DNA from: a virus
Virus record (IMG/VR): IMGVR_UViG_3300028027_000078
Coordinates: 1-49,458 of that record
Direction: 5' to 3' (one strand)
DNA: 49,458 nucleotides
Made by a program: the position numbers and the translations under genes. The notes under the pieces are model-generated. The model had not been told where the DNA came from and did no database searches. It saw only the letters and a list, made by a program, of their open reading frames with translations. Shown piece after piece: positions 1 to 49,458 of the stretch. Numbering within the stretch: the stretch's first letter is position 1; every line of letters starts with the position of its first letter.

Positions 1-417
1 GGTAAGTATATCCCATTAGGGATTTACAATAATGTAAAAATCGGTTACGGTACCGTAGATTTTAAAAATCTTAAAACTGTTTATTTAAAATTGAATTCTT
101 GGGTACAACCAGAAAATGACACTGAAGATTATAATCAAACTATTTTAAAAACAAGAAGAAAAATAAAAGAATCAATATACAACCTTAAAGATTCAAATTT
201 TAAAGACCAATGTATTGTGGATTTGGATATAAGAACAAAAGGTATTAAGTTAGAAAAAAGGTCATTTATGAATCTTGAAATAACTTTATACGTTGAGAAA
301 CAATTCGATGTTAAATCAAAAGAAATTAAAAATACAATAAAAAATTTATTGGAAGATGTTATCGATGGTAGTTTAATTGATAAAAAACTATTCAATTTTC
401 ACAAAAGTAAGAAATAA
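1..417 (+). CDS. Hypothetical protein, 5'-truncated by window edge
   Basis: The frame is open from base 1 to the TAA at 415-417, so at least 138 residues are present and the start lies before the window. A TTG at 91 could be read as a start, but the upstream codons are open and protein-like, so I treat this as the C-terminal part of a longer gene. The visible part is Lys/Ile/Asn rich, with alternating strand-like segments and a C-terminal helix. No motif identifies it. It sits directly before the prohead protease. In T4 that position holds gp20/67/68, but I see no portal-like features and do not assign it. A late-type promoter for the next gene follows its stop. Confidence 0.7.
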   Translation, partial: GKYIPLGIYNNVKIGYGTVDFKNLKTVYLKLNSWVQPENDTEDYNQTILKTRRKIKESIYNLKDSNFKDQCIVDLDIRTKGIKLEKRSFMNLEITLYVEKQFDVKSKEIKNTIKNLLEDVIDGSLIDKKLFNFHKSKK

Positions 418-431
418 CTTGGTTCTTGATG

Positions 432-439
432 TATTTATA
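432..439 (+). promoter_or_regulatory. Putative late promoter element TATTTATA
   Basis: TATTTATA lies 16 nt before the prohead protease ATG. The same 8-mer, or TATTTATT, precedes most virion transcription units in this window. It is the reverse complement of the T4 late promoter TATAAATA. Its role as the gp55-type late element is inferred. Confidence 0.5.
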
Positions 440-455
440 GTAATAAAATCTATAA

Positions 456-1139
456 ATGAAGATATTAGGACCAAAAGAGACTGGACACGGAATTTTAATA
501 GAATACGATGCTGGTCACGTTTCACCAGAGGATAACAAACAAATTATTAAAGAGGCAAAGGATATGGACTTTTCACAAGACCTTATCCTTTATGCTGTTT
601 TGCAAAAATACGATACTGCAAATAAGAACGGAAGGATTTATCCTGAGATGTTACTTAAAAGGGAAAACGAGAAATATCAAACATTAATTAAAAAGGGTGG
701 TGCCTTAAATGAACTAAACCACCCATCATCTTCACTTATCGATTTAGATAGGGTATCCCATTCAATTCTTGAAACATGGTGGGACGGTAGAATCCTAATG
801 GGTAAAATTAAATTATTCACTTCTCCTGGTTGGAGAAAGATGGGTATTGTATCTACTAAGGGGGACCAAGCCGCAATGTTAATTATGAACGGAGCCACTT
901 TAGGTATATCTTCTCGTGGTGTTGGTTCACTTAAAAACGTAAAAGGACAGAATATTGTTCAAGAAGACTTTGAGTTAGTGTGTTTCGATTTAGTATCGTC
1001 ACCATCTACTCCCGGTGCATATGTTTTTGCTGACCAAGCAGATAGAGACCAATATCAAGAGTCTGAAGAGAAAAAACCCCAAGTTGAGAGCAGAATGAAA
1101 AAATTAATGGGGAATTTAGATACTTTTTTATCCAAATAA
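456..1139 (+). CDS. 21: Prohead core protease (T4 gp21-like)
   Basis: This is a 227-residue serine protease of the herpesvirus/T4 prohead type. It digests the scaffold and trims the capsid protein during head maturation inside the prohead. Key signatures are ELNHP at 86-90 (catalytic His89) and GISSRG at 150-155 (nucleophile Ser152 or Ser153). The conserved FELVCFDLVSSPSTPGAYV stretch follows at about 172-190. The length is close to T4 gp21 (212 aa). The gene is followed by the scaffold and major capsid genes, which is the T4 order 21-22-23. No Shine-Dalgarno sequence is seen. A TATTTATA element lies 16 nt upstream. Confidence 0.93.
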   Translation: MKILGPKETGHGILIEYDAGHVSPEDNKQIIKEAKDMDFSQDLILYAVLQKYDTANKNGRIYPEMLLKRENEKYQTLIKKGGALNELNHPSSSLIDLDRVSHSILETWWDGRILMGKIKLFTSPGWRKMGIVSTKGDQAAMLIMNGATLGISSRGVGSLKNVKGQNIVQEDFELVCFDLVSSPSTPGAYVFADQADRDQYQESEEKKPQVESRMKKLMGNLDTFLSK

Positions 1140-1193
1140 TAAATTTTATAGGGGTAGTTATATTGAAAAAGAGAATTTTTCATAAAATCGTAC

Positions 1194-1201
1194 TATTTAT
1201 A
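1194..1201 (+). promoter_or_regulatory. Putative late promoter element TATTTATA
   Basis: TATTTATA is 23 nt upstream of the scaffold gene start, in the gap between protease and scaffold. It belongs to the same motif class as the element at 432-439. Confidence 0.5.
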
Positions 1202-1224
1202 AGATAATAAAACAAAATTTCACA

Positions 1225-2394
1225 ATGACTGAAAAATCAATTTTAGAACAAGCGTTACTTCAAGTACAAACACTTGAAGAAGCAGTAAAGCAAAATGCAA
1301 AGGGTATACTTGCTTCAACTATGAAACAAGAACTGAATGACTTGCTTAAAGAATCATTGGAAGAAGAGGAAGAAACTGAAATCCCTATGGATGAACAACC
1401 AGAAGATGAAGTTAATCCTGAAGAAGAGGCAGACGATATGTCAGACGATGAAGCAACAGCAGATGATGCTGAAGCTGATGATGCTGAAAATGACACAACA
1501 GACCTCGATAACGAAGATCCAACTAAGGGTATCGATTCATTAGACTCAGAAATGGGTGATGATGAATTACCTACAGATTCAGAATCAGAAGACGAAGAAC
1601 CATCTATGGATGATTTTTCCGATGAGGACGAAGATGTGATGGACATGACTGGTGCTTCAGATGATGAAGTTCTTAAAGTTTTCAAGGCTATGAAACCAGA
1701 AGATGGTATTGTAGTTAAAAAAGACGGTAACAATGTAGAACTTACAACAGATGAAGACGATTATATTATCAAACTTGATGGTGATGATGATTCGGAAATG
1801 GAAATGCCAGAAATGGAACCTGAAACGGACGAAGAAATCATGTACGAAATTGAGTTAGATGAAGAAGACGAAGATTCTGAAGAAATTGAGGTTTCTGAAG
1901 AGGAAGAAGAATCTAAAGAAGAAGAAGTTGGTGAAGCTGCAAGAACATTCGGAGCTGACGTTAGAGCACCTCAGGGTAAAAAATACAAAGCTGGACGTCA
2001 CGAAATGAATGAAGAAGTTGAAAATTTGAAAAAACAAAATTCTGAGTATAAGAAGGCTTTAATCCTTTTTAAAGAAAAACTTAATGAAGTTGCTGTTTTC
2101 AATGCAAACTTAGCTTATGCTACACGTTTATTTACAGAACATTCTACAACTAAACAAGAGAAATTGAACATATTAAAGAGATTTGATTCAGTTTCTACTA
2201 TGAATGAGGCTAAAAGTCTATTCAATACAATAAAAACTGAATTAGGTACAAAAACTACAGTTACCGAATCAGTTGTTGAAAAAATCTCTAACACTCCATC
2301 AACATCAACATCTCAAGAAGTGTTATCAGAAGCTAAAGCTTATGAGAATCCACAATTCAAGAGAATGAAAGATTTAATGGGTAAAATAAAATAA
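1225..2394 (+). CDS. 22: Prohead core scaffold protein (gp22-like), very acidic
   Basis: This 389-residue protein is assigned as the internal scaffold around which the prohead assembles. It would be degraded by the upstream protease. Residues about 40-240 are an extreme Asp/Glu-rich low-complexity region with many EEE and DDE runs. The C-terminal 150 residues change character to a Lys/Glu coiled coil followed by a helical segment (LNEVAVFNANLAYATRLF and onward), typical of gp22-family C-termini. The protein is longer than T4 gp22 (269 aa), mostly because of the acidic part. Position between protease and capsid gene is the main support, with composition second. The long minus-strand Ser-rich frame here is an antisense shadow of the acidic codons. 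Confidence 0.85.
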   Translation: MTEKSILEQALLQVQTLEEAVKQNAKGILASTMKQELNDLLKESLEEEEETEIPMDEQPEDEVNPEEEADDMSDDEATADDAEADDAENDTTDLDNEDPTKGIDSLDSEMGDDELPTDSESEDEEPSMDDFSDEDEDVMDMTGASDDEVLKVFKAMKPEDGIVVKKDGNNVELTTDEDDYIIKLDGDDDSEMEMPEMEPETDEEIMYEIELDEEDEDSEEIEVSEEEEESKEEEVGEAARTFGADVRAPQGKKYKAGRHEMNEEVENLKKQNSEYKKALILFKEKLNEVAVFNANLAYATRLFTEHSTTKQEKLNILKRFDSVSTMNEAKSLFNTIKTELGTKTTVTESVVEKISNTPSTSTSQEVLSEAKAYENPQFKRMKDLMGKIK

Positions 2395-2425
2395 TAAATA
2401 AAAAAACCAAAAACAAATATTCAAA

Positions 2426-4180
2426 ATGGGAGCATTATTAGAATCAGGTATGGTAGGTAACATCGGTCTTAAGCACCTTCGTGTTATCAAAGAAGATACC
2501 ATCAAAAAATGGGATGACTTAGGCTTTTTAGAAGGTCTTAACGGTCACCAAAAAGATAACATCGCGCAATTGTATGAAAACCAAGCGTCTTACTTAATCA
2601 ATGAAGCAGCAACAGCTGATGCATCTGGTTCTTTCGAGACTGTAGTTTTCCCAATTATCCGTCGTGTATTCTCTAAATTATTAGCAAACGACATCGTTTC
2701 AGTACAAGCAATGAACTTACCAATTGGTAAATTGTTCTTCTTCGTACCTAAAATCCAAGAAAGAACTGCAGGTAATGCACACTATTCTCCTTACGGTATC
2801 CCAGGTGGTGCTGGTGGATCTAGTGCTTCTACTGGTTACACAGGTATTAACTTGTATGATCGTTTCTACGAGAACAGTGATGCAAACGACCAAGGTTTGT
2901 TTGATTACTCTAAAGGTGATTTTTCAATCGTTTCTTTAACAGGTACTTCACTTCATGAATTCGCAGCAGGTGCTGAGGGTAACGGAGTAACTTACACTTC
3001 AGGTTCAACTGTAACTTCATTAGGTTCAGTTATCTTGAAATTAACTGGTTTCTCTAAATTAGGTCAAGGTAAATTATCAGGTCCAGACGGTAACGAAATG
3101 GACACTGAAGAATTTTTAGCTTCATTATCTTTAACATGTCCTCGTATTGCTAACTTAAGTGGTAGAACATCTTTACCATTTAACGTAGTAACACAAAAAT
3201 ATGGTAAAGGTATTGTAGAATACGGTTCAAGATCTGCAGGTGCAAATGGTCTTAACTTTAACGATATCTGTGATGAAGAAGGTTCAATCTACTTAAACGT
3301 TGATTTACAATCTTATTCATCTACTGCAGGTTTCTCTAACTATTCTGTAACAGGTACAACATCTTTAGATGGTACTGACTTTACAGCAACTTACCGTCGT
3401 TATGCAACTTTAGAATTTGAAGATGCAATCGGTGAAGTTTCTTTTGATTTGGAATCAGTAACAGTTTCTGTAACTGAAAGAAAATTAAGAGCTAGCTGGT
3501 CTCCTGAATTAGCACAAGACGTTAGTGCATTCCACAACATCGACGCTGAAGCTGAATTAACAGCTTTATTATCTGAGCAAATCGCAGCTGAAGTTGACCG
3601 TGAAATCTTACGTGATTTACGTAAAGGTGCGGCTTGGAAAGCTAAGTGGGATTACAACGAATGGAAATACGGTGGAACTGGTGGTGCAACTTTACAAGGT
3701 TACACACAAAAAGATTGGAACCAAACTTTAGTTACTAAAGTTAACCAAATTTCTGCTCAAATCCACAAGACTACATTAAGAGGTGGTGCTAACTGGATCG
3801 TTGTTTCTTCAGAAGTTTCTGCAGTATTCGATGATTTAGAGTATTTCCACGTATCTAACGCAGCTCCTGAGCAAGATTCATACAACATGGGTATCGAGAA
3901 AATCGGTTCTCTTGCTGGAAGATACCAAGTGTATCGTGATCCTTACTTCCCAGCTGGTAAGATCTTAATTGGTCATAAAGGTAAGTCTTTATTGGATGCA
4001 GGTTATGTATACGCACCATATGTGCCATTACAATTAACTCCAACAATGTACAATCCATTCAACATGACTCCTATCAAAGGTATCATGACACGTTACGCAA
4101 AGAAAATGGTGAACAACCGTTACTTCGGTGTAATCGATGTACAAGGTATTGTAACATTCAATATGGATACTTTAAGATAA
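2426..4180 (+). CDS. 23: Major capsid protein (gp23-like)
   Basis: At 584 residues this is somewhat longer than T4 gp23 (521 aa). It forms the hexamers of the head shell. The N-terminal region (LLESGMVGNIGLKHLRVIKE) followed by a helix and LINEAATADASGSFETVVFPIIRRVFSKL is characteristic of T4-type capsid proteins. The C-terminal half holds the conserved DREILRDLRKGA region and the closing KKMVNNRYFGVIDVQG. LINE at 57-60 fits the T4 protease consensus (I/L-x-E), so cleavage after Glu60 is predicted. Codons are cleaner and richer in GGT/GCT/AAC than in neighbouring genes, consistent with high expression. The gene ends at a strong terminator. No TATTTATA lies directly upstream, so it may be transcribed with the scaffold gene. 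Confidence 0.95.
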   Translation: MGALLESGMVGNIGLKHLRVIKEDTIKKWDDLGFLEGLNGHQKDNIAQLYENQASYLINEAATADASGSFETVVFPIIRRVFSKLLANDIVSVQAMNLPIGKLFFFVPKIQERTAGNAHYSPYGIPGGAGGSSASTGYTGINLYDRFYENSDANDQGLFDYSKGDFSIVSLTGTSLHEFAAGAEGNGVTYTSGSTVTSLGSVILKLTGFSKLGQGKLSGPDGNEMDTEEFLASLSLTCPRIANLSGRTSLPFNVVTQKYGKGIVEYGSRSAGANGLNFNDICDEEGSIYLNVDLQSYSSTAGFSNYSVTGTTSLDGTDFTATYRRYATLEFEDAIGEVSFDLESVTVSVTERKLRASWSPELAQDVSAFHNIDAEAELTALLSEQIAAEVDREILRDLRKGAAWKAKWDYNEWKYGGTGGATLQGYTQKDWNQTLVTKVNQISAQIHKTTLRGGANWIVVSSEVSAVFDDLEYFHVSNAAPEQDSYNMGIEKIGSLAGRYQVYRDPYFPAGKILIGHKGKSLLDAGYVYAPYVPLQLTPTMYNPFNMTPIKGIMTRYAKKMVNNRYFGVIDVQGIVTFNMDTLR

Positions 4181-4203
4181 TCTTAGGATTCATCATATTA
4201 AAA

Positions 4204-4230
4204 GACCCTCGAGAAATCGGGGGTTTTTTA
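4204..4230 (+). terminator. Intrinsic terminator after the capsid gene
   Basis: Stem CCCTCGA (4206-4212), loop GAAA (a GNRA tetraloop) and TCGGGGG (4217-4223) with one G-U pair are followed by six T. It ends the head-gene unit 24 nt after the capsid stop codon. Confidence 0.88.
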
Positions 4231-4232
4231 TT

Positions 4233-4264
4233 TTTGGTATATTCCAGAATATTATTTATATTTG
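4233..4264 (+). promoter_or_regulatory. Host-type (Bacteroidota) promoter for the dCMP deaminase unit
   Basis: TTTG at 4233-4236, a 20-nt spacer, and TATATTTG at 4257-4264 fully match the Bacteroidota housekeeping pattern (TTTG near -33, TAnnTTTG near -7). The -7 box ends 4 nt before the ATG at 4269, which predicts a leaderless or nearly leaderless mRNA. TTATTTATA overlaps the box, so a late-type reading is possible too. Confidence 0.6.
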
Positions 4265-4268
4265 CATT

Positions 4269-4583
4269 ATGAGTGAGGTGGACTACAATAAATTAAGGTT
4301 AGATGTCTTAGAAAAAATGATACGTTCTAGAGGAATTGAATGTAAAATGAAAAAAGACGAAATTGTTAAGGTTTTGAAACTTGACGATGAGGGGAAGTAT
4401 TACCCACCTATGAAGGAAACTACGTATGAAAAACATGAGGGTGGATTAATTGTGGGAATAGATTTAACTAATAAAGACCATTTAGTACAAATAGGTAATT
4501 TAATTTTAAAAAAAGAGGCTAAAAATTTACACAGATATGCCACAGGTATGTTGTACTATTGGTCAAAACAAAAATTAATTTAA
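4269..4583 (+). CDS. Small protein with SAP-like N-terminus
   Basis: A 104-residue protein of uncertain function. Residues about 6-38 (LRLDVLEKMIRSRGIECKMK and onward) look like a SAP motif, the helix-turn-helix found in DNA- or RNA-binding proteins. The pattern is L-x-x-x-L, then a short helix, R-G, K-x-x-x-x-D-E-x-V-x-x-L. The C-terminal half contains a short beta-like segment and a helix ending in a Tyr/Trp-rich stretch. It shares a host-type promoter with dCMP deaminase, which starts one base after its stop, so co-expression and an early or middle role are likely. The SAP call is by eye only. Confidence 0.65.
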   Translation: MSEVDYNKLRLDVLEKMIRSRGIECKMKKDEIVKVLKLDDEGKYYPPMKETTYEKHEGGLIVGIDLTNKDHLVQIGNLILKKEAKNLHRYATGMLYYWSKQKLI

Positions 4584-4584
4584 T

Positions 4585-5025
4585 ATGAATTGGATAGAGT
4601 ATTTTTTAGAAATTGCTGAAGTTGTAAAACTTAAGTCTAAGGACCAATCTACACAGATAGGTGCAGTTGTGGTAGGTGAGGGTAATAACGTCCTTTCTAC
4701 GGGTTATAATTCATTTCCAAGGGGTTTGGACGATTCTTTACAAGAACGTCAGGAAAGACCCGAGAAATACTTCTGGATGGAACATGCGGAACGTAATGCA
4801 ATTTATAATGCAGCATTGGAGGGAGTGTCTCTTAAAAATTCAACGATTTACCTAACATCGGGATTACCTTGTATGGATTGTGCTAGAGGAATTGTTAATT
4901 CGGGTATAAAGACCGTGTATTGTAAGGAAGTTTGTACCACTAAAAACAAAGAGAAGTGGGATGAATCCCAAAGTAAAGCTAAACAACTTTTAAATGAGTG
5001 TGGGGTTAATGTAATTTATTATTAA
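4585..5025 (+). CDS. cd: Deoxycytidylate (dCMP) deaminase
   Basis: A 146-residue zinc-dependent deaminase converting dCMP to dUMP, which feeds thymidylate synthesis for phage DNA replication. Zinc ligands and the catalytic Glu are visible: HAE at 67-69, and PCMDC at 95-99 with Cys96 and Cys99. The TQIGAVVV strand and the TGYNSFPRG loop near the N-terminus are typical of the ComEB/T4 gpcd family, as is the total length. The dUTPase gene elsewhere in this window would also supply dUMP. Its stop codon directly abuts the stop of the convergent gene at 5026. Confidence 0.9.
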   Translation: MNWIEYFLEIAEVVKLKSKDQSTQIGAVVVGEGNNVLSTGYNSFPRGLDDSLQERQERPEKYFWMEHAERNAIYNAALEGVSLKNSTIYLTSGLPCMDCARGIVNSGIKTVYCKEVCTTKNKEKWDESQSKAKQLLNECGVNVIYY

Positions 5026-5787
5026 TTACCAAGTTTTACACGCCCAATAACGTGGTTTCCAACGAGGTCCCGGATTTTCACAATTATGTCTTGCTCTAAA
5101 CGATTTACGTCTTTCTGGATTATTTTTCTTAATAACCATCCTTTTTCCTTTTGCAGATTTACCTCCGAAACCGAAATTTACTTTAACGACCTTACCCTTG
5201 TCATTCTTGACATACACTTTAAACTTTTTAATATCACCTTGCATGATTTTTCCAAGTTGAACCTTACGTCCTTGATACTCGGCCTCATTTAACATATTAT
5301 CAACAACGTAATTAGTGTTTTGTACTGAACCATCCTCATCTTCATATATCAATACAGGAGTATCTTCGTTATATTCAAATAGTCTTTCAAATTGTTCTTC
5401 AGAGATTTGAATTATAGTTCTTTTTTCCATATTCTCATCAAATTTTGTCATTGTCGGTTTATTACCTTTTCCCATTTTAGGGTCTTTCTTTTCTGCTCGT
5501 CTTTTTTGTGATGTCATTGCTTTCTTTTCCTTCTTATCATAGGAAGATGCGACTTTAGGAGTGTCTTTAGAGACTTTTTTAGAGGGTCTACATTTTGGGT
5601 AACCCTTTCTACCTTTTTCACCATCAGCATCACTACGTCCACAAGGAGGGTGTTTACCGTCGATTTTTCTACTTACATCTACCCATTTTTCTTTAAACCA
5701 TCTACCTAAATCTTCTTGTAAGACTTCACCGTTCTTTATTGATAGTTTTATGTATTGTAAATCCTCTTCGTTTATGTGTATTTTCAT
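5026..5787 (-). CDS. DUF5872-like protein with Cys-containing C-terminal domain
   Basis: A 253-residue protein with two recognisable small domains. Residues about 28-100 (RWFKEKWVDVSRKIDGKHPP, CGRSDADGEK, KGYPKCRPSK) match the DUF5872 family as I remember it, known from phages and large viruses, function unknown. It carries paired Cys49/Cys66. The C-terminus (RKSFRARHNC, RYWACKTW) is another short Cys-containing motif seen at the ends of some T4-like phage virion or maturation proteins. A middle segment (about 120-205) is mixed alpha/beta and acidic. It follows the 151-residue gene by 2 nt and shares its promoter. A virion-associated role is inferred from context. Confidence 0.7.
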   Translation of the reverse strand: MKIHINEEDLQYIKLSIKNGEVLQEDLGRWFKEKWVDVSRKIDGKHPPCGRSDADGEKGRKGYPKCRPSKKVSKDTPKVASSYDKKEKKAMTSQKRRAEKKDPKMGKGNKPTMTKFDENMEKRTIIQISEEQFERLFEYNEDTPVLIYEDEDGSVQNTNYVVDNMLNEAEYQGRKVQLGKIMQGDIKKFKVYVKNDKGKVVKVNFGFGGKSAKGKRMVIKKNNPERRKSFRARHNCENPGPRWKPRYWACKTW

Positions 5788-5789
5788 AA

Positions 5790-6245
5790 TTATTTTTTAC
5801 CTGAACAGTAAGAACCTGAACAGTGTTTTTTACCGTCTAAACCTTTTATTTTACCCTTACAAACCTGAACGGCATATCCATTAGCATAAGCAGATGGGTA
5901 AACTTTAAATTTTGATTTAGCAGCAGATATTCCTCTTGAACATAGTTTATTACTTTTCTTTTCAGATTCTGATAGATTCTTTTGTTCAAAGTATCCTGAA
6001 ATAAAATTAGCAACTTCTTCAATGTCATCTGCGGATGTTGTTATGTGATCACCAGCCCATGCGTGTTCTCCTGTCACTAATTTAGGAAAATCGGATTGAT
6101 GTTTAAAAGATAAAATGGTTTCTATATCATTTTTAATCTTTACAAGATTACTTAAAACCATGTATGTACCGTCTTGTGATATATGTTCTTCTTGTTCTTT
6201 AACCACTTTACTTAAATGTTTCTTAATTAATTCACTTATGTTCAT
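5790..6245 (-). CDS. Hypothetical protein with KFKVYPSAYANGYAVQVCKG-type C-terminus
   Basis: A 151-residue protein. The N-terminal 100 residues are helical. The C-terminal 50 residues contain KFKVYPSAYANGYAVQVCKG flanked by Cys residues (CSRG, KHCSGSYCSGKK). This short domain recurs, in my memory, in phage and large-virus proteins, often with DUF5872, which is the domain of the next gene here. Four or more Cys suggest a small metal-binding or structural knuckle, but this is not proven. It starts 11 nt after a minus-strand TATTTATA-like element (TATTTATT at 6249-6256, three bases before the ATG), consistent with late expression. Confidence 0.7.
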   Translation of the reverse strand: MNISELIKKHLSKVVKEQEEHISQDGTYMVLSNLVKIKNDIETILSFKHQSDFPKLVTGEHAWAGDHITTSADDIEEVANFISGYFEQKNLSESEKKSNKLCSRGISAAKSKFKVYPSAYANGYAVQVCKGKIKGLDGKKHCSGSYCSGKK

Positions 6246-6248
6246 AAT

Positions 6249-6256
6249 AATAAATA
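6249..6256 (-). promoter_or_regulatory. Putative late promoter element TATTTATT
   Basis: On the minus strand TATTTATT ends 3 nt before the ATG of the 151-residue gene. It belongs to the TATTTATA class and implies a nearly leaderless message. Confidence 0.4.
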
Positions 6257-6259
6257 TTT

Positions 6260-7630
6260 TTATTTTTCAGATAAAATCTCAAATTTTATATGTTCTTTAT
6301 AGAAAATTTCTTCTGTATGGGTTTTACCTTTTATTTCTATAAAGTATTCTCTCGGAATATAAATAGATGTGTCCAATGTAAATGAATTTTCATTTGTTGT
6401 GTCTGTTAAAGTCCAATCGTGGATAATAACATCCGTAAGACCTTCCTTTATAAACATTCTATAATAAACCTCGTCAAATAATACTGTTTTAGGATTATCA
6501 ATTGATTTAAAACTAACCACAACCTTTCTTTTTTCACCTCTCTTTATCTTTTCAGATTGTTTTATACCAAAATATTGAATTGCATATCTTTGTAATTCTG
6601 TTTGATTTTGACCAATACTATATAATGAAGTGTATGGTTTAGGTACAAATTTTTGTGTAACATCAGAGATATCGACACCGTCTATTGTTAAACCCTTCCA
6701 TTTATCATAAAAGAATTTTTTACCATCACATAAAATACCATCTATTCCAAATGTAATTTTGTAAATTCCTTTTTTGATTTTTGTTGCGGTAAAATTAGAT
6801 AATCCACCAATAACAGTGTTTGTACTATCCAATATGTCAACCATCGGAAGTTCATCTAAATCATAAAAATTAGTACCTTTTGTAACATACAAATATAAAT
6901 TTTGGTCAACTCCACCAATAAAATTTTGTCTATCATCTTCTATCCTATCATCAAAATTAGACTCAAGATAAGGTTCAAAGAATGTTTGAGTATACTTTGT
7001 GAAAAATGCTACTGAATTATCCACTTCTGGTGTTAAATCTTGATATAAAACTGAAAATGCAATTCCCAAACCGTGGTTAGTGTCCCCTGATAATATACCA
7101 TTAATATAGTTAGTAACATCAACATCAAGGTCTTCATTACCATTATCAAAATGCATTGAGGTTACAATAACAGGGTTGCTTGCATATACACCTTGACTTG
7201 TCCATTCATTCAATGTTGTTCTATTAAACCAGTTAGATGGTCTTTCATCAAATGTGTGGTTACCTGTGGTAAAATCATAACCCGAGTCTTGATAATCAAA
7301 ACCAACACCCTCATCCCAAAATTCTGATATTTTAAAGATAATTAAATCAAAAGAAGTTGCCCTATCTCTTGAGGTACTTCTATTTTTACCCTTCAACCCT
7401 TCGTCACCAAAAATGGTGTTTGTTAAATGTAATGTATGTTTAGTGGTATTGGTAATAACCAATTCACCCGTATCAACCTTAGTTTGTAAACTATCTAAAT
7501 CTAATTTAAATATAAATTTAGAAAATCCAGAACCGTAGAATATTTCAGTTGTTGGGTTTTTGGAGGTGTTAACCGCAGAATCTTTTATGATTGTGTTGTT
7601 TTTCTCAAAATATGAACGAAAATATGACAT
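6260..7630 (-). CDS. Virion structural protein, DNRLRE-like beta domain
   Basis: A 456-residue beta-rich protein without signal peptide or membrane segment. Residues about 60-235 resemble the DNRLRE/disaggregatase-type beta-sandwich. They contain an FDLIIFKISEFWDEGVGFDY strand pair, NWFNRTTLNEW, VDVTNYINGILSG and the closing FFTKYTQTFFEPYLE. The C-terminal half looks like two or more Ig-like domains. Such proteins in marine Bacteroidota phages are usually tail- or baseplate-associated. Here it lies next to a gp5-like hub gene and has its own late-type element, both consistent with that. The exact role is unknown; a fibre connector or baseplate periphery component is a guess. Confidence 0.65.
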   Translation of the reverse strand: MSYFRSYFEKNNTIIKDSAVNTSKNPTTEIFYGSGFSKFIFKLDLDSLQTKVDTGELVITNTTKHTLHLTNTIFGDEGLKGKNRSTSRDRATSFDLIIFKISEFWDEGVGFDYQDSGYDFTTGNHTFDERPSNWFNRTTLNEWTSQGVYASNPVIVTSMHFDNGNEDLDVDVTNYINGILSGDTNHGLGIAFSVLYQDLTPEVDNSVAFFTKYTQTFFEPYLESNFDDRIEDDRQNFIGGVDQNLYLYVTKGTNFYDLDELPMVDILDSTNTVIGGLSNFTATKIKKGIYKITFGIDGILCDGKKFFYDKWKGLTIDGVDISDVTQKFVPKPYTSLYSIGQNQTELQRYAIQYFGIKQSEKIKRGEKRKVVVSFKSIDNPKTVLFDEVYYRMFIKEGLTDVIIHDWTLTDTTNENSFTLDTSIYIPREYFIEIKGKTHTEEIFYKEHIKFEILSEK

Positions 7631-7641
7631 CTCTTTTTATT

Positions 7642-7649
7642 TATAAATA
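7642..7649 (-). promoter_or_regulatory. Putative late promoter element TATTTATA
   Basis: Minus-strand TATTTATA lies 11 nt before the ATG of the 456-residue structural gene. Confidence 0.5.
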
Positions 7650-7654
7650 TCAAA

Positions 7655-9175
7655 TTAGTTGATTCTAATCGATTTATTTAAAATGTCATTTTCAAAAGAG
7701 GAATATAACCTCATTAATCTCTCGTAATTTGGGTCTCCCTTTACTAAAGGTCCCATTAAATTATGTTTATGTCCGTTTAATAAATCTATCATTGCTCTCA
7801 ATAACTCTAATAAATTCTCACCCCTAACGGTTGAATATGTATTAGGGTCTATGTCTTTTAGATAGTTTTCTTGAGATAACTCGTATTTGTTTAGATTTGT
7901 AAAATCAATAGTTTTACCTGAATCATTTGTATCAGTTGATAAAAGATAAATTTTATCCGATTTTAAAGAGGCGAAGGTTTGTTCGCCAGGAATGTTTGAG
8001 TCTTTAAGAACGTTTTCTTTTTTTGTGGTTGGTGTTATCGGTGGAGAAACTTTTGTTCTCGAAAATACTATTCCATTAATCGGACCACAACCTTTGTTAA
8101 TTGTTATTTTACTAAATATGGTTTTTCTTTCTGTCTTTTGAGCCGAGTCGGATAAAATCCTATTTTTACATTCACTTGTTGGTCTAAAATAAAATGGGTG
8201 TAAATCCCCTTCCGAATATGATGAATTAAATTCATTAAGGCTTTTTAAATGTAGAGTTTTTAAAACATCTCTTATTGTACAATATGTTTCTTCAGTATTT
8301 TCAGTTGTGAAAGTTAGGGTTGGGGTAGCCGTTAATCCCGTTGTACCATCTAAATTCAATAACTTATAGTAATCTTGAATTAAATCAACATCGGATAATT
8401 TTGGGTTATCTGTTCTATATAAACCACCAAATGGTTTTGTTAATTTATAAACATATAGTGTAACAGTTCTTGTGGTACCACTAAATTTATCTACCGAATA
8501 TTCAATAAGATGAGATAAGTCAGATATTGCAACAGTATTCGTAGTTATTTTTTCTTCTTTATATTCTTTTCTTTTACCAAATTTTTTAAGATGTAATGTG
8601 GATACTTTATTAGCCATTAGTGGTTGACTCACCATTATGGTTTTTTGTCCTGTTGTTGCGGAATCTTTCGCAATTAGTTTACCACCTCTAAGCTGTACCC
8701 CATTTTCTGTAAAAATTACATCAGAACCATATTTTCCATAAAGACCAAAATCTGTTGTTTTTGCAAACGCAGCAACTGATTTCGGATTCTTATATCCGTC
8801 AGCCTTTGTTGAATCCATAACGGCAGGTCCGTGTTTTGCGGAAACTCCGTATGTTGTATTTTCAACTTGAGCCGAGTGTGTTTGAGAATTATAATCAAAC
8901 ATTGTTGTAAAAGGACCAGCAATATATTCGGTATTTACAGTGTCTTTGTCAGGATTATAATTTATAATTTTAACCGCTTGACCCTTTTCAGGAATGAAAT
9001 TAATATTTGTTGGTAAAAATGGGTATGCTAAAAATAAATCATTGTCTTCCCATTTGGTATATTCTAATGCCTTTTCTTGTTGACTAACCCAAGAACTGTA
9101 TCTAACACATCTAATAGCACCTAAACCAGACGGGTCAAAATTATCAACACAAATACCAATATCAATTATTTTCAT
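7655..9175 (-). CDS. Baseplate hub/spike protein with gp5-like OB domain
   Basis: A 506-residue protein. Residues about 1-110 look like the N-terminal OB-fold of T4 gp5. They begin with an opening MKIIDIGICVDNFDPSGLGA strand pair, followed by PFLPTNINFIPEKGQAVKII and a GPF strand. The phrase 'P-x-x-G-x-x-V-x-I' is typical. No lysozyme domain and no obvious triple-helix repeat follow, so a separate protein would have to supply cell-wall cleavage. The C-terminus carries INLNGHKHN-like sequence (LLNGHKHNLMGPLVKG) and a helical end. It is co-directional with the 66-residue gene (4-nt overlap) and the 632-residue gene upstream. The hub assignment is moderate; the structural nature is fairly safe. 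Confidence 0.6.
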   Translation of the reverse strand: MKIIDIGICVDNFDPSGLGAIRCVRYSSWVSQQEKALEYTKWEDNDLFLAYPFLPTNINFIPEKGQAVKIINYNPDKDTVNTEYIAGPFTTMFDYNSQTHSAQVENTTYGVSAKHGPAVMDSTKADGYKNPKSVAAFAKTTDFGLYGKYGSDVIFTENGVQLRGGKLIAKDSATTGQKTIMVSQPLMANKVSTLHLKKFGKRKEYKEEKITTNTVAISDLSHLIEYSVDKFSGTTRTVTLYVYKLTKPFGGLYRTDNPKLSDVDLIQDYYKLLNLDGTTGLTATPTLTFTTENTEETYCTIRDVLKTLHLKSLNEFNSSYSEGDLHPFYFRPTSECKNRILSDSAQKTERKTIFSKITINKGCGPINGIVFSRTKVSPPITPTTKKENVLKDSNIPGEQTFASLKSDKIYLLSTDTNDSGKTIDFTNLNKYELSQENYLKDIDPNTYSTVRGENLLELLRAMIDLLNGHKHNLMGPLVKGDPNYERLMRLYSSFENDILNKSIRIN

Positions 9176-9372
9176 TTCTTAATTCTTTTCTCTATTTCAT
9201 TATTTACATCATTATATAAAATTTCAATAGATTCCAAATGTCTTGTTAAATCTATAATTAAATTTTTTGTTTTTTCGTGTTCCGTATATAACTCATTTAC
9301 CACAATAAATAAATCTTTGTTCGATTTATTTTTAGGGTCTTTTGCAATATCTATTAATTTTTCTTTTTCCAT
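9172..9372 (-). CDS. Small helical protein of unknown function
   Basis: A 66-residue Lys/Glu/Ile-rich protein, almost wholly alpha-helical by appearance and able to form a coiled coil (segments 20-45 and 50-64). Its stop overlaps the start of the gp5-like gene by 4 nt, and its start is 1 nt from the end of the 632-residue gene. It is therefore translated as part of the tail-protein operon that starts at the 11656 late element. It could be an assembly chaperone for the hub protein. This is inferred from size and position only. Confidence 0.65.
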   Translation of the reverse strand: MEKEKLIDIAKDPKNKSNKDLFIVVNELYTEHEKTKNLIIDLTRHLESIEILYNDVNNEIEKRIKK

Positions 9373-9373
9373 G

Positions 9374-11272
9374 TTAGAACATTTTTCCTGAACTTGTTAT
9401 AATACCAGGTGGAATTATAATAGGTAAACCAAAAGGTGTTGGTATGATGACCTCTTGTGTTGATACTTGAATAAAACTATTTGCATCGTGTTCTTCAGTA
9501 TTACCGTCAATAATTGATTTAACTAAAGCAGTTAAATTATTTGATTCTCCAAAAATTGGTGCTGTACTAATTCCTGACGATTCTAATTTTTCGGTAACAT
9601 TTAACAATGCTCTATCTGTACTATATCCAGGTAAATAATGGGATAATCCTAATAAAAATCCGGGTACTTGAGCAACACCACCAGCGAGTCCGGAAACACC
9701 ACCTTTCAATGCCAAATCTATTGATTGTGATATTAACTTAAACAAAGTATCACAATTATCTAAACCTAATTCTAATAATTTTGTTAATAAAGCAATTAAT
9801 GATGTTATTATAACAAAATAACGTTTAGCTTTATTTTTTAATATCTTTAATGCTAATCTTTGTAAGAAATTTAATAAATCAATTTTAACTCTTTTCCAAA
9901 ATTCAGCTAAGAATTTCCAAAGTAGATTTCTAATAATTTCATTAAATAATTTACTTAGTTTTTTCATAATTTCTTTTGCCGATTCTACTAATCCACTAAC
10001 ACCTGCAACAACTGATTTATATATAATGACAATTGGTAACATGTACTTTGGTGCCAATACGGACCCAATTAATGCTTTTGGTAAGTTTAAGATAAAAGTG
10101 TTTAATAATGATAAGTGAAAATTATCTGGCGGTATTGAAGAATCTGATGTTTCATGTGCAGCAGATGCTGCATTTAATAGTGCATTATTTACCGCATCAT
10201 TTAAATTCTTTTTATTTGATAGGTAGACAAAGTCCTCATAATGGGAGGTGTCAGCAACCGATTCAAAATTGTTACAATCTTTAAATCTTAGGACCTTTTT
10301 ATATCTTGCACTTTCATCGTCTAAATCAATACCCTCAACATTATCGAAATCAAAATAAAATTCAATATCTTCATCGTTTTCATTAAATTGTGTACTTGGA
10401 TTTTGATTTGTACCTGTAGATGTTGGATTGTTACATAGTGCACATAATTTCGCTAATAATCTATTCAAATCGTTAAATCCCTTATCAAATAAAGGTGGTT
10501 CGGTACCGTCCCCTTGTAATGTCATCAACATTGCCGTTTTTGTAACCCCGCTAATATCTAAAAATTCAATATTTGTATAATATGTTGTTAAGAATTCATC
10601 AACCTTAGTTACACTAAAATTATCAAATGTGTATTTTTGAGTTGCTGAGTCCCAATCAAAATCAAATATTGGGTCACCATCCTTTGTAGTAAATGTTTGT
10701 CCCGTTGTAAAACCACTATAAAGTAGTTGGTTCATTTTAACTAACCCTCTTTCTTTATTATCTTCATAAACAATTTTACCACTATTACTAACCGGTGAAA
10801 CCGTTAATACATTCATGAAATCAAATTCAGAAGGTGATATTGTTACACTATTGATTAAAGATTTATTTGTACCACAAATACCATCACCGGCAAACAGAAC
10901 CTTTTTAACACTATCCATAACAATCTGTTTTGAACTTCTTAAAGTTTCATTTATAGAATCGTTTGTGTGTTGTCTAAGTCTTTGTTTGTTTGTACTTTTT
11001 TCGTTAATTTCTATCTTATTATTCGTACCTAAAAATCCCTCAACGGTATCGATTAATTCACCAAAAATATCCTTGTTGTTCTCTTTTTTCTTTTTTCTTT
11101 TTTCGGCAAAGTCAGAAAGCTTTTTACCAAAAAGTGCATCGGTTGTGGGTAAGTCATTTAAGAATTTATCACTTTTCTCTTTGAAACTTTTCTCACCATC
11201 GTCGGCTATTCTCTTAACCGCATCAATTTTGGCCTTTATTTTAGACTTCTGTTCTTTTATCTTAGATGCCAT
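9374..11272 (-). CDS. Large virion protein with hydrophobic core region, unknown
   Basis: A 632-residue protein that I do not recognise. Residues 1-70 are a Lys-rich coiled coil. Residues 120-350 are a mixed, mostly beta domain with an acidic loop near 295-320. Residues about 385-430 and 485-540 are strongly hydrophobic or Gly/Ala rich (LPIVIIYKSVVAGVSGLV, YFVIITSLIALLTKLL), linked by an amphipathic Trp/Leu/Lys helix. The C-terminus is Pro/Ile rich (VIIPTPFGLPIIIPPGIITS). Such a region could insert into a membrane or be buried in the tail lumen. It lies between a helical 126-residue protein and the gp5-like hub. A hub or cell-envelope penetration role is plausible but unproven. Confidence 0.6.
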   Translation of the reverse strand: MASKIKEQKSKIKAKIDAVKRIADDGEKSFKEKSDKFLNDLPTTDALFGKKLSDFAEKRKKKKENNKDIFGELIDTVEGFLGTNNKIEINEKSTNKQRLRQHTNDSINETLRSSKQIVMDSVKKVLFAGDGICGTNKSLINSVTISPSEFDFMNVLTVSPVSNSGKIVYEDNKERGLVKMNQLLYSGFTTGQTFTTKDGDPIFDFDWDSATQKYTFDNFSVTKVDEFLTTYYTNIEFLDISGVTKTAMLMTLQGDGTEPPLFDKGFNDLNRLLAKLCALCNNPTSTGTNQNPSTQFNENDEDIEFYFDFDNVEGIDLDDESARYKKVLRFKDCNNFESVADTSHYEDFVYLSNKKNLNDAVNNALLNAASAAHETSDSSIPPDNFHLSLLNTFILNLPKALIGSVLAPKYMLPIVIIYKSVVAGVSGLVESAKEIMKKLSKLFNEIIRNLLWKFLAEFWKRVKIDLLNFLQRLALKILKNKAKRYFVIITSLIALLTKLLELGLDNCDTLFKLISQSIDLALKGGVSGLAGGVAQVPGFLLGLSHYLPGYSTDRALLNVTEKLESSGISTAPIFGESNNLTALVKSIIDGNTEEHDANSFIQVSTQEVIIPTPFGLPIIIPPGIITSSGKMF

Positions 11273-11652
11273 TACAATCTATAGTTAGTTTCGTTTTTAT
11301 TGTCACCATCATTAACCAACTTATCCAATAACTCTCTATCTTCCTCGGATAATGTTAATTTACCCATAGGACCACCTTTACCACCACCACTTCCTTGGGT
11401 TTGTTTAAGGAGTGCACTTTGTAATTTTACAAGGGATATTTTCTTTTCGGTAAGGTCATTTAAAACCTTTTGTTGTTCTTTGATAACGGGACCAATAACA
11501 CTCATATCTTCAGCATCTTTCATGAAAGAAAGCATCTTTTTCATAATGATTGAGGCGGTGTTTCGGTTCTCAACCACATCATTATATATCTCCTGCATTA
11601 AAGCCAATGCGGAATCAACATCTAATGATATTAAATTTCTTTGTGTTCTCAT
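11272..11652 (-). CDS. Helical protein with Gly-rich linker, unknown
   Basis: A 126-residue, mainly helical protein. Residues 5-85 form long helices (VDSALALMQEIYNDVVENR and a Met-rich helix). A GSGGGKGGPMGK linker at about 91-103 leads to a short acidic C-terminal tail. Its stop and the next ATG share one base (TAATG), so translation is coupled to the 632-residue protein. A late-type TATTTATA ends just 3 nt before the ATG. It is the first gene of the late tail operon and may be a structural or assembly partner. It sits next to the gp55-like sigma gene, but I see nothing that supports a gp33-type coactivator. Confidence 0.65.
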   Translation of the reverse strand: MRTQRNLISLDVDSALALMQEIYNDVVENRNTASIIMKKMLSFMKDAEDMSVIGPVIKEQQKVLNDLTEKKISLVKLQSALLKQTQGSGGGKGGPMGKLTLSEEDRELLDKLVNDGDNKNETNYRL

Positions 11653-11655
11653 ACC

Positions 11656-11663
11656 TATAAATA
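11656..11663 (-). promoter_or_regulatory. Putative late promoter element TATTTATA
   Basis: Minus-strand TATTTATA ends 3 nt before the ATG of the 126-residue gene. This is one of the clearest cases in which any transcript initiated downstream of the element would be leaderless. Confidence 0.5.
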
Positions 11664-11666
11664 GAT

Positions 11667-12365
11667 TTATTCTAAAAATCCACCCAAAATTCCGTCGTAC
11701 ATCTTTTTGAATTTCTTTAGGGATATTCTAATCTCTTTGGTTGAGAGAGATGTCATTTCTCGTAATGATAATAAAATAAGATTTTTGTTAAATTTATTAC
11801 CGTCACCGACTTGGAATATTCTATCAAAATTATTGAAAATTTCAAGTAAAGCGTAACCTAATTTTTGTTCGTTATCCGTTAGGTCCTCCTTTTCCATAAA
11901 TTCCTCTAAGGATATTGTTAGTTTGATAATAACATCCCGATAATCTACAATATACTCGTCAATAACATAGGATAAATCTGTTCTATCTTCTATATCAGAT
12001 GAGATGTCATCATATGATACTTGTCTATTCTGTTCTTTAGTATCTTTCTGTATTGCACCCATAAGGTAATTTTTACAGATTGTACCAAAATAAGAATAAG
12101 CCTTATGGTTTTTTGTGTGATCAAATTTGTGAATTTTGGTAATTAAAAACGACATTGTATCGTTATGTATTTCCTCAAATTCCAAATCTTTTCTATAAAG
12201 TTTATAACGTCGAATAATTGATTCGACCATTATAATTAGGGGTTCTCGTAAATATTCGTTGAATATCTTGTTTTTTTCCGCATCGTCACTACTTTCAAGG
12301 TAGTCGACTACCGCCTTCTCTTGATCCTCCCCAAAATAAATTTTTTGGGTTCGTTTTCTCGGCAT
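11667..12365 (-). CDS. 55: Late-transcription sigma factor (T4 gp55-like)
   Basis: A 232-residue divergent sigma-70 family protein, expected to direct host RNA polymerase to late promoters. Region 2-like sequence is visible at about 45-110: MVESIIRRYKLYRKDLEFEE, then a helix, then FDHTKNHKAYSYFGTICKNY. The last matches the aromatic region 2.3/2.4 pattern (Y-x-Y-F/W-x-x-x-I-x-N). No region 4 helix-turn-helix is obvious, as in T4 gp55 (185 aa). The C-terminus (KKMYDGILGGFLE) is a short hydrophobic/acidic tail resembling the sliding-clamp-binding tail of T4 gp55. The gene is last in a host-type-promoter operon, as expected for an early or middle regulator of late genes. Confidence 0.8.
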   Translation of the reverse strand: MPRKRTQKIYFGEDQEKAVVDYLESSDDAEKNKIFNEYLREPLIIMVESIIRRYKLYRKDLEFEEIHNDTMSFLITKIHKFDHTKNHKAYSYFGTICKNYLMGAIQKDTKEQNRQVSYDDISSDIEDRTDLSYVIDEYIVDYRDVIIKLTISLEEFMEKEDLTDNEQKLGYALLEIFNNFDRIFQVGDGNKFNKNLILLSLREMTSLSTKEIRISLKKFKKMYDGILGGFLE

Positions 12366-13144
12366 TAAGCTGGTTGATAATTTACATCTCGTTTATTTTT
12401 AAAGAAAAACTCTTTCTTCGCAGTGTCCAACCAAAATTTAACTTCATTTTCAGATAATATCATTTTTTCATCATTTTTGTATTTCCAAAATAATGAATCT
12501 TCTCTTAAATTAACGTGTTGATATCCCGCCTTTGGTACCGTCATTATTCTAACCCCGTTATGTGTTAATCTCAATAAGAATTCATAAACAAATGTTAATT
12601 TAATATTTTCTTTAAATTTACCATTGTCTTTAATAACCTGTGTTTTGAATAATCCACCACTTGTTTGATAGTTTTGAAAATCCAATAACACCTCGTTATC
12701 GATAAAACCTTGTATATCGGTAAACCCATACGCCCAAGCAGATTCGTTAGTATAGTTGATAAACTTACCCTCTACGTTGATATCCTTTACTATTGGTAAA
12801 AATACTGAAACGTCGGTAAAGACTTTACTGTATTCATTCATCGATTTTAACCAAATTGGTTTAAATTCATCATCAACTTCTAAAATTGTAAACCATTCGG
12901 TGTCACAATTGTCGATACCTAAATTTACTTGTGAACAAAAATCAGTTTCACCTTTATTTGCAACAATATTAATTTCTAATTTATTTGATAAATCTTTTAG
13001 TTCTTTTTTTAATGATGTTGGACAAACAATAGAAACTTTTACATCATTATGAAAGTCTTCAATTGACGATAGGGAGTTATTTAACATTTCCTTATAATCA
13101 TCAGATAAGGTATGAATTGGTAAAATTACTGTTATATTTTTCAT
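12365..13144 (-). CDS. Family 2-like glycosyltransferase
   Basis: A 259-residue GT-A fold glycosyltransferase. The N-terminus (MKNITVILPIHTLSDDYKEM) is the standard first strand of GT2 enzymes. The nucleotide-sugar-binding acidic motif appears as VDDE in FTILEVDDEFKP at about 86-97, in place of the usual DxD. GGLFKTQVI in the middle fits the acceptor-side loop. It overlaps the following GT gene by 4 nt (ATGA), and its stop overlaps the gp55-like start by one base. Sugar and target are unknown: virion protein, phage DNA, or host surface glycan are all possible. Confidence 0.78.
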   Translation of the reverse strand: MKNITVILPIHTLSDDYKEMLNNSLSSIEDFHNDVKVSIVCPTSLKKELKDLSNKLEINIVANKGETDFCSQVNLGIDNCDTEWFTILEVDDEFKPIWLKSMNEYSKVFTDVSVFLPIVKDINVEGKFINYTNESAWAYGFTDIQGFIDNEVLLDFQNYQTSGGLFKTQVIKDNGKFKENIKLTFVYEFLLRLTHNGVRIMTVPKAGYQHVNLREDSLFWKYKNDEKMILSENEVKFWLDTAKKEFFFKNKRDVNYQPA

Positions 13145-14208
13145 GCTGTAGTTTCTTCTTCTTTTAATTTATTAAGTGCATTCTCGATAGATTCCACTCT
13201 TTTATTTATTAGTGATTTGAAAATTGATACTATATTATTTTTTGTTATTTCAGTATCATATGGTAATAAAGTTTCTTTCATTTTTTCCTTAACTTCATCA
13301 CTCAATTCTACCCCTTCAACCCAAGCCATAACGTAAGTCGCCAAAATTTCCACTAACTTATTGGTATCATATGTCCACATTCCATTCTCATCTAACCATT
13401 CAGGTTCAATGTTTGGTATTTTACCTACAACAGGTACTCCACATTTCATTGATTCTAATGGAAATGTACCAAAGGTTGATTCATCATCTACCCAAACAGA
13501 AACCATACATTCTTTTAACGCGGTTGCAAATTCATCATAAGATAATTGAACCATATCTTTAAATGTTATCCAACGTAATTGTGGATATTTTAAATAAAAT
13601 TCAGATATAATTCTTCTATGAATTAATCGGTCTCTTGTACTAATAGCAATGAATGGTTTTAATGGTAACGATATTGGTTTAAAGTTTTCACCGATAATTG
13701 GAGGAATAACAAAAACTAAAGACTCTGGAAATATATCTAAAATATATTTTTTAGTTTCTTCTGTTGTTGTAATAACTCTATCAAAACCATAATCACTCCA
13801 ACGACTACCGATTGGTAAGTTTTCAAAAATGTAATCTTTTTGTTGTATCAACATTACTTTTACACATTTAACACTAGATAGTTGTTCTAACGCGTTTGAA
13901 TAATATTCAGGCACCACAAGTACATCGTCTATTTTTATTTCTACCTTATCTTCTTTGATAGTAACAACACTTAATTCATCATATGTGTTACCTAACCAAT
14001 TACTAACTCCGGTATAGTTTTTATCCTCCACCAATATTTTAACATTGTAATCATTTTGTTTCAATGTTAATGCCATATCATAGATATGTTTTACTGATGC
14101 TCTTGCGTTATTTCTTGTGTCATATGTTAAAAAATATATGACATTTTCTTTTGTTGCGAGTCTTCCTAATGAGGACTCTAATTTCTCAATGTTTTCTTTA
14201 TTACTCAT
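13141..14208 (-). CDS. GT-B (family 4-like) glycosyltransferase
   Basis: A 355-residue protein with a two-domain Rossmann (GT-B) layout. The N-terminal domain starts with VIYFLTYDTRNNARASVKHI. The C-terminal domain contains FIAISTRDRLIHRRIISEFY and the donor-binding motif FGTFPLESMKCGVPVVGKIP. That last sequence is the conserved E-x-x-x-x-G-x-P-V element of GT4 enzymes. A C-terminal helical tail follows. It forms a tight cluster with the GT2 gene downstream (4-nt overlap) and the 97-residue gene upstream (8-nt overlap). All are read from the host-type promoter near 15071-15101. The substrate is unknown. Confidence 0.8.
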   Translation of the reverse strand: MSNKENIEKLESSLGRLATKENVIYFLTYDTRNNARASVKHIYDMALTLKQNDYNVKILVEDKNYTGVSNWLGNTYDELSVVTIKEDKVEIKIDDVLVVPEYYSNALEQLSSVKCVKVMLIQQKDYIFENLPIGSRWSDYGFDRVITTTEETKKYILDIFPESLVFVIPPIIGENFKPISLPLKPFIAISTRDRLIHRRIISEFYLKYPQLRWITFKDMVQLSYDEFATALKECMVSVWVDDESTFGTFPLESMKCGVPVVGKIPNIEPEWLDENGMWTYDTNKLVEILATYVMAWVEGVELSDEVKEKMKETLLPYDTEITKNNIVSIFKSLINKRVESIENALNKLKEEETTA

Positions 14209-14494
14209 CGTCTTCGTTTAATTCTTCGATTAAGATTTTATATTTTATTAGGGTGTTAAATGCCAATTTAAATGATGTGGTAGTTGAGTTTTGTGCAAAT
14301 GCACCCATTTCTTCGTCAACATCGTCTACCTCACCTAAGATTCTTTCTAAACACATTTTAATAATTTCATATTTAAAAATGTTTATTTCTAAAGTATCTT
14401 CTTCTTCTTCAGTTTTTATTTTGTTTCCTGTTCTACATTTTTCTGTGATTCCGTCAAGGTCAATGTAGTAGTATTTTCCGAAAATTTCGACCAT
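14201..14494 (-). CDS. Small acidic protein of unknown function
   Basis: A 97-residue acidic protein with an opening MVEIFGKYYYIDLDGITEKC strand pair and two C-terminal helices. Its 5' end overlaps the upstream HAD-like gene by 79 nt in another frame, an unusually long overlap for this genome. The start could therefore lie a little later, but no other ATG exists before codon 47. It overlaps the downstream glycosyltransferase start by 8 nt. No family is recognised. It is part of the operon carrying two glycosyltransferases and the late sigma factor. Confidence 0.6.
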   Translation of the reverse strand: MVEIFGKYYYIDLDGITEKCRTGNKIKTEEEEDTLEINIFKYEIIKMCLERILGEVDDVDEEMGAFAQNSTTTSFKLAFNTLIKYKILIEELNEDDE

Positions 14495-15066
14495 GGTTCT
14501 TGTATTTCAGTTAATTTAGTTATTTCTTTTGTATAAGTAAAGTGTCCGTTATATTTGGTACTGAACTTTATACCTGTTTTATTTTCAGGACATAAGTCTA
14601 AAATTTTCTTATTGTCCGTTACCCACGCATCACATAGATTCCAATTGTGATTAATATCTTCAGTCTTTATGAATTTTATGTTATTACCAAGAAACCCATT
14701 TTTTGATAAAAAGAATAAAGTCGCTGGTTTGGATTTTCCTAATTCATTTAAACCAACTAATGTAAAATTATGTTCTTTATTATCGAACAATAATTTATGT
14801 AAGTCTGTAAATGTTGTTGAATAACTTAACCCTGCGTGACCAAATATTTCAATGGGGTATTCCATAAAAAGAAAAAAGTCGAATTCGTCTTGTGATTGAA
14901 ACCTATAATGATTAAATAAATCATCATTTTGAATTGGCTCAACGACACCGTATTCGAACTTATTTTCGTTCTCAAAATCAGATGCTAGATAAGCATCATT
15001 ATAGTGGTAGTCAAATTTTTGTATTGTGTTTCTTAAAACACCATCGATGCTAATGAATATTTCCAT
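14416..15066 (-). CDS. HAD-like protein with altered nucleophile motif
   Basis: A 216-residue protein resembling HAD-superfamily nucleotidase-type phosphatases. The N-terminal MEIFISIDGVLRNT matches motif I (hhhDxDGT/V), but the nucleophile position is Ser6 instead of Asp; the second Asp (Asp8) is kept. Motif II-like FTLVGLNELGKSKPATLFFL and a motif IV-like WVTDNKKILDL followed by GIKFSTKYN are in the expected order. If motif I is read correctly, ordinary phosphatase chemistry through an aspartyl intermediate is not possible. The protein may be a binder or may use altered chemistry. It is the first gene of the unit that ends in the late sigma factor. Confidence 0.6.
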   Translation of the reverse strand: MEIFISIDGVLRNTIQKFDYHYNDAYLASDFENENKFEYGVVEPIQNDDLFNHYRFQSQDEFDFFLFMEYPIEIFGHAGLSYSTTFTDLHKLLFDNKEHNFTLVGLNELGKSKPATLFFLSKNGFLGNNIKFIKTEDINHNWNLCDAWVTDNKKILDLCPENKTGIKFSTKYNGHFTYTKEITKLTEIQEPWSKFSENTTTLTLTESQKNVEQETK

Positions 15067-15070
15067 ATAA

Positions 15071-15101
15071 GAAATATAACATTATCGAGATTATAAGTAA
15101 A
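15071..15101 (-). promoter_or_regulatory. Host-type promoter for the HAD/glycosyltransferase/sigma operon
   Basis: On the minus strand, TTTA (15098-15101), a 19-nt spacer and TATATTTC (15071-15078) approximate the Bacteroidota consensus. Each box has one mismatch at its last base. The -7 box ends 4 nt before the ATG at 15066. Confidence 0.42.
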
Positions 15102-15103
15102 CC

Positions 15104-15835
15104 CTAATCGTATCTATTTAGTATTTCACCGATGATTGGATTTCGTACAATATCCTCCATACCGAACTCAAATATCCCAATTCCCTTTACATCGTGTAAT
15201 CTTTTCTTTGCGTCGAATAAACCTGATTTTGTTTTATCTCTAAACTTATCTGATTGTTCAAGGTCACCCGAAATAAAAAATTTAGAATTAAATCCAATAC
15301 GAGTTAATAATAATTTAATCTGAGATGGAGTAGCGTTTTGTGCCTCTTCAAAAACAAGGATAGTATTGTCTACATTCCAACCTCTCATATAAGCAAGTGC
15401 AGCAACTTCAATATAACCTTGGTCTTTTAATGTTTCACGAGCCTCTTTACCAATAATTTTATTCAAAAGGTAATATGAAGGGTAAATGTATGGGTCTAAT
15501 TTCTCTTCTAAACCCCCTGGAAGTGATCCTAATTTCTCCTCAGCTTCAACTGCTGGTCTTACTATGATAATCTTCTCATACTTGTTAGAATCGTCATATA
15601 ATAGGTCCACAGCACGTTTCATTGCTATGTAGGACTTACCCACACCTGCAGGACCGAAACATAATGTGATTTGATTTTCACCAAGTATATTCCAATAGGT
15701 TTCTTGGTTTTTGGTTAGGAACTTTTCTTTTGGACGTTTAATAATTTGTCTAATCTTATCTTTATGAGATATCTTCTTCTCTTCAACAACTACAGGTATT
15801 GGGTAGTTTTTTCCAATCTTAGGTTTTAATGCCAA
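15104..15835 (-). CDS. phoH: PhoH-like ATPase, TTG start
   Basis: A 243-residue PhoH-family P-loop ATPase, common in T4-like phages. Walker A GPAGVGKS lies at 61-68, and the Walker B region TILVFEEAQN at about 158-167 has Glu-Glu where bacterial PhoH has Asp-Glu. VRPAVEAEEKLGSLPG and SGDLEQSD are further family signatures. There is no in-frame ATG before the Walker A motif. The frame is closed by a TGA seven codons upstream of the TTG at 15835. A late-type TATTTATA at 15869-15876 also supports a start here. The function in phages is uncertain, possibly RNA-related ATPase activity. Confidence 0.9.
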   Translation of the reverse strand: MALKPKIGKNYPIPVVVEEKKISHKDKIRQIIKRPKEKFLTKNQETYWNILGENQITLCFGPAGVGKSYIAMKRAVDLLYDDSNKYEKIIIVRPAVEAEEKLGSLPGGLEEKLDPYIYPSYYLLNKIIGKEARETLKDQGYIEVAALAYMRGWNVDNTILVFEEAQNATPSQIKLLLTRIGFNSKFFISGDLEQSDKFRDKTKSGLFDAKKRLHDVKGIGIFEFGMEDIVRNPIIGEILNRYD

Positions 15836-15868
15836 AACTTTAAATTTTAAATTTCAATTCTTATTGTA

Positions 15869-15876
15869 TATAAATA
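15869..15876 (-). promoter_or_regulatory. Putative late promoter element TATTTATA
   Basis: Minus-strand TATTTATA lies 33 nt before the PhoH TTG start, in the gap between dUTPase and phoH. Confidence 0.42.
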
Positions 15877-15881
15877 TCTAA

Positions 15882-16481
15882 CTATTGGCCGGTGCTACCA
15901 AACCCACCTGTACCTCTTTCGGTATCAGATAATTCATCAGATTCAACCATTTTAACTTGTGGATAGGGTAAAATAATGATTTGTGCTCCTCTTTCTCCTA
16001 CTTTATATTTAAAAGAATCTAAACCATTAGTTTTCTTAAATGTGGCTTGTAATTCACCTCTATACCCACTATCAATCACACCAACACAATTTGATAATAT
16101 TAAATCTTGGTTTCTAACCGATGAACGTGGGAAAACTAAACCAACAAAATTTTTGGGTATCTCCATTGAAATACCAAACCCGTAGGAAACACTAAAAGAT
16201 GTATTTTCAATTTCTCTTGTGATTGTTAAATCCATCCCCGCGTCACCAACTTTAGAGTATGATGGTATAACAGCATTGTCACTTAATTTTTTAACTTTAA
16301 CAACTAATGAATTATTAACAATCGGAGTTTCTTGAGTTTCATTTTTAATGTCGGTATTAATTTTGTTTAAAACACCGTTTAATTCATTGATAAAATTAAA
16401 ATCTAAATCATCTTCATTAGATAATTCTGTTTCAAATTCTTTTAATTTTTTAATATAATCTTCAATTTCTTCTTTATTCAT
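15882..16481 (-). CDS. dut: dUTP diphosphatase with N-terminal extension
   Basis: A 199-residue trimeric-type dUTPase that hydrolyses dUTP to dUMP, which prevents uracil incorporation and supplies thymidylate precursor. All five motifs are present: GDAGMDL (79-85), PRSS (118-121), VGVIDSGYRGEL (133-144), GERGAQIIILP (162-172) and the P-loop-like RGTGGFGSTG (189-198). The first 57 residues are an acidic helical extension absent from the usual ~140-150-residue enzyme. The start overlaps the upstream 73-residue gene by 8 nt. It works with dCMP deaminase at 4585. Confidence 0.93.
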   Translation of the reverse strand: MNKEEIEDYIKKLKEFETELSNEDDLDFNFINELNGVLNKINTDIKNETQETPIVNNSLVVKVKKLSDNAVIPSYSKVGDAGMDLTITREIENTSFSVSYGFGISMEIPKNFVGLVFPRSSVRNQDLILSNCVGVIDSGYRGELQATFKKTNGLDSFKYKVGERGAQIIILPYPQVKMVESDELSDTERGTGGFGSTGQ

Positions 16482-16695
16482 TTTTTACTTTTTTTTCTAA
16501 TATCCATTTATCTAATTTCTTAACTCTCTCTTTTAAGTCATTATCTTGTGGTCTTAAACAACACTCGACAAATACATCCGTTACACGTTGTAATTCCTCA
16601 AATGTAACTTGAACACCAACTGTATTAAGGTATTCTAAAGCCATTTTACTTTGCGATTGTCGCATTATCTGTATATCTCTACCGTAGAAATCCAT
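16474..16695 (-). CDS. Small helical protein of unknown function
   Basis: A 73-residue protein, mainly two helices (about 8-45 and 52-70), with a Cys-Cys pair near the middle (VFVECCLRP). It starts 22 nt after the 77-residue gene and overlaps the dUTPase start by 8 nt. It is therefore in the same unit with nucleotide metabolism and the 407-residue glycosyltransferase. No family is recognised. Confidence 0.65.
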   Translation of the reverse strand: MDFYGRDIQIMRQSQSKMALEYLNTVGVQVTFEELQRVTDVFVECCLRPQDNDLKERVKKLDKWILEKKVKNE

Positions 16696-16717
16696 AATTC
16701 AGTTGGTGTATTTGTTA

Positions 16718-16951
16718 TTAACCTTTGTAATATTCCGGTGTGTTCTTTTTGTCGATTACACATTCAATTGCCATTTTTGCAACTGAAATACTTTCGCTTG
16801 TTCGAACATCCCCCGATCTATATTTTGACGCAACGATTGTTGCTTCTTCAACAGTTTCCGCCTCAATGACGTACTTTAATTTTTGTAGACGTGGATTACC
16901 TTCTCTGTCCATTTGTTCGGTTTCATAACCGATAGTTACTAAATAATGCAT
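16718..16951 (-). CDS. Small protein, DUF4494-like by eye
   Basis: A 77-residue protein beginning MHYLVTIGYETEQMDREGNP, followed by a strand (LKYVIEAETVEEATIVASKY) and a C-terminal strand/helix. The layout is a strand, a helix starting with an 'E-A-x-x' element, then a second strand. It recalls the small DUF4494 proteins common in Bacteroidota and their phages, but the match is from memory and weak. It lies 11 nt after the glycosyltransferase stop, in the same operon. Confidence 0.6.
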   Translation of the reverse strand: MHYLVTIGYETEQMDREGNPRLQKLKYVIEAETVEEATIVASKYRSGDVRTSESISVAKMAIECVIDKKNTPEYYKG

Positions 16952-16962
16952 ACTTGTTTGTT

Positions 16963-18186
16963 TTATTTGTTTATAATTGATTTGAAAAATTCTACTCTAT
17001 CTTGACATACTTTTTTTAATGAATACGTATCTTTAACTGTTTCATATAAACGATTTCCTAAGTCCTCAATCATATTTGGATTTTCAACTAATCGTTTCAT
17101 TTGTCTAGCCCAATCTTTGTGATTCTTTTTTGTACCTACCAATAATGCGTTTCCCTTATCGTTAAATTTACCTTCATCAACTGCAGATATTAAATCTAAA
17201 GTGAATGGGTCCGTATCACTTGCAATTAATGCCTTTTTATGAAATCCTGCTTCGATAACTTTTAATTGTGATTTATTTGCGTTGAATACTGATTCTACTA
17301 ATGGTGCCAAAGATACATCAAAAGTATTGTAATTTGTTGCGTAAGAGTTTATTTCTTTTGTCCATCTTCTTCTATATGGTTCGTTTTCATCATCATATGG
17401 TATTTCCATAAACGTATTAAGAAATGATTTATAATCATCACTTAAAACTTTATAATCATCCGTAAAGAATTTTTCATATTTAAACCAAACTGTTTCATGT
17501 GGTTTAATTGGTCTATTCCTACGATTACCTTTATCATCGATTTCCATAACATTACCTCTTAAATCAAATCCGCATAAAACAAATTGTACTTTGTCTTTAA
17601 AGAGATTATGTGTTGAGGAGATACCACTTGCCATTAATTCAATATCATGTAAATGTGATGACCCACCTAACCAACCGAATCTAACTTTATCCGATTTAAT
17701 CGGATTTAACTTAAATTGTGGTTCTTCATTGTTTACCGCATTTGGAAAAATAATAATGTTTTTAATTCCTAACCTTTCTTTAATTGTTTTGGCAAAAATA
17801 GGAGTTGTTGTTGAAACGTAATCGGCAATTTTTAGTAGCTCGATTTTTTTCTCCCCCATTTTAGAAATTTTTATTTGTTGGTACATTGGATGCCTTTGGT
17901 CAACAAACCACAAATCATCAATGTCCATTATAACTTTAATCCCTTGTTTTTTTAACCATAAAACTCTATTTATGTTATCCTCGTGAGTTGTTTGATGTAT
18001 AAAACTATGAAACACAACAATATCGTAGTTTAAAAATGATTCGTCATTATTTTCAACATTATACGAAATGTCAACATGAAATTCATCCATGTGATTATCA
18101 CCAATATATTTGTATGGATCCATTATCCTGAATTTACCCACGCCATGGGTATCGGACGGAATAGCTAAAATTCTCAATTTTGACAT
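16963..18186 (-). CDS. GT-B (family 4-like) glycosyltransferase
   Basis: A 407-residue glycosyltransferase with two Rossmann domains. The N-terminal domain starts MSKLRILAIPSDTHGVGKFR and includes VIMDIDDLWFVDQRHPMY, a segment common in phage and cyanophage GT4 proteins. The C-terminal domain begins near VRFGWLGGSSHLHDIELMAS. It holds the donor-site sequence SQLKVIEAGFHKKALIASDT and the typical Tyr-x-Leu helix at the end (VKDTYSLKKVCQDRVEFF). It has a good host-type promoter upstream, so early or middle expression is likely. It is the third glycosyltransferase in this window; donor and acceptor are unknown. Confidence 0.82.
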   Translation of the reverse strand: MSKLRILAIPSDTHGVGKFRIMDPYKYIGDNHMDEFHVDISYNVENNDESFLNYDIVVFHSFIHQTTHEDNINRVLWLKKQGIKVIMDIDDLWFVDQRHPMYQQIKISKMGEKKIELLKIADYVSTTTPIFAKTIKERLGIKNIIIFPNAVNNEEPQFKLNPIKSDKVRFGWLGGSSHLHDIELMASGISSTHNLFKDKVQFVLCGFDLRGNVMEIDDKGNRRNRPIKPHETVWFKYEKFFTDDYKVLSDDYKSFLNTFMEIPYDDENEPYRRRWTKEINSYATNYNTFDVSLAPLVESVFNANKSQLKVIEAGFHKKALIASDTDPFTLDLISAVDEGKFNDKGNALLVGTKKNHKDWARQMKRLVENPNMIEDLGNRLYETVKDTYSLKKVCQDRVEFFKSIINK

Positions 18187-18205
18187 TATATTACTTTATA
18201 TGTCT

Positions 18206-18236
18206 AAAATATAACTAAAAAATTTGGAAAAACAAA
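18206..18236 (-). promoter_or_regulatory. Host-type (Bacteroidota) promoter for GT/dUTPase operon
   Basis: On the minus strand, TTTG (18233-18236), a 19-nt spacer and TATATTTT (18206-18213) match the Bacteroidota pattern except for the last base of the -7 box. The start codon is 19 nt further on, so this unit would have a short leader. Confidence 0.5.
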
Positions 18237-18237
18237 A

Positions 18238-18816
18238 TTACTTGGCTTTATTTACACCTGTAATTTTACCCTTAAAAATAGAGTCACCAACTTTTAATAC
18301 TAAATTTTCATTTATAGTTGATGTGGTTTGAGCGGTAAGAATTTGATTTAATTTTTCATCCATTACTTTACGTACTGTATTTTCAATAAGAATCGCAATT
18401 GCGTTCATATCAATATTACCACCAGTGGATACCGAAGATTGTCTTTGTTGTGGTTGTTGTTTTTTAGTTACAACACCTTCTTGTTCCATTAAACGTTTTG
18501 CACCTTTAACGAAATCCATATCTAAAGTATCATTTAAAGATATTTGATTCATTTGAGGAATTGGACTTTCTATCATTGCTCTTTTAATTGCATCAGGTAA
18601 TTTAGATTGATTTATCCTGTCAACTGAAGGGACACCCATTGGTCTTGCTGGATTTTGTGGTTCTTGATTAGTCAATGAATCGTCTACATTAGAAAATAGA
18701 GCCGCTTCGTTAATGTTACCTCTTTGATAATCTCCTCCATCAACTTTATTCATGACTTTTTTAGCTTGTACTAATTTGTGCATCAAATCGTTCGATGATA
18801 TAACTCCTTTTGACAT
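18238..18816 (-). CDS. Hypothetical, probably virion-associated protein
   Basis: A 192-residue protein that I do not recognise. Residues 1-130 are Asn/Gln/Pro-rich and probably poorly ordered (NQEPQNPARPMGVP and a QQPQQR run). A helix follows at about 135-165 (MNAIAILIENTVRKVMDEKL). It ends in a short beta segment, VLKVGDSIFKGKITGVNK, which looks like a small SH3/KOW-like hairpin. A TATTTATT ends 3 nt before the ATG, so late expression is likely. It lies at the end of a five-gene cluster of uncharacterised proteins. Confidence 0.62.
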   Translation of the reverse strand: MSKGVISSNDLMHKLVQAKKVMNKVDGGDYQRGNINEAALFSNVDDSLTNQEPQNPARPMGVPSVDRINQSKLPDAIKRAMIESPIPQMNQISLNDTLDMDFVKGAKRLMEQEGVVTKKQQPQQRQSSVSTGGNIDMNAIAILIENTVRKVMDEKLNQILTAQTTSTINENLVLKVGDSIFKGKITGVNKAK

Positions 18817-18819
18817 AAT

Positions 18820-18827
18820 AATAAATA
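18820..18827 (-). promoter_or_regulatory. Putative late promoter element TATTTATT
   Basis: Minus-strand TATTTATT ends 3 nt before the ATG of the 192-residue gene. It belongs to the late-type motif class. Confidence 0.42.
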
Positions 18828-18849
18828 TTTTATATAATAATAATGTTTT

Positions 18850-19662
18850 TTATGAAAACATTAAACTCTTAATTTTTTTAATACTTTCCTGTAATTCTTT
18901 ATTCTCCTCATCCTCAGGGTTTTGTACAGGTTTTTCTTCTGGTTTTGGTTGTGGTAATTCTTTTTCTACTTCTTTTTTAAATCTTTCTCTTGTACCTTGA
19001 CCCGGTTTGGTATTACCACCAACCTCTTTTTGTTTGTTAATCCATTCAGATTCTTTCTTTTTATATAATTCTTTTTCAGGATTAACTTTATCTTGTGGTG
19101 TTGGTTCAGGTTTTACTTCTGGTTTTGGTTGAGGTAACTCCGTTGGTTTAACTTGAGGTTTTTCACCTTTAACGTCAGGTTTTTCAATAGGTGGTTTAAC
19201 CGTAGTAGTTGGTTCAACCTTCGGTTCTGGTTTTTCAATTTCTTTAGTCTTAGGTTGTTTAGTCCAATCAGTTGTTACATATGTTACACTTAATCCACCG
19301 TCAGGTCCTTCTTTATAACCCGGTCTTTTTTCATTAAAAATTTCATCTGTAATTTCAGTACTACTCATCCTACCTAACATAAATGTTCTCCACCCATGTT
19401 TTCCAAACCCTTTTTTAGAGGTTGATGGGGGTTGTACATATGCTCTCATGACTAAGTTACCCTTTTTACTTAATCCTAACGCAACCGCTTCCGCCTTTAC
19501 TCTATAACCCGATTTTACACTGTCTTTTTTAGGTGTCTTTGGTCCAGAATAATAAAACGTAATCTTCTTCCTATTTTTGATTGCATCAACAATAGGTTTT
19601 GTTTTTGTTGTTTTAAGTATAGATTGTTCTTCGATTATGTCGAAGATTATATTATTTAGCAT
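18850..19662 (-). CDS. WYL-like domain protein with Pro/Lys/Glu-rich tail
   Basis: A 270-residue protein. Residues about 20-120 follow the WYL-domain pattern. The order is an initial helix and strand (IVDAIKNRKKITFYYSGPKT), an Arg-x-x-Glu/Pro strand (YRVKAEAVALGLS), the WYL-position strand (NLVMRAYVQPP) and the closing WRTFMLGRMSSTEIT. WYL domains bind ligands or nucleic acid and are best known from bacterial transcription regulators and defence loci. There is no DNA-binding domain. Instead a 100-residue Pro/Lys/Glu-rich linker with repeated LPQPKPE-like units leads to a short C-terminal helix. The location among uncharacterised genes suggests a virion or ejected protein. Ligand unknown. Confidence 0.62.
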   Translation of the reverse strand: MLNNIIFDIIEEQSILKTTKTKPIVDAIKNRKKITFYYSGPKTPKKDSVKSGYRVKAEAVALGLSKKGNLVMRAYVQPPSTSKKGFGKHGWRTFMLGRMSSTEITDEIFNEKRPGYKEGPDGGLSVTYVTTDWTKQPKTKEIEKPEPKVEPTTTVKPPIEKPDVKGEKPQVKPTELPQPKPEVKPEPTPQDKVNPEKELYKKKESEWINKQKEVGGNTKPGQGTRERFKKEVEKELPQPKPEEKPVQNPEDEENKELQESIKKIKSLMFS

Positions 19663-19665
19663 AAA

Positions 19666-20043
19666 TTAAAAATCAGGGTACCCTTTTGATCCGTTATATT
19701 TGTTTCTAGCAACAACATCAGTTCTTGTTTTAATATCAGTTAATGAACCAACTTGCCCATTAACATCACCCTTACCCAATTCATCACCATCAGATAATGC
19801 GTCCTTATTAACGGAAGAATATTCATTACTGTTGTTGTATCTATTTCTTCCTAAATTATCGATTCTGTTTTGTATATCGATAGAGGAACCAACTTGTCCG
19901 TTAACATCACCTTTACCCTTTTCGTCTCCATCGGAAAGAGCGTTCTTATTAACTGAAGAATAACCGTTACTACTATTGTAACTATTCTTACTAATAACTT
20001 CTTTTCTAAGTTTTTCTGCTAAAATTTCTAATTGTGTTGCCAT
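19666..20043 (-). CDS. Tandem-repeat protein (47-residue units), unknown
   Basis: A 125-residue protein. After a 19-residue helical head come two near-identical 47-residue units (20-66 and 67-113) and the first 12 residues of a third (114-125). Each unit contains YSSVNK-x-ALSDGDE-x-GKGDVNGQVGS and ends in an R-x-D-x-x-x-R segment. The Asp/Gly-rich centre could bind calcium, but no clear EF-hand or RTX motif is present. The repeat is also visible at DNA level as a 141-bp period. It is co-directional with flanking uncharacterised genes (1-3 nt gaps). Function unknown. Confidence 0.65.
   Translation of the reverse strand: MATQLEILAEKLRKEVISKNSYNSSNGYSSVNKNALSDGDEKGKGDVNGQVGSSIDIQNRIDNLGRNRYNNSNEYSSVNKDALSDGDELGKGDVNGQVGSLTDIKTRTDVVARNKYNGSKGYPDF
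19690..19980. repeat. Direct DNA repeat, 141-bp period, within the tandem-repeat gene
   Basis: The two 47-codon units of the 125-residue gene are direct repeats. The segment encoding GKGDVNGQVGS is almost identical in both copies. This could allow copy-number change by recombination. The exact DNA identity was judged by eye. Confidence 0.6.
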
Positions 20044-20044
20044 A

Positions 20045-20542
20045 TTAATATGATATTAATTTTTTAAATTTTTGAATTTGTTCAAACAATCCAAGAGATG
20101 ATATTGGACTTATTGTACTTTTATGTGAATTACTTTTTAATAAATTGGTTGGTATTTTAAAAGTCTCATCTTTAGTGTGTGATTTAAGATGACTATTCTT
20201 TCTTTCTCCACCTATACTACTAATTTCATCCGCTCTTTTTCTTGCGTCTTTAACATTACTAACTAAATCTCTTTCTCCCTGTAAATGTTGTTTAGACCAC
20301 TTATCCATTAAATCTCCACCGGCTAAATCATATTTAACCCTATCTACTGCCTTATCCATTTTTTGGAAATCATGGATAATTCTTTTAAGTTGACCATATT
20401 TTACAGTTTTATCTGTTAAAAGTTTTTGTGCCCTCTGTACACCATGTACATGTTGTCCACCCAAACTCTTAATAGTGTGATTAATTTTGTCCAATATGTT
20501 TTGGGGTATGTTGAATACCCTATCTTTTAAATCTTTATTCAT
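20045..20542 (-). CDS. Hypothetical helical phage protein
   Basis: A 165-residue basic, helical protein. Its first part (FNIPQNILDKINHTIKSLGG, then RAQKLLTDKTVKYGQLKRII) resembles a small conserved family often encoded near structural genes of marine T4-like phages. In that family a proline-initiated helix is followed by an R-A-x-x-L-L repeat-like helix and Y-x-Q-L-K-R-I. The last 40 residues are Ser/Lys rich. Its start overlaps the upstream gene by 8 nt. Function unknown; a virion or core protein is a guess. Confidence 0.62.
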   Translation of the reverse strand: MNKDLKDRVFNIPQNILDKINHTIKSLGGQHVHGVQRAQKLLTDKTVKYGQLKRIIHDFQKMDKAVDRVKYDLAGGDLMDKWSKQHLQGERDLVSNVKDARKRADEISSIGGERKNSHLKSHTKDETFKIPTNLLKSNSHKSTISPISSLGLFEQIQKFKKLISY

Positions 20543-21278
20543 TATCTTTTAAATGTTTCATAATATCATTAATTGATAATTTATGACTATTCATTGTATT
20601 TTTCAATGATTTTAATTGTTTTAAAACAATTGGGTTAATTTCTTTTTCTTCTGTTTGTTCGTCTTTTGAAACGATTTCATTGTCTTTCGCCCTTTTAGAT
20701 AAAACACTTTCGATATACTCCTCCATGAATTTTTTAGGATTTTCCACCAATCTAACTTTATCCGCTGGTAATTTTTTGTCATATCCCATTTGTGCTAACC
20801 TATCTTCGGCCTCAGGTTCATCTAAACCTAATTCACCCTTAAAATGGTCCTCAGCGTCATCATAGTCAGCATCCTTTGCCATTGTATCATCAAAACCTAA
20901 AGCCTTACTCATATCTGATTCTGCCCAATATCTCATTGTTGTACCACCAACTTTAGCTTGTCTACCCATAGCCCCAAATGCGGTTTTTGCTACTTCATCA
21001 CTTGTTTTCTTTTGAGTAACACCTTTTGTGTTGAAATCAGTGGGTTTTTTACCTGTAGCAATGTTTCCGTGTTTATCCACAATTTCATCAACCTCTTTCT
21101 CTACCTTATCAGGTATTTCGTCATAGTTTGTTTTATCTGAGAATTCTTTCGCCCATTTACCCCATTTCTTCTTTTCTTTCTTAGGTTTACCCTTTTCATT
21201 GGCCTTCGCATAAAAGAACCTTTGTTGTGCTTTTGATGCAAATTTCTCCTCAATTACCTGTTTTATAAAATTATTCAT
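20535..21278 (-). CDS. Hypothetical protein with SKAQQRFFYAKAN motif
   Basis: A 247-residue protein. The N-terminal FASKAQQRFFYAKANEKGKP followed by KWAKEFSDKT is a short motif repeatedly seen in phage proteins of unknown role (compare DUF3008, 'SKAQQ'). The middle is Asp-rich (residues 120-165) and the C-terminus is helical. It is the first gene of a five-gene minus-strand cluster, with a TATTTATA element 15 nt before the ATG, so late expression and possible virion association are likely. No enzymatic motif is seen. Confidence 0.65.
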   Translation of the reverse strand: MNNFIKQVIEEKFASKAQQRFFYAKANEKGKPKKEKKKWGKWAKEFSDKTNYDEIPDKVEKEVDEIVDKHGNIATGKKPTDFNTKGVTQKKTSDEVAKTAFGAMGRQAKVGGTTMRYWAESDMSKALGFDDTMAKDADYDDAEDHFKGELGLDEPEAEDRLAQMGYDKKLPADKVRLVENPKKFMEEYIESVLSKRAKDNEIVSKDEQTEEKEINPIVLKQLKSLKNTMNSHKLSINDIMKHLKDNE

Positions 21279-21293
21279 CTAAATCGGTTTTAT

Positions 21294-21301
21294 TATAAAT
21301 A
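21294..21301. promoter_or_regulatory. Divergent promoter region, TATTTATA on the minus strand
   Basis: The 32-bp gap between divergent genes contains TATTTATA on the minus strand, 15 nt before the 21278 ATG. On the plus strand it reads TATAAATA, the T4 late consensus, 9 nt before the 21311 ATG. Either one element serves both directions or the plus-strand signal is cryptic. Confidence 0.45.
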
Positions 21302-21310
21302 TCAAATCTT

Positions 21311-22771
21311 ATGAAAGATATTTATAGAAACATGAATAGACAGAATATTTTAAATTTTTATGGGTCAAAATTAGATTTAAGGTTGGATTCTTCCGAATTA
21401 TATGATTTTGAGTTAGGTAAGATTCAGGGTGACTACGACGCAGAAGTGTTAGATTTAAACACTCCTATAGTTTATTCTACGTTGGTTATCGATACGGATT
21501 TGACTGATTTTGATTGTGATAGAACTACTATTACATTAACAGAGTACGATAATAGGGTAAATGACTCAAGTTATCCGTATTCTGGATTAACAACCACTAT
21601 TTCTTATAGCGGATTTACTAACTTCATATCAAATTACCATAAAAAGATAATATTAAATAATGATGTTTACATTTTTGAGGGTATTACGGGTGAGGTTCAT
21701 TATATGAGAATAACGGCATATAATGATACATTATCTTTTAACCCAAATATGGGTGGCTCTAGTGACGAAATCATTAATAAGTTCAGTAATGAATATTATA
21801 AATGTGTTTCTAAATTGACCACCATAGGTTCAAGTGCGTGTTGTTCAATAACACCAAAATTATCTAACAAACCTTGGGCATATCAATTTTTTCAACCAGC
21901 AACTAATTGTACCTCACCTATTATAAAACAAAGAACAGAAAAGGGATGGACTTTAGATTTTGTCTTTAATAGGGAAAGTCTTTCTTGGTCAAGTGGTAAT
22001 ATATTCTATTATTACGGAGTTAGAGGTAGTACTATTACACCAGAATTAGCAGATAATAGTTTAACATTCAAATTTACAAGCGACGGAAAAATAGAATATA
22101 ATGCTATTAGATATAGTGGAAATTGTGATCCGTCTTCAGGATATACTGAAAATTATTACACGGAGGTTGGAATCACCCCAACTTTATGTACCACAGGGTT
22201 AACTGAAGATTTTAATGTTACAATTGTTTTTGATAGATACAAACACTATCAAGATTGTGAACTTGAAAATGAAGGTGGGTTAAATGATTTAATACCTGAA
22301 TTTAGGGTGTATGAATATGTTGATTTAGACTCAGAATCAACATCAACACAAATTGCAACATATAATGATGACCCAATTTTAAACAAGAAATGGGAAGAAG
22401 AATCACAAAAAAGATTAGGAGTGTTAAAAATATACTTAAATGGTAATTTAATTTATAAGAAAGAAAATTTTGAAGAGGTAATTGCGTCAAATAGGGGTAT
22501 ACAACCGTTTATACAATCTTGGGGAGGATTAAATAATGAGAGTGGTGGCGTTTGTTGTTTTAATATAAAATCAATAAAATATTTTGAGGAACCATTAAAT
22601 TTCCCAAGAGTAAGACATCATTATCTAACCGAGATAAAACCAAATTTTGATATTGTCGAATGTTATGGAGATTGTTTAGACACACTAAGTGGTGTATTTT
22701 CAAACACATTACTGACGGAGGATGGTGAAGACATAATAACTGAAAATAATAATGATATCATACTATTTTAA
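21311..22771 (+). CDS. Virion structural protein, lectin-like beta fold (fibre/baseplate)
   Basis: A 486-residue beta-rich protein. Strand/turn sequence dominates and Cys pairs occur (SACCSI, GVCCFN). The C-terminal half (GWTLDFVFNRESLSWSSGN and LGVLKIYLNGNLIYKKENFE) looks like a concanavalin/LamG-type sandwich. The end (LLTEDGEDIITENNNDIILF) is the 'DG-x-x-I-x-x-E' strand repeat found at termini of phage fibre proteins. It begins a fibre-type gene run (21311-25074) and is likely tail-fibre or baseplate associated. Met8 (21332) is an alternative start. Confidence 0.65.
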   Translation: MKDIYRNMNRQNILNFYGSKLDLRLDSSELYDFELGKIQGDYDAEVLDLNTPIVYSTLVIDTDLTDFDCDRTTITLTEYDNRVNDSSYPYSGLTTTISYSGFTNFISNYHKKIILNNDVYIFEGITGEVHYMRITAYNDTLSFNPNMGGSSDEIINKFSNEYYKCVSKLTTIGSSACCSITPKLSNKPWAYQFFQPATNCTSPIIKQRTEKGWTLDFVFNRESLSWSSGNIFYYYGVRGSTITPELADNSLTFKFTSDGKIEYNAIRYSGNCDPSSGYTENYYTEVGITPTLCTTGLTEDFNVTIVFDRYKHYQDCELENEGGLNDLIPEFRVYEYVDLDSESTSTQIATYNDDPILNKKWEEESQKRLGVLKIYLNGNLIYKKENFEEVIASNRGIQPFIQSWGGLNNESGGVCCFNIKSIKYFEEPLNFPRVRHHYLTEIKPNFDIVECYGDCLDTLSGVFSNTLLTEDGEDIITENNNDIILF

Positions 22772-22773
22772 AC

Positions 22774-22781
22774 TATTTATT
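22774..22781 (+). promoter_or_regulatory. Putative late promoter element TATTTATT
   Basis: TATTTATT ends 3 nt before the ATG of the 281-residue fibre gene and begins 2 nt after the previous stop codon. Confidence 0.42.
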
Positions 22782-22784
22782 TAA

Positions 22785-23630
22785 ATGGCAGGAAAAAAAA
22801 TAACAGAACTATCTAGTTCAATTGCTCCAAGTTTAACCGGTGTAACCGCCGTTGCATATGGTGGTACAACATATAAATCAACATTATCAACACTTAGACA
22901 AATTTTAGTTGACAGTGGATCACATAGATTCACAGGTAGTCAATTCATTAGTGGTAGTTTAACATTAACGGGGTCTATGCCTAATTTAACCGTGGGTAGT
23001 GGAACATATCATGTAGATAATCCTGAAATTTTACATGTACAGAATAGTGGTAGTTTTAATATTGCACACTTTGAGGGTAATCATGTGGCATATACTCAAA
23101 TAAATTTAAAGAATACAAACTCAGGAAATAATGCCAGTTCCGATATCGTTGCAACTGCAGATAATGGAACAGAAAACGTTCATTATGTTGATTTGGGTAT
23201 TAACTCTTCAACATATACAGGAGGTTTCGTTGGATTGGCAAATGATGCATATCTAATAAACGTTGGTAAAGATTTGTTTATTGGAACTGTTGGAGGGATT
23301 AACCATCCCGCTAAATTACATCTTTTTGCGGAAAACAGTTGGGAAAACCCACAAATAACAATACACACAGGTAGTCAAGTGACCTTTAATACATCTTCAT
23401 TCACCGAAGGTTATGTCTATGAATTTAGTGGTAGTGTTAAATTAAATAATAATTTAAAGACAAGTGGATCTGTTCAAATAACGGGTTCGTTAAATGTTAC
23501 TGGTAGTGCAAATGTAAACGGAAGTAATATTGTGTCATCAAATACCGTTAATAAACTCGAAACTATTACATCAGCATCATATGCATCGATAACACCAGTT
23601 AGTGGTACATTGTATATTATAATAAATTAA
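22785..23630 (+). CDS. Tail-fibre/adhesin-type protein with SGS-LTLTGS repeats
   Basis: A 281-residue protein rich in Gly, Ser, Thr and Asn. Its beginning ([20 protein letters not shown]) is the usual fibre N-terminus for attachment to the baseplate or another fibre. Short repeated units ([36 protein letters not shown]) are typical of beta-helical or trimeric fibre shafts in Bacteroidota phages. No chaperone or peptidase domain is seen at the end. It lies between the lectin-like protein and the Thr/Pro repeat protein, so all three probably form part of the host-recognition apparatus. Confidence 0.7.
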
Positions 23631-23631
23631 A

Positions 23632-24669
23632 ATGAGTTTATTTACAAACGCATCAGATATTAAGTTTAATGGTAACACACCATCTTTTGTTTATTTAAAT
23701 GGAAACATAATTTGGCCTACAGTTATAACGCCAATACCTACACAAAGTATTACACCAACTAATACTATGACACCAACCGGAACGTCAACCCCCACACCAA
23801 CACCAACTCAAACTCCAACTCAAACACCGACTAATACTGTCACATCTACACCAACAAATACGGTAACACCGACCAACACACCCACATCAAGTGTTACTCC
23901 AACAATTACTTTAACACAAACTAATACGGTAACACCGACAAATACTCCAACACCAAGTATAACAACATCTGTTACACCAACAAATACCATTACTCAAACA
24001 CCAACTCAAACACCAACTCAAACACCAACTCAAACACCAAGTGAAACTCCAACGATGACTCCTTCTGAAACGCCCACAATGACCCCATCAGAAACACCAA
24101 CCATGACACCAACTAATACAGTAACACCAACACCTAGTATTACACCTACCATTACTTTAACACCAACTATAACTCAAACACCAACAAATAGTCAAACTCC
24201 AACAATGACGCCAAGTCCAACATCGCCACCAATAACACTTGGTGATTGGTATTTAGTTGGTGATGAGGGGCTTTTTTCGGGGGGCACTGTACCTAATATA
24301 CTTGCGGGTGGTGATATGTTTTTTACATATGGAAACAACAATGACCAATCGGCTTTTACTGTAACATATAACCCAAATATTGTTGACTATTATAGTTGCA
24401 TTCGTTTTAATACCGAAAATAGTGCTAATGTTGAATATGCAACATTATTCCAAGGTTTTGCGGTTAATGGGGGCACAATGTCATTAACGCAAAATGGTAA
24501 TACCGCAAGATATTCATTTAATCCAGGTTTAAATCTGGTAATTGACCTTGGTCCATATATTCAAGTTACTTTTTCCAGTTTTGGGGGGGCTTATGGTATA
24601 ATACAAACACAACAGTCACCAGTTTCATTTGTAAAAAATGTACCAATAACTATAACACTAAGAGGATAA
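23632..24669 (+). CDS. Thr/Pro-repeat fibre or surface adhesin
   Basis: A 345-residue protein in three parts. Residues 1-35 form a short head ([20 protein letters not shown]). A ~170-residue mucin-like region of [18 protein letters not shown] units contains almost only Thr, Pro, Ser, Gln and Asn. A C-terminal ~140-residue globular beta domain begins near [16 protein letters not shown]. The repeat is an extended, rigid stalk and a good substrate for O-glycosylation, which is notable given three phage glycosyltransferases. The DNA repeat is imperfect but long, so length variation by slippage or recombination is likely. The tip domain may bind the receptor. Confidence 0.72.
23745..24235. repeat. 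Low-complexity ACACCAACT-type repeat
   Basis: About 490 bp of degenerate 6- to 12-nt direct repeats (ACACCAAC, ACTCAAACACCA, GAAACACCAACCATGAC) encode the Thr/Pro stalk. A perfect run of ACTCAAACACCA-type units at about 23992-24035 is the most repetitive part. It is coding, not CRISPR. Confidence 0.8.
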
Positions 24670-24692
24670 GAGACATAAAAAAATAATACAAA

Positions 24693-24700
24693 TATTTATT
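24693..24700 (+). promoter_or_regulatory. Putative late promoter element TATTTATT
   Basis: TATTTATT ends 5 nt before the ATG of the 122-residue Ig-like gene. Confidence 0.42.
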
Positions 24701-24705
24701 AAGCA

Positions 24706-25074
24706 ATGGAATTCTTTATAAGACAGGGTGCAAGTGACCCAATATTAAAAATGAGATTGATTGATGATGGAAAGAATGATAAGTCATCATTTAATGATAT
24801 GCTCGAAAGTGCGGACATCACATTTGAAATGTCTGACGTTAAAACAGGGGAACCTGTAATATTGAATAGTGATTGTTTAGTAACAACAAGAACAAAATTA
24901 TATAACCAAACAACCGAGGAATATTATATTACACATAGATTTACTGAAACCCAAACTTCAGAAATGGGTAAGTTTGAGGGTAAAATAACTATACAATTTT
25001 TAGATACAAACGGAAACCCAACAACAAAATTGATACTACCCGTTAAAGAAAAATTATACATCAACATTTTTTAA
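24706..25074 (+). CDS. Small Ig-like (BppU N-terminal-like) virion protein
   Basis: A 122-residue all-beta protein. MEFFIRQGASDPILKMRLID followed by ADITFEMSDVKTGEPVI fits the Ig-like fold at the N-terminus of baseplate upper proteins. The pattern is I-x-Q-G-x-x-x-P-I/L-x-x-x-L-x-D, then A-x-I-x-F-x-M-x-D. It is a whole protein here, without the long C-terminal part. It is last in the fibre gene run and has its own late-type element. It could be a fibre collar or capsid decoration. The structural fold is fairly likely; its location in the virion is not known. Confidence 0.65.
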   Translation: MEFFIRQGASDPILKMRLIDDGKNDKSSFNDMLESADITFEMSDVKTGEPVILNSDCLVTTRTKLYNQTTEEYYITHRFTETQTSEMGKFEGKITIQFLDTNGNPTTKLILPVKEKLYINIF

Positions 25075-25090
25075 TACCGATTTTAATTCT

Positions 25091-25133
25091 TATATTTACA
25101 GATGAAAACAAGGCAAACTACTGATTTTCAGTA
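25091..25133 (+). promoter_or_regulatory. Leader of DNA polymerase gene: weak host-type -7 box and hairpin
   Basis: TATATTTA at 25091-25098 has TTTT 20 nt upstream (25067-25070), a weak host-type match. The leader then contains a perfect 6-bp hairpin, TACTGA (25119-25124), loop TTT, TCAGTA (25128-25133), 32 nt before the polymerase ATG. T4 gp43 represses its own translation through an upstream hairpin, so this is a candidate operator. A 10-codon ATG frame (25102-25134) overlaps the hairpin. Confidence 0.35.
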
Positions 25134-25165
25134 AGCTAATACGTCACATTTAAAAAAATTATAAG

Positions 25166-28069
25166 ATGAAAGAAGTTATCTCTCAGGAAGTTATAGAAAA
25201 CTTCCTTAACGGTGGCGACCCCGAAGAGTTCATTGTCGGAGTCGAATACGACTACCCCACCAACACAATTTACAAAATTATTCAGGACCCCGAAAAGGGA
25301 AAAATTGTAAAATCAGATTCATTTACCCCGTTTATGTGGGTTGGTGATTTATCAGGTTTAGGTTTTTACAATAATTCAAAATCCATACAAAAAAAACGTA
25401 TGGGTGAATTTGGTATTCTAATTGAAAAATTAGATACTCATGGAGATGAACGACTTGAGTCGGGTATGAAATATTTGGTAAAAAGTCTTAAATCGTATAC
25501 CGATTTAATTTCATTTTTCAGAATGGGTGGTATTAATCCGTGGGATGAAAAATATAGACAACATTTTACGGTTTTATCACCGGTAGAACAATATCTTGTT
25601 CAAACGAAAAAAAGATTATTCAAAGGTATTGATGATTATGGTGGTGTTAATCGATTTGTATTTGATATTGAAACCACAGGCCTTGACCCTGAAACTTGTG
25701 TTATTATATTAATTGGAGTTAAAGATAATCGTGGTTTAAACGTAACAATTCCCGCCTTTGGGGAAGATGGAGAAAAAAAATGTATTGAAAGATTTTTCCA
25801 ATATATAAGGGACTTAAAACCGACAATCATTGCTGGTTACAACTCCGCATTTTTTGATTGGCCGTTCATATTAAAACGTGCACAAATTCTCGGTGTTGAT
25901 GTTGATGGAATGACTCAAATTTTTACGTCTCAAGGAATGAAAGAGAAAGAAGGGATGTTAAAATTGGCAAATGAAGTTGAACCATATAAACAACATATTA
26001 TTTGGGGGTTTAATATTATTGATATTGCACATTCAGTACGACGTGCTCAAGCAATCAATTCTGAAATTAAATCATGGGGTTTGAAATACATTACCACATA
26101 TTTGGAAAAAGAAAAACCTAATCGTGTATATGTTGAGGGTAGTAAAATTTCAAAGATATATCTTGATAATGAAAGTTATTATGTGAATCCAAAAACGGGT
26201 GGATATAAACAAATAGGTGAACCGGGTACTGAGGATTTATTAAAAAAATATCCAGGTAAATTTGAAATATGGCCAGGTAGAAAAATTGTAGAACAATATC
26301 TTGACGATGACTTGTATGAGACAATGGTTGTAGATGATTCATTCTCTCAATCCACATTCTTACTTTCAAAACTTGTACCTACAACATATGAAAGAATTGC
26401 CACCATGGGTACTGCAACGTTATGGAAAATTATCATGTTAGCATGGTCATATGAAAATAATTTAGCGGTTCCATCTAAAGATGAGAAACGAGCATTTACG
26501 GGAGGACTATCTCGTTTATTAAATGTTGGTTACGCAAAGAACATTGTGAAGTTTGACTACTCATCACTTTATCCATCTATTCAATTAGTATATGATGTGT
26601 TTCCCGCTTGTGATGTAATGGGTGTTCAGAAATCGATGTTAAAATATTTCCGTAACATTCGTATTAAGTACAAACACCTCGCCGGTGAATTAAAAGATAG
26701 TGACCCTGTTGCAGCGGAAATGTATGACCGTAAACAATTACCAATTAAGATTTTTATTAATGCTTATTTTGGTTCATTGTCGGCACCACACGTATTTCCT
26801 TGGGGGGAGATGGATTCAGGTGAAACTATCACTTGTATCGGTCGTCAATGTCTTCGTATGATGATTATGTTCTACATGCAAAAAGGTTATAAACCATTAG
26901 TGATGGATACGGATGGTGTGAACTTTGAAACTCCTGAAAGTGCAAAGGACGCTGTGTATGTTGGTAAAGGATTAAATGAATTAGTTAAAGAAGGTAAAGA
27001 ATATGTTGGCATTGAAGCACATACTGCAGAGTTCAACGATATATTCATGAGAGGTGAAATGGGACTTGATATTGACTACACGGCACCGGCTTGTATCAAT
27101 GTATCTCGTAAGAACTATATCATTAAATTAATGAAGAAGGGTAAAGAGAAAATTAAATTAACAGGTAATACAATTAAATCAAAAAAATTACAAACTTACA
27201 TTGTTGAATTCTTAGATGAGGGATTAAAATATTTGTTAAATGGTGACGGACATTCATTCGTGGAATTATATTATAACTACGTTGAGAAAATATACAATAA
27301 AGAAATACCATTATCAAAAATTGCAAATAAAGCTCGTGTTAAGCAATCTATTAATGAATATAAAAAACACGTACAAAAAACAACTAAGTCGGGTTCTTTA
27401 ATGTCAAGACAAGCACATATGGAACTAATCATTCAAAATGATTATCCTGCGGGTTTAGGTGATACGATTTATTATGTTAACAATGGTATAAAAAAATCAT
27501 CTGGTGATGTTGAAAGAAAAACTAGATGGACAAAAAAGGAGATGATTGAGTATGTTGAAAAAATGGGTGACGAGATGCCAAAAGATTATGCTATTATAAA
27601 CGTCAATTGTTATATGATTGACGAAAAGGAAATAACAAATAATCCAGATTTAAAAGGTGATTATAATGTTCCTCGTTATTTAAGTAATTTTAACAAACGT
27701 GTTGAACCTTTATTAGTTGCATTTAATCCAAACATTAGAGAAGATATCCTTATAGAAGATCCGAAGGATAGACAATATTTTACCAAATTACAATGTGAAC
27801 TTGTTAATGGTTATCCATTAAAAGAAAGTGGACAAGATAAATTTGATGAGGTAATGACACTTTCAGACAGTGAAGTTATTTTTTGGAATAGAGTAGGTCG
27901 TGACCCTTATTTTATGTATGTCGAAGATAGTTTAAAATTGGTTGACCAAAATTGGGTTGAACATAATAGAAAGGTATTGACATTACAAGCTGAAAGTACA
28001 ATCAGTAATGAAGATGAAATCATTGAACATAATGGACATGATTACGCATATCACGCAATAGAAGTTTAG
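25166..28069 (+). CDS. 43: Family B DNA polymerase (T4 gp43-like)
   Basis: A 967-residue replicative DNA polymerase with proofreading exonuclease. Exo I DIETTG lies at 167-172 and the Exo II region is AGYNSAFFDWPF. Polymerase motif A is FDYSSLYPS with Asp464, motif B is KIFINAYFGSL, and motif C is MDTDGVNFE with Asp581 and Asp583. The size is close to T4 gp43 (898 aa) with modest insertions. The gene stands alone between late fibre genes and the neck gene; clamp, loader and helicase genes are not in this window. Its stop shares TTAG with the stop of the convergent neck gene at 28066. Confidence 0.96.
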   Translation: MKEVISQEVIENFLNGGDPEEFIVGVEYDYPTNTIYKIIQDPEKGKIVKSDSFTPFMWVGDLSGLGFYNNSKSIQKKRMGEFGILIEKLDTHGDERLESGMKYLVKSLKSYTDLISFFRMGGINPWDEKYRQHFTVLSPVEQYLVQTKKRLFKGIDDYGGVNRFVFDIETTGLDPETCVIILIGVKDNRGLNVTIPAFGEDGEKKCIERFFQYIRDLKPTIIAGYNSAFFDWPFILKRAQILGVDVDGMTQIFTSQGMKEKEGMLKLANEVEPYKQHIIWGFNIIDIAHSVRRAQAINSEIKSWGLKYITTYLEKEKPNRVYVEGSKISKIYLDNESYYVNPKTGGYKQIGEPGTEDLLKKYPGKFEIWPGRKIVEQYLDDDLYETMVVDDSFSQSTFLLSKLVPTTYERIATMGTATLWKIIMLAWSYENNLAVPSKDEKRAFTGGLSRLLNVGYAKNIVKFDYSSLYPSIQLVYDVFPACDVMGVQKSMLKYFRNIRIKYKHLAGELKDSDPVAAEMYDRKQLPIKIFINAYFGSLSAPHVFPWGEMDSGETITCIGRQCLRMMIMFYMQKGYKPLVMDTDGVNFETPESAKDAVYVGKGLNELVKEGKEYVGIEAHTAEFNDIFMRGEMGLDIDYTAPACINVSRKNYIIKLMKKGKEKIKLTGNTIKSKKLQTYIVEFLDEGLKYLLNGDGHSFVELYYNYVEKIYNKEIPLSKIANKARVKQSINEYKKHVQKTTKSGSLMSRQAHMELIIQNDYPAGLGDTIYYVNNGIKKSSGDVERKTRWTKKEMIEYVEKMGDEMPKDYAIINVNCYMIDEKEITNNPDLKGDYNVPRYLSNFNKRVEPLLVAFNPNIREDILIEDPKDRQYFTKLQCELVNGYPLKESGQDKFDEVMTLSDSEVIFWNRVGRDPYFMYVEDSLKLVDQNWVEHNRKVLTLQAESTISNEDEIIEHNGHDYAYHAIEV

Positions 28070-29181
28070 ATTACGTTAAACGGACTTGGCATTGCTCTAA
28101 ACTTAAGTGCTTTATTTAAATTCTCCGCTTCTGAACCTTTTCTTTCAAGAATTTTTTCAGGGCGGAGTCTTTCTAATCTAGCCATAAGTTCTTCAACCAA
28201 TTTCATTCTCTCATCTTTACCTTCGGTAAGTAGAGAACTATAGTCTAATTTAACCGCACTATCGGGAACTTGTAAATCACCTGAGAATTTACCCCAAATA
28301 CGTCCTAACCCTTCTTTAGAATATCCGATTAGATATTTTCTTACCCAGTTTTGGGATGGTTTGTTTAACTTGTCCCATGTAAGTTCTTCAGTCATAACAT
28401 CTGAAGGTAATTTAATGACATCCTTGTTTTTTTGTAAACAAGTGTCTCTATCTGTGGTGTCATAATACCAATACCATACTTGGTAGTTTTTATTAGCGTT
28501 ATTACCAAAATCAAACTTACCTCCGGGTACATTATATAAATGAACTATTTTTTTACCTTCGGGACCTGCAGTAATTCTATATGTTAAATCTCCACCAATT
28601 ATTCTATTTTTTATACTTCTATCTTGCATTCTCAAAAGAAGGTCAAACGCTGGTAACATAAAATATGAACCAGATGAACCAACTTGAGCAAATCCACCAA
28701 CTCCACCAAATCCAACACCCCCAAGACCACCGAAACCACCTAAGAATGGGTCAACAATCGAATCCGTTAACTCGGCTCTTGTAAACCATAATAGTTCATT
28801 TATTTCACGACCTGCTGGTATTTCATATGTTTGTGTACCACCCGTAAGTGTAAAAAAATCTTTTTTCATTTCATTGTCACCACCAGCCTGTAAACCAACT
28901 ATTTTAGAATATGAATAGGTGTATTGTGTCTCATAATCTAAACTTCTTGTTGTAAATGCTCTTGAAAGGGATTGTGTATCAACATCTAACCCAGCCAATG
29001 CCGACCATTGAGATTCAATTAACCAATCACTAACGTATTGTTCGTATTCAGACAGGGAAAACTCTAAAAAGGTGTCCATTTGTTCTTCCGTAAGTTCAAT
29101 ACCACGAACTGGCATCCCTAATAGGTGAAAAACCTGTGTATATAATTTATCCTTTTCTGTTTGTGAAATAATTGTAGCCAT
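28066..29181 (-). CDS. 13: Neck protein (T4 gp13-like)
   Basis: A 371-residue protein from the preferred start at 29181 (MATIISQ). A longer frame to 29208 exists, but its extra nine codons contain the TATTTATA element, so the shorter start is favoured. The first 60 residues (KLYTQVFHLLGMPVRGIELT, EEQMDTFLEFSLSEYEQYVS) match the gp13 neck family as I recall it, and are followed by a DWLIESQW helix. A Gly-rich loop (FLGGFGGLGGVGFGGVGGFA) at about 145-170 is an insertion. The C-terminal half includes TWDKLNKPSQNWVRKYLIGY, another neck signature. gp13 with gp14 closes the filled head. Here it is separated from gp14/15 and on the opposite strand. Confidence 0.62.
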   Translation of the reverse strand: MATIISQTEKDKLYTQVFHLLGMPVRGIELTEEQMDTFLEFSLSEYEQYVSDWLIESQWSALAGLDVDTQSLSRAFTTRSLDYETQYTYSYSKIVGLQAGGDNEMKKDFFTLTGGTQTYEIPAGREINELLWFTRAELTDSIVDPFLGGFGGLGGVGFGGVGGFAQVGSSGSYFMLPAFDLLLRMQDRSIKNRIIGGDLTYRITAGPEGKKIVHLYNVPGGKFDFGNNANKNYQVWYWYYDTTDRDTCLQKNKDVIKLPSDVMTEELTWDKLNKPSQNWVRKYLIGYSKEGLGRIWGKFSGDLQVPDSAVKLDYSSLLTEGKDERMKLVEELMARLERLRPEKILERKGSEAENLNKALKFRAMPSPFNVI

Positions 29182-29183
29182 AA

Positions 29184-29215
29184 TTTGGTATATTCTTATA
29201 AATATCATATATTTG
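29184..29215 (+). promoter_or_regulatory. Host-type (Bacteroidota) promoter for the putative nuclease gene
   Basis: TTTG at 29184-29187, a 20-nt spacer and TATATTTG at 29208-29215 are a full match to the Bacteroidota housekeeping consensus. The box ends 4 nt before the ATG at 29220, which predicts a leaderless message. It overlaps the divergent late element of the neck gene. Confidence 0.62.
29197..29204 (-). promoter_or_regulatory. Putative late promoter element TATTTATA
   Basis: Minus-strand TATTTATA lies 15 nt before the gp13-like ATG at 29181. It sits inside the longer alternative reading frame and so argues for the shorter start. Confidence 0.5.
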
Positions 29216-29219
29216 TATT

Positions 29220-30071
29220 ATGATTACAGAACTATATTATACCGAAGAACAAACTAAAGATTTCTCAACCATTATTTCCATCAAAGAAATAAAAAGAACA
29301 ATAATTGTTGAGTTGGGTGAGATTGCATTTAAAAAATGGGATCCTTTAAATAGATGGGGTAAAGGTGAAATTAATGGTAGAGAAGTTTGGGGGGTTATGG
29401 ATTATGACCAAAATGGTGATTTATATTGGTCACATTTTAATCGTTTAAACACAAATAGAACGGGATTAACACATTTGAAAAATAAAATAAATCAATTATT
29501 AATTGAAAAAGGTATAGATGATAGTATAACATTTAAAGAAAATTTTCATTTAGATTATAAAGATTCTTTCAATCCTGTTAAAAAAATGTTAAGGTATACT
29601 AATCAATTTAGTAATATTCTTTTTGACGAGGAATCAGATTTTTATAAAGAATTAATTTATTTAATGATTGATACTTGGAATAGGGGTAAATCACATACTC
29701 AACATTTTACAACGAATTATAAAAAATACATTCCTGAGGCGACGGGTATTGAATTTAACGATGATAAACCTGGTGACGTTAATGATATGTTGGACGGTAT
29801 TGATTGTGTTTTATTATTCAATGAAAAAAGACGTACAGTCCAAGTTAAGGGCGTCGTAAGATGTGTATTAATTGGTGACTATTATAATATCAATGTAAGT
29901 ATGGTTTTAGAAAAATACAAAAACATAAATGCATTTGTATTTTATAATTCAGGAGATAATCACGTGTATATTTTTAAAAACGACATAACAAAAATAAACT
30001 CAACAATTCAAGACGGAACACCGGTATTTTTATTCCCAAAAGAATTGTTATATAAAAAAGAACAGAAATGA
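29220..30071 (+). CDS. Putative PD-(D/E)XK nuclease-fold protein
   Basis: A 283-residue protein. The C-terminal half has the restriction-endonuclease-like core: DMLDGIDCVLLFNEKRRTVQ with Asp192/Asp195, then QVK at 208-210 (D...QxK, a common variant of D...ExK). A strand NINAFVFYNSGDNHVYIFKN follows, which is typical for the late core strands. A conserved Lys/Glu helix (FYKELIYLMIDTWNR) precedes it. The N-terminal half is mixed and unrecognised. No cleavage target can be read. It has a consensus host-type promoter and overlaps the next gene by 4 nt. It may degrade host DNA, process phage DNA, or act in exclusion. Fold call moderate, activity unproven. Confidence 0.6.
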   Translation: MITELYYTEEQTKDFSTIISIKEIKRTIIVELGEIAFKKWDPLNRWGKGEINGREVWGVMDYDQNGDLYWSHFNRLNTNRTGLTHLKNKINQLLIEKGIDDSITFKENFHLDYKDSFNPVKKMLRYTNQFSNILFDEESDFYKELIYLMIDTWNRGKSHTQHFTTNYKKYIPEATGIEFNDDKPGDVNDMLDGIDCVLLFNEKRRTVQVKGVVRCVLIGDYYNINVSMVLEKYKNINAFVFYNSGDNHVYIFKNDITKINSTIQDGTPVFLFPKELLYKKEQK

Positions 30072-30271
30072 CAGATAAATTAAATCAATTATTTCAAGTA
30101 TGTGGAATCAATGATTTTGAATTTACATATCAAAAAGAAGGTGATAAAAATTTTATTACCCATTCATTAAATCCTAATAAAATTTTAGTAAACATTTCAG
30201 ATATTGAAGATGTGGAATTAGAAAAATTATTAGACGATAAAATTAAAGAATTAAAAGAGTTGTTTAAGTAA
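30068..30271 (+). CDS. Small protein co-transcribed with the putative nuclease
   Basis: A 67-residue acidic protein with a beta-like first half (FEFTYQKEGDKNFITHSLNP, KILVNISDIED) and a C-terminal helix (EDVELEKLLDDKIKELKELF). It starts in a 4-nt ATGA overlap with the nuclease-like gene, which suggests coupled translation and perhaps a subunit or inhibitor role. Its last 21 nt overlap the end of the convergent SNF2 helicase gene. No family is recognised. Confidence 0.6.
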   Translation: MTDKLNQLFQVCGINDFEFTYQKEGDKNFITHSLNPNKILVNISDIEDVELEKLLDDKIKELKELFK

Positions 30272-32002
30272 GTCTTTACTAAAGGATTCTGAATATTCCC
30301 CGTCACCCATTACTTGGTCAATGACACCCTTTTTCTTTTGTAATATATTGTAAATGATTTTCTCAACGGTGTTCTCAAATACAGGATAGTATACGAGAAC
30401 ACTATTTTTTTGTCCATATCTGTAAGCTCTATCTTCACCTTGTGAATGATCCGCGGGAACAAATGATAAGTCATTCATAATAACAACTTCCGCGGCGGTT
30501 AATGTAATACCAACTCCAGCCGCTTTAATGTTACCGATGAATACTTTTATTTTATCATCATTTTGAAATCTATCAACATTTTCTTGACGTTTGTCTTTAT
30601 TCATACGTCCATCAAGAGTTACTGAATTCTTTTTATATTTTTCGTGTAATATATCAAGACTCATGGTAAAGTTGGTTAATACAATTACCTTCTTCCCTTG
30701 TTCCAAACATTTATCAATTAATTCACAAGTATATGGAATCTTTTCATACGCGATAAGTTGACGGATTTTCATTAAACGATTTAACGTTACAGTTATTGTC
30801 TCATCATTTTTCTTATCATTACTAATACGTGTAAATTCTTCTAACTCCTCATCATACATTTTACTACTTAATTCCACAAACACAGGAGTTACTATTTTTT
30901 CAGGTAAATCAAGAATATCGGTTTTCATTCTTCGTAAAACAAGATTTTTTGTTCGTTCACGAAGTTCATCTAAATTACTTGCACCGCTTGTATTCCATAC
31001 TTTACGATTACCAACATTGAATTGATAACCTTTACAATATCTACGAACATATGATTGCCAATTTAATGTTAGGGGTGACTCAACAATCTTTAATAAGTTA
31101 AAGTAGTTGATTGGTCTTGATGTCATAGGGGTACCTGTTAATAACCAAACTTTTGGTATTGTTTCAAGTACATCATTTAATAAACGAGTTCTGTTTGCGG
31201 TGGCGTTTGAAATGTAGTGAGCCTCATCTACGATTGCCAAGTCAAAATTGGCATTAACCAGAAGTTTATAATCGTCGCTATCCTCACTCTTGTCTGTAGT
31301 GTGGTAGTTCTTAATAATATCATAGTTAATAATGTAGAAATCAAAAGTAGAACCCCATTTACGTCCTTCGACAATTAAAACTTTTCTATCTGAATAGTTT
31401 CTTATTTCCCTCTCCCAATTTATTTTTAAAGAAGCGGGACATACTATAAGTATCTTTCTTGCTTTACTTTCTAATGAAGCGATAACCGCAGATGTTGTTT
31501 TACCTAAACCCATATCATCTGCTAAAATAAATTTATCATTAGCCAATAATTTTTCCACCGCAATTTTTTGATGGTCCATTGGTGGACGAGTACTATATTT
31601 TGAGTAATCAATAATACGGTCAAGTTTTTTTTCTTCTTGGACAACTGCAGCCTTTGGTAACCACATTGCACTTAATTGGTCAACTTCTAAAACTTTGCCC
31701 CATATATGAAATGCTTTATCCGATTCACATAATAACTTTTCACACCATATCTTAGTAGGTGGAGTTGTTAATAATCTTTCCTCCATTATCTTTTCACCAA
31801 AAGTACTCACAATGTTAATGTGTTTTCTGGCAATTTTTGGTGTTACCTCATGGTACTTCTGTACATACTCACATTGAGGTCTTGTTAATTTAAAATTCTT
31901 AACATCTATAAATTTCCTTTTCCAATCTAATAATTGATTATTAGAACCTTCATATGTTGAAAGTATATTTCTAGCCTCAATTTCGGGAATCTTTGTTTCC
32001 AT
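30251..32002 (-). CDS. SNF2-family DNA helicase/translocase
   Basis: A 583-residue superfamily 2 ATPase of the SNF2 type (SMARCAL1/RapA-like layout). Motif I is DDMGLGKTT at 162-170, Ia PASLKINWEREI, motif II DEAH at 259-262, and motif III WLLTGTPMTSRP. C-terminal lobe motifs are KVIVLTNFTMSLDILHEKYK, AAGVGITLTAA, and motif VI QGEDRAYRYGQ, which contains the arginine fingers. An N-terminal ~125-residue region is unassigned. It would translocate on duplex DNA, perhaps in recombination-dependent replication or fork remodelling like T4 UvsW or Dda, though it is not a close UvsW match. A host-type promoter precedes it. Confidence 0.9.
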   Translation of the reverse strand: METKIPEIEARNILSTYEGSNNQLLDWKRKFIDVKNFKLTRPQCEYVQKYHEVTPKIARKHINIVSTFGEKIMEERLLTTPPTKIWCEKLLCESDKAFHIWGKVLEVDQLSAMWLPKAAVVQEEKKLDRIIDYSKYSTRPPMDHQKIAVEKLLANDKFILADDMGLGKTTSAVIASLESKARKILIVCPASLKINWEREIRNYSDRKVLIVEGRKWGSTFDFYIINYDIIKNYHTTDKSEDSDDYKLLVNANFDLAIVDEAHYISNATANRTRLLNDVLETIPKVWLLTGTPMTSRPINYFNLLKIVESPLTLNWQSYVRRYCKGYQFNVGNRKVWNTSGASNLDELRERTKNLVLRRMKTDILDLPEKIVTPVFVELSSKMYDEELEEFTRISNDKKNDETITVTLNRLMKIRQLIAYEKIPYTCELIDKCLEQGKKVIVLTNFTMSLDILHEKYKKNSVTLDGRMNKDKRQENVDRFQNDDKIKVFIGNIKAAGVGITLTAAEVVIMNDLSFVPADHSQGEDRAYRYGQKNSVLVYYPVFENTVEKIIYNILQKKKGVIDQVMGDGEYSESFSKDLLKQLF

Positions 32003-32005
32003 ATT

Positions 32006-32036
32006 AAAATATAAATAATTAGAACGTAAGATTAAA
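32006..32036 (-). promoter_or_regulatory. Host-type promoter for the SNF2 helicase gene
   Basis: On the minus strand, TTTA (32033-32036), a 19-nt spacer and TATATTTT (32006-32013) approximate the Bacteroidota consensus. The box ends 3 nt before the ATG. TATTTATA overlaps it at 32010-32017, so the promoter class is ambiguous. Confidence 0.4.
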
Positions 32037-32037
32037 C

Positions 32038-32045
32038 TATTTATT
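32038..32045 (+). promoter_or_regulatory. Putative late promoter element TATTTATT
   Basis: TATTTATT ends 5 nt before the ATG of the gp14-like gene, in the divergent gap with the helicase gene. Confidence 0.42.
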
Positions 32046-32050
32046 AAGAT

Positions 32051-32563
32051 ATGAACAATAAATTACCAATTACCAGATTGTCTAAATTCTTCTCCCAAGA
32101 CGACTTTGATATCAATATTCAAATGGGTAGAGAGTATCTTCATGGAGATTTAAACATGAAATTAGTCCTTTATCGTGTTGATAGAAGTAAAACTGATAAT
32201 GATGCGGTTTATGCTGAAGCGGGTGCCGATGAAATAAAGTATTTTCCACCTGTTGAAATTAACGCATTGGTTAAGGTAGAGGAACCAAAGAATGTTACAT
32301 ATAAAGCTGGTATGGTTAGATATAATGAGCCAGGTAATTTAACGTTATCGGTTTATATCACACATTTAGAAGAGTTAAATGTGGATATTAGATATGGTGA
32401 TTATATTGGTTATCCCGATTCAGAAGAGAAGTTAAGATTCTACACTGTTTCAAATGATGGTAAAGTTACTTCGGATAATAAACACAAGATGTTTGGATTC
32501 AAACCACACTATAGAACTATAGTTTGCGTACCAACACAACAAAACGAATTTAGAGGAATATAA
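32051..32563 (+). CDS. 14: Neck protein (T4 gp14-like)
   Basis: A 170-residue all-beta protein directly before the gp15-like tail terminator, which is the T4 order 14-15-18-19. The central and C-terminal sequence (GNLTLSVYITHLEELNVDIR, YGDYIGYPDSEEKLRFYTV, FGFKPHYRTIVCVP) follows the gp14 pattern: a G-D-x-I-x-x-P strand turn, an F-Y-x-V strand, and a closing Y-R-T/x-x-x-C-x-P strand. It is shorter than T4 gp14 (256 aa). gp14 joins gp13 in the neck that closes the head after DNA packaging. The assignment rests on position and beta pattern; sequence similarity to T4 is weak by eye. Confidence 0.55.
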   Translation: MNNKLPITRLSKFFSQDDFDINIQMGREYLHGDLNMKLVLYRVDRSKTDNDAVYAEAGADEIKYFPPVEINALVKVEEPKNVTYKAGMVRYNEPGNLTLSVYITHLEELNVDIRYGDYIGYPDSEEKLRFYTVSNDGKVTSDNKHKMFGFKPHYRTIVCVPTQQNEFRGI

Positions 32564-32564
32564 C

Positions 32565-33821
32565 ATGGGAATACCTAAAAGAAAGAACAATATTGATGTT
32601 TATGGTGGTGCGAAAGAATCGTATCAAGGTGAACGAGTTTTGGAAAGAAGACAGGAATTATTGGATAGGATTATCAAGTCTGATGCCTATCTACCTGATT
32701 CTATACTTCATGACGATTTAGATGGTGGGATGTTAGATTTCATAAAGACGAATTTCGTGGTAGTATCCGACGGTGCCCAAATACCAATTATACCAAAAAT
32801 ATTAACAATACAGAGATGGGGTGAATTTGCAAACAATTGGGAGTTCTCTGACGATGATGGTAACGTTAAAGTTCCATTTATTGCAATTATTAGAAAACCT
32901 GATGTTCAACCCGGTACAAATCCTGTAACACAAAGAACAATTCCTGATAGAAGAACATTCCATTATGCGTCTGTCCCAACTTGGAACGGTACACAAATCG
33001 GTGCAGATATCTATAAAATGCCACAACCAGTTGCTGTGGATATCACTTTTGAGGTTACAATAGTATGTCACAAATTTAGAGATTTAAATAAATTTAATAA
33101 AATTGTTTTACAAAAATTCTCATCAAGACAGGCATATACCTCTGTAAAAGGACACTACATACCAATAGTTTTAGAGGGTATTGAAGATAATAGTCCTGTC
33201 GATACAGTCGACGGTCGTAGATTTTATATTCAAAATTATAAATTTGTAATGTTGGGTATTTTAATTGATAGTGAGGAATTTGAGGTTAAACCAGCAATTA
33301 GTAGATTTTTCTTATTAAATGAATTTATAGATCAAAAACAAGTAAGTAAGAAATTTATTAATAAACTAATTGATGTGACTGTGGCTACCTTTCCAGCCGA
33401 TGGGATTCAAACACAGTTTAGTGTGGGGGAAAGTATAGGAACATTATTTAATGTATCGGTTAACGGTCTTGTACAGGAAAGAGATGTGGATTATTTCCAC
33501 GTAGCATACACATCAAAAATAACATTTTCTGAACCACCACTCGAGGGTAGTTCGGTATCTATAACATATTATAAGGGTAGAAATAGTACAATTATTGATA
33601 CCTACGGCACAATATTACAAGTTACAACAGAATATTTTACATATAATGGGTCAACATTAGAACTTACATTGAATAACTCGATTAATAGTATCATAACTGT
33701 AGACATAAACGGTCTATTACAAGAGGAAGGTTCAGGTTTTGATATAACTAGTGACCAAAGAATAACGTTGGGTGGTGCACCTGTAATAGGGTCAAGAATA
33801 GGGGTTACGTATCTTTACTAA
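32565..33821 (+). CDS. 15: Tail terminator / sheath stabiliser (gp15-like) with added C-terminal repeats
   Basis: A 418-residue protein against 272 in T4 gp15. Residues about 55-245 share the gp15 plan. There is an RVPI-like VPFIAIIRKPDVQPG segment, then PQPVAVDITFEVTIVCHKFR, then HYIPIVLEGIEDNSPVDTVD, then a YIQNYKFVMLGILID strand pair. gp15 caps the tail tube and polymerised sheath. The last 150 residues hold two copies of a fibre-like beta unit (VNGLVQERDVDYFH...ITYYKG and INGLLQEEGSGFD...VTYLY). This is an unusual addition that could decorate the neck. It ends in a 4-nt overlap (CTAA) with the convergent ribbon-helix-helix gene. Confidence 0.6.
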   Translation: MGIPKRKNNIDVYGGAKESYQGERVLERRQELLDRIIKSDAYLPDSILHDDLDGGMLDFIKTNFVVVSDGAQIPIIPKILTIQRWGEFANNWEFSDDDGNVKVPFIAIIRKPDVQPGTNPVTQRTIPDRRTFHYASVPTWNGTQIGADIYKMPQPVAVDITFEVTIVCHKFRDLNKFNKIVLQKFSSRQAYTSVKGHYIPIVLEGIEDNSPVDTVDGRRFYIQNYKFVMLGILIDSEEFEVKPAISRFFLLNEFIDQKQVSKKFINKLIDVTVATFPADGIQTQFSVGESIGTLFNVSVNGLVQERDVDYFHVAYTSKITFSEPPLEGSSVSITYYKGRNSTIIDTYGTILQVTTEYFTYNGSTLELTLNNSINSIITVDINGLLQEEGSGFDITSDQRITLGGAPVIGSRIGVTYLY

Positions 33822-33976
33822 TCGTCACCATACATATCCTTCTTTTTTGGTTTACATAAGTCTTCTATAAATTTTTCTAAGACTTTATAAATTTTTAATC
33901 CGTTCTTCTCACAATGTGTTTTTAACATCTCATGGTGTTTTTCACTGATTTTTACATTTTTTTGACTGTTTTCCAT
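33818..33976 (-). CDS. Small ribbon-helix-helix protein (putative repressor)
   Basis: A 52-residue gene found by reading the minus strand. It starts MENSQKNVKISEKHHEMLKT and ends KDMYGDD. The strand VKIS, helix EKHHEMLKTHCEKNG and helix KIYKVLEKFIEDL give the compact beta-alpha-alpha plan of Arc/MetJ-type DNA-binding proteins, which act as dimers. Its upstream region (33980-34021) holds iterated AAAAGATA sites, as expected for an autoregulated repressor of this class. The stop codon overlaps the gp15-like stop by 4 nt. Confidence in the gene is good because the frame fills the gap between two genes and the fold is coherent. Its target is inferred. Confidence 0.68.
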   Translation of the reverse strand: MENSQKNVKISEKHHEMLKTHCEKNGLKIYKVLEKFIEDLCKPKKKDMYGDD

Positions 33977-33979
33977 ATT

Positions 33980-34021
33980 AAAAGATATTAAAAGATATAA
34001 AAAGATAATTAACTATCTTTT
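33980..34021. promoter_or_regulatory. Iterated operator-like sites, AAAAGATA x3 plus one inverted
   Basis: AAAAGATA occurs at 33980-33987, 33990-33997 and 34000-34007 with an exact 10-bp period. TATCTTTT, the inverse copy, lies at 34014-34021. One-helical-turn spacing is typical of cooperative ribbon-helix-helix operators. The region lies 3 nt upstream of the ribbon-helix-helix start on the minus strand and before the sheath promoter on the plus strand. Confidence 0.55.
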
Positions 34022-34038
34022 TTAAGAAAAGTACGGAA

Positions 34039-34059
34039 ATCTTTGGTAAAAACAAAGAT
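34039..34059. promoter_or_regulatory. Inverted repeat abutting the sheath late element
   Basis: Perfect 7-bp arms ATCTTTG (34039-34045) and CAAAGAT (34053-34059) have a 7-nt loop. The right arm contains AAAGATA (34054-34060), the same core as the upstream operator-like sites, and overlaps the TATTTATA at 34059-34066. It may be a further repressor site or an RNA hairpin. Confidence 0.4.
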
Positions 34060-34066
34060 ATTTATA
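34059..34066 (+). promoter_or_regulatory. Putative late promoter element TATTTATA for tail sheath
   Basis: TATTTATA lies 37 nt before the sheath ATG. Together with the tube gene this is one of two late elements with a long spacer, so a true leader is expected here. Confidence 0.5.
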
Positions 34067-34103
34067 GAATAACTAATAAAAATAATTAACCAAACAACAA
34101 TCG

Positions 34104-36983
34104 ATGGCAAATTCAAACAGAGTATTCGTTTCTCCAGGTGTCTACACATCTGAGAAGGATCTAACATTCGTAGCTCAAAGTGTCGGAGTAACAACATTGG
34201 GATTAGCAGGTGAAACCTTAAAGGGTCCCGCTTTTGAACCAATTTTAGTAGGAGACTTCGACGAATTCAAAACATATTTTGGTGGTACTTCTCCTGAAAA
34301 ATACGGAGACGGTTCTAATAACCCAAAATATGAATTACCTTACGTAGCTAAATCTTACTTACAAGAGTCAAATCAATTATTCGTAACAAGAGTACTTGGA
34401 TTGACTGGATATAATGCGGGTAAAACATTCGCAATAAAAACATTAGGTGGTATTTCACCAACAGGTGCAACTTGGGATGCAAGTTATAGTACATCAGGAA
34501 GTACCACTATGTCTGCAACAACTGCAACAATCACTGGAAGTACAATATATGGTGAGTTATCTGGTAAAACTTCAACAGAAGGTGTATCAATAACAAGTTA
34601 TATAGTTTCAAATTTTAGTGGGTTTACTACAACAGACGACGGTAAATGGTTTACAATAGGGTTAATGCCTTCAGGTGTAACATTACCTAGTACAACATTA
34701 GAAGTGGTGTCACCTTTAACAGGTAAACTATATAGTGAAACCCCTAATAATAAAGAATGGTATAATACTTTCTTCAATTCAGGAGCAACTATAAATCAAC
34801 TTTATTCATATAAATTTGCGTATAATTCAGGTGCAACTAGATTTGATGTTGTAAAATACACGTTTGGTGCTGAGGTAAATACTGATTACGATAACGTATC
34901 CGTATTAACATTAAGATCAAGAGGTCGTTACGCTTCAGAAGTATTAACTTATGAAGTAACAGGAACCACACAAGTTTCATTAGCAGAAGTTACAGATATT
35001 GAATTAAACCCATTAGGTGAATTCCAAATTAATGTAACAGGTTTAACAGGTGGTGCAAAATCATTTAATTGTACATTAGATACAACATCAACAAAATATG
35101 TTAAAAAAGTATTAGGTTCTGATGTATTTGATAAAACATATAGTGATTTTCCTCTTTATGTATACGAATCTTATCCTAATTTAGTTAAGGCGGCTTATGA
35201 AAGAGGTTTAATTAGAGGTTTAAGTACCACTAAAGTATTCAACGACGAAGGTTCTAACTTTATTGGTAAATGGTCAACATCTTTATCACCAATGGTGGTT
35301 TCAGAGGTTCGTGGTGGAAAAGTTTCCGATTTATTTGAAGTAATTACAATTTCAGACGGTGAAGGTTCTAACTATCAAGTTAAAATAACAGTTCAAAATA
35401 TTAATTTGGATTCAGGTGAATTTGATATTGTAGTTCGTGATTTTAACGATACAGATGACAATATGGTAGTTCTTGAAAAATATTCAAGATGTTCTATGAA
35501 TCCTGACATGCCAGGTTTTGTTGGTAGAAAAATAGGTACAGCGGACGGTGAGTATGAATTACGTTCAAAATACATAATGTTATCTTTGGCGGATAATCAT
35601 CCATCAGATGCATTCCCAGCTGGGTTTAAAGGATTCGTTAACAATGAAAACTTTAGTGGAACAACATTGGGTAGTGTTATTTATAAAACTGATTATAACG
35701 ATGCTGGCGATGTTGTAACATATAATGCAAATGGTACTGAAAATATCGAAGGTGGAGATAAAGTAAAGAAAGTAATGTTGGGATTATCGTCTCAAGTTGG
35801 TTTTGATAAAGATTTACTTAAATATAAAGGTACAAGTGGCACAACCGAAACTTTTGGTTTCCACTTATCTGTTAACGCGACCGATATCACAGGAACTACA
35901 TATCAATGTACACCTTACGATTTAGAAGGTACTTCAAAAGGAAAATTAGATAATATTGCATACCGTAAATTTACATTTGCAACAGGTGGTGGTACAGATG
36001 GTTGGGATATCTATAGAACATCTAGAACTAATACTGATTCTTATATTTTTGGTAAAACAACATATACTAATAATAGAACAAACGGAGCATATAGTGGGGT
36101 GTTTAGTCCTGATTCAGGTAATTCTGACTATTATGCTTACTTAGATGCTATTAACACATTTGCTAACCCTGAAGCGGTTGATATTAACGTATTTGCTACT
36201 CCGGGTATTAACTTCCGTGACCATAGTTCTTTAGTAAATCAAGCAATTGATATGATTGAGAATGATAGAGCAGATTCATTGTATATCATGAACTCTCCTA
36301 ACATTACAGGTACAACAGCAGCCGCTGACGTTGTTGGTGAATTAGATACCGTATCTATCGATTCTAACTATTCTGCAACATATTGGCCTTGGATTCAAGT
36401 AAGAGATACTGATAATGCAACTCAACTTTACATCCCACCAACAGGTGAGGTATTGAAGAATATCGCATTAACTGACAATGTTTCTTATCCTTGGTTCGCA
36501 GTTGCGGGTTATTCAAGAGGTTTGGTAAATGCAATTAAAGCAACCAAAAAATTAACTCTTGATGAGAGAGATGAATTATATAAGAATAGAATTAACCCAA
36601 TCGCAACATTCTCTGATACAGGTACAATTATTTGGGGTAACAAAACGTTACAAGTTAGAGAATCTGCACTTGATAGAATCAACGTAAGAAGATTGTTATT
36701 GAGAGCAAGAAAATTAATTTCTGCAGTTGCGGTTAGATTACTATTTGAACAAAATGATGAGCAAGTAAGACAAGAGTTCTTGAGATTAGTTAACCCTATC
36801 TTGGATTCAATTAAGAAAGAAAGAGGTTTGTACGAATTCAAAGTTACTGTTTCCAGCGACCCAGAAGATATTGATGCAAACACATTGAGAGGTAAAATCT
36901 ATATTAAACCTACTCGTTCTCTTGAATTTATTGATGTTGAATTTGTAATCACTCCGACAGGAGCTTCATTTGAGAATATCTAA
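34104..36983 (+). CDS. 18: Tail sheath protein (gp18-like)
   Basis: A 959-residue contractile sheath subunit, much longer than T4 gp18 (659 aa). The N-terminus (RVFVSPGVYTSEKDLTFVAQ, then a LGLAGETLKGPAFEPILVGD segment) is the hallmark of sheath proteins. The C-terminal domain is also diagnostic (YPWFAVAGYSRGLVNAIKAT, INVRRLLLRARKLISAVAVR, DANTLRGKIYIKPTRSLEFI); it forms the intersubunit handshake and binds the tube. The extra length lies at about 120-600, Thr/Ser/Gly-rich beta sequence likely to form surface-exposed domains. It is followed by a strong terminator and the unusual 340-bp intergenic region. Confidence 0.95.
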   Translation: MANSNRVFVSPGVYTSEKDLTFVAQSVGVTTLGLAGETLKGPAFEPILVGDFDEFKTYFGGTSPEKYGDGSNNPKYELPYVAKSYLQESNQLFVTRVLGLTGYNAGKTFAIKTLGGISPTGATWDASYSTSGSTTMSATTATITGSTIYGELSGKTSTEGVSITSYIVSNFSGFTTTDDGKWFTIGLMPSGVTLPSTTLEVVSPLTGKLYSETPNNKEWYNTFFNSGATINQLYSYKFAYNSGATRFDVVKYTFGAEVNTDYDNVSVLTLRSRGRYASEVLTYEVTGTTQVSLAEVTDIELNPLGEFQINVTGLTGGAKSFNCTLDTTSTKYVKKVLGSDVFDKTYSDFPLYVYESYPNLVKAAYERGLIRGLSTTKVFNDEGSNFIGKWSTSLSPMVVSEVRGGKVSDLFEVITISDGEGSNYQVKITVQNINLDSGEFDIVVRDFNDTDDNMVVLEKYSRCSMNPDMPGFVGRKIGTADGEYELRSKYIMLSLADNHPSDAFPAGFKGFVNNENFSGTTLGSVIYKTDYNDAGDVVTYNANGTENIEGGDKVKKVMLGLSSQVGFDKDLLKYKGTSGTTETFGFHLSVNATDITGTTYQCTPYDLEGTSKGKLDNIAYRKFTFATGGGTDGWDIYRTSRTNTDSYIFGKTTYTNNRTNGAYSGVFSPDSGNSDYYAYLDAINTFANPEAVDINVFATPGINFRDHSSLVNQAIDMIENDRADSLYIMNSPNITGTTAAADVVGELDTVSIDSNYSATYWPWIQVRDTDNATQLYIPPTGEVLKNIALTDNVSYPWFAVAGYSRGLVNAIKATKKLTLDERDELYKNRINPIATFSDTGTIIWGNKTLQVRESALDRINVRRLLLRARKLISAVAVRLLFEQNDEQVRQEFLRLVNPILDSIKKERGLYEFKVTVSSDPEDIDANTLRGKIYIKPTRSLEFIDVEFVITPTGASFENI

Positions 36984-37006
36984 TCTAAAAGGAGATATAA
37001 AAATAG

Positions 37007-37037
37007 GAAGGGGGTCTTTGGACCTCCTTCTTTATTT
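37007..37037 (+). terminator. Intrinsic terminator after the sheath gene
   Basis: Stem GAAGGGGGTC (37007-37016), loop TTTG and GACCTCCTTC (37021-37030), with one G-U pair, are followed by TTTATTT. It ends the sheath transcript 24 nt after the stop codon. Confidence 0.88.
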
Positions 37038-37058
37038 GTGGAACGTTCCACGTGGAAC
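37038..37058. repeat. Overlapping parS-like palindromes
   Basis: GTGGAACGTTCCAC (37038-37051) and GTTCCACGTGGAAC (37045-37058) are both perfect 14-bp palindromes sharing seven bases, giving three alternating half-sites. The second differs from the core of the bacterial centromere parS (GTTTCACGTGAAAC) by one symmetric base pair per half. There is no loop, so a dimeric protein site is more likely than an RNA hairpin. Confidence 0.6.
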
Positions 37059-37098
37059 CTTTTGTATAATGATTGGATTGTTTTACTGCACCCAGTAT

Positions 37099-37133
37099 AT
37101 ACTAGTATAATCTAGAACTGGTTATACTAGTAT
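37099..37133. repeat. Perfect 12-bp inverted repeat
   Basis: ATACTAGTATAA (37099-37110) and TTATACTAGTAT (37122-37133) flank TCTAGAACTGG. Each arm contains the palindrome ATACTAGTAT, so each may also bind a dimer on its own. No T-run follows, so it is not a standard terminator. Confidence 0.7.
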
Positions 37134-37180
37134 TTATTTAATATTTAATAATTTATTAAAAACTAGATATATTATTTATT

Positions 37181-37200
37181 ACTGGAACTGGAATACTGGA
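37181..37200. repeat. Three ACTGGA direct repeats
   Basis: ACTGGA occurs at 37181-37186, 37187-37192 and 37195-37200. A related AACTGG lies in the loop of the inverted repeat at 37116-37121. Function unknown. Confidence 0.6.
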
Positions 37201-37278
37201 GGGTTTGTAAAAAACTACGAAAAATAATTGATAAAATCAAGTACCTAACCAAAAATAAATTTATTTCCAATTAACATA

Positions 37279-37286
37279 TATTTATA
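37279..37286 (+). promoter_or_regulatory. Putative late promoter element TATTTATA for tail tube
   Basis: TATTTATA lies 37 nt before the tail tube ATG, the same spacing as in front of the sheath gene. The two most highly expressed tail genes therefore share promoter geometry. Confidence 0.5.
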
Positions 37287-37323
37287 AGAAGTATAAAATA
37301 ACAAAAAATTTAACAAATACAAA

Positions 37324-37812
37324 ATGGCAGATTTACTAATGAAAATGCCGGTTCCTTACGAACCGAAAAGACAGAACAGATTTATTCTTAGATTCCCTTC
37401 ATCTTTGGGAATCAATGAGTGGTATGTTTCTTCAACAAAAAGACCTTCAGCTAAAATTAACTCAACAGAGATTCCTTTCTTGAATACTTCAACTTATGTT
37501 GCTGGTAGATTTACTTGGGAAGAAATGAGTGTTACTTTTAAAGACCCAATCGGTCCATCAGCTTCTCAAGCATTAATGGAATGGTTCCGTTTACACGCAG
37601 AATCAGTAACAGGTAGAATGGGATATGCTGCTGGGTACAAAAAAGACATTGAACTTGAAATGCTTGACCCAACGGGAGTCGTTGTTGAAAAATGGATTAT
37701 CCAAGGTTGTTTCTTAACAAGCTTAAACTTTGGTGATTTAGATTACAACAATGATGCTTTAGCTCAAATTACTTGTAACTTGAGAATGGACCGTTGTATT
37801 CAAGTATACTAA
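37324..37812 (+). CDS. 19: Tail tube protein (gp19-like)
   Basis: A 162-residue tube subunit, matching T4 gp19 (163 aa). Typical features are the N-terminal NRFILRFPSSLGINEWYVSS, the beta-hairpin RFTWEEMSVTFKDPIGPSAS, a VTGRMGYAAGYKKDIELEML segment and the closing strand LDYNNDALAQITCNLRMDRC. It polymerises to the tube inside the sheath and connects neck to baseplate. Both a late element and a terminator are private to this gene, consistent with high independent expression. Confidence 0.93.
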   Translation: MADLLMKMPVPYEPKRQNRFILRFPSSLGINEWYVSSTKRPSAKINSTEIPFLNTSTYVAGRFTWEEMSVTFKDPIGPSASQALMEWFRLHAESVTGRMGYAAGYKKDIELEMLDPTGVVVEKWIIQGCFLTSLNFGDLDYNNDALAQITCNLRMDRCIQVY

Positions 37813-37830
37813 TAGTTTCTATTTAATACT

Positions 37831-37880
37831 AAAACCGATAATCAAATTAGTAAATCTGTCTAATGGGTTATCGGTTTTTT
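37831..37880 (+). terminator. Terminator after the tail tube gene
   Basis: AAAACCGATAA (37831-37841) pairs with TTATCGGTTTT (37868-37878) around a 26-nt loop and is followed by more T. The long loop makes it weaker than the two other terminators here. Confidence 0.7.
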
Positions 37881-37925
37881 TATGCAAAAACTTTACTTTA
37901 ATCTACTTATAGTTTAAATTGTACT

Positions 37926-38675
37926 ATGGAAGAATTTAGAATTGACCCCAACATTGCTTATGATGTAGTTGAATTACCTAGTAGAGGTATTCATTATGCA
38001 AACAATAAAAAATCGGCGAGAATCGCATATCTAACCGCGGCGGATGAAAATATCTTATCGTCCCCAAGTTTAATTGCAACTAACAAAGTTGTTGATGAAT
38101 TACTAAAAAGAAAAATTTTAGATAAAGATTTATCTATTGATGATATAGTTGAAGAAGATAGGCAAGCAATTTTAATATTTTTAAGGAATACCTCGTTTGG
38201 TAGTGATTATAAAGTTACATCAACAGACCCAAAAACAGGAGAACAGTTTGATTTTGAATTAGATTTATCAACATTAAAAACAAAGGACTTTACTTTAGTT
38301 GCGGATGCAAATGGTGAATATTCATATTTTATGGAAAAATCAAAATTGGATATAACATTTAAATTCATCTCCAAAAAACAAGAAAAAGAACTTGACCAAA
38401 TTAAAGATAGTTGGAATGGTAACGGAGTACCACCAATTATTACTAAACAACTTGAGATGATGATTAAATCGGTTGCAGGCAATAAAGACCTAATGAACAT
38501 TAGAAACTTTATTGAAAATATGCCAATCAAAGATTCACAAGATTTTAGAAAATTTATCAATGAAAATAAACCGGGGTTAGATTTAACCCAAACAGCAACC
38601 ACCCCGTCAGGAGACACAATCCAAGTTGAAATTGGATTCGGGGTTGAGTTTTTTCGTCCTTTCTACGGATTATAA
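37926..38675 (+). CDS. 26: gp26-like hub/tail-assembly protein
   Basis: A 249-residue protein resembling the T4 baseplate family that includes gp26. An N-terminal VELPSRGIHYANNKKSARIA strand is followed by LTAADENILSSPSLIATNKV, DELL, and an AILIFLRNTSFGSDYKVTST segment. T4 gp26 (208 aa) is a hub assembly component. Here the gene lies between tail tube and a tape-measure-like gene. In many tailed phages that slot is held by the tail-assembly chaperone pair produced by ribosomal frameshifting. Its 3' end contains TTTTTT in frame (38649-38654), and a second frame is open across the stop. Confidence 0.65.
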   Translation: MEEFRIDPNIAYDVVELPSRGIHYANNKKSARIAYLTAADENILSSPSLIATNKVVDELLKRKILDKDLSIDDIVEEDRQAILIFLRNTSFGSDYKVTSTDPKTGEQFDFELDLSTLKTKDFTLVADANGEYSYFMEKSKLDITFKFISKKQEKELDQIKDSWNGNGVPPIITKQLEMMIKSVAGNKDLMNIRNFIENMPIKDSQDFRKFINENKPGLDLTQTATTPSGDTIQVEIGFGVEFFRPFYGL

Positions 38676-38808
38676 AAAGGGACAGTTAGACGAGATTTTA
38701 TTTTTAGTTAAAAGGGGATTCTCATATGGAGATATCCTTTCTATGCCTGTATATATCAGACGTTATTATATACAATATTTAATATCATTAGAAAATGGAA
38801 ATAATTAA
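38626..38808 (+). CDS. Overlapping chaperone-type frame, probably reached by frameshift
   Basis: This frame overlaps the end of the gp26-like gene by 50 nt. It has no ATG from its upstream TAA (38584) until codon 41. The only early starts are TTG at 38626 and 38632. The conserved-looking part (LDEILFLVKRGFSYGDILSM, PVYIRRYYIQYL) begins after the overlap. A -2 slip (or +1) on TTTTTT at 38649-38654 would fuse it to the gp26-like protein to give about 294 residues. That is the arrangement of tail-assembly chaperones such as lambda G/GT. The alternative is a TTG-started 60-residue protein. The frame is clearly coding in character. Confidence 0.6.
   Translation: MKLDSGLSFFVLSTDYKKGQLDEILFLVKRGFSYGDILSMPVYIRRYYIQYLISLENGNN
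38649..38654 (+). promoter_or_regulatory. Candidate ribosomal frameshift site TTTTTT
   Basis: Two in-frame TTT codons (Phe-Phe) precede CGT in the gp26-like frame. Slipping back two bases continues as TTC GTC CTT TCT into the overlapping frame. The rest of the overlap offers no better slippery run. Confidence 0.45.
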
Positions 38809-38813
38809 ACATC

Positions 38814-38821
38814 TATTTATA
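38814..38821 (+). promoter_or_regulatory. Putative late promoter element TATTTATA
   Basis: TATTTATA ends 4 nt before the ATG of the tape-measure-like gene and begins 5 nt after the stop of the chaperone-type frame. Confidence 0.48.
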
Positions 38822-38825
38822 TGAT

Positions 38826-40742
38826 ATGGGATTATTAAGCAGAATACCTAGTGGAATTACAAATGAAAGCGCTTTCAAAATTGCGTTTGCTGATGCGTAT
38901 CAAAAAGAATTTGGTAAAGCGTATAAGGGAGACAGCTCCGATGGGGCATCATTAGCAGGTACATGGAAGTTATATAATGAAAAATTAGGTACAACAAATA
39001 CGCCAGATATATCCAAACAAAATTTTGGAAATAAAGCTGTTGATTTTGTAAGAGGTACAATAGACACACAAAAAACACAAACATCACAATACTCCGAAGG
39101 TGAAATGTTTAGAATTAGTAATATGTTAGATATTATTAATAAAAAAGGACAAACTACTCAAGGAATAATGGGAATAGTTGGTAGATTGGTTGAAACCGCT
39201 GCTGGTGCAATAGAAACCCAATTAAAACAAGAAGCTCAATTAAGAACAGATATCAACGAAAAGGTTGGTATGCAAGGAGAGCTTTCAAAAGGTTTAAGAG
39301 AAGAAATTATAGATGCATATCCATCAACACTTAGATTAGGGTATGGAATGCAACAATTAACCGATATGATGACAAATATGATGTCAGAATCGGGTAGATT
39401 TAATCTTATATCAAAAGAAACGATAGGTCAAGCGGCGGCAACTGCAAGGTCCTTTGTTGGAGATTTAAGTGAAATGGGTAGAGTATTTGGTCAATTTGAA
39501 AAAGTTGGTCTTGGTGCTTCGGACGCAACAAAGGCTATTGATACTGCTGGTAAATCTTCATTGTCTTTAGGTTTGAATAGTAAAAAAACAACACAAGATT
39601 TAAGAGACAATTTAGGAAAATTAAATGAATTCGGATTTGCAAATGGTGTACAAGGATTAAATAGAATGGTTCAAAAGGCCAATGAATTTAGAATAAGTAT
39701 GGATTCTGTTTATCAAGTTGCTGATAAAGTTTTTAGTCCTGAAGGTGCGTTAGAATTAAGTGCAAATTTATCGGTATTGGGTGGTGCAATGGGAGACTTT
39801 GCGGACCCAATAAAATTAATGTACATGGCAACCAATAATGTGGAAGGATTACAAGATGCATTAATCGGTGCTGCAGGCTCATTAACCACATATAATCAAG
39901 AACAAGGTAGATTTGAAATTACAGGTGTTAACCTAAGAAAGGCCAAAGCAATGGCAAGTGAATTAGGAATATCGTATCAAGAATTAGCTAAAGGTGCAAT
40001 TGCTGCCTCTGAGAGATCTGCAGCCGCTAGTGCCCTAATGACAAGTGGATTGGTGATGGAAGATAAGGAAAGAGAATTTTTAACTAACTTATCACAAATG
40101 AAAGATGGTAAAATGGTTATTGAGGTTCCTAAATCTTTAATGAGTGAGTTAGGTGGACAAACAGAAGTTGTTTTAGAAGATTTAACAAATGCACAAAAAA
40201 CAACATTATTAGCAAACCAAAAGGCATTTGAAGAAATGTCCACACAAGATATTGCAAGAGGACAGTTAAGTGCAATGGAAAACATAGAAAGAGATATTGG
40301 ATTTATGGCTGCAACAGCAAGAAGTCGTGCGGTTAATATGGCTAAATCAGCAGCAGAAGCTGCTGGTTTAACAGGAGAAGATGCTCAGAAATTTGTTAAA
40401 GAAACTGCAGATGGATTTTCAAAAGGAACAATTCAAATGACCGACAACCTTAATAAGGTGGTTAGTAATTATATTGGAGAACTTAAAGGTGAAAAACCAA
40501 AAACTCAAGGTACTGCCACAACAGAAACAAGTGCAATGAATGTTGCTGAAGCAGAAAAGAAAGCTGCCGAAGCTAAACAGACTGCCGGAAATACAACAAA
40601 AGTTGTAAAGGTTGAAGTTTCGGCTAAATCATCTGAAGCATTAATGGATGGTTGGACTAGACAAATTATCAGAGACGCAAGTGTAAAGGAAGATTTTATA
40701 AACTCAGGTAACGACGAGTATACAACACCACCAAAAAACTAA
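38826..40742 (+). CDS. Tape-measure-like tail protein (gp29-type)
   Basis: A 638-residue, Ala/Met/Gly/Gln-rich protein that looks almost entirely helical from about 90 to 560 (for example GRLVETAAGAIETQLKQEAQ, SAAEAAGLTGEDAQKFVKET). It ends in an Ala/Lys/Thr linker and a helical tail. No enzymatic motif is seen. Size and helical character are close to T4 gp29 (590 aa), the tape measure and hub protein. It directly follows the tail tube and chaperone-type genes, as tape measures do. It has its own late-type element. The assignment is by context and composition. Confidence 0.62.
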   Translation: MGLLSRIPSGITNESAFKIAFADAYQKEFGKAYKGDSSDGASLAGTWKLYNEKLGTTNTPDISKQNFGNKAVDFVRGTIDTQKTQTSQYSEGEMFRISNMLDIINKKGQTTQGIMGIVGRLVETAAGAIETQLKQEAQLRTDINEKVGMQGELSKGLREEIIDAYPSTLRLGYGMQQLTDMMTNMMSESGRFNLISKETIGQAAATARSFVGDLSEMGRVFGQFEKVGLGASDATKAIDTAGKSSLSLGLNSKKTTQDLRDNLGKLNEFGFANGVQGLNRMVQKANEFRISMDSVYQVADKVFSPEGALELSANLSVLGGAMGDFADPIKLMYMATNNVEGLQDALIGAAGSLTTYNQEQGRFEITGVNLRKAKAMASELGISYQELAKGAIAASERSAAASALMTSGLVMEDKEREFLTNLSQMKDGKMVIEVPKSLMSELGGQTEVVLEDLTNAQKTTLLANQKAFEEMSTQDIARGQLSAMENIERDIGFMAATARSRAVNMAKSAAEAAGLTGEDAQKFVKETADGFSKGTIQMTDNLNKVVSNYIGELKGEKPKTQGTATTETSAMNVAEAEKKAAEAKQTAGNTTKVVKVEVSAKSSEALMDGWTRQIIRDASVKEDFINSGNDEYTTPPKN

Positions 40743-40749
40743 ATAAATC

Positions 40750-40757
40750 TATTTATT
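40750..40757 (+). promoter_or_regulatory. Putative late promoter element TATTTATT
   Basis: TATTTATT lies 10 nt before the ATG of the 1583-residue baseplate gene. Confidence 0.42.
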
Positions 40758-40767
40758 ATAAAATATA

Positions 40768-43700
40768 ATGCCAAGTTACTTAGACTTTAATTCGACTAAA
40801 AAATTCAGAGATTATATATTAGGTAAAACACTTAATGTACCTAATGGTCCACAGACTTTTAGTAACACATCATTTTCAGTTGATAAATTGAGTGACATGT
40901 CTAATAAAGACACTGGCGACGTTATTTTAAACGATTCTACAAGTAGAAAAACACAAGTTGATAATATATCTAATTTAAATGTTAACCAACCGTCTGACAA
41001 TTATTTAATTGTTGAAGATTTAAATACATTTTTAATACAAAGGAGAAGTAATGGAATAAATTTATATCCATATTTTCCCACAAATACCCCAACATATAAT
41101 TTAGTTGGTATTATGGGTTCATCATCATATGATAGTGAATCTGAATTATTCAAATTTGCAGCTAACAATATTAAAAATAATCCTGATGGTCCCGTTCTTT
41201 CGAGAATATCAAGAAATATAGAAACCGCTACAAATGGTAGATTAAGATTATTGGATGCTCTTAATGGTAACACTGCGACCGCTTTTAATATAGTTACGGG
41301 TAGGGAACCATTGGTTGACCCAAATAATAAAATTACGGTGGCGAGAACTCTACCAGGGAAAGCAATAGATTTTTTACAAACTATTTCAGGAACACAATTA
41401 CCGTTTAGTGAAATACCGGGTGATTATTTATCAAACCCAGCAAACCCTGTAAACATTAGACCCCAAGCAAAAACCGAATTTGGTAAATTATATCAAGATG
41501 TTACAGGTGTATTGGGTTCATTAATTGGAATACAAAGAAGACCAAGGTTATCAAGAAAACCTTCAGACTTATTAATTGAATATATGGGTGACGGTCAAAA
41601 AAATAGATTATATGACACGTTAACATTTAACAAATATGCACCGAATTACACAACAAGCGCAAGATCACAAAACACATCAAAGTTATTTAGTTTTATTGAT
41701 AGAGCGGCACAAGGAGCAAAAAATATTTTAGGAGTTGAGGCACCAGCCGGAAAGGCATACATTGGTGATGATAGAGGCGAGGATGTAAAATATGCAATGG
41801 GTGATTTCAATGATAGACCCGTTAGAAGTGGTTATTATCTTTCATTAATGTTTGATAGAGTTTCTGCTGAATTATTTCATAGAAGTAAAAACATTACAGA
41901 GGGTGGTAAAATCACTGGTAATCTTACATGGATTAGTCGAAACTCAAAAAATAAGTTAGGTTCAGGTAACCAAGAATGGGGTAATGAATCATCAAGATTT
42001 GATGAATCAAAATCTACAGTATTTAGTTTTAGAGAAGATTCTATATTAGGAAGTACACAGGAAATCTTAAATTCAATGCCGTCCGACGGAAGTTCAATTT
42101 CACATGTTGGACACGTAATCGACCAAACAAGTAGAGTATTTGGAGAGGGTGATTTAAGAATATCAAAAGGTTCTGCAATAAAGTATACAAACAAATTTTC
42201 AGGTGAAGAAAGTGGGGTTGAATATTGTAGAGTTTGGACAAAGGATAGGTCATACATGAACTATTCCGATACCATGAAAAGAACAGGTAATGTAAGAAAA
42301 TTCGACGGTAGTGTTATGGGAGGAGCTAGTAGACCTTGGAATTTAAATTACGCACCAATGTCTAATGGTAATAAATCATTTGAAGGGTCAACAAATATTG
42401 TTGATAAGTATCCATATGGTGGAGGTTTTTATGCTAAAAAGTATATGTTCTCAATTGAGAATTTAGCTTGGAAAACTTCCAATAGAGATGGTTTTAAAGT
42501 TACCGATTTACCTGCTTGTGAAAGAGGAAATAATGGAGGTCGTGTTATGTGGTTCCCACCATATGATTTAAAAATGAACGAACAAAATAGTGCAAGATGG
42601 GAGGAAAATTCTTTTTTAGGAAGACCAGAACCAATTTACACTTATCAAAATACTTCAAGAAGTGGCACCATATCATTTAAAGTTGTTGTTGACCACCCAA
42701 GCATTTTAAATTTATTAGTTAGAGAACACTTCAAAGGAATGTCAGATGAAGAGGCAGATAACTACATTAATGCATTTTTTGCTGGATGTGAAGAAATTGA
42801 CTTTTATAGTTTAATACAAACATATACAACTTTAGATAGTGATGACATTAATCTAATAAAACTATATTTAAATTCTTCTAAAGCACCACAAGAAATTAAA
42901 AAATACAAATATACCACAACACAAGTTACATTTCCTAAACCCGATAAAGGACAAAACGGAGGTAAAGACACAACGGTACAATTTGATAAAAGATTTTATT
43001 TTGCAAATGATTATCCTAAAAAAGACGGGTCAACAAAAGGAACAACAAATTTAACGTACACACAATTATATAATCAGTATGTTGCACAAAAAGTAACATA
43101 CACCGGAAACACTGTTATCGATTTAGGTGAATTAGTGGTAGGAACAACCGAAAATCATAAGAAAGATAGATTGGTTATTTTTGGTAAAGAATCTATTGAT
43201 TCTGCAACAAGCGGGGCGACAATTAGTAAAGAAGCACAAAAAATTGCAACAGGATTTGATGAACTTACAAGTGGGTATACAGAATATAATACAAAATTAA
43301 CCGCATTAAAATCTGACATTACAGGTAAGACTGTTAGCGAAGTTACTTTTTCAATTTCTTCGTCAACCTCAGAAGTTGCGGATAACACCTATAATTTTTA
43401 TTTAGGTGTTAGAAGAGGACATAGTATTTTTCAAGATATATTCAAAGGAATATCAAATGGTAAAACACCTGAACTAAAATGGTTTAACGATACCGTTTTA
43501 AAACCATATGAAAAAACAGGAACCAACCAAAAACCTGGTGAATTTGTAAAGGAGTTTACATTTAAAGATTTTGGTTATGATGTGGACGGTAAATTTATTT
43601 TTAAATTTAACACAAATGGAGAAGACACTACTTTAAAAAATACTGGTGGTAAAGAAAACTTAAATTGTAATCAAGCAATATTAACAAAACAAGGTCTTAA

Positions 43701-45519
43701 AGATACATCACCTATTGCATTTTATTGTAGACAATCAAGAGTTAAATTTGAGTATAAGAAAAAACCTGAACAACCACAGGAAATAACCGTACCAAATATA
43801 CCAGTTCCAGTAACAACAGTTGAACCAGATGGTACAACGACTATACCAAATAGAAAACCTACTATAGATGTGATGAAGAGAATCATCATGAAAACATTAT
43901 CGGAATGTCATTACTTTAAAAAGTTAGAAGAAGATTCTCCTGTTGCGTTTACATCACTAAAAGAAAAATTAAAATATTTCCATCCAGGTTTCCACTCAAC
44001 AACACCTGAAGGTTTAAATAGTAGATTAACATTCTTATTACAATGTGTAAGACCGGGTGATACTATTCCAATTAAAGGAGTATCAGACCCATTAGATGTC
44101 GGTGCAAGAAACACCTCATTTGGTCCACCACCTATTTGTGTTTTAAGAATTGGTGATTTTTACCATTCTAAAGTTATTATTAGAGATGTTGGAATTACAT
44201 ATGACGACAGTACTTGGGATTTAAATCCTGAAGGTATTGGTGTACAACCAATGATTGCCAATGTAAGTTTACAAGTTTCATTTATAGGAGGTCAAGGTTT
44301 AGAGAAACCAGTTGAGAGATTACAAAATGCATTGTCATCGAACTTTTTTGCAAACACGGAGATGTATGATGAAAGAGCAATTTCTACTACAACTAAAATA
44401 GACGGACAAGACGCTGAAAAATTCACAAAAGATTTTTTAGAAAAATTACAACAAAAAGACGGTTTTGCGTTAGAAGGTAAAAATGATTCTGCTAATTCAA
44501 ATCAAACGGTTGAAGGAACATATATCGGTACCCCAAATGGAGACAAGATGAAATACACCAACGCAATTAATATGGTTTATAGTAGCGTTGGAAATTACTT
44601 TAATACATACCAAACCGCATATAATGAAGTTTTAAAGAACTTTGGTCCAAAAATAGGTCAAATGTTCTTATCACAAAATTTTAGAACAATAACTGGTTAC
44701 ACCATTAATACTAATACATCATCAACGGAAGACATAAAATTATTAGGTGAATATAAATCCTCTATGGATTTTAATAAATTAAAAATAAGATTAGAGGGGT
44801 CTTTGGTTAATTATGTTTCTAATACAGCGGATTTAAGTAGTGTTTTAGGATTTTCAGATGTGTTACCATCATCATTAGTGTCTAATTCAAACGACTTATT
44901 AAAACCACATATTAAAAAATTAATTTTAGATAAGATTAAAAAGATTAGTGATTTTAAGGAAATGAAAAAAGTTGAAGACGTTAGAAAAGAAGTCATTGAA
45001 TCCTTAGATAAAGTTAACTTTATTACAAAATATTCAAGAGACGGTAAAATAGAAAAAGAAAACTATAGTGGTGCTACTTTTAGTGTTGGGTTTACAAACG
45101 AAGGGTTTTACTCAAATTACTCAAGTGTTATAACATACATTAAAAATAACTACCAATATTTTACTGAAGATTTTACAACCACATTAGATTATTCATCTTT
45201 ATCAACTAATGATATGAATGATATGTTATCTGTATTATTGAAAGATGATAAGAAAAGTATTTTAGATTTATATAATGTTGACACAGTAAACTTTACTGAT
45301 AAGATAAAAACAAAATTAGAAAAGAAATTAGATAATTTTATAACAAAACCAACAGAGAAGAAGTTTAAATTGGATAAGTTCCCCGTTAAGAAAAATGATA
45401 AAGAAATTGAATTTCAGGTAATAACGGGAGATTTAACTACGGATGCGAAGACAGATTTGAAGAAAATATTTAATACAAAGAATAAAATTGGTGAAAAACT
45501 AAACTTTTATAAACCATGA
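40768..45519 (+). CDS. Very large baseplate-type structural protein
   Basis: A 1583-residue multi-domain protein without signal peptide. The N-terminal 600 residues are mixed and unrecognised. Around 620-650, TYQNTSRSGTISFKVVVDHP reads like a tube- or hub-type strand pair. Around 1035-1180 a domain ends with PPPICVLRIGDFYHSKVIIR, DVGITYDDSTWDLNPEGIGV and QPMIANVSLQVSFIGGQGLE. This is the plan of tail-tube-like initiator domains (T4 gp48/gp54 type), in which a W-D-L/I turn precedes the last strand. The C-terminal 400 residues are Lys-rich helices. It overlaps the gp53-like gene by 4 nt. It is probably a baseplate protein joining tube and wedges. Confidence 0.62.
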   Translation: MPSYLDFNSTKKFRDYILGKTLNVPNGPQTFSNTSFSVDKLSDMSNKDTGDVILNDSTSRKTQVDNISNLNVNQPSDNYLIVEDLNTFLIQRRSNGINLYPYFPTNTPTYNLVGIMGSSSYDSESELFKFAANNIKNNPDGPVLSRISRNIETATNGRLRLLDALNGNTATAFNIVTGREPLVDPNNKITVARTLPGKAIDFLQTISGTQLPFSEIPGDYLSNPANPVNIRPQAKTEFGKLYQDVTGVLGSLIGIQRRPRLSRKPSDLLIEYMGDGQKNRLYDTLTFNKYAPNYTTSARSQNTSKLFSFIDRAAQGAKNILGVEAPAGKAYIGDDRGEDVKYAMGDFNDRPVRSGYYLSLMFDRVSAELFHRSKNITEGGKITGNLTWISRNSKNKLGSGNQEWGNESSRFDESKSTVFSFREDSILGSTQEILNSMPSDGSSISHVGHVIDQTSRVFGEGDLRISKGSAIKYTNKFSGEESGVEYCRVWTKDRSYMNYSDTMKRTGNVRKFDGSVMGGASRPWNLNYAPMSNGNKSFEGSTNIVDKYPYGGGFYAKKYMFSIENLAWKTSNRDGFKVTDLPACERGNNGGRVMWFPPYDLKMNEQNSARWEENSFLGRPEPIYTYQNTSRSGTISFKVVVDHPSILNLLVREHFKGMSDEEADNYINAFFAGCEEIDFYSLIQTYTTLDSDDINLIKLYLNSSKAPQEIKKYKYTTTQVTFPKPDKGQNGGKDTTVQFDKRFYFANDYPKKDGSTKGTTNLTYTQLYNQYVAQKVTYTGNTVIDLGELVVGTTENHKKDRLVIFGKESIDSATSGATISKEAQKIATGFDELTSGYTEYNTKLTALKSDITGKTVSEVTFSISSSTSEVADNTYNFYLGVRRGHSIFQDIFKGISNGKTPELKWFNDTVLKPYEKTGTNQKPGEFVKEFTFKDFGYDVDGKFIFKFNTNGEDTTLKNTGGKENLNCNQAILTKQGLKDTSPIAFYCRQSRVKFEYKKKPEQPQEITVPNIPVPVTTVEPDGTTTIPNRKPTIDVMKRIIMKTLSECHYFKKLEEDSPVAFTSLKEKLKYFHPGFHSTTPEGLNSRLTFLLQCVRPGDTIPIKGVSDPLDVGARNTSFGPPPICVLRIGDFYHSKVIIRDVGITYDDSTWDLNPEGIGVQPMIANVSLQVSFIGGQGLEKPVERLQNALSSNFFANTEMYDERAISTTTKIDGQDAEKFTKDFLEKLQQKDGFALEGKNDSANSNQTVEGTYIGTPNGDKMKYTNAINMVYSSVGNYFNTYQTAYNEVLKNFGPKIGQMFLSQNFRTITGYTINTNTSSTEDIKLLGEYKSSMDFNKLKIRLEGSLVNYVSNTADLSSVLGFSDVLPSSLVSNSNDLLKPHIKKLILDKIKKISDFKEMKKVEDVRKEVIESLDKVNFITKYSRDGKIEKENYSGATFSVGFTNEGFYSNYSSVITYIKNNYQYFTEDFTTTLDYSSLSTNDMNDMLSVLLKDDKKSILDLYNVDTVNFTDKIKTKLEKKLDNFITKPTEKKFKLDKFPVKKNDKEIEFQVITGDLTTDAKTDLKKIFNTKNKIGEKLNFYKP

Positions 45520-45842
45520 GTAGGGACTATTTTGACAGGTACCAATATTTTTTAGCGGACGGTAAATTTAGAATTGTCCCTGGCATTGAAATTCCTATAA
45601 AAGGAAGTGATAAGTACATGCAATATAAAAGGGGTAAAGATAGATTAGATAAAATCTCACAAGAGTATTATAACTCACCATTATTTGGTTGGATTATATT
45701 ACAAGCAAATCCATTACTTGGTAGTGTGGAATTTGAAATACCTGATAATTCTTTTATTAGAATACCATTTCCTCTGATTAGCACTTTACAAGATTATAAA
45801 AGTGCTGTAGAATTGTATAAGTTATATTATGGCGAACAATAA
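45516..45842 (+). CDS. 53: Baseplate wedge protein (T4 gp53-like), LysM-like
   Basis: A 108-residue protein whose core (KRGKDRLDKISQEYYNSPLF, GWIILQANPLLGSVEFEIPD) has the LysM-like pattern of T4 gp53 and related wedge proteins. The pattern is D-x-L-x-x-I-x-x-x-Y-Y, then W-x-I-x-x-A/x-N, then I-P-x-x-x-x-I-P-F/x-P. gp53 (196 aa in T4) clamps wedges into the baseplate ring. It overlaps the upstream 1583-residue gene by 4 nt and the downstream giant gene by 14 nt, so the three are translated together. Confidence 0.72.
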   Translation: MSRDYFDRYQYFLADGKFRIVPGIEIPIKGSDKYMQYKRGKDRLDKISQEYYNSPLFGWIILQANPLLGSVEFEIPDNSFIRIPFPLISTLQDYKSAVELYKLYYGEQ

Positions 45843-48800
45843 GTTAAACAGTGGTGAAAATATTTTAGTCAAAGTTGACCAAAACAATTTAATATACATT
45901 GACCCAAACAGTGTTGTAAACAACGGAGTTGTTGAAGAAAGAGGGGTTAAACAAGAAAACTTGGTAATGTATGTTAATTTGGAGGCCGATTTAATACCAA
46001 GAACAACATTGGTTGATTCGGGTAATAAAACCACGTTAGTATCTGTCGCAAAAGGAACCCTTAACATTCTAAAACCAAAAACGGGTGATTATGATACGTC
46101 ATGGACTGAAGCGTATAATGGTAGTGACAATGTTGTTACCGAAAAAGATTCTAATGGTAATCAAATCTATAAAGGTGTAGAAAACAAGGGTTATGACGGT
46201 ACGGCACAATCTTTTGGTATCGATAGTATTAACATCAATATTAAAGGTGCAAATTTTATACCACAAATTAATATAAACTTTATTGACGTTAGGGGTAAGA
46301 CTTTATTTGAGTCCCCTGAGAATTCACCATATAATGCATTTTTCCACATGCCGTGGCCAATATTTTATTTAACAGTAAAAGGATATTATGGTAAAGCAAT
46401 TAGATATCGTTTACACTTAGTTAAGTTTAATACAAAATACAACGAGTCTAATGGTAATTTTGAAGTATCGACCACATTTGTTGGTTCAACATATGCGTAC
46501 TTAAATGATATACCATTAACAGGTATATTAAATGCACCATATATGTATGCAATTGAAAAAGAAACAAATACCTCCTTCAACGAAAAAACTGGTAGGTACG
46601 AGAAGAAAGTTTCAAAATCTTCAAGAGGTTATACAATGTTAAGGTCGGTATATGATGAATATATTGCAAAAGGATTACTACCTAAAAACTTCCCAACAAA
46701 AACATTAAGAGAAGTTATTACGGTTGCAAGAAGTTTAGACAAGATATTAGAAAAAGAAATATTCAACCAAGTTGTTGATTATAAAATATTTGCGGGTTTA
46801 AAAGAATTTGAAACAACGGTACAGAATTTTGAAACTGCAGTTAGAACGTGGGGTTCTGTTAACTTAGAAAAAAACACATTTGAAATAAATGGTGTTACAG
46901 GTGTAACATATAGTTACCTTTCTGGACAGGAAAAAACAAGTACCACTAAATTAATCGGTGCAGATAAAGCGGGAACATTAGAGAAAATATTAATAGAATA
47001 CCCAAAAGAACTATTAAAAACACAATTATTTGCTCAAAAATATATTAACGATACGGGAGCCGACTTTAAAAAAGAAACATTTTCTTTTATTAATCAAATT
47101 AAAAAAGTTGGTGAATATTACACACCAAACGAAGGTAAACTTGCAATAAATTTAAATGCCATATTAACGGATATTTTCAACATTCAAAAATCATTTGTAG
47201 AACAACGAGATAAATTAGAGGCTAAAGTTGAACAAAAAATTAATGAAGTCATTAAAGACCCTACAAAGGGTGGAATAGGTTTTGAACCCACAATAAGAAA
47301 TATTATGGGAGTTATTCTTGCAAATGCAGATGTTTATATTAGATTAATGAAAGATGTTCATAATAGAGCATTTGAAGTTGCTGGAAGAAGAAAAAAAATA
47401 ATAGGTAACTTAGAGGATGAAAGTAAAGACGGACAAATATTTCCGTGGCCTGAAATAAAGAAACAAACACCAAACAAACAAAAAGTTTTAGCATATCCTG
47501 GCGACCCTGATTTACAACAAAAATTACAAAGTTTTAACAGATCACTTTGGCCGGAAATTGACTTTCTTGAAAACTACCACGGAGTTGCCACTAAAAGAGT
47601 AGACTCATTGGCACAAAAAGAAGGTAATGTTGGTAATATTAGTTATGTTTTTGAAGAAAACTCACAAGAACAAAGTTTTAATAACATATCGACTTTATTG
47701 TCATTAACACCAAATATCCCATATTCAAACAAATCAATATCTTCTCTAATATATGAAATATATGAAAGGTCAAGATATACGATGGCGATTGATACATTTA
47801 ACAATGCATCTATAAAAGAATTGGCATTAATCGATTTCTCTAATATGGAGAAACTATTAAAAGAGGATTATGATATAATTGATATTTTAAACACAATAGA
47901 CAGTAAAGCTAAAATAGAAGAATATCTTTTATCATTCTCACCATTTGAAAGGTACCCATATGTACAAGACCAATTACCAACGGTTGAATATGTGAACCAA
48001 TTATTAGCAACCCCATTTCAAATAGAAGAATATAGTACATCTAAAAAAAGAAGTGAATCAGGAAATCTTTATAAAAACTTAAATAGTAATTTATATTCAT
48101 ATTTGGCAGAACCATATAGAACAAAAATCTATCCATTTAGTTCTGAACAATATCTTTCATATATTAACAAACCAAAATTTGAACCACAAGAATTTAAATT
48201 TGAGGGTATTCTACAAGTAAACACTAAAGAAGGTTTAATTAGTTCACCAATCAATCCATTATTTTGGGTTAAAAATGGTTACACAACAGATATTTTTGCA
48301 AGAAAATTAGACTTAGATACTTCTGACGGTTTATTTAGTACCGCTAACATTTTAAACACACCATATTTTCATAAACAATTATATAACGATTTACATACCA
48401 CATCTTCATATGGAAAATATGCAGGTTCCGCATATCTTTTATTAAACTCATTACCATTTGTTGATTTAGATGAAATGGTAAATTTTGGATTATCAAGTAC
48501 AAGACCTTCTTCGTTATTTAAAGAAGTAAGTTCTTCACACTATATTCCATATCATTTAATGTTAAAGTGGGGGTCAATATATCATAGATATAAAAAATAC
48601 CTAACTGAAAATGTTGATATTGTAAGTGGAATAACATCATCTATCAACACAACAACATATTTTGGTTTAGGTGGAGATATTGAAATAGGTAACGAAATTG
48701 TAAGTGATGTAATAGATACTGGAGTTCACCCATTCTACGATGCTCTTTACCACCAATTTATAAATGACTATAGTCATTTTGATATTAATGCAACATCTGG

Positions 48801-49458
48801 TGTTAATTCTTTTACAGGTAGAACAACAAATAATACTATAAATTTTGATAGAGTATCAAACGGAGATGAATTTAGATATTGGACATCATTTGTTGACAAT
48901 TCTAAATTAAAAACGACTGACACACATTATACATTATTACCATCCGTTGGGGCAAACACCATCTCAAACTTAGATTTAACAAATGGGGACGACGCTTTAA
49001 GAAACTTTAATAAAGGTCAAACGGCATTTAGAGTACTTTGGACAGACGAAACTGTTTATACAACTTATACGGGTAAAACATTCCCATCATATGACGAACA
49101 TCATATAGATACCAAATTTAATGATTATTTGGTAATGGATAGTTCAGTTAAGTTTAAAAAAGTTAATGACTTAATTGCAACATTTAGTCCTGATATATTA
49201 GATAAATTTGAAGAATACTTTTTAGACTTTGCAACTGAGAGGGTTACTGAGGAGACACCATATAAAAAATTCAAATCAGTAAAACATGACAACTTCCAAA
49301 ATTTAATAAAATCTATTGTAACGGTTAAAAAGAAAGACTCCGACCCAATAAACACAAATTTATTAATTAAAACATTAAGAGAACAACAATTAGAAAATTT
49401 AAAAGTATTAACAAAAGATATTTTATCTGAATCAAATTTAATTAAGATTACATTAGGT
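45829..49458 (+). CDS. Giant structural protein, 3'-truncated by window edge
   Basis: An open frame from ATG at 45829 (MANNKLNSGENILVKVDQNN) continues without a stop for 1210 codons to the last base. The first 250 residues are beta-rich and include INIKGANFIPQININFIDVR and PWPIFYLTVKGYYGKAIRYR, a tail- or baseplate-type strand pattern. Residues about 270-560 hold long helices. The rest is mixed, Asn/Tyr/Ser rich. It is translationally coupled to the gp53-like gene (14-nt overlap), so a baseplate wedge or periphery protein is likely. Short antisense frames in this region are shadows. I do not recognise a family. Confidence 0.78.
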   Translation, partial: MANNKLNSGENILVKVDQNNLIYIDPNSVVNNGVVEERGVKQENLVMYVNLEADLIPRTTLVDSGNKTTLVSVAKGTLNILKPKTGDYDTSWTEAYNGSDNVVTEKDSNGNQIYKGVENKGYDGTAQSFGIDSININIKGANFIPQININFIDVRGKTLFESPENSPYNAFFHMPWPIFYLTVKGYYGKAIRYRLHLVKFNTKYNESNGNFEVSTTFVGSTYAYLNDIPLTGILNAPYMYAIEKETNTSFNEKTGRYEKKVSKSSRGYTMLRSVYDEYIAKGLLPKNFPTKTLREVITVARSLDKILEKEIFNQVVDYKIFAGLKEFETTVQNFETAVRTWGSVNLEKNTFEINGVTGVTYSYLSGQEKTSTTKLIGADKAGTLEKILIEYPKELLKTQLFAQKYINDTGADFKKETFSFINQIKKVGEYYTPNEGKLAINLNAILTDIFNIQKSFVEQRDKLEAKVEQKINEVIKDPTKGGIGFEPTIRNIMGVILANADVYIRLMKDVHNRAFEVAGRRKKIIGNLEDESKDGQIFPWPEIKKQTPNKQKVLAYPGDPDLQQKLQSFNRSLWPEIDFLENYHGVATKRVDSLAQKEGNVGNISYVFEENSQEQSFNNISTLLSLTPNIPYSNKSISSLIYEIYERSRYTMAIDTFNNASIKELALIDFSNMEKLLKEDYDIIDILNTIDSKAKIEEYLLSFSPFERYPYVQDQLPTVEYVNQLLATPFQIEEYSTSKKRSESGNLYKNLNSNLYSYLAEPYRTKIYPFSSEQYLSYINKPKFEPQEFKFEGILQVNTKEGLISSPINPLFWVKNGYTTDIFARKLDLDTSDGLFSTANILNTPYFHKQLYNDLHTTSSYGKYAGSAYLLLNSLPFVDLDEMVNFGLSSTRPSSLFKEVSSSHYIPYHLMLKWGSIYHRYKKYLTENVDIVSGITSSINTTTYFGLGGDIEIGNEIVSDVIDTGVHPFYDALYHQFINDYSHFDINATSGVNSFTGRTTNNTINFDRVSNGDEFRYWTSFVDNSKLKTTDTHYTLLPSVGANTISNLDLTNGDDALRNFNKGQTAFRVLWTDETVYTTYTGKTFPSYDEHHIDTKFNDYLVMDSSVKFKKVNDLIATFSPDILDKFEEYFLDFATERVTEETPYKKFKSVKHDNFQNLIKSIVTVKKKDSDPINTNLLIKTLREQQLENLKVLTKDILSESNLIKITLG

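Follow-up and report, generated by a model that had tools for sequence, protein, structure and literature searches.

The analyzed window covers positions 1–49,458 (49,458 bases) of the IMG/VR virus record IMGVR_UViG_3300028027_000078 and contains a gp26-like gene that belongs to the PF12322 / phrog_150 family (T4 gp26/gp51 family). Its ORF scored 41.9 bits against PF12322, above the curated cut-off of 24.5, and matched phrog_150 with an E-value of 8e-13; PF12322 was not detected in any of 14 control genomes. A sequence-only reading of this DNA had placed the gene between tail tube and tape measure. The tube side of this placement was confirmed by a profile match of the upstream neighbour (phrog_4542, E 3e-26), whereas the 638-aa protein on the other side had no database match and is assigned as tape measure by position only. 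In the relatives immuto, SP-15 and LIS04, a tape measure or large tail gene fills the corresponding place. The sheath protein of the window (34104–36983) is unusually long with 959 aa; its family domains are found only at residues 672–950, and the first 670 residues constitute an extra region. The coordinates of the features around the gp26-like gene are compiled in Table 1.

Table 1. Features at the gp26-like locus of the window.
Feature	Position	Strand	Basis
Tail tube protein (gp19-like), upstream neighbour of the gp26-like gene	37324..37812	+	phrog_4542 E 3e-26; PF06841 E 2e-6, just under cut-off
Putative short chaperone form, T4 gp26/gp51-type, 249 aa	37926..38675	+	PF12322, phrog_150, AF2 model
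GGGG run upstream of the slip codon, possible stimulator	38640..38643	+	GGG kept in 87/95 haplotypes
Predicted site of the +1 slip, UUU_C; Phe codon 243 (UUU) in the P site would re-pair with UUC	38652..38655	+	UUU in 95/95 haplotypes; all distant +1 relatives have UUU_C or UUU_U
Predicted A-site codon CGT (Arg CGN) adjoining the slip codon	38655..38657	+	CGN in 95/95 haplotypes vs 8.7% of Arg codons in gene bodies
Predicted +1-frame extension FVLSTDYKKGQLDEILFLVKRGFSYGDILSMPVYIRRYYIQYLISLENGNN, 51-residue three-helix domain	38653..38808	+	Conserved in all relatives; AF2 model; homology to gp51 C-terminus (profiles)
Zero-frame stop TAA ending the short form, seven codons past the slip codon	38673..38675	+	
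638-aa protein at the position expected for the tape measure gene	38826..40742	+	Position only

A second frame (38587–38808), displaced by +1 (equivalent to −2) relative to the gp26-like ORF, is open across the stop codon of the latter. That this frame is coding, as the sequence-only reading had proposed, is borne out by the conservation of the +1 domain in every relative whose sequence extends beyond the stop, far more than expected by chance; the −1 frame is not conserved in these relatives. The TTTTTT run that had been singled out is indeed in phase at 38649–38654 (Phe242-Phe243) and is followed by CGT. The count of codons up to the first ATG, which had been said not to occur before codon 41, had to be corrected: the first in-frame ATG (38743–38745) is codon 53 when counted from the upstream stop, and codon 40 when counted from the TTG at 38626, which is accompanied in the +1 frame of the window by further TTG codons at 38632 and 38644. 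Translation of 37926–38805 across a +1 shift yields a fusion product of 293 aa, for which the expected junction peptide is GVEFFVLSTDYK; a shift of the −2 type would give GVEFFFVLSTDYK.

Among the close relatives, 80 viral contigs with 71–100% protein identity that collapse into 26 distinct sequences around the stop, the +1 domain was present without exception (26/26) and no conserved −1 frame was detected. In about half of these 26 sequences, a TAG closes the +1 frame two codons before TTT TTC, so that the domain can be entered only at about GAR TTT TTT CGN. Another 80 loci, with identities down to 37–40%, came from a profile scan and contained the +1 domain wherever the contig continues (about 65 past the stop). 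Five contigs that end inside the domain were left out of the counts, including L009, which has a stop inside the domain, 12 bases before the contig end.

Codon statistics were calculated for 95 distinct haplotypes of the window clade, with the bodies of the same genes as background. The +1-frame domain was kept in 95/95 haplotypes, and all of them combine an in-phase UUU_CGN with a +1 frame that is open across the stop, whereas UUU_CG does not occur in frame anywhere else in these genes. The slip codon for Phe was always UUU, compared with 81% in the gene bodies, and the following Arg codon was always CGN, a rare codon in these genes that accounts for 8.7% of the Arg codons in the bodies. CGC in this position was found in 32 haplotypes but in none of 783 cases in the gene bodies; in the codon usage of the window, CGT, CGC and CGG make up 17.6%, 0.2% and 0.2%, respectively. 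No phage tRNAs bearing on CGN decoding were found within the window. At +3, Phe was encoded by UUC in 94 of the 95 haplotypes (19% in the bodies), because this codon is constrained in the +1 frame; the Phe codon at −5 is free (75 UUU, 18 UUC). The Pro codon was CCT in 88 haplotypes. The pattern was retained when one sequence was taken per cluster below 70% protein identity, with 51 UUU, 51 CGN and 50 UUC in 51 clusters.

In 21 of the 95 haplotypes, a stop closes the +1 frame 8 nt before the slip codon, and in 19 haplotypes the stretch from the preceding stop of the +1 frame up to the domain contains no ATG, GTG or TTG. The frozen zero-frame wobble positions downstream are second positions in the +1 frame, indicating that the +1 frame is translated from the slip site onwards, before any ATG. 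Together with the upstream stop in 21 haplotypes, these frozen wobbles leave the UUU codons as the sole entry that allows re-pairing. Of the features for which the sequence-only reading had suggested a comparative check, relatives keep the overlap but not always the T-run, which reads TTTTTT in 91 of 95 haplotypes and is absent in immuto, LR756508, GXN1 and BRock; ATG is lacking, together with GTG and TTG, in the 19 haplotypes mentioned. Upstream of the slip codon, Gly at −4 was encoded by GGG in 87 of 95 haplotypes, compared with 12% of the Gly codons in the bodies. Since the +1 frame is closed across this stretch in many members, dual coding does not explain the conservation of GGG, and the run in the window may act as a Shine-Dalgarno-like or other stimulator. 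No RNA structure that could stimulate the shift was detected 3' of the slip codon (z −0.37).

The sequence-only reading had left open whether a −2 or a +1 slip on the T-run leads into the second frame; the +1 part stood and the −2 part did not. Re-pairing from UUU to UUC or UUU in the +1 direction is possible in every member, whereas re-pairing two bases back is impossible in haplotypes L031, L095, L164 and L167 (TTC TTT CGN) and also fails in immuto (AGC TTT CTT), LR756508 (AAC TTT CTA), GXN1 (TTC TTT CGT) and BRock (CTG TTT CGC), where without T6 the tRNA would have to pair with non-Phe codons. We consider the direction of the shift settled as +1, judging by the pairings that the sequences allow, with UUU_C as the key element and the T6 run as incidental. 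Shifts of −2 are known in Mu-type chaperones, and most haplotypes including the window offer the T6 run on which tRNA-Phe could move back by two bases, but a −2 shift would assign no role to the conservation of CGN, and we rejected it as highly improbable, as its P-site re-pairing is not possible in all members. Loss of one base by the RNA polymerase on the same run, a homopolymer of 6 in most members, would be a transcriptional route into the frame. The run is short and variable, being interrupted in TTC TTT haplotypes and reduced to TTTC in immuto, and slippage would leave the bias for CGN unexplained, so that this explanation was rejected as well and appears extremely improbable.

Alternatively, the small domain could be a separate protein that is started inside the gp26 gene and coupled to gp26 termination. 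The TTG codons in the +1 frame of the window could serve as starts, some haplotypes contain an ATG just before the stop, a few codons past the slip codon, and annotators do call the domain as an ORF of 37, 40 or 78 aa. A TAATG-coupled separate gene exists in one distant relative, LR756511; within the window clade, an ATG-started separate gene was not found. The candidate ATG reads ACG or TCT in most haplotypes, the +1 frame already constrains the codons that precede it (CCT TTC), and 19 of the 95 haplotypes lack ATG, GTG and TTG altogether in the relevant interval. Moreover, the same domain follows a canonical −1 heptamer in jumbo phages and cyanophages. Independent initiation is thus very unlikely, and the programmed frameshift in the T4-type gp26 gene that the sequence-only reading had proposed is strongly supported by the conserved +1 frame, the slip site and the haplotypes without starts.

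For structure prediction, the short form and the extension were folded separately as plain translations. AlphaFold2 predicted the extension as a three-helix bundle (pLDDT 90.8; helices 2–20, 25–30 and 33–49) and gave a model of the short form with a pLDDT of 88.8. In profile comparisons, the +1 domain matched the −1 domains of cyanophages (Prob 86–92, E 5e-6 to 5e-7) and of jumbo phages (Prob 94, E 1e-7) as well as the C-terminus of T4 gp51 (Prob 74–81, E about 1e-5), and the cyanophage −1 domain matched the gp51 C-terminus with an E-value of 2e-10, whereas control comparisons with other parts of the same proteins gave E-values of 0.2 or more. These profiles indicate homology between the +1 extension and the C-terminal part of gp51 from T4. 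A fold search with the small domain returned nothing significant in the viral library or the PDB, and an assignment of the extension to DUF6760 or P2 GpE was discarded, as there was no Pfam or PHROG match; the P2 E' profile aligned in register but not significantly (E 0.034). According to its model, the short form shares its fold with members of the PF12322 / phrog_150 family: a Foldseek search of the viral library retrieved a hub subunit of SP-15 (TM 0.74) and gp26 of Aeromonas phage 25 (E 2e-5). Among solved structures, the top VIA-align row was the HK97 tail assembly chaperone 2OB9 (Z 4.9 over 83 residues at 4.2 Å, which is below the trusted level; the next row had 2.4), and Foldseek alone gave an E-value of 3.5 for this pair. 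This resemblance of the modeled short form is suggestive but not a proof.

The +1 frame is also kept in the named phages Flavobacterium immuto, Microcystis Mel-JY01, LR756508, Streptococcus GXN1, Bacillus SP-15, Listeria LIS04 and Streptomyces BRock and in seven bacterial MAG contigs, mainly from Flavobacteriales. UUU_CGN is always used within the window clade; the distant +1 relatives have UUU_C or UUU_U at the slip site, so that the constant element is a UUU in phase with C (or U) as the next base. In other members of the family, ribosomes appear to enter this domain through −1 shifting at U_UUU_UUY, as suggested by the sequences. These members are cyanophage S-RIM50 and 50 distinct marine loci, in which TTTTTTC is invariant and located one or two codons before the stop, and the jumbo phages Atu_ph07 and PA5oct (TTTTTTC) and XacN1 and RAS14 (TTTTTTT). 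In S-RIM50 (L209:4720–4857), a 45-aa ORF is annotated as 'gp51 baseplate hub assembly catalyst', and the same applies to many marine contigs (L213–L292). This cyanophage ORF is most likely the −1 frame extension of gp26 and not a gene of its own. In the huge phage LR756511 (L206, around 3238), the frameshift seems to have been replaced by a separate, coupled gene, as a TAATG overlapping the stop of gp26 provides the small domain with an ATG.

T4 and other Straboviridae carry two PF12322 genes, gp26 and gp51. These genes are divergent in T4 but adjacent and in tandem on one strand in the Pseudotevenvirus EC-F2 (L202:2501–3794), an arrangement that may represent an older state of the gp26/gp51 duplication. 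In a tree built from 62 short forms, members cluster by their way of delivering the extension, with three changes, which is the minimum possible. The T4 duplicates adjoin the cyanophage −1 group (support 99), and the +1 members and the jumbo-phage −1 members are on the other side; BRock forms a long branch with unsure placement. On balance, we favor the view that a single chaperone family obtains the same C-terminal domain in several ways (+1 shifting at UUU_CGN, −1 shifting at U_UUU_UUY, a separate coupled gene, or gene duplication combined with fusion), that its tree contains three or more switches between these modes, and that UUU_CGN, with GGGG upstream as stimulator, is a conserved +1 signal in bacterial phages.

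Sequence conservation points to a short and a long form generated by a shift near the 3' end of the gene, and from the sequences the gp26-like gene very probably encodes a tail assembly chaperone in two forms, of 249 aa and, after a +1 shift, of 293 aa. Most ribosomes would terminate at 38675 and release the short form. At UUU_CGU (38652–38657), with the rare Arg codon pending in the A site, peptidyl-tRNA-Phe would move one base ahead and exchange its pairing with UUU for one with UUC; a single tRNA-Phe isoacceptor would read both Phe codons. A minority of ribosomes would then continue in the +1 frame and produce the long form with its three-helix C-terminal domain. By analogy with lambda G/GT, many copies of the short form might coat the tape measure protein and few copies of the long form might recruit tube subunits. 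We infer the shift in the cell, its efficiency, the chaperone function and its partners; support at the sequence level comes from the conserved +1 frame, the slip site, the absent starts, the predicted domain fold and the homology to gp51.

Instead of being a chaperone, the extended protein could be a structural part of the baseplate hub. Both PF12322 and phrog_150 are named after the baseplate or baseplate hub, and some work on T4 placed gp26 in the hub (PMC3004832). However, T4 gp51 is required yet missing from the particle, and gp26 and gp51 are listed as hub assembly chaperones (PMC3004832). The position of the window gene between the tube gene and the tape measure place and the combination of a short with a frame-shifted long form, a hallmark of tail chaperones, also argue against a hub component, as does the identification of T4 gp26/gp51 as tail chaperones in 2022, as cited in PMC10885494. 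We therefore regard a structural hub role as unlikely and favor the tail assembly chaperone. The connection of gp26 to the tail chaperones that the sequence-only reading had drawn is thereby supported; for T4 itself it had already been published (Vladimirov et al., 2022, as cited in PMC10885494).

No report of the +1 UUU_CGN branch was found in the open literature searched, a search that did not extend to Vladimirov et al. (2022). This branch thus appears to be the new element, whereas chaperones gp26/gp51 of T4 and poly-T −1 signals were already known. By these data, gp26/gp51 of T4 represent a duplicated state within a family that continues to frameshift in its other branches, and the family would have changed the direction of the shift while the product stayed the same. 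The reason for a chaperone in two forms thereby becomes testable, as their ratio could be set by +1 shifting, −1 shifting or gene dosage. The annotation of many phages can be corrected, as it omits the long form and lists the extension as a hypothetical protein of 37–78 aa or a 45-aa 'gp51'. Being conserved over dozens of bacterial phage lineages, the UUU_CGN site may also be a good model for +1 shifting outside prfB.

In T4, gp26 and gp51 were described as short and fused long tail assembly chaperones (Vladimirov et al., 2022, Virology 566:9–15, as cited in PMC10885494). Like the window gene, they belong to the PF12322 family and provide a short and a long form, and the C-terminus of gp51 shares homology with the +1 domain. 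T4 relies on a pair of paralogous genes without frameshifting, whereas the window has one gene and a predicted +1 shift; gp26 and gp51 of T4 would correspond to the short and the long form, each encoded by one of the duplicates. The cyanophage gp26 (Kyanoviridae, e.g. S-RIM50) shares the family, the extension domain and a predicted shift near the stop, but the shift is −1 at U_UUU_UUC, invariant in 50 distinct loci, instead of +1 at UUU_CGN. Poly-T −1 signals in TAC genes of T4-like phages are cited as known in PMC12846349.

Lambda G/GT and P2 E/E+E' occupy a gene place that the window gene probably shares and make, as predicted here, a short major and a frame-shifted minor product with a small C-terminal addition, but by a −1 shift, and homology to the window gene was not found at the sequence level (P2 E' profile, see above). 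In the lambda model, the short form coats the tape measure and the long form recruits tube subunits, and a 2016 review described G-T frameshifting as conserved in long-tailed phages 'except T4' (PMC5009743). A weak fold resemblance of the modeled short form is limited to the chaperone of HK97. The tail chaperone of the haloarchaeal myovirus HSTV-2 very likely also depends on a +1 shift (PMC5009743) and contains UUU_CGC close to where its short form ends, comparable to the UUU_CGU of the window gene, but it belongs to another protein family that was not matched by PF12322 or phrog_150. The motif UUU_CGN was shown to direct +1 shifting in influenza A PA-X and was proposed to do so in amalgaviruses; in that work, CGN is described as rare among Arg codons, and one tRNA-Phe decodes both UUU and UUC (PMC5052127). 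Motif and direction are identical to those predicted for the window, although these are unrelated genes of eukaryotic RNA viruses and the window derives from a bacterial DNA phage.
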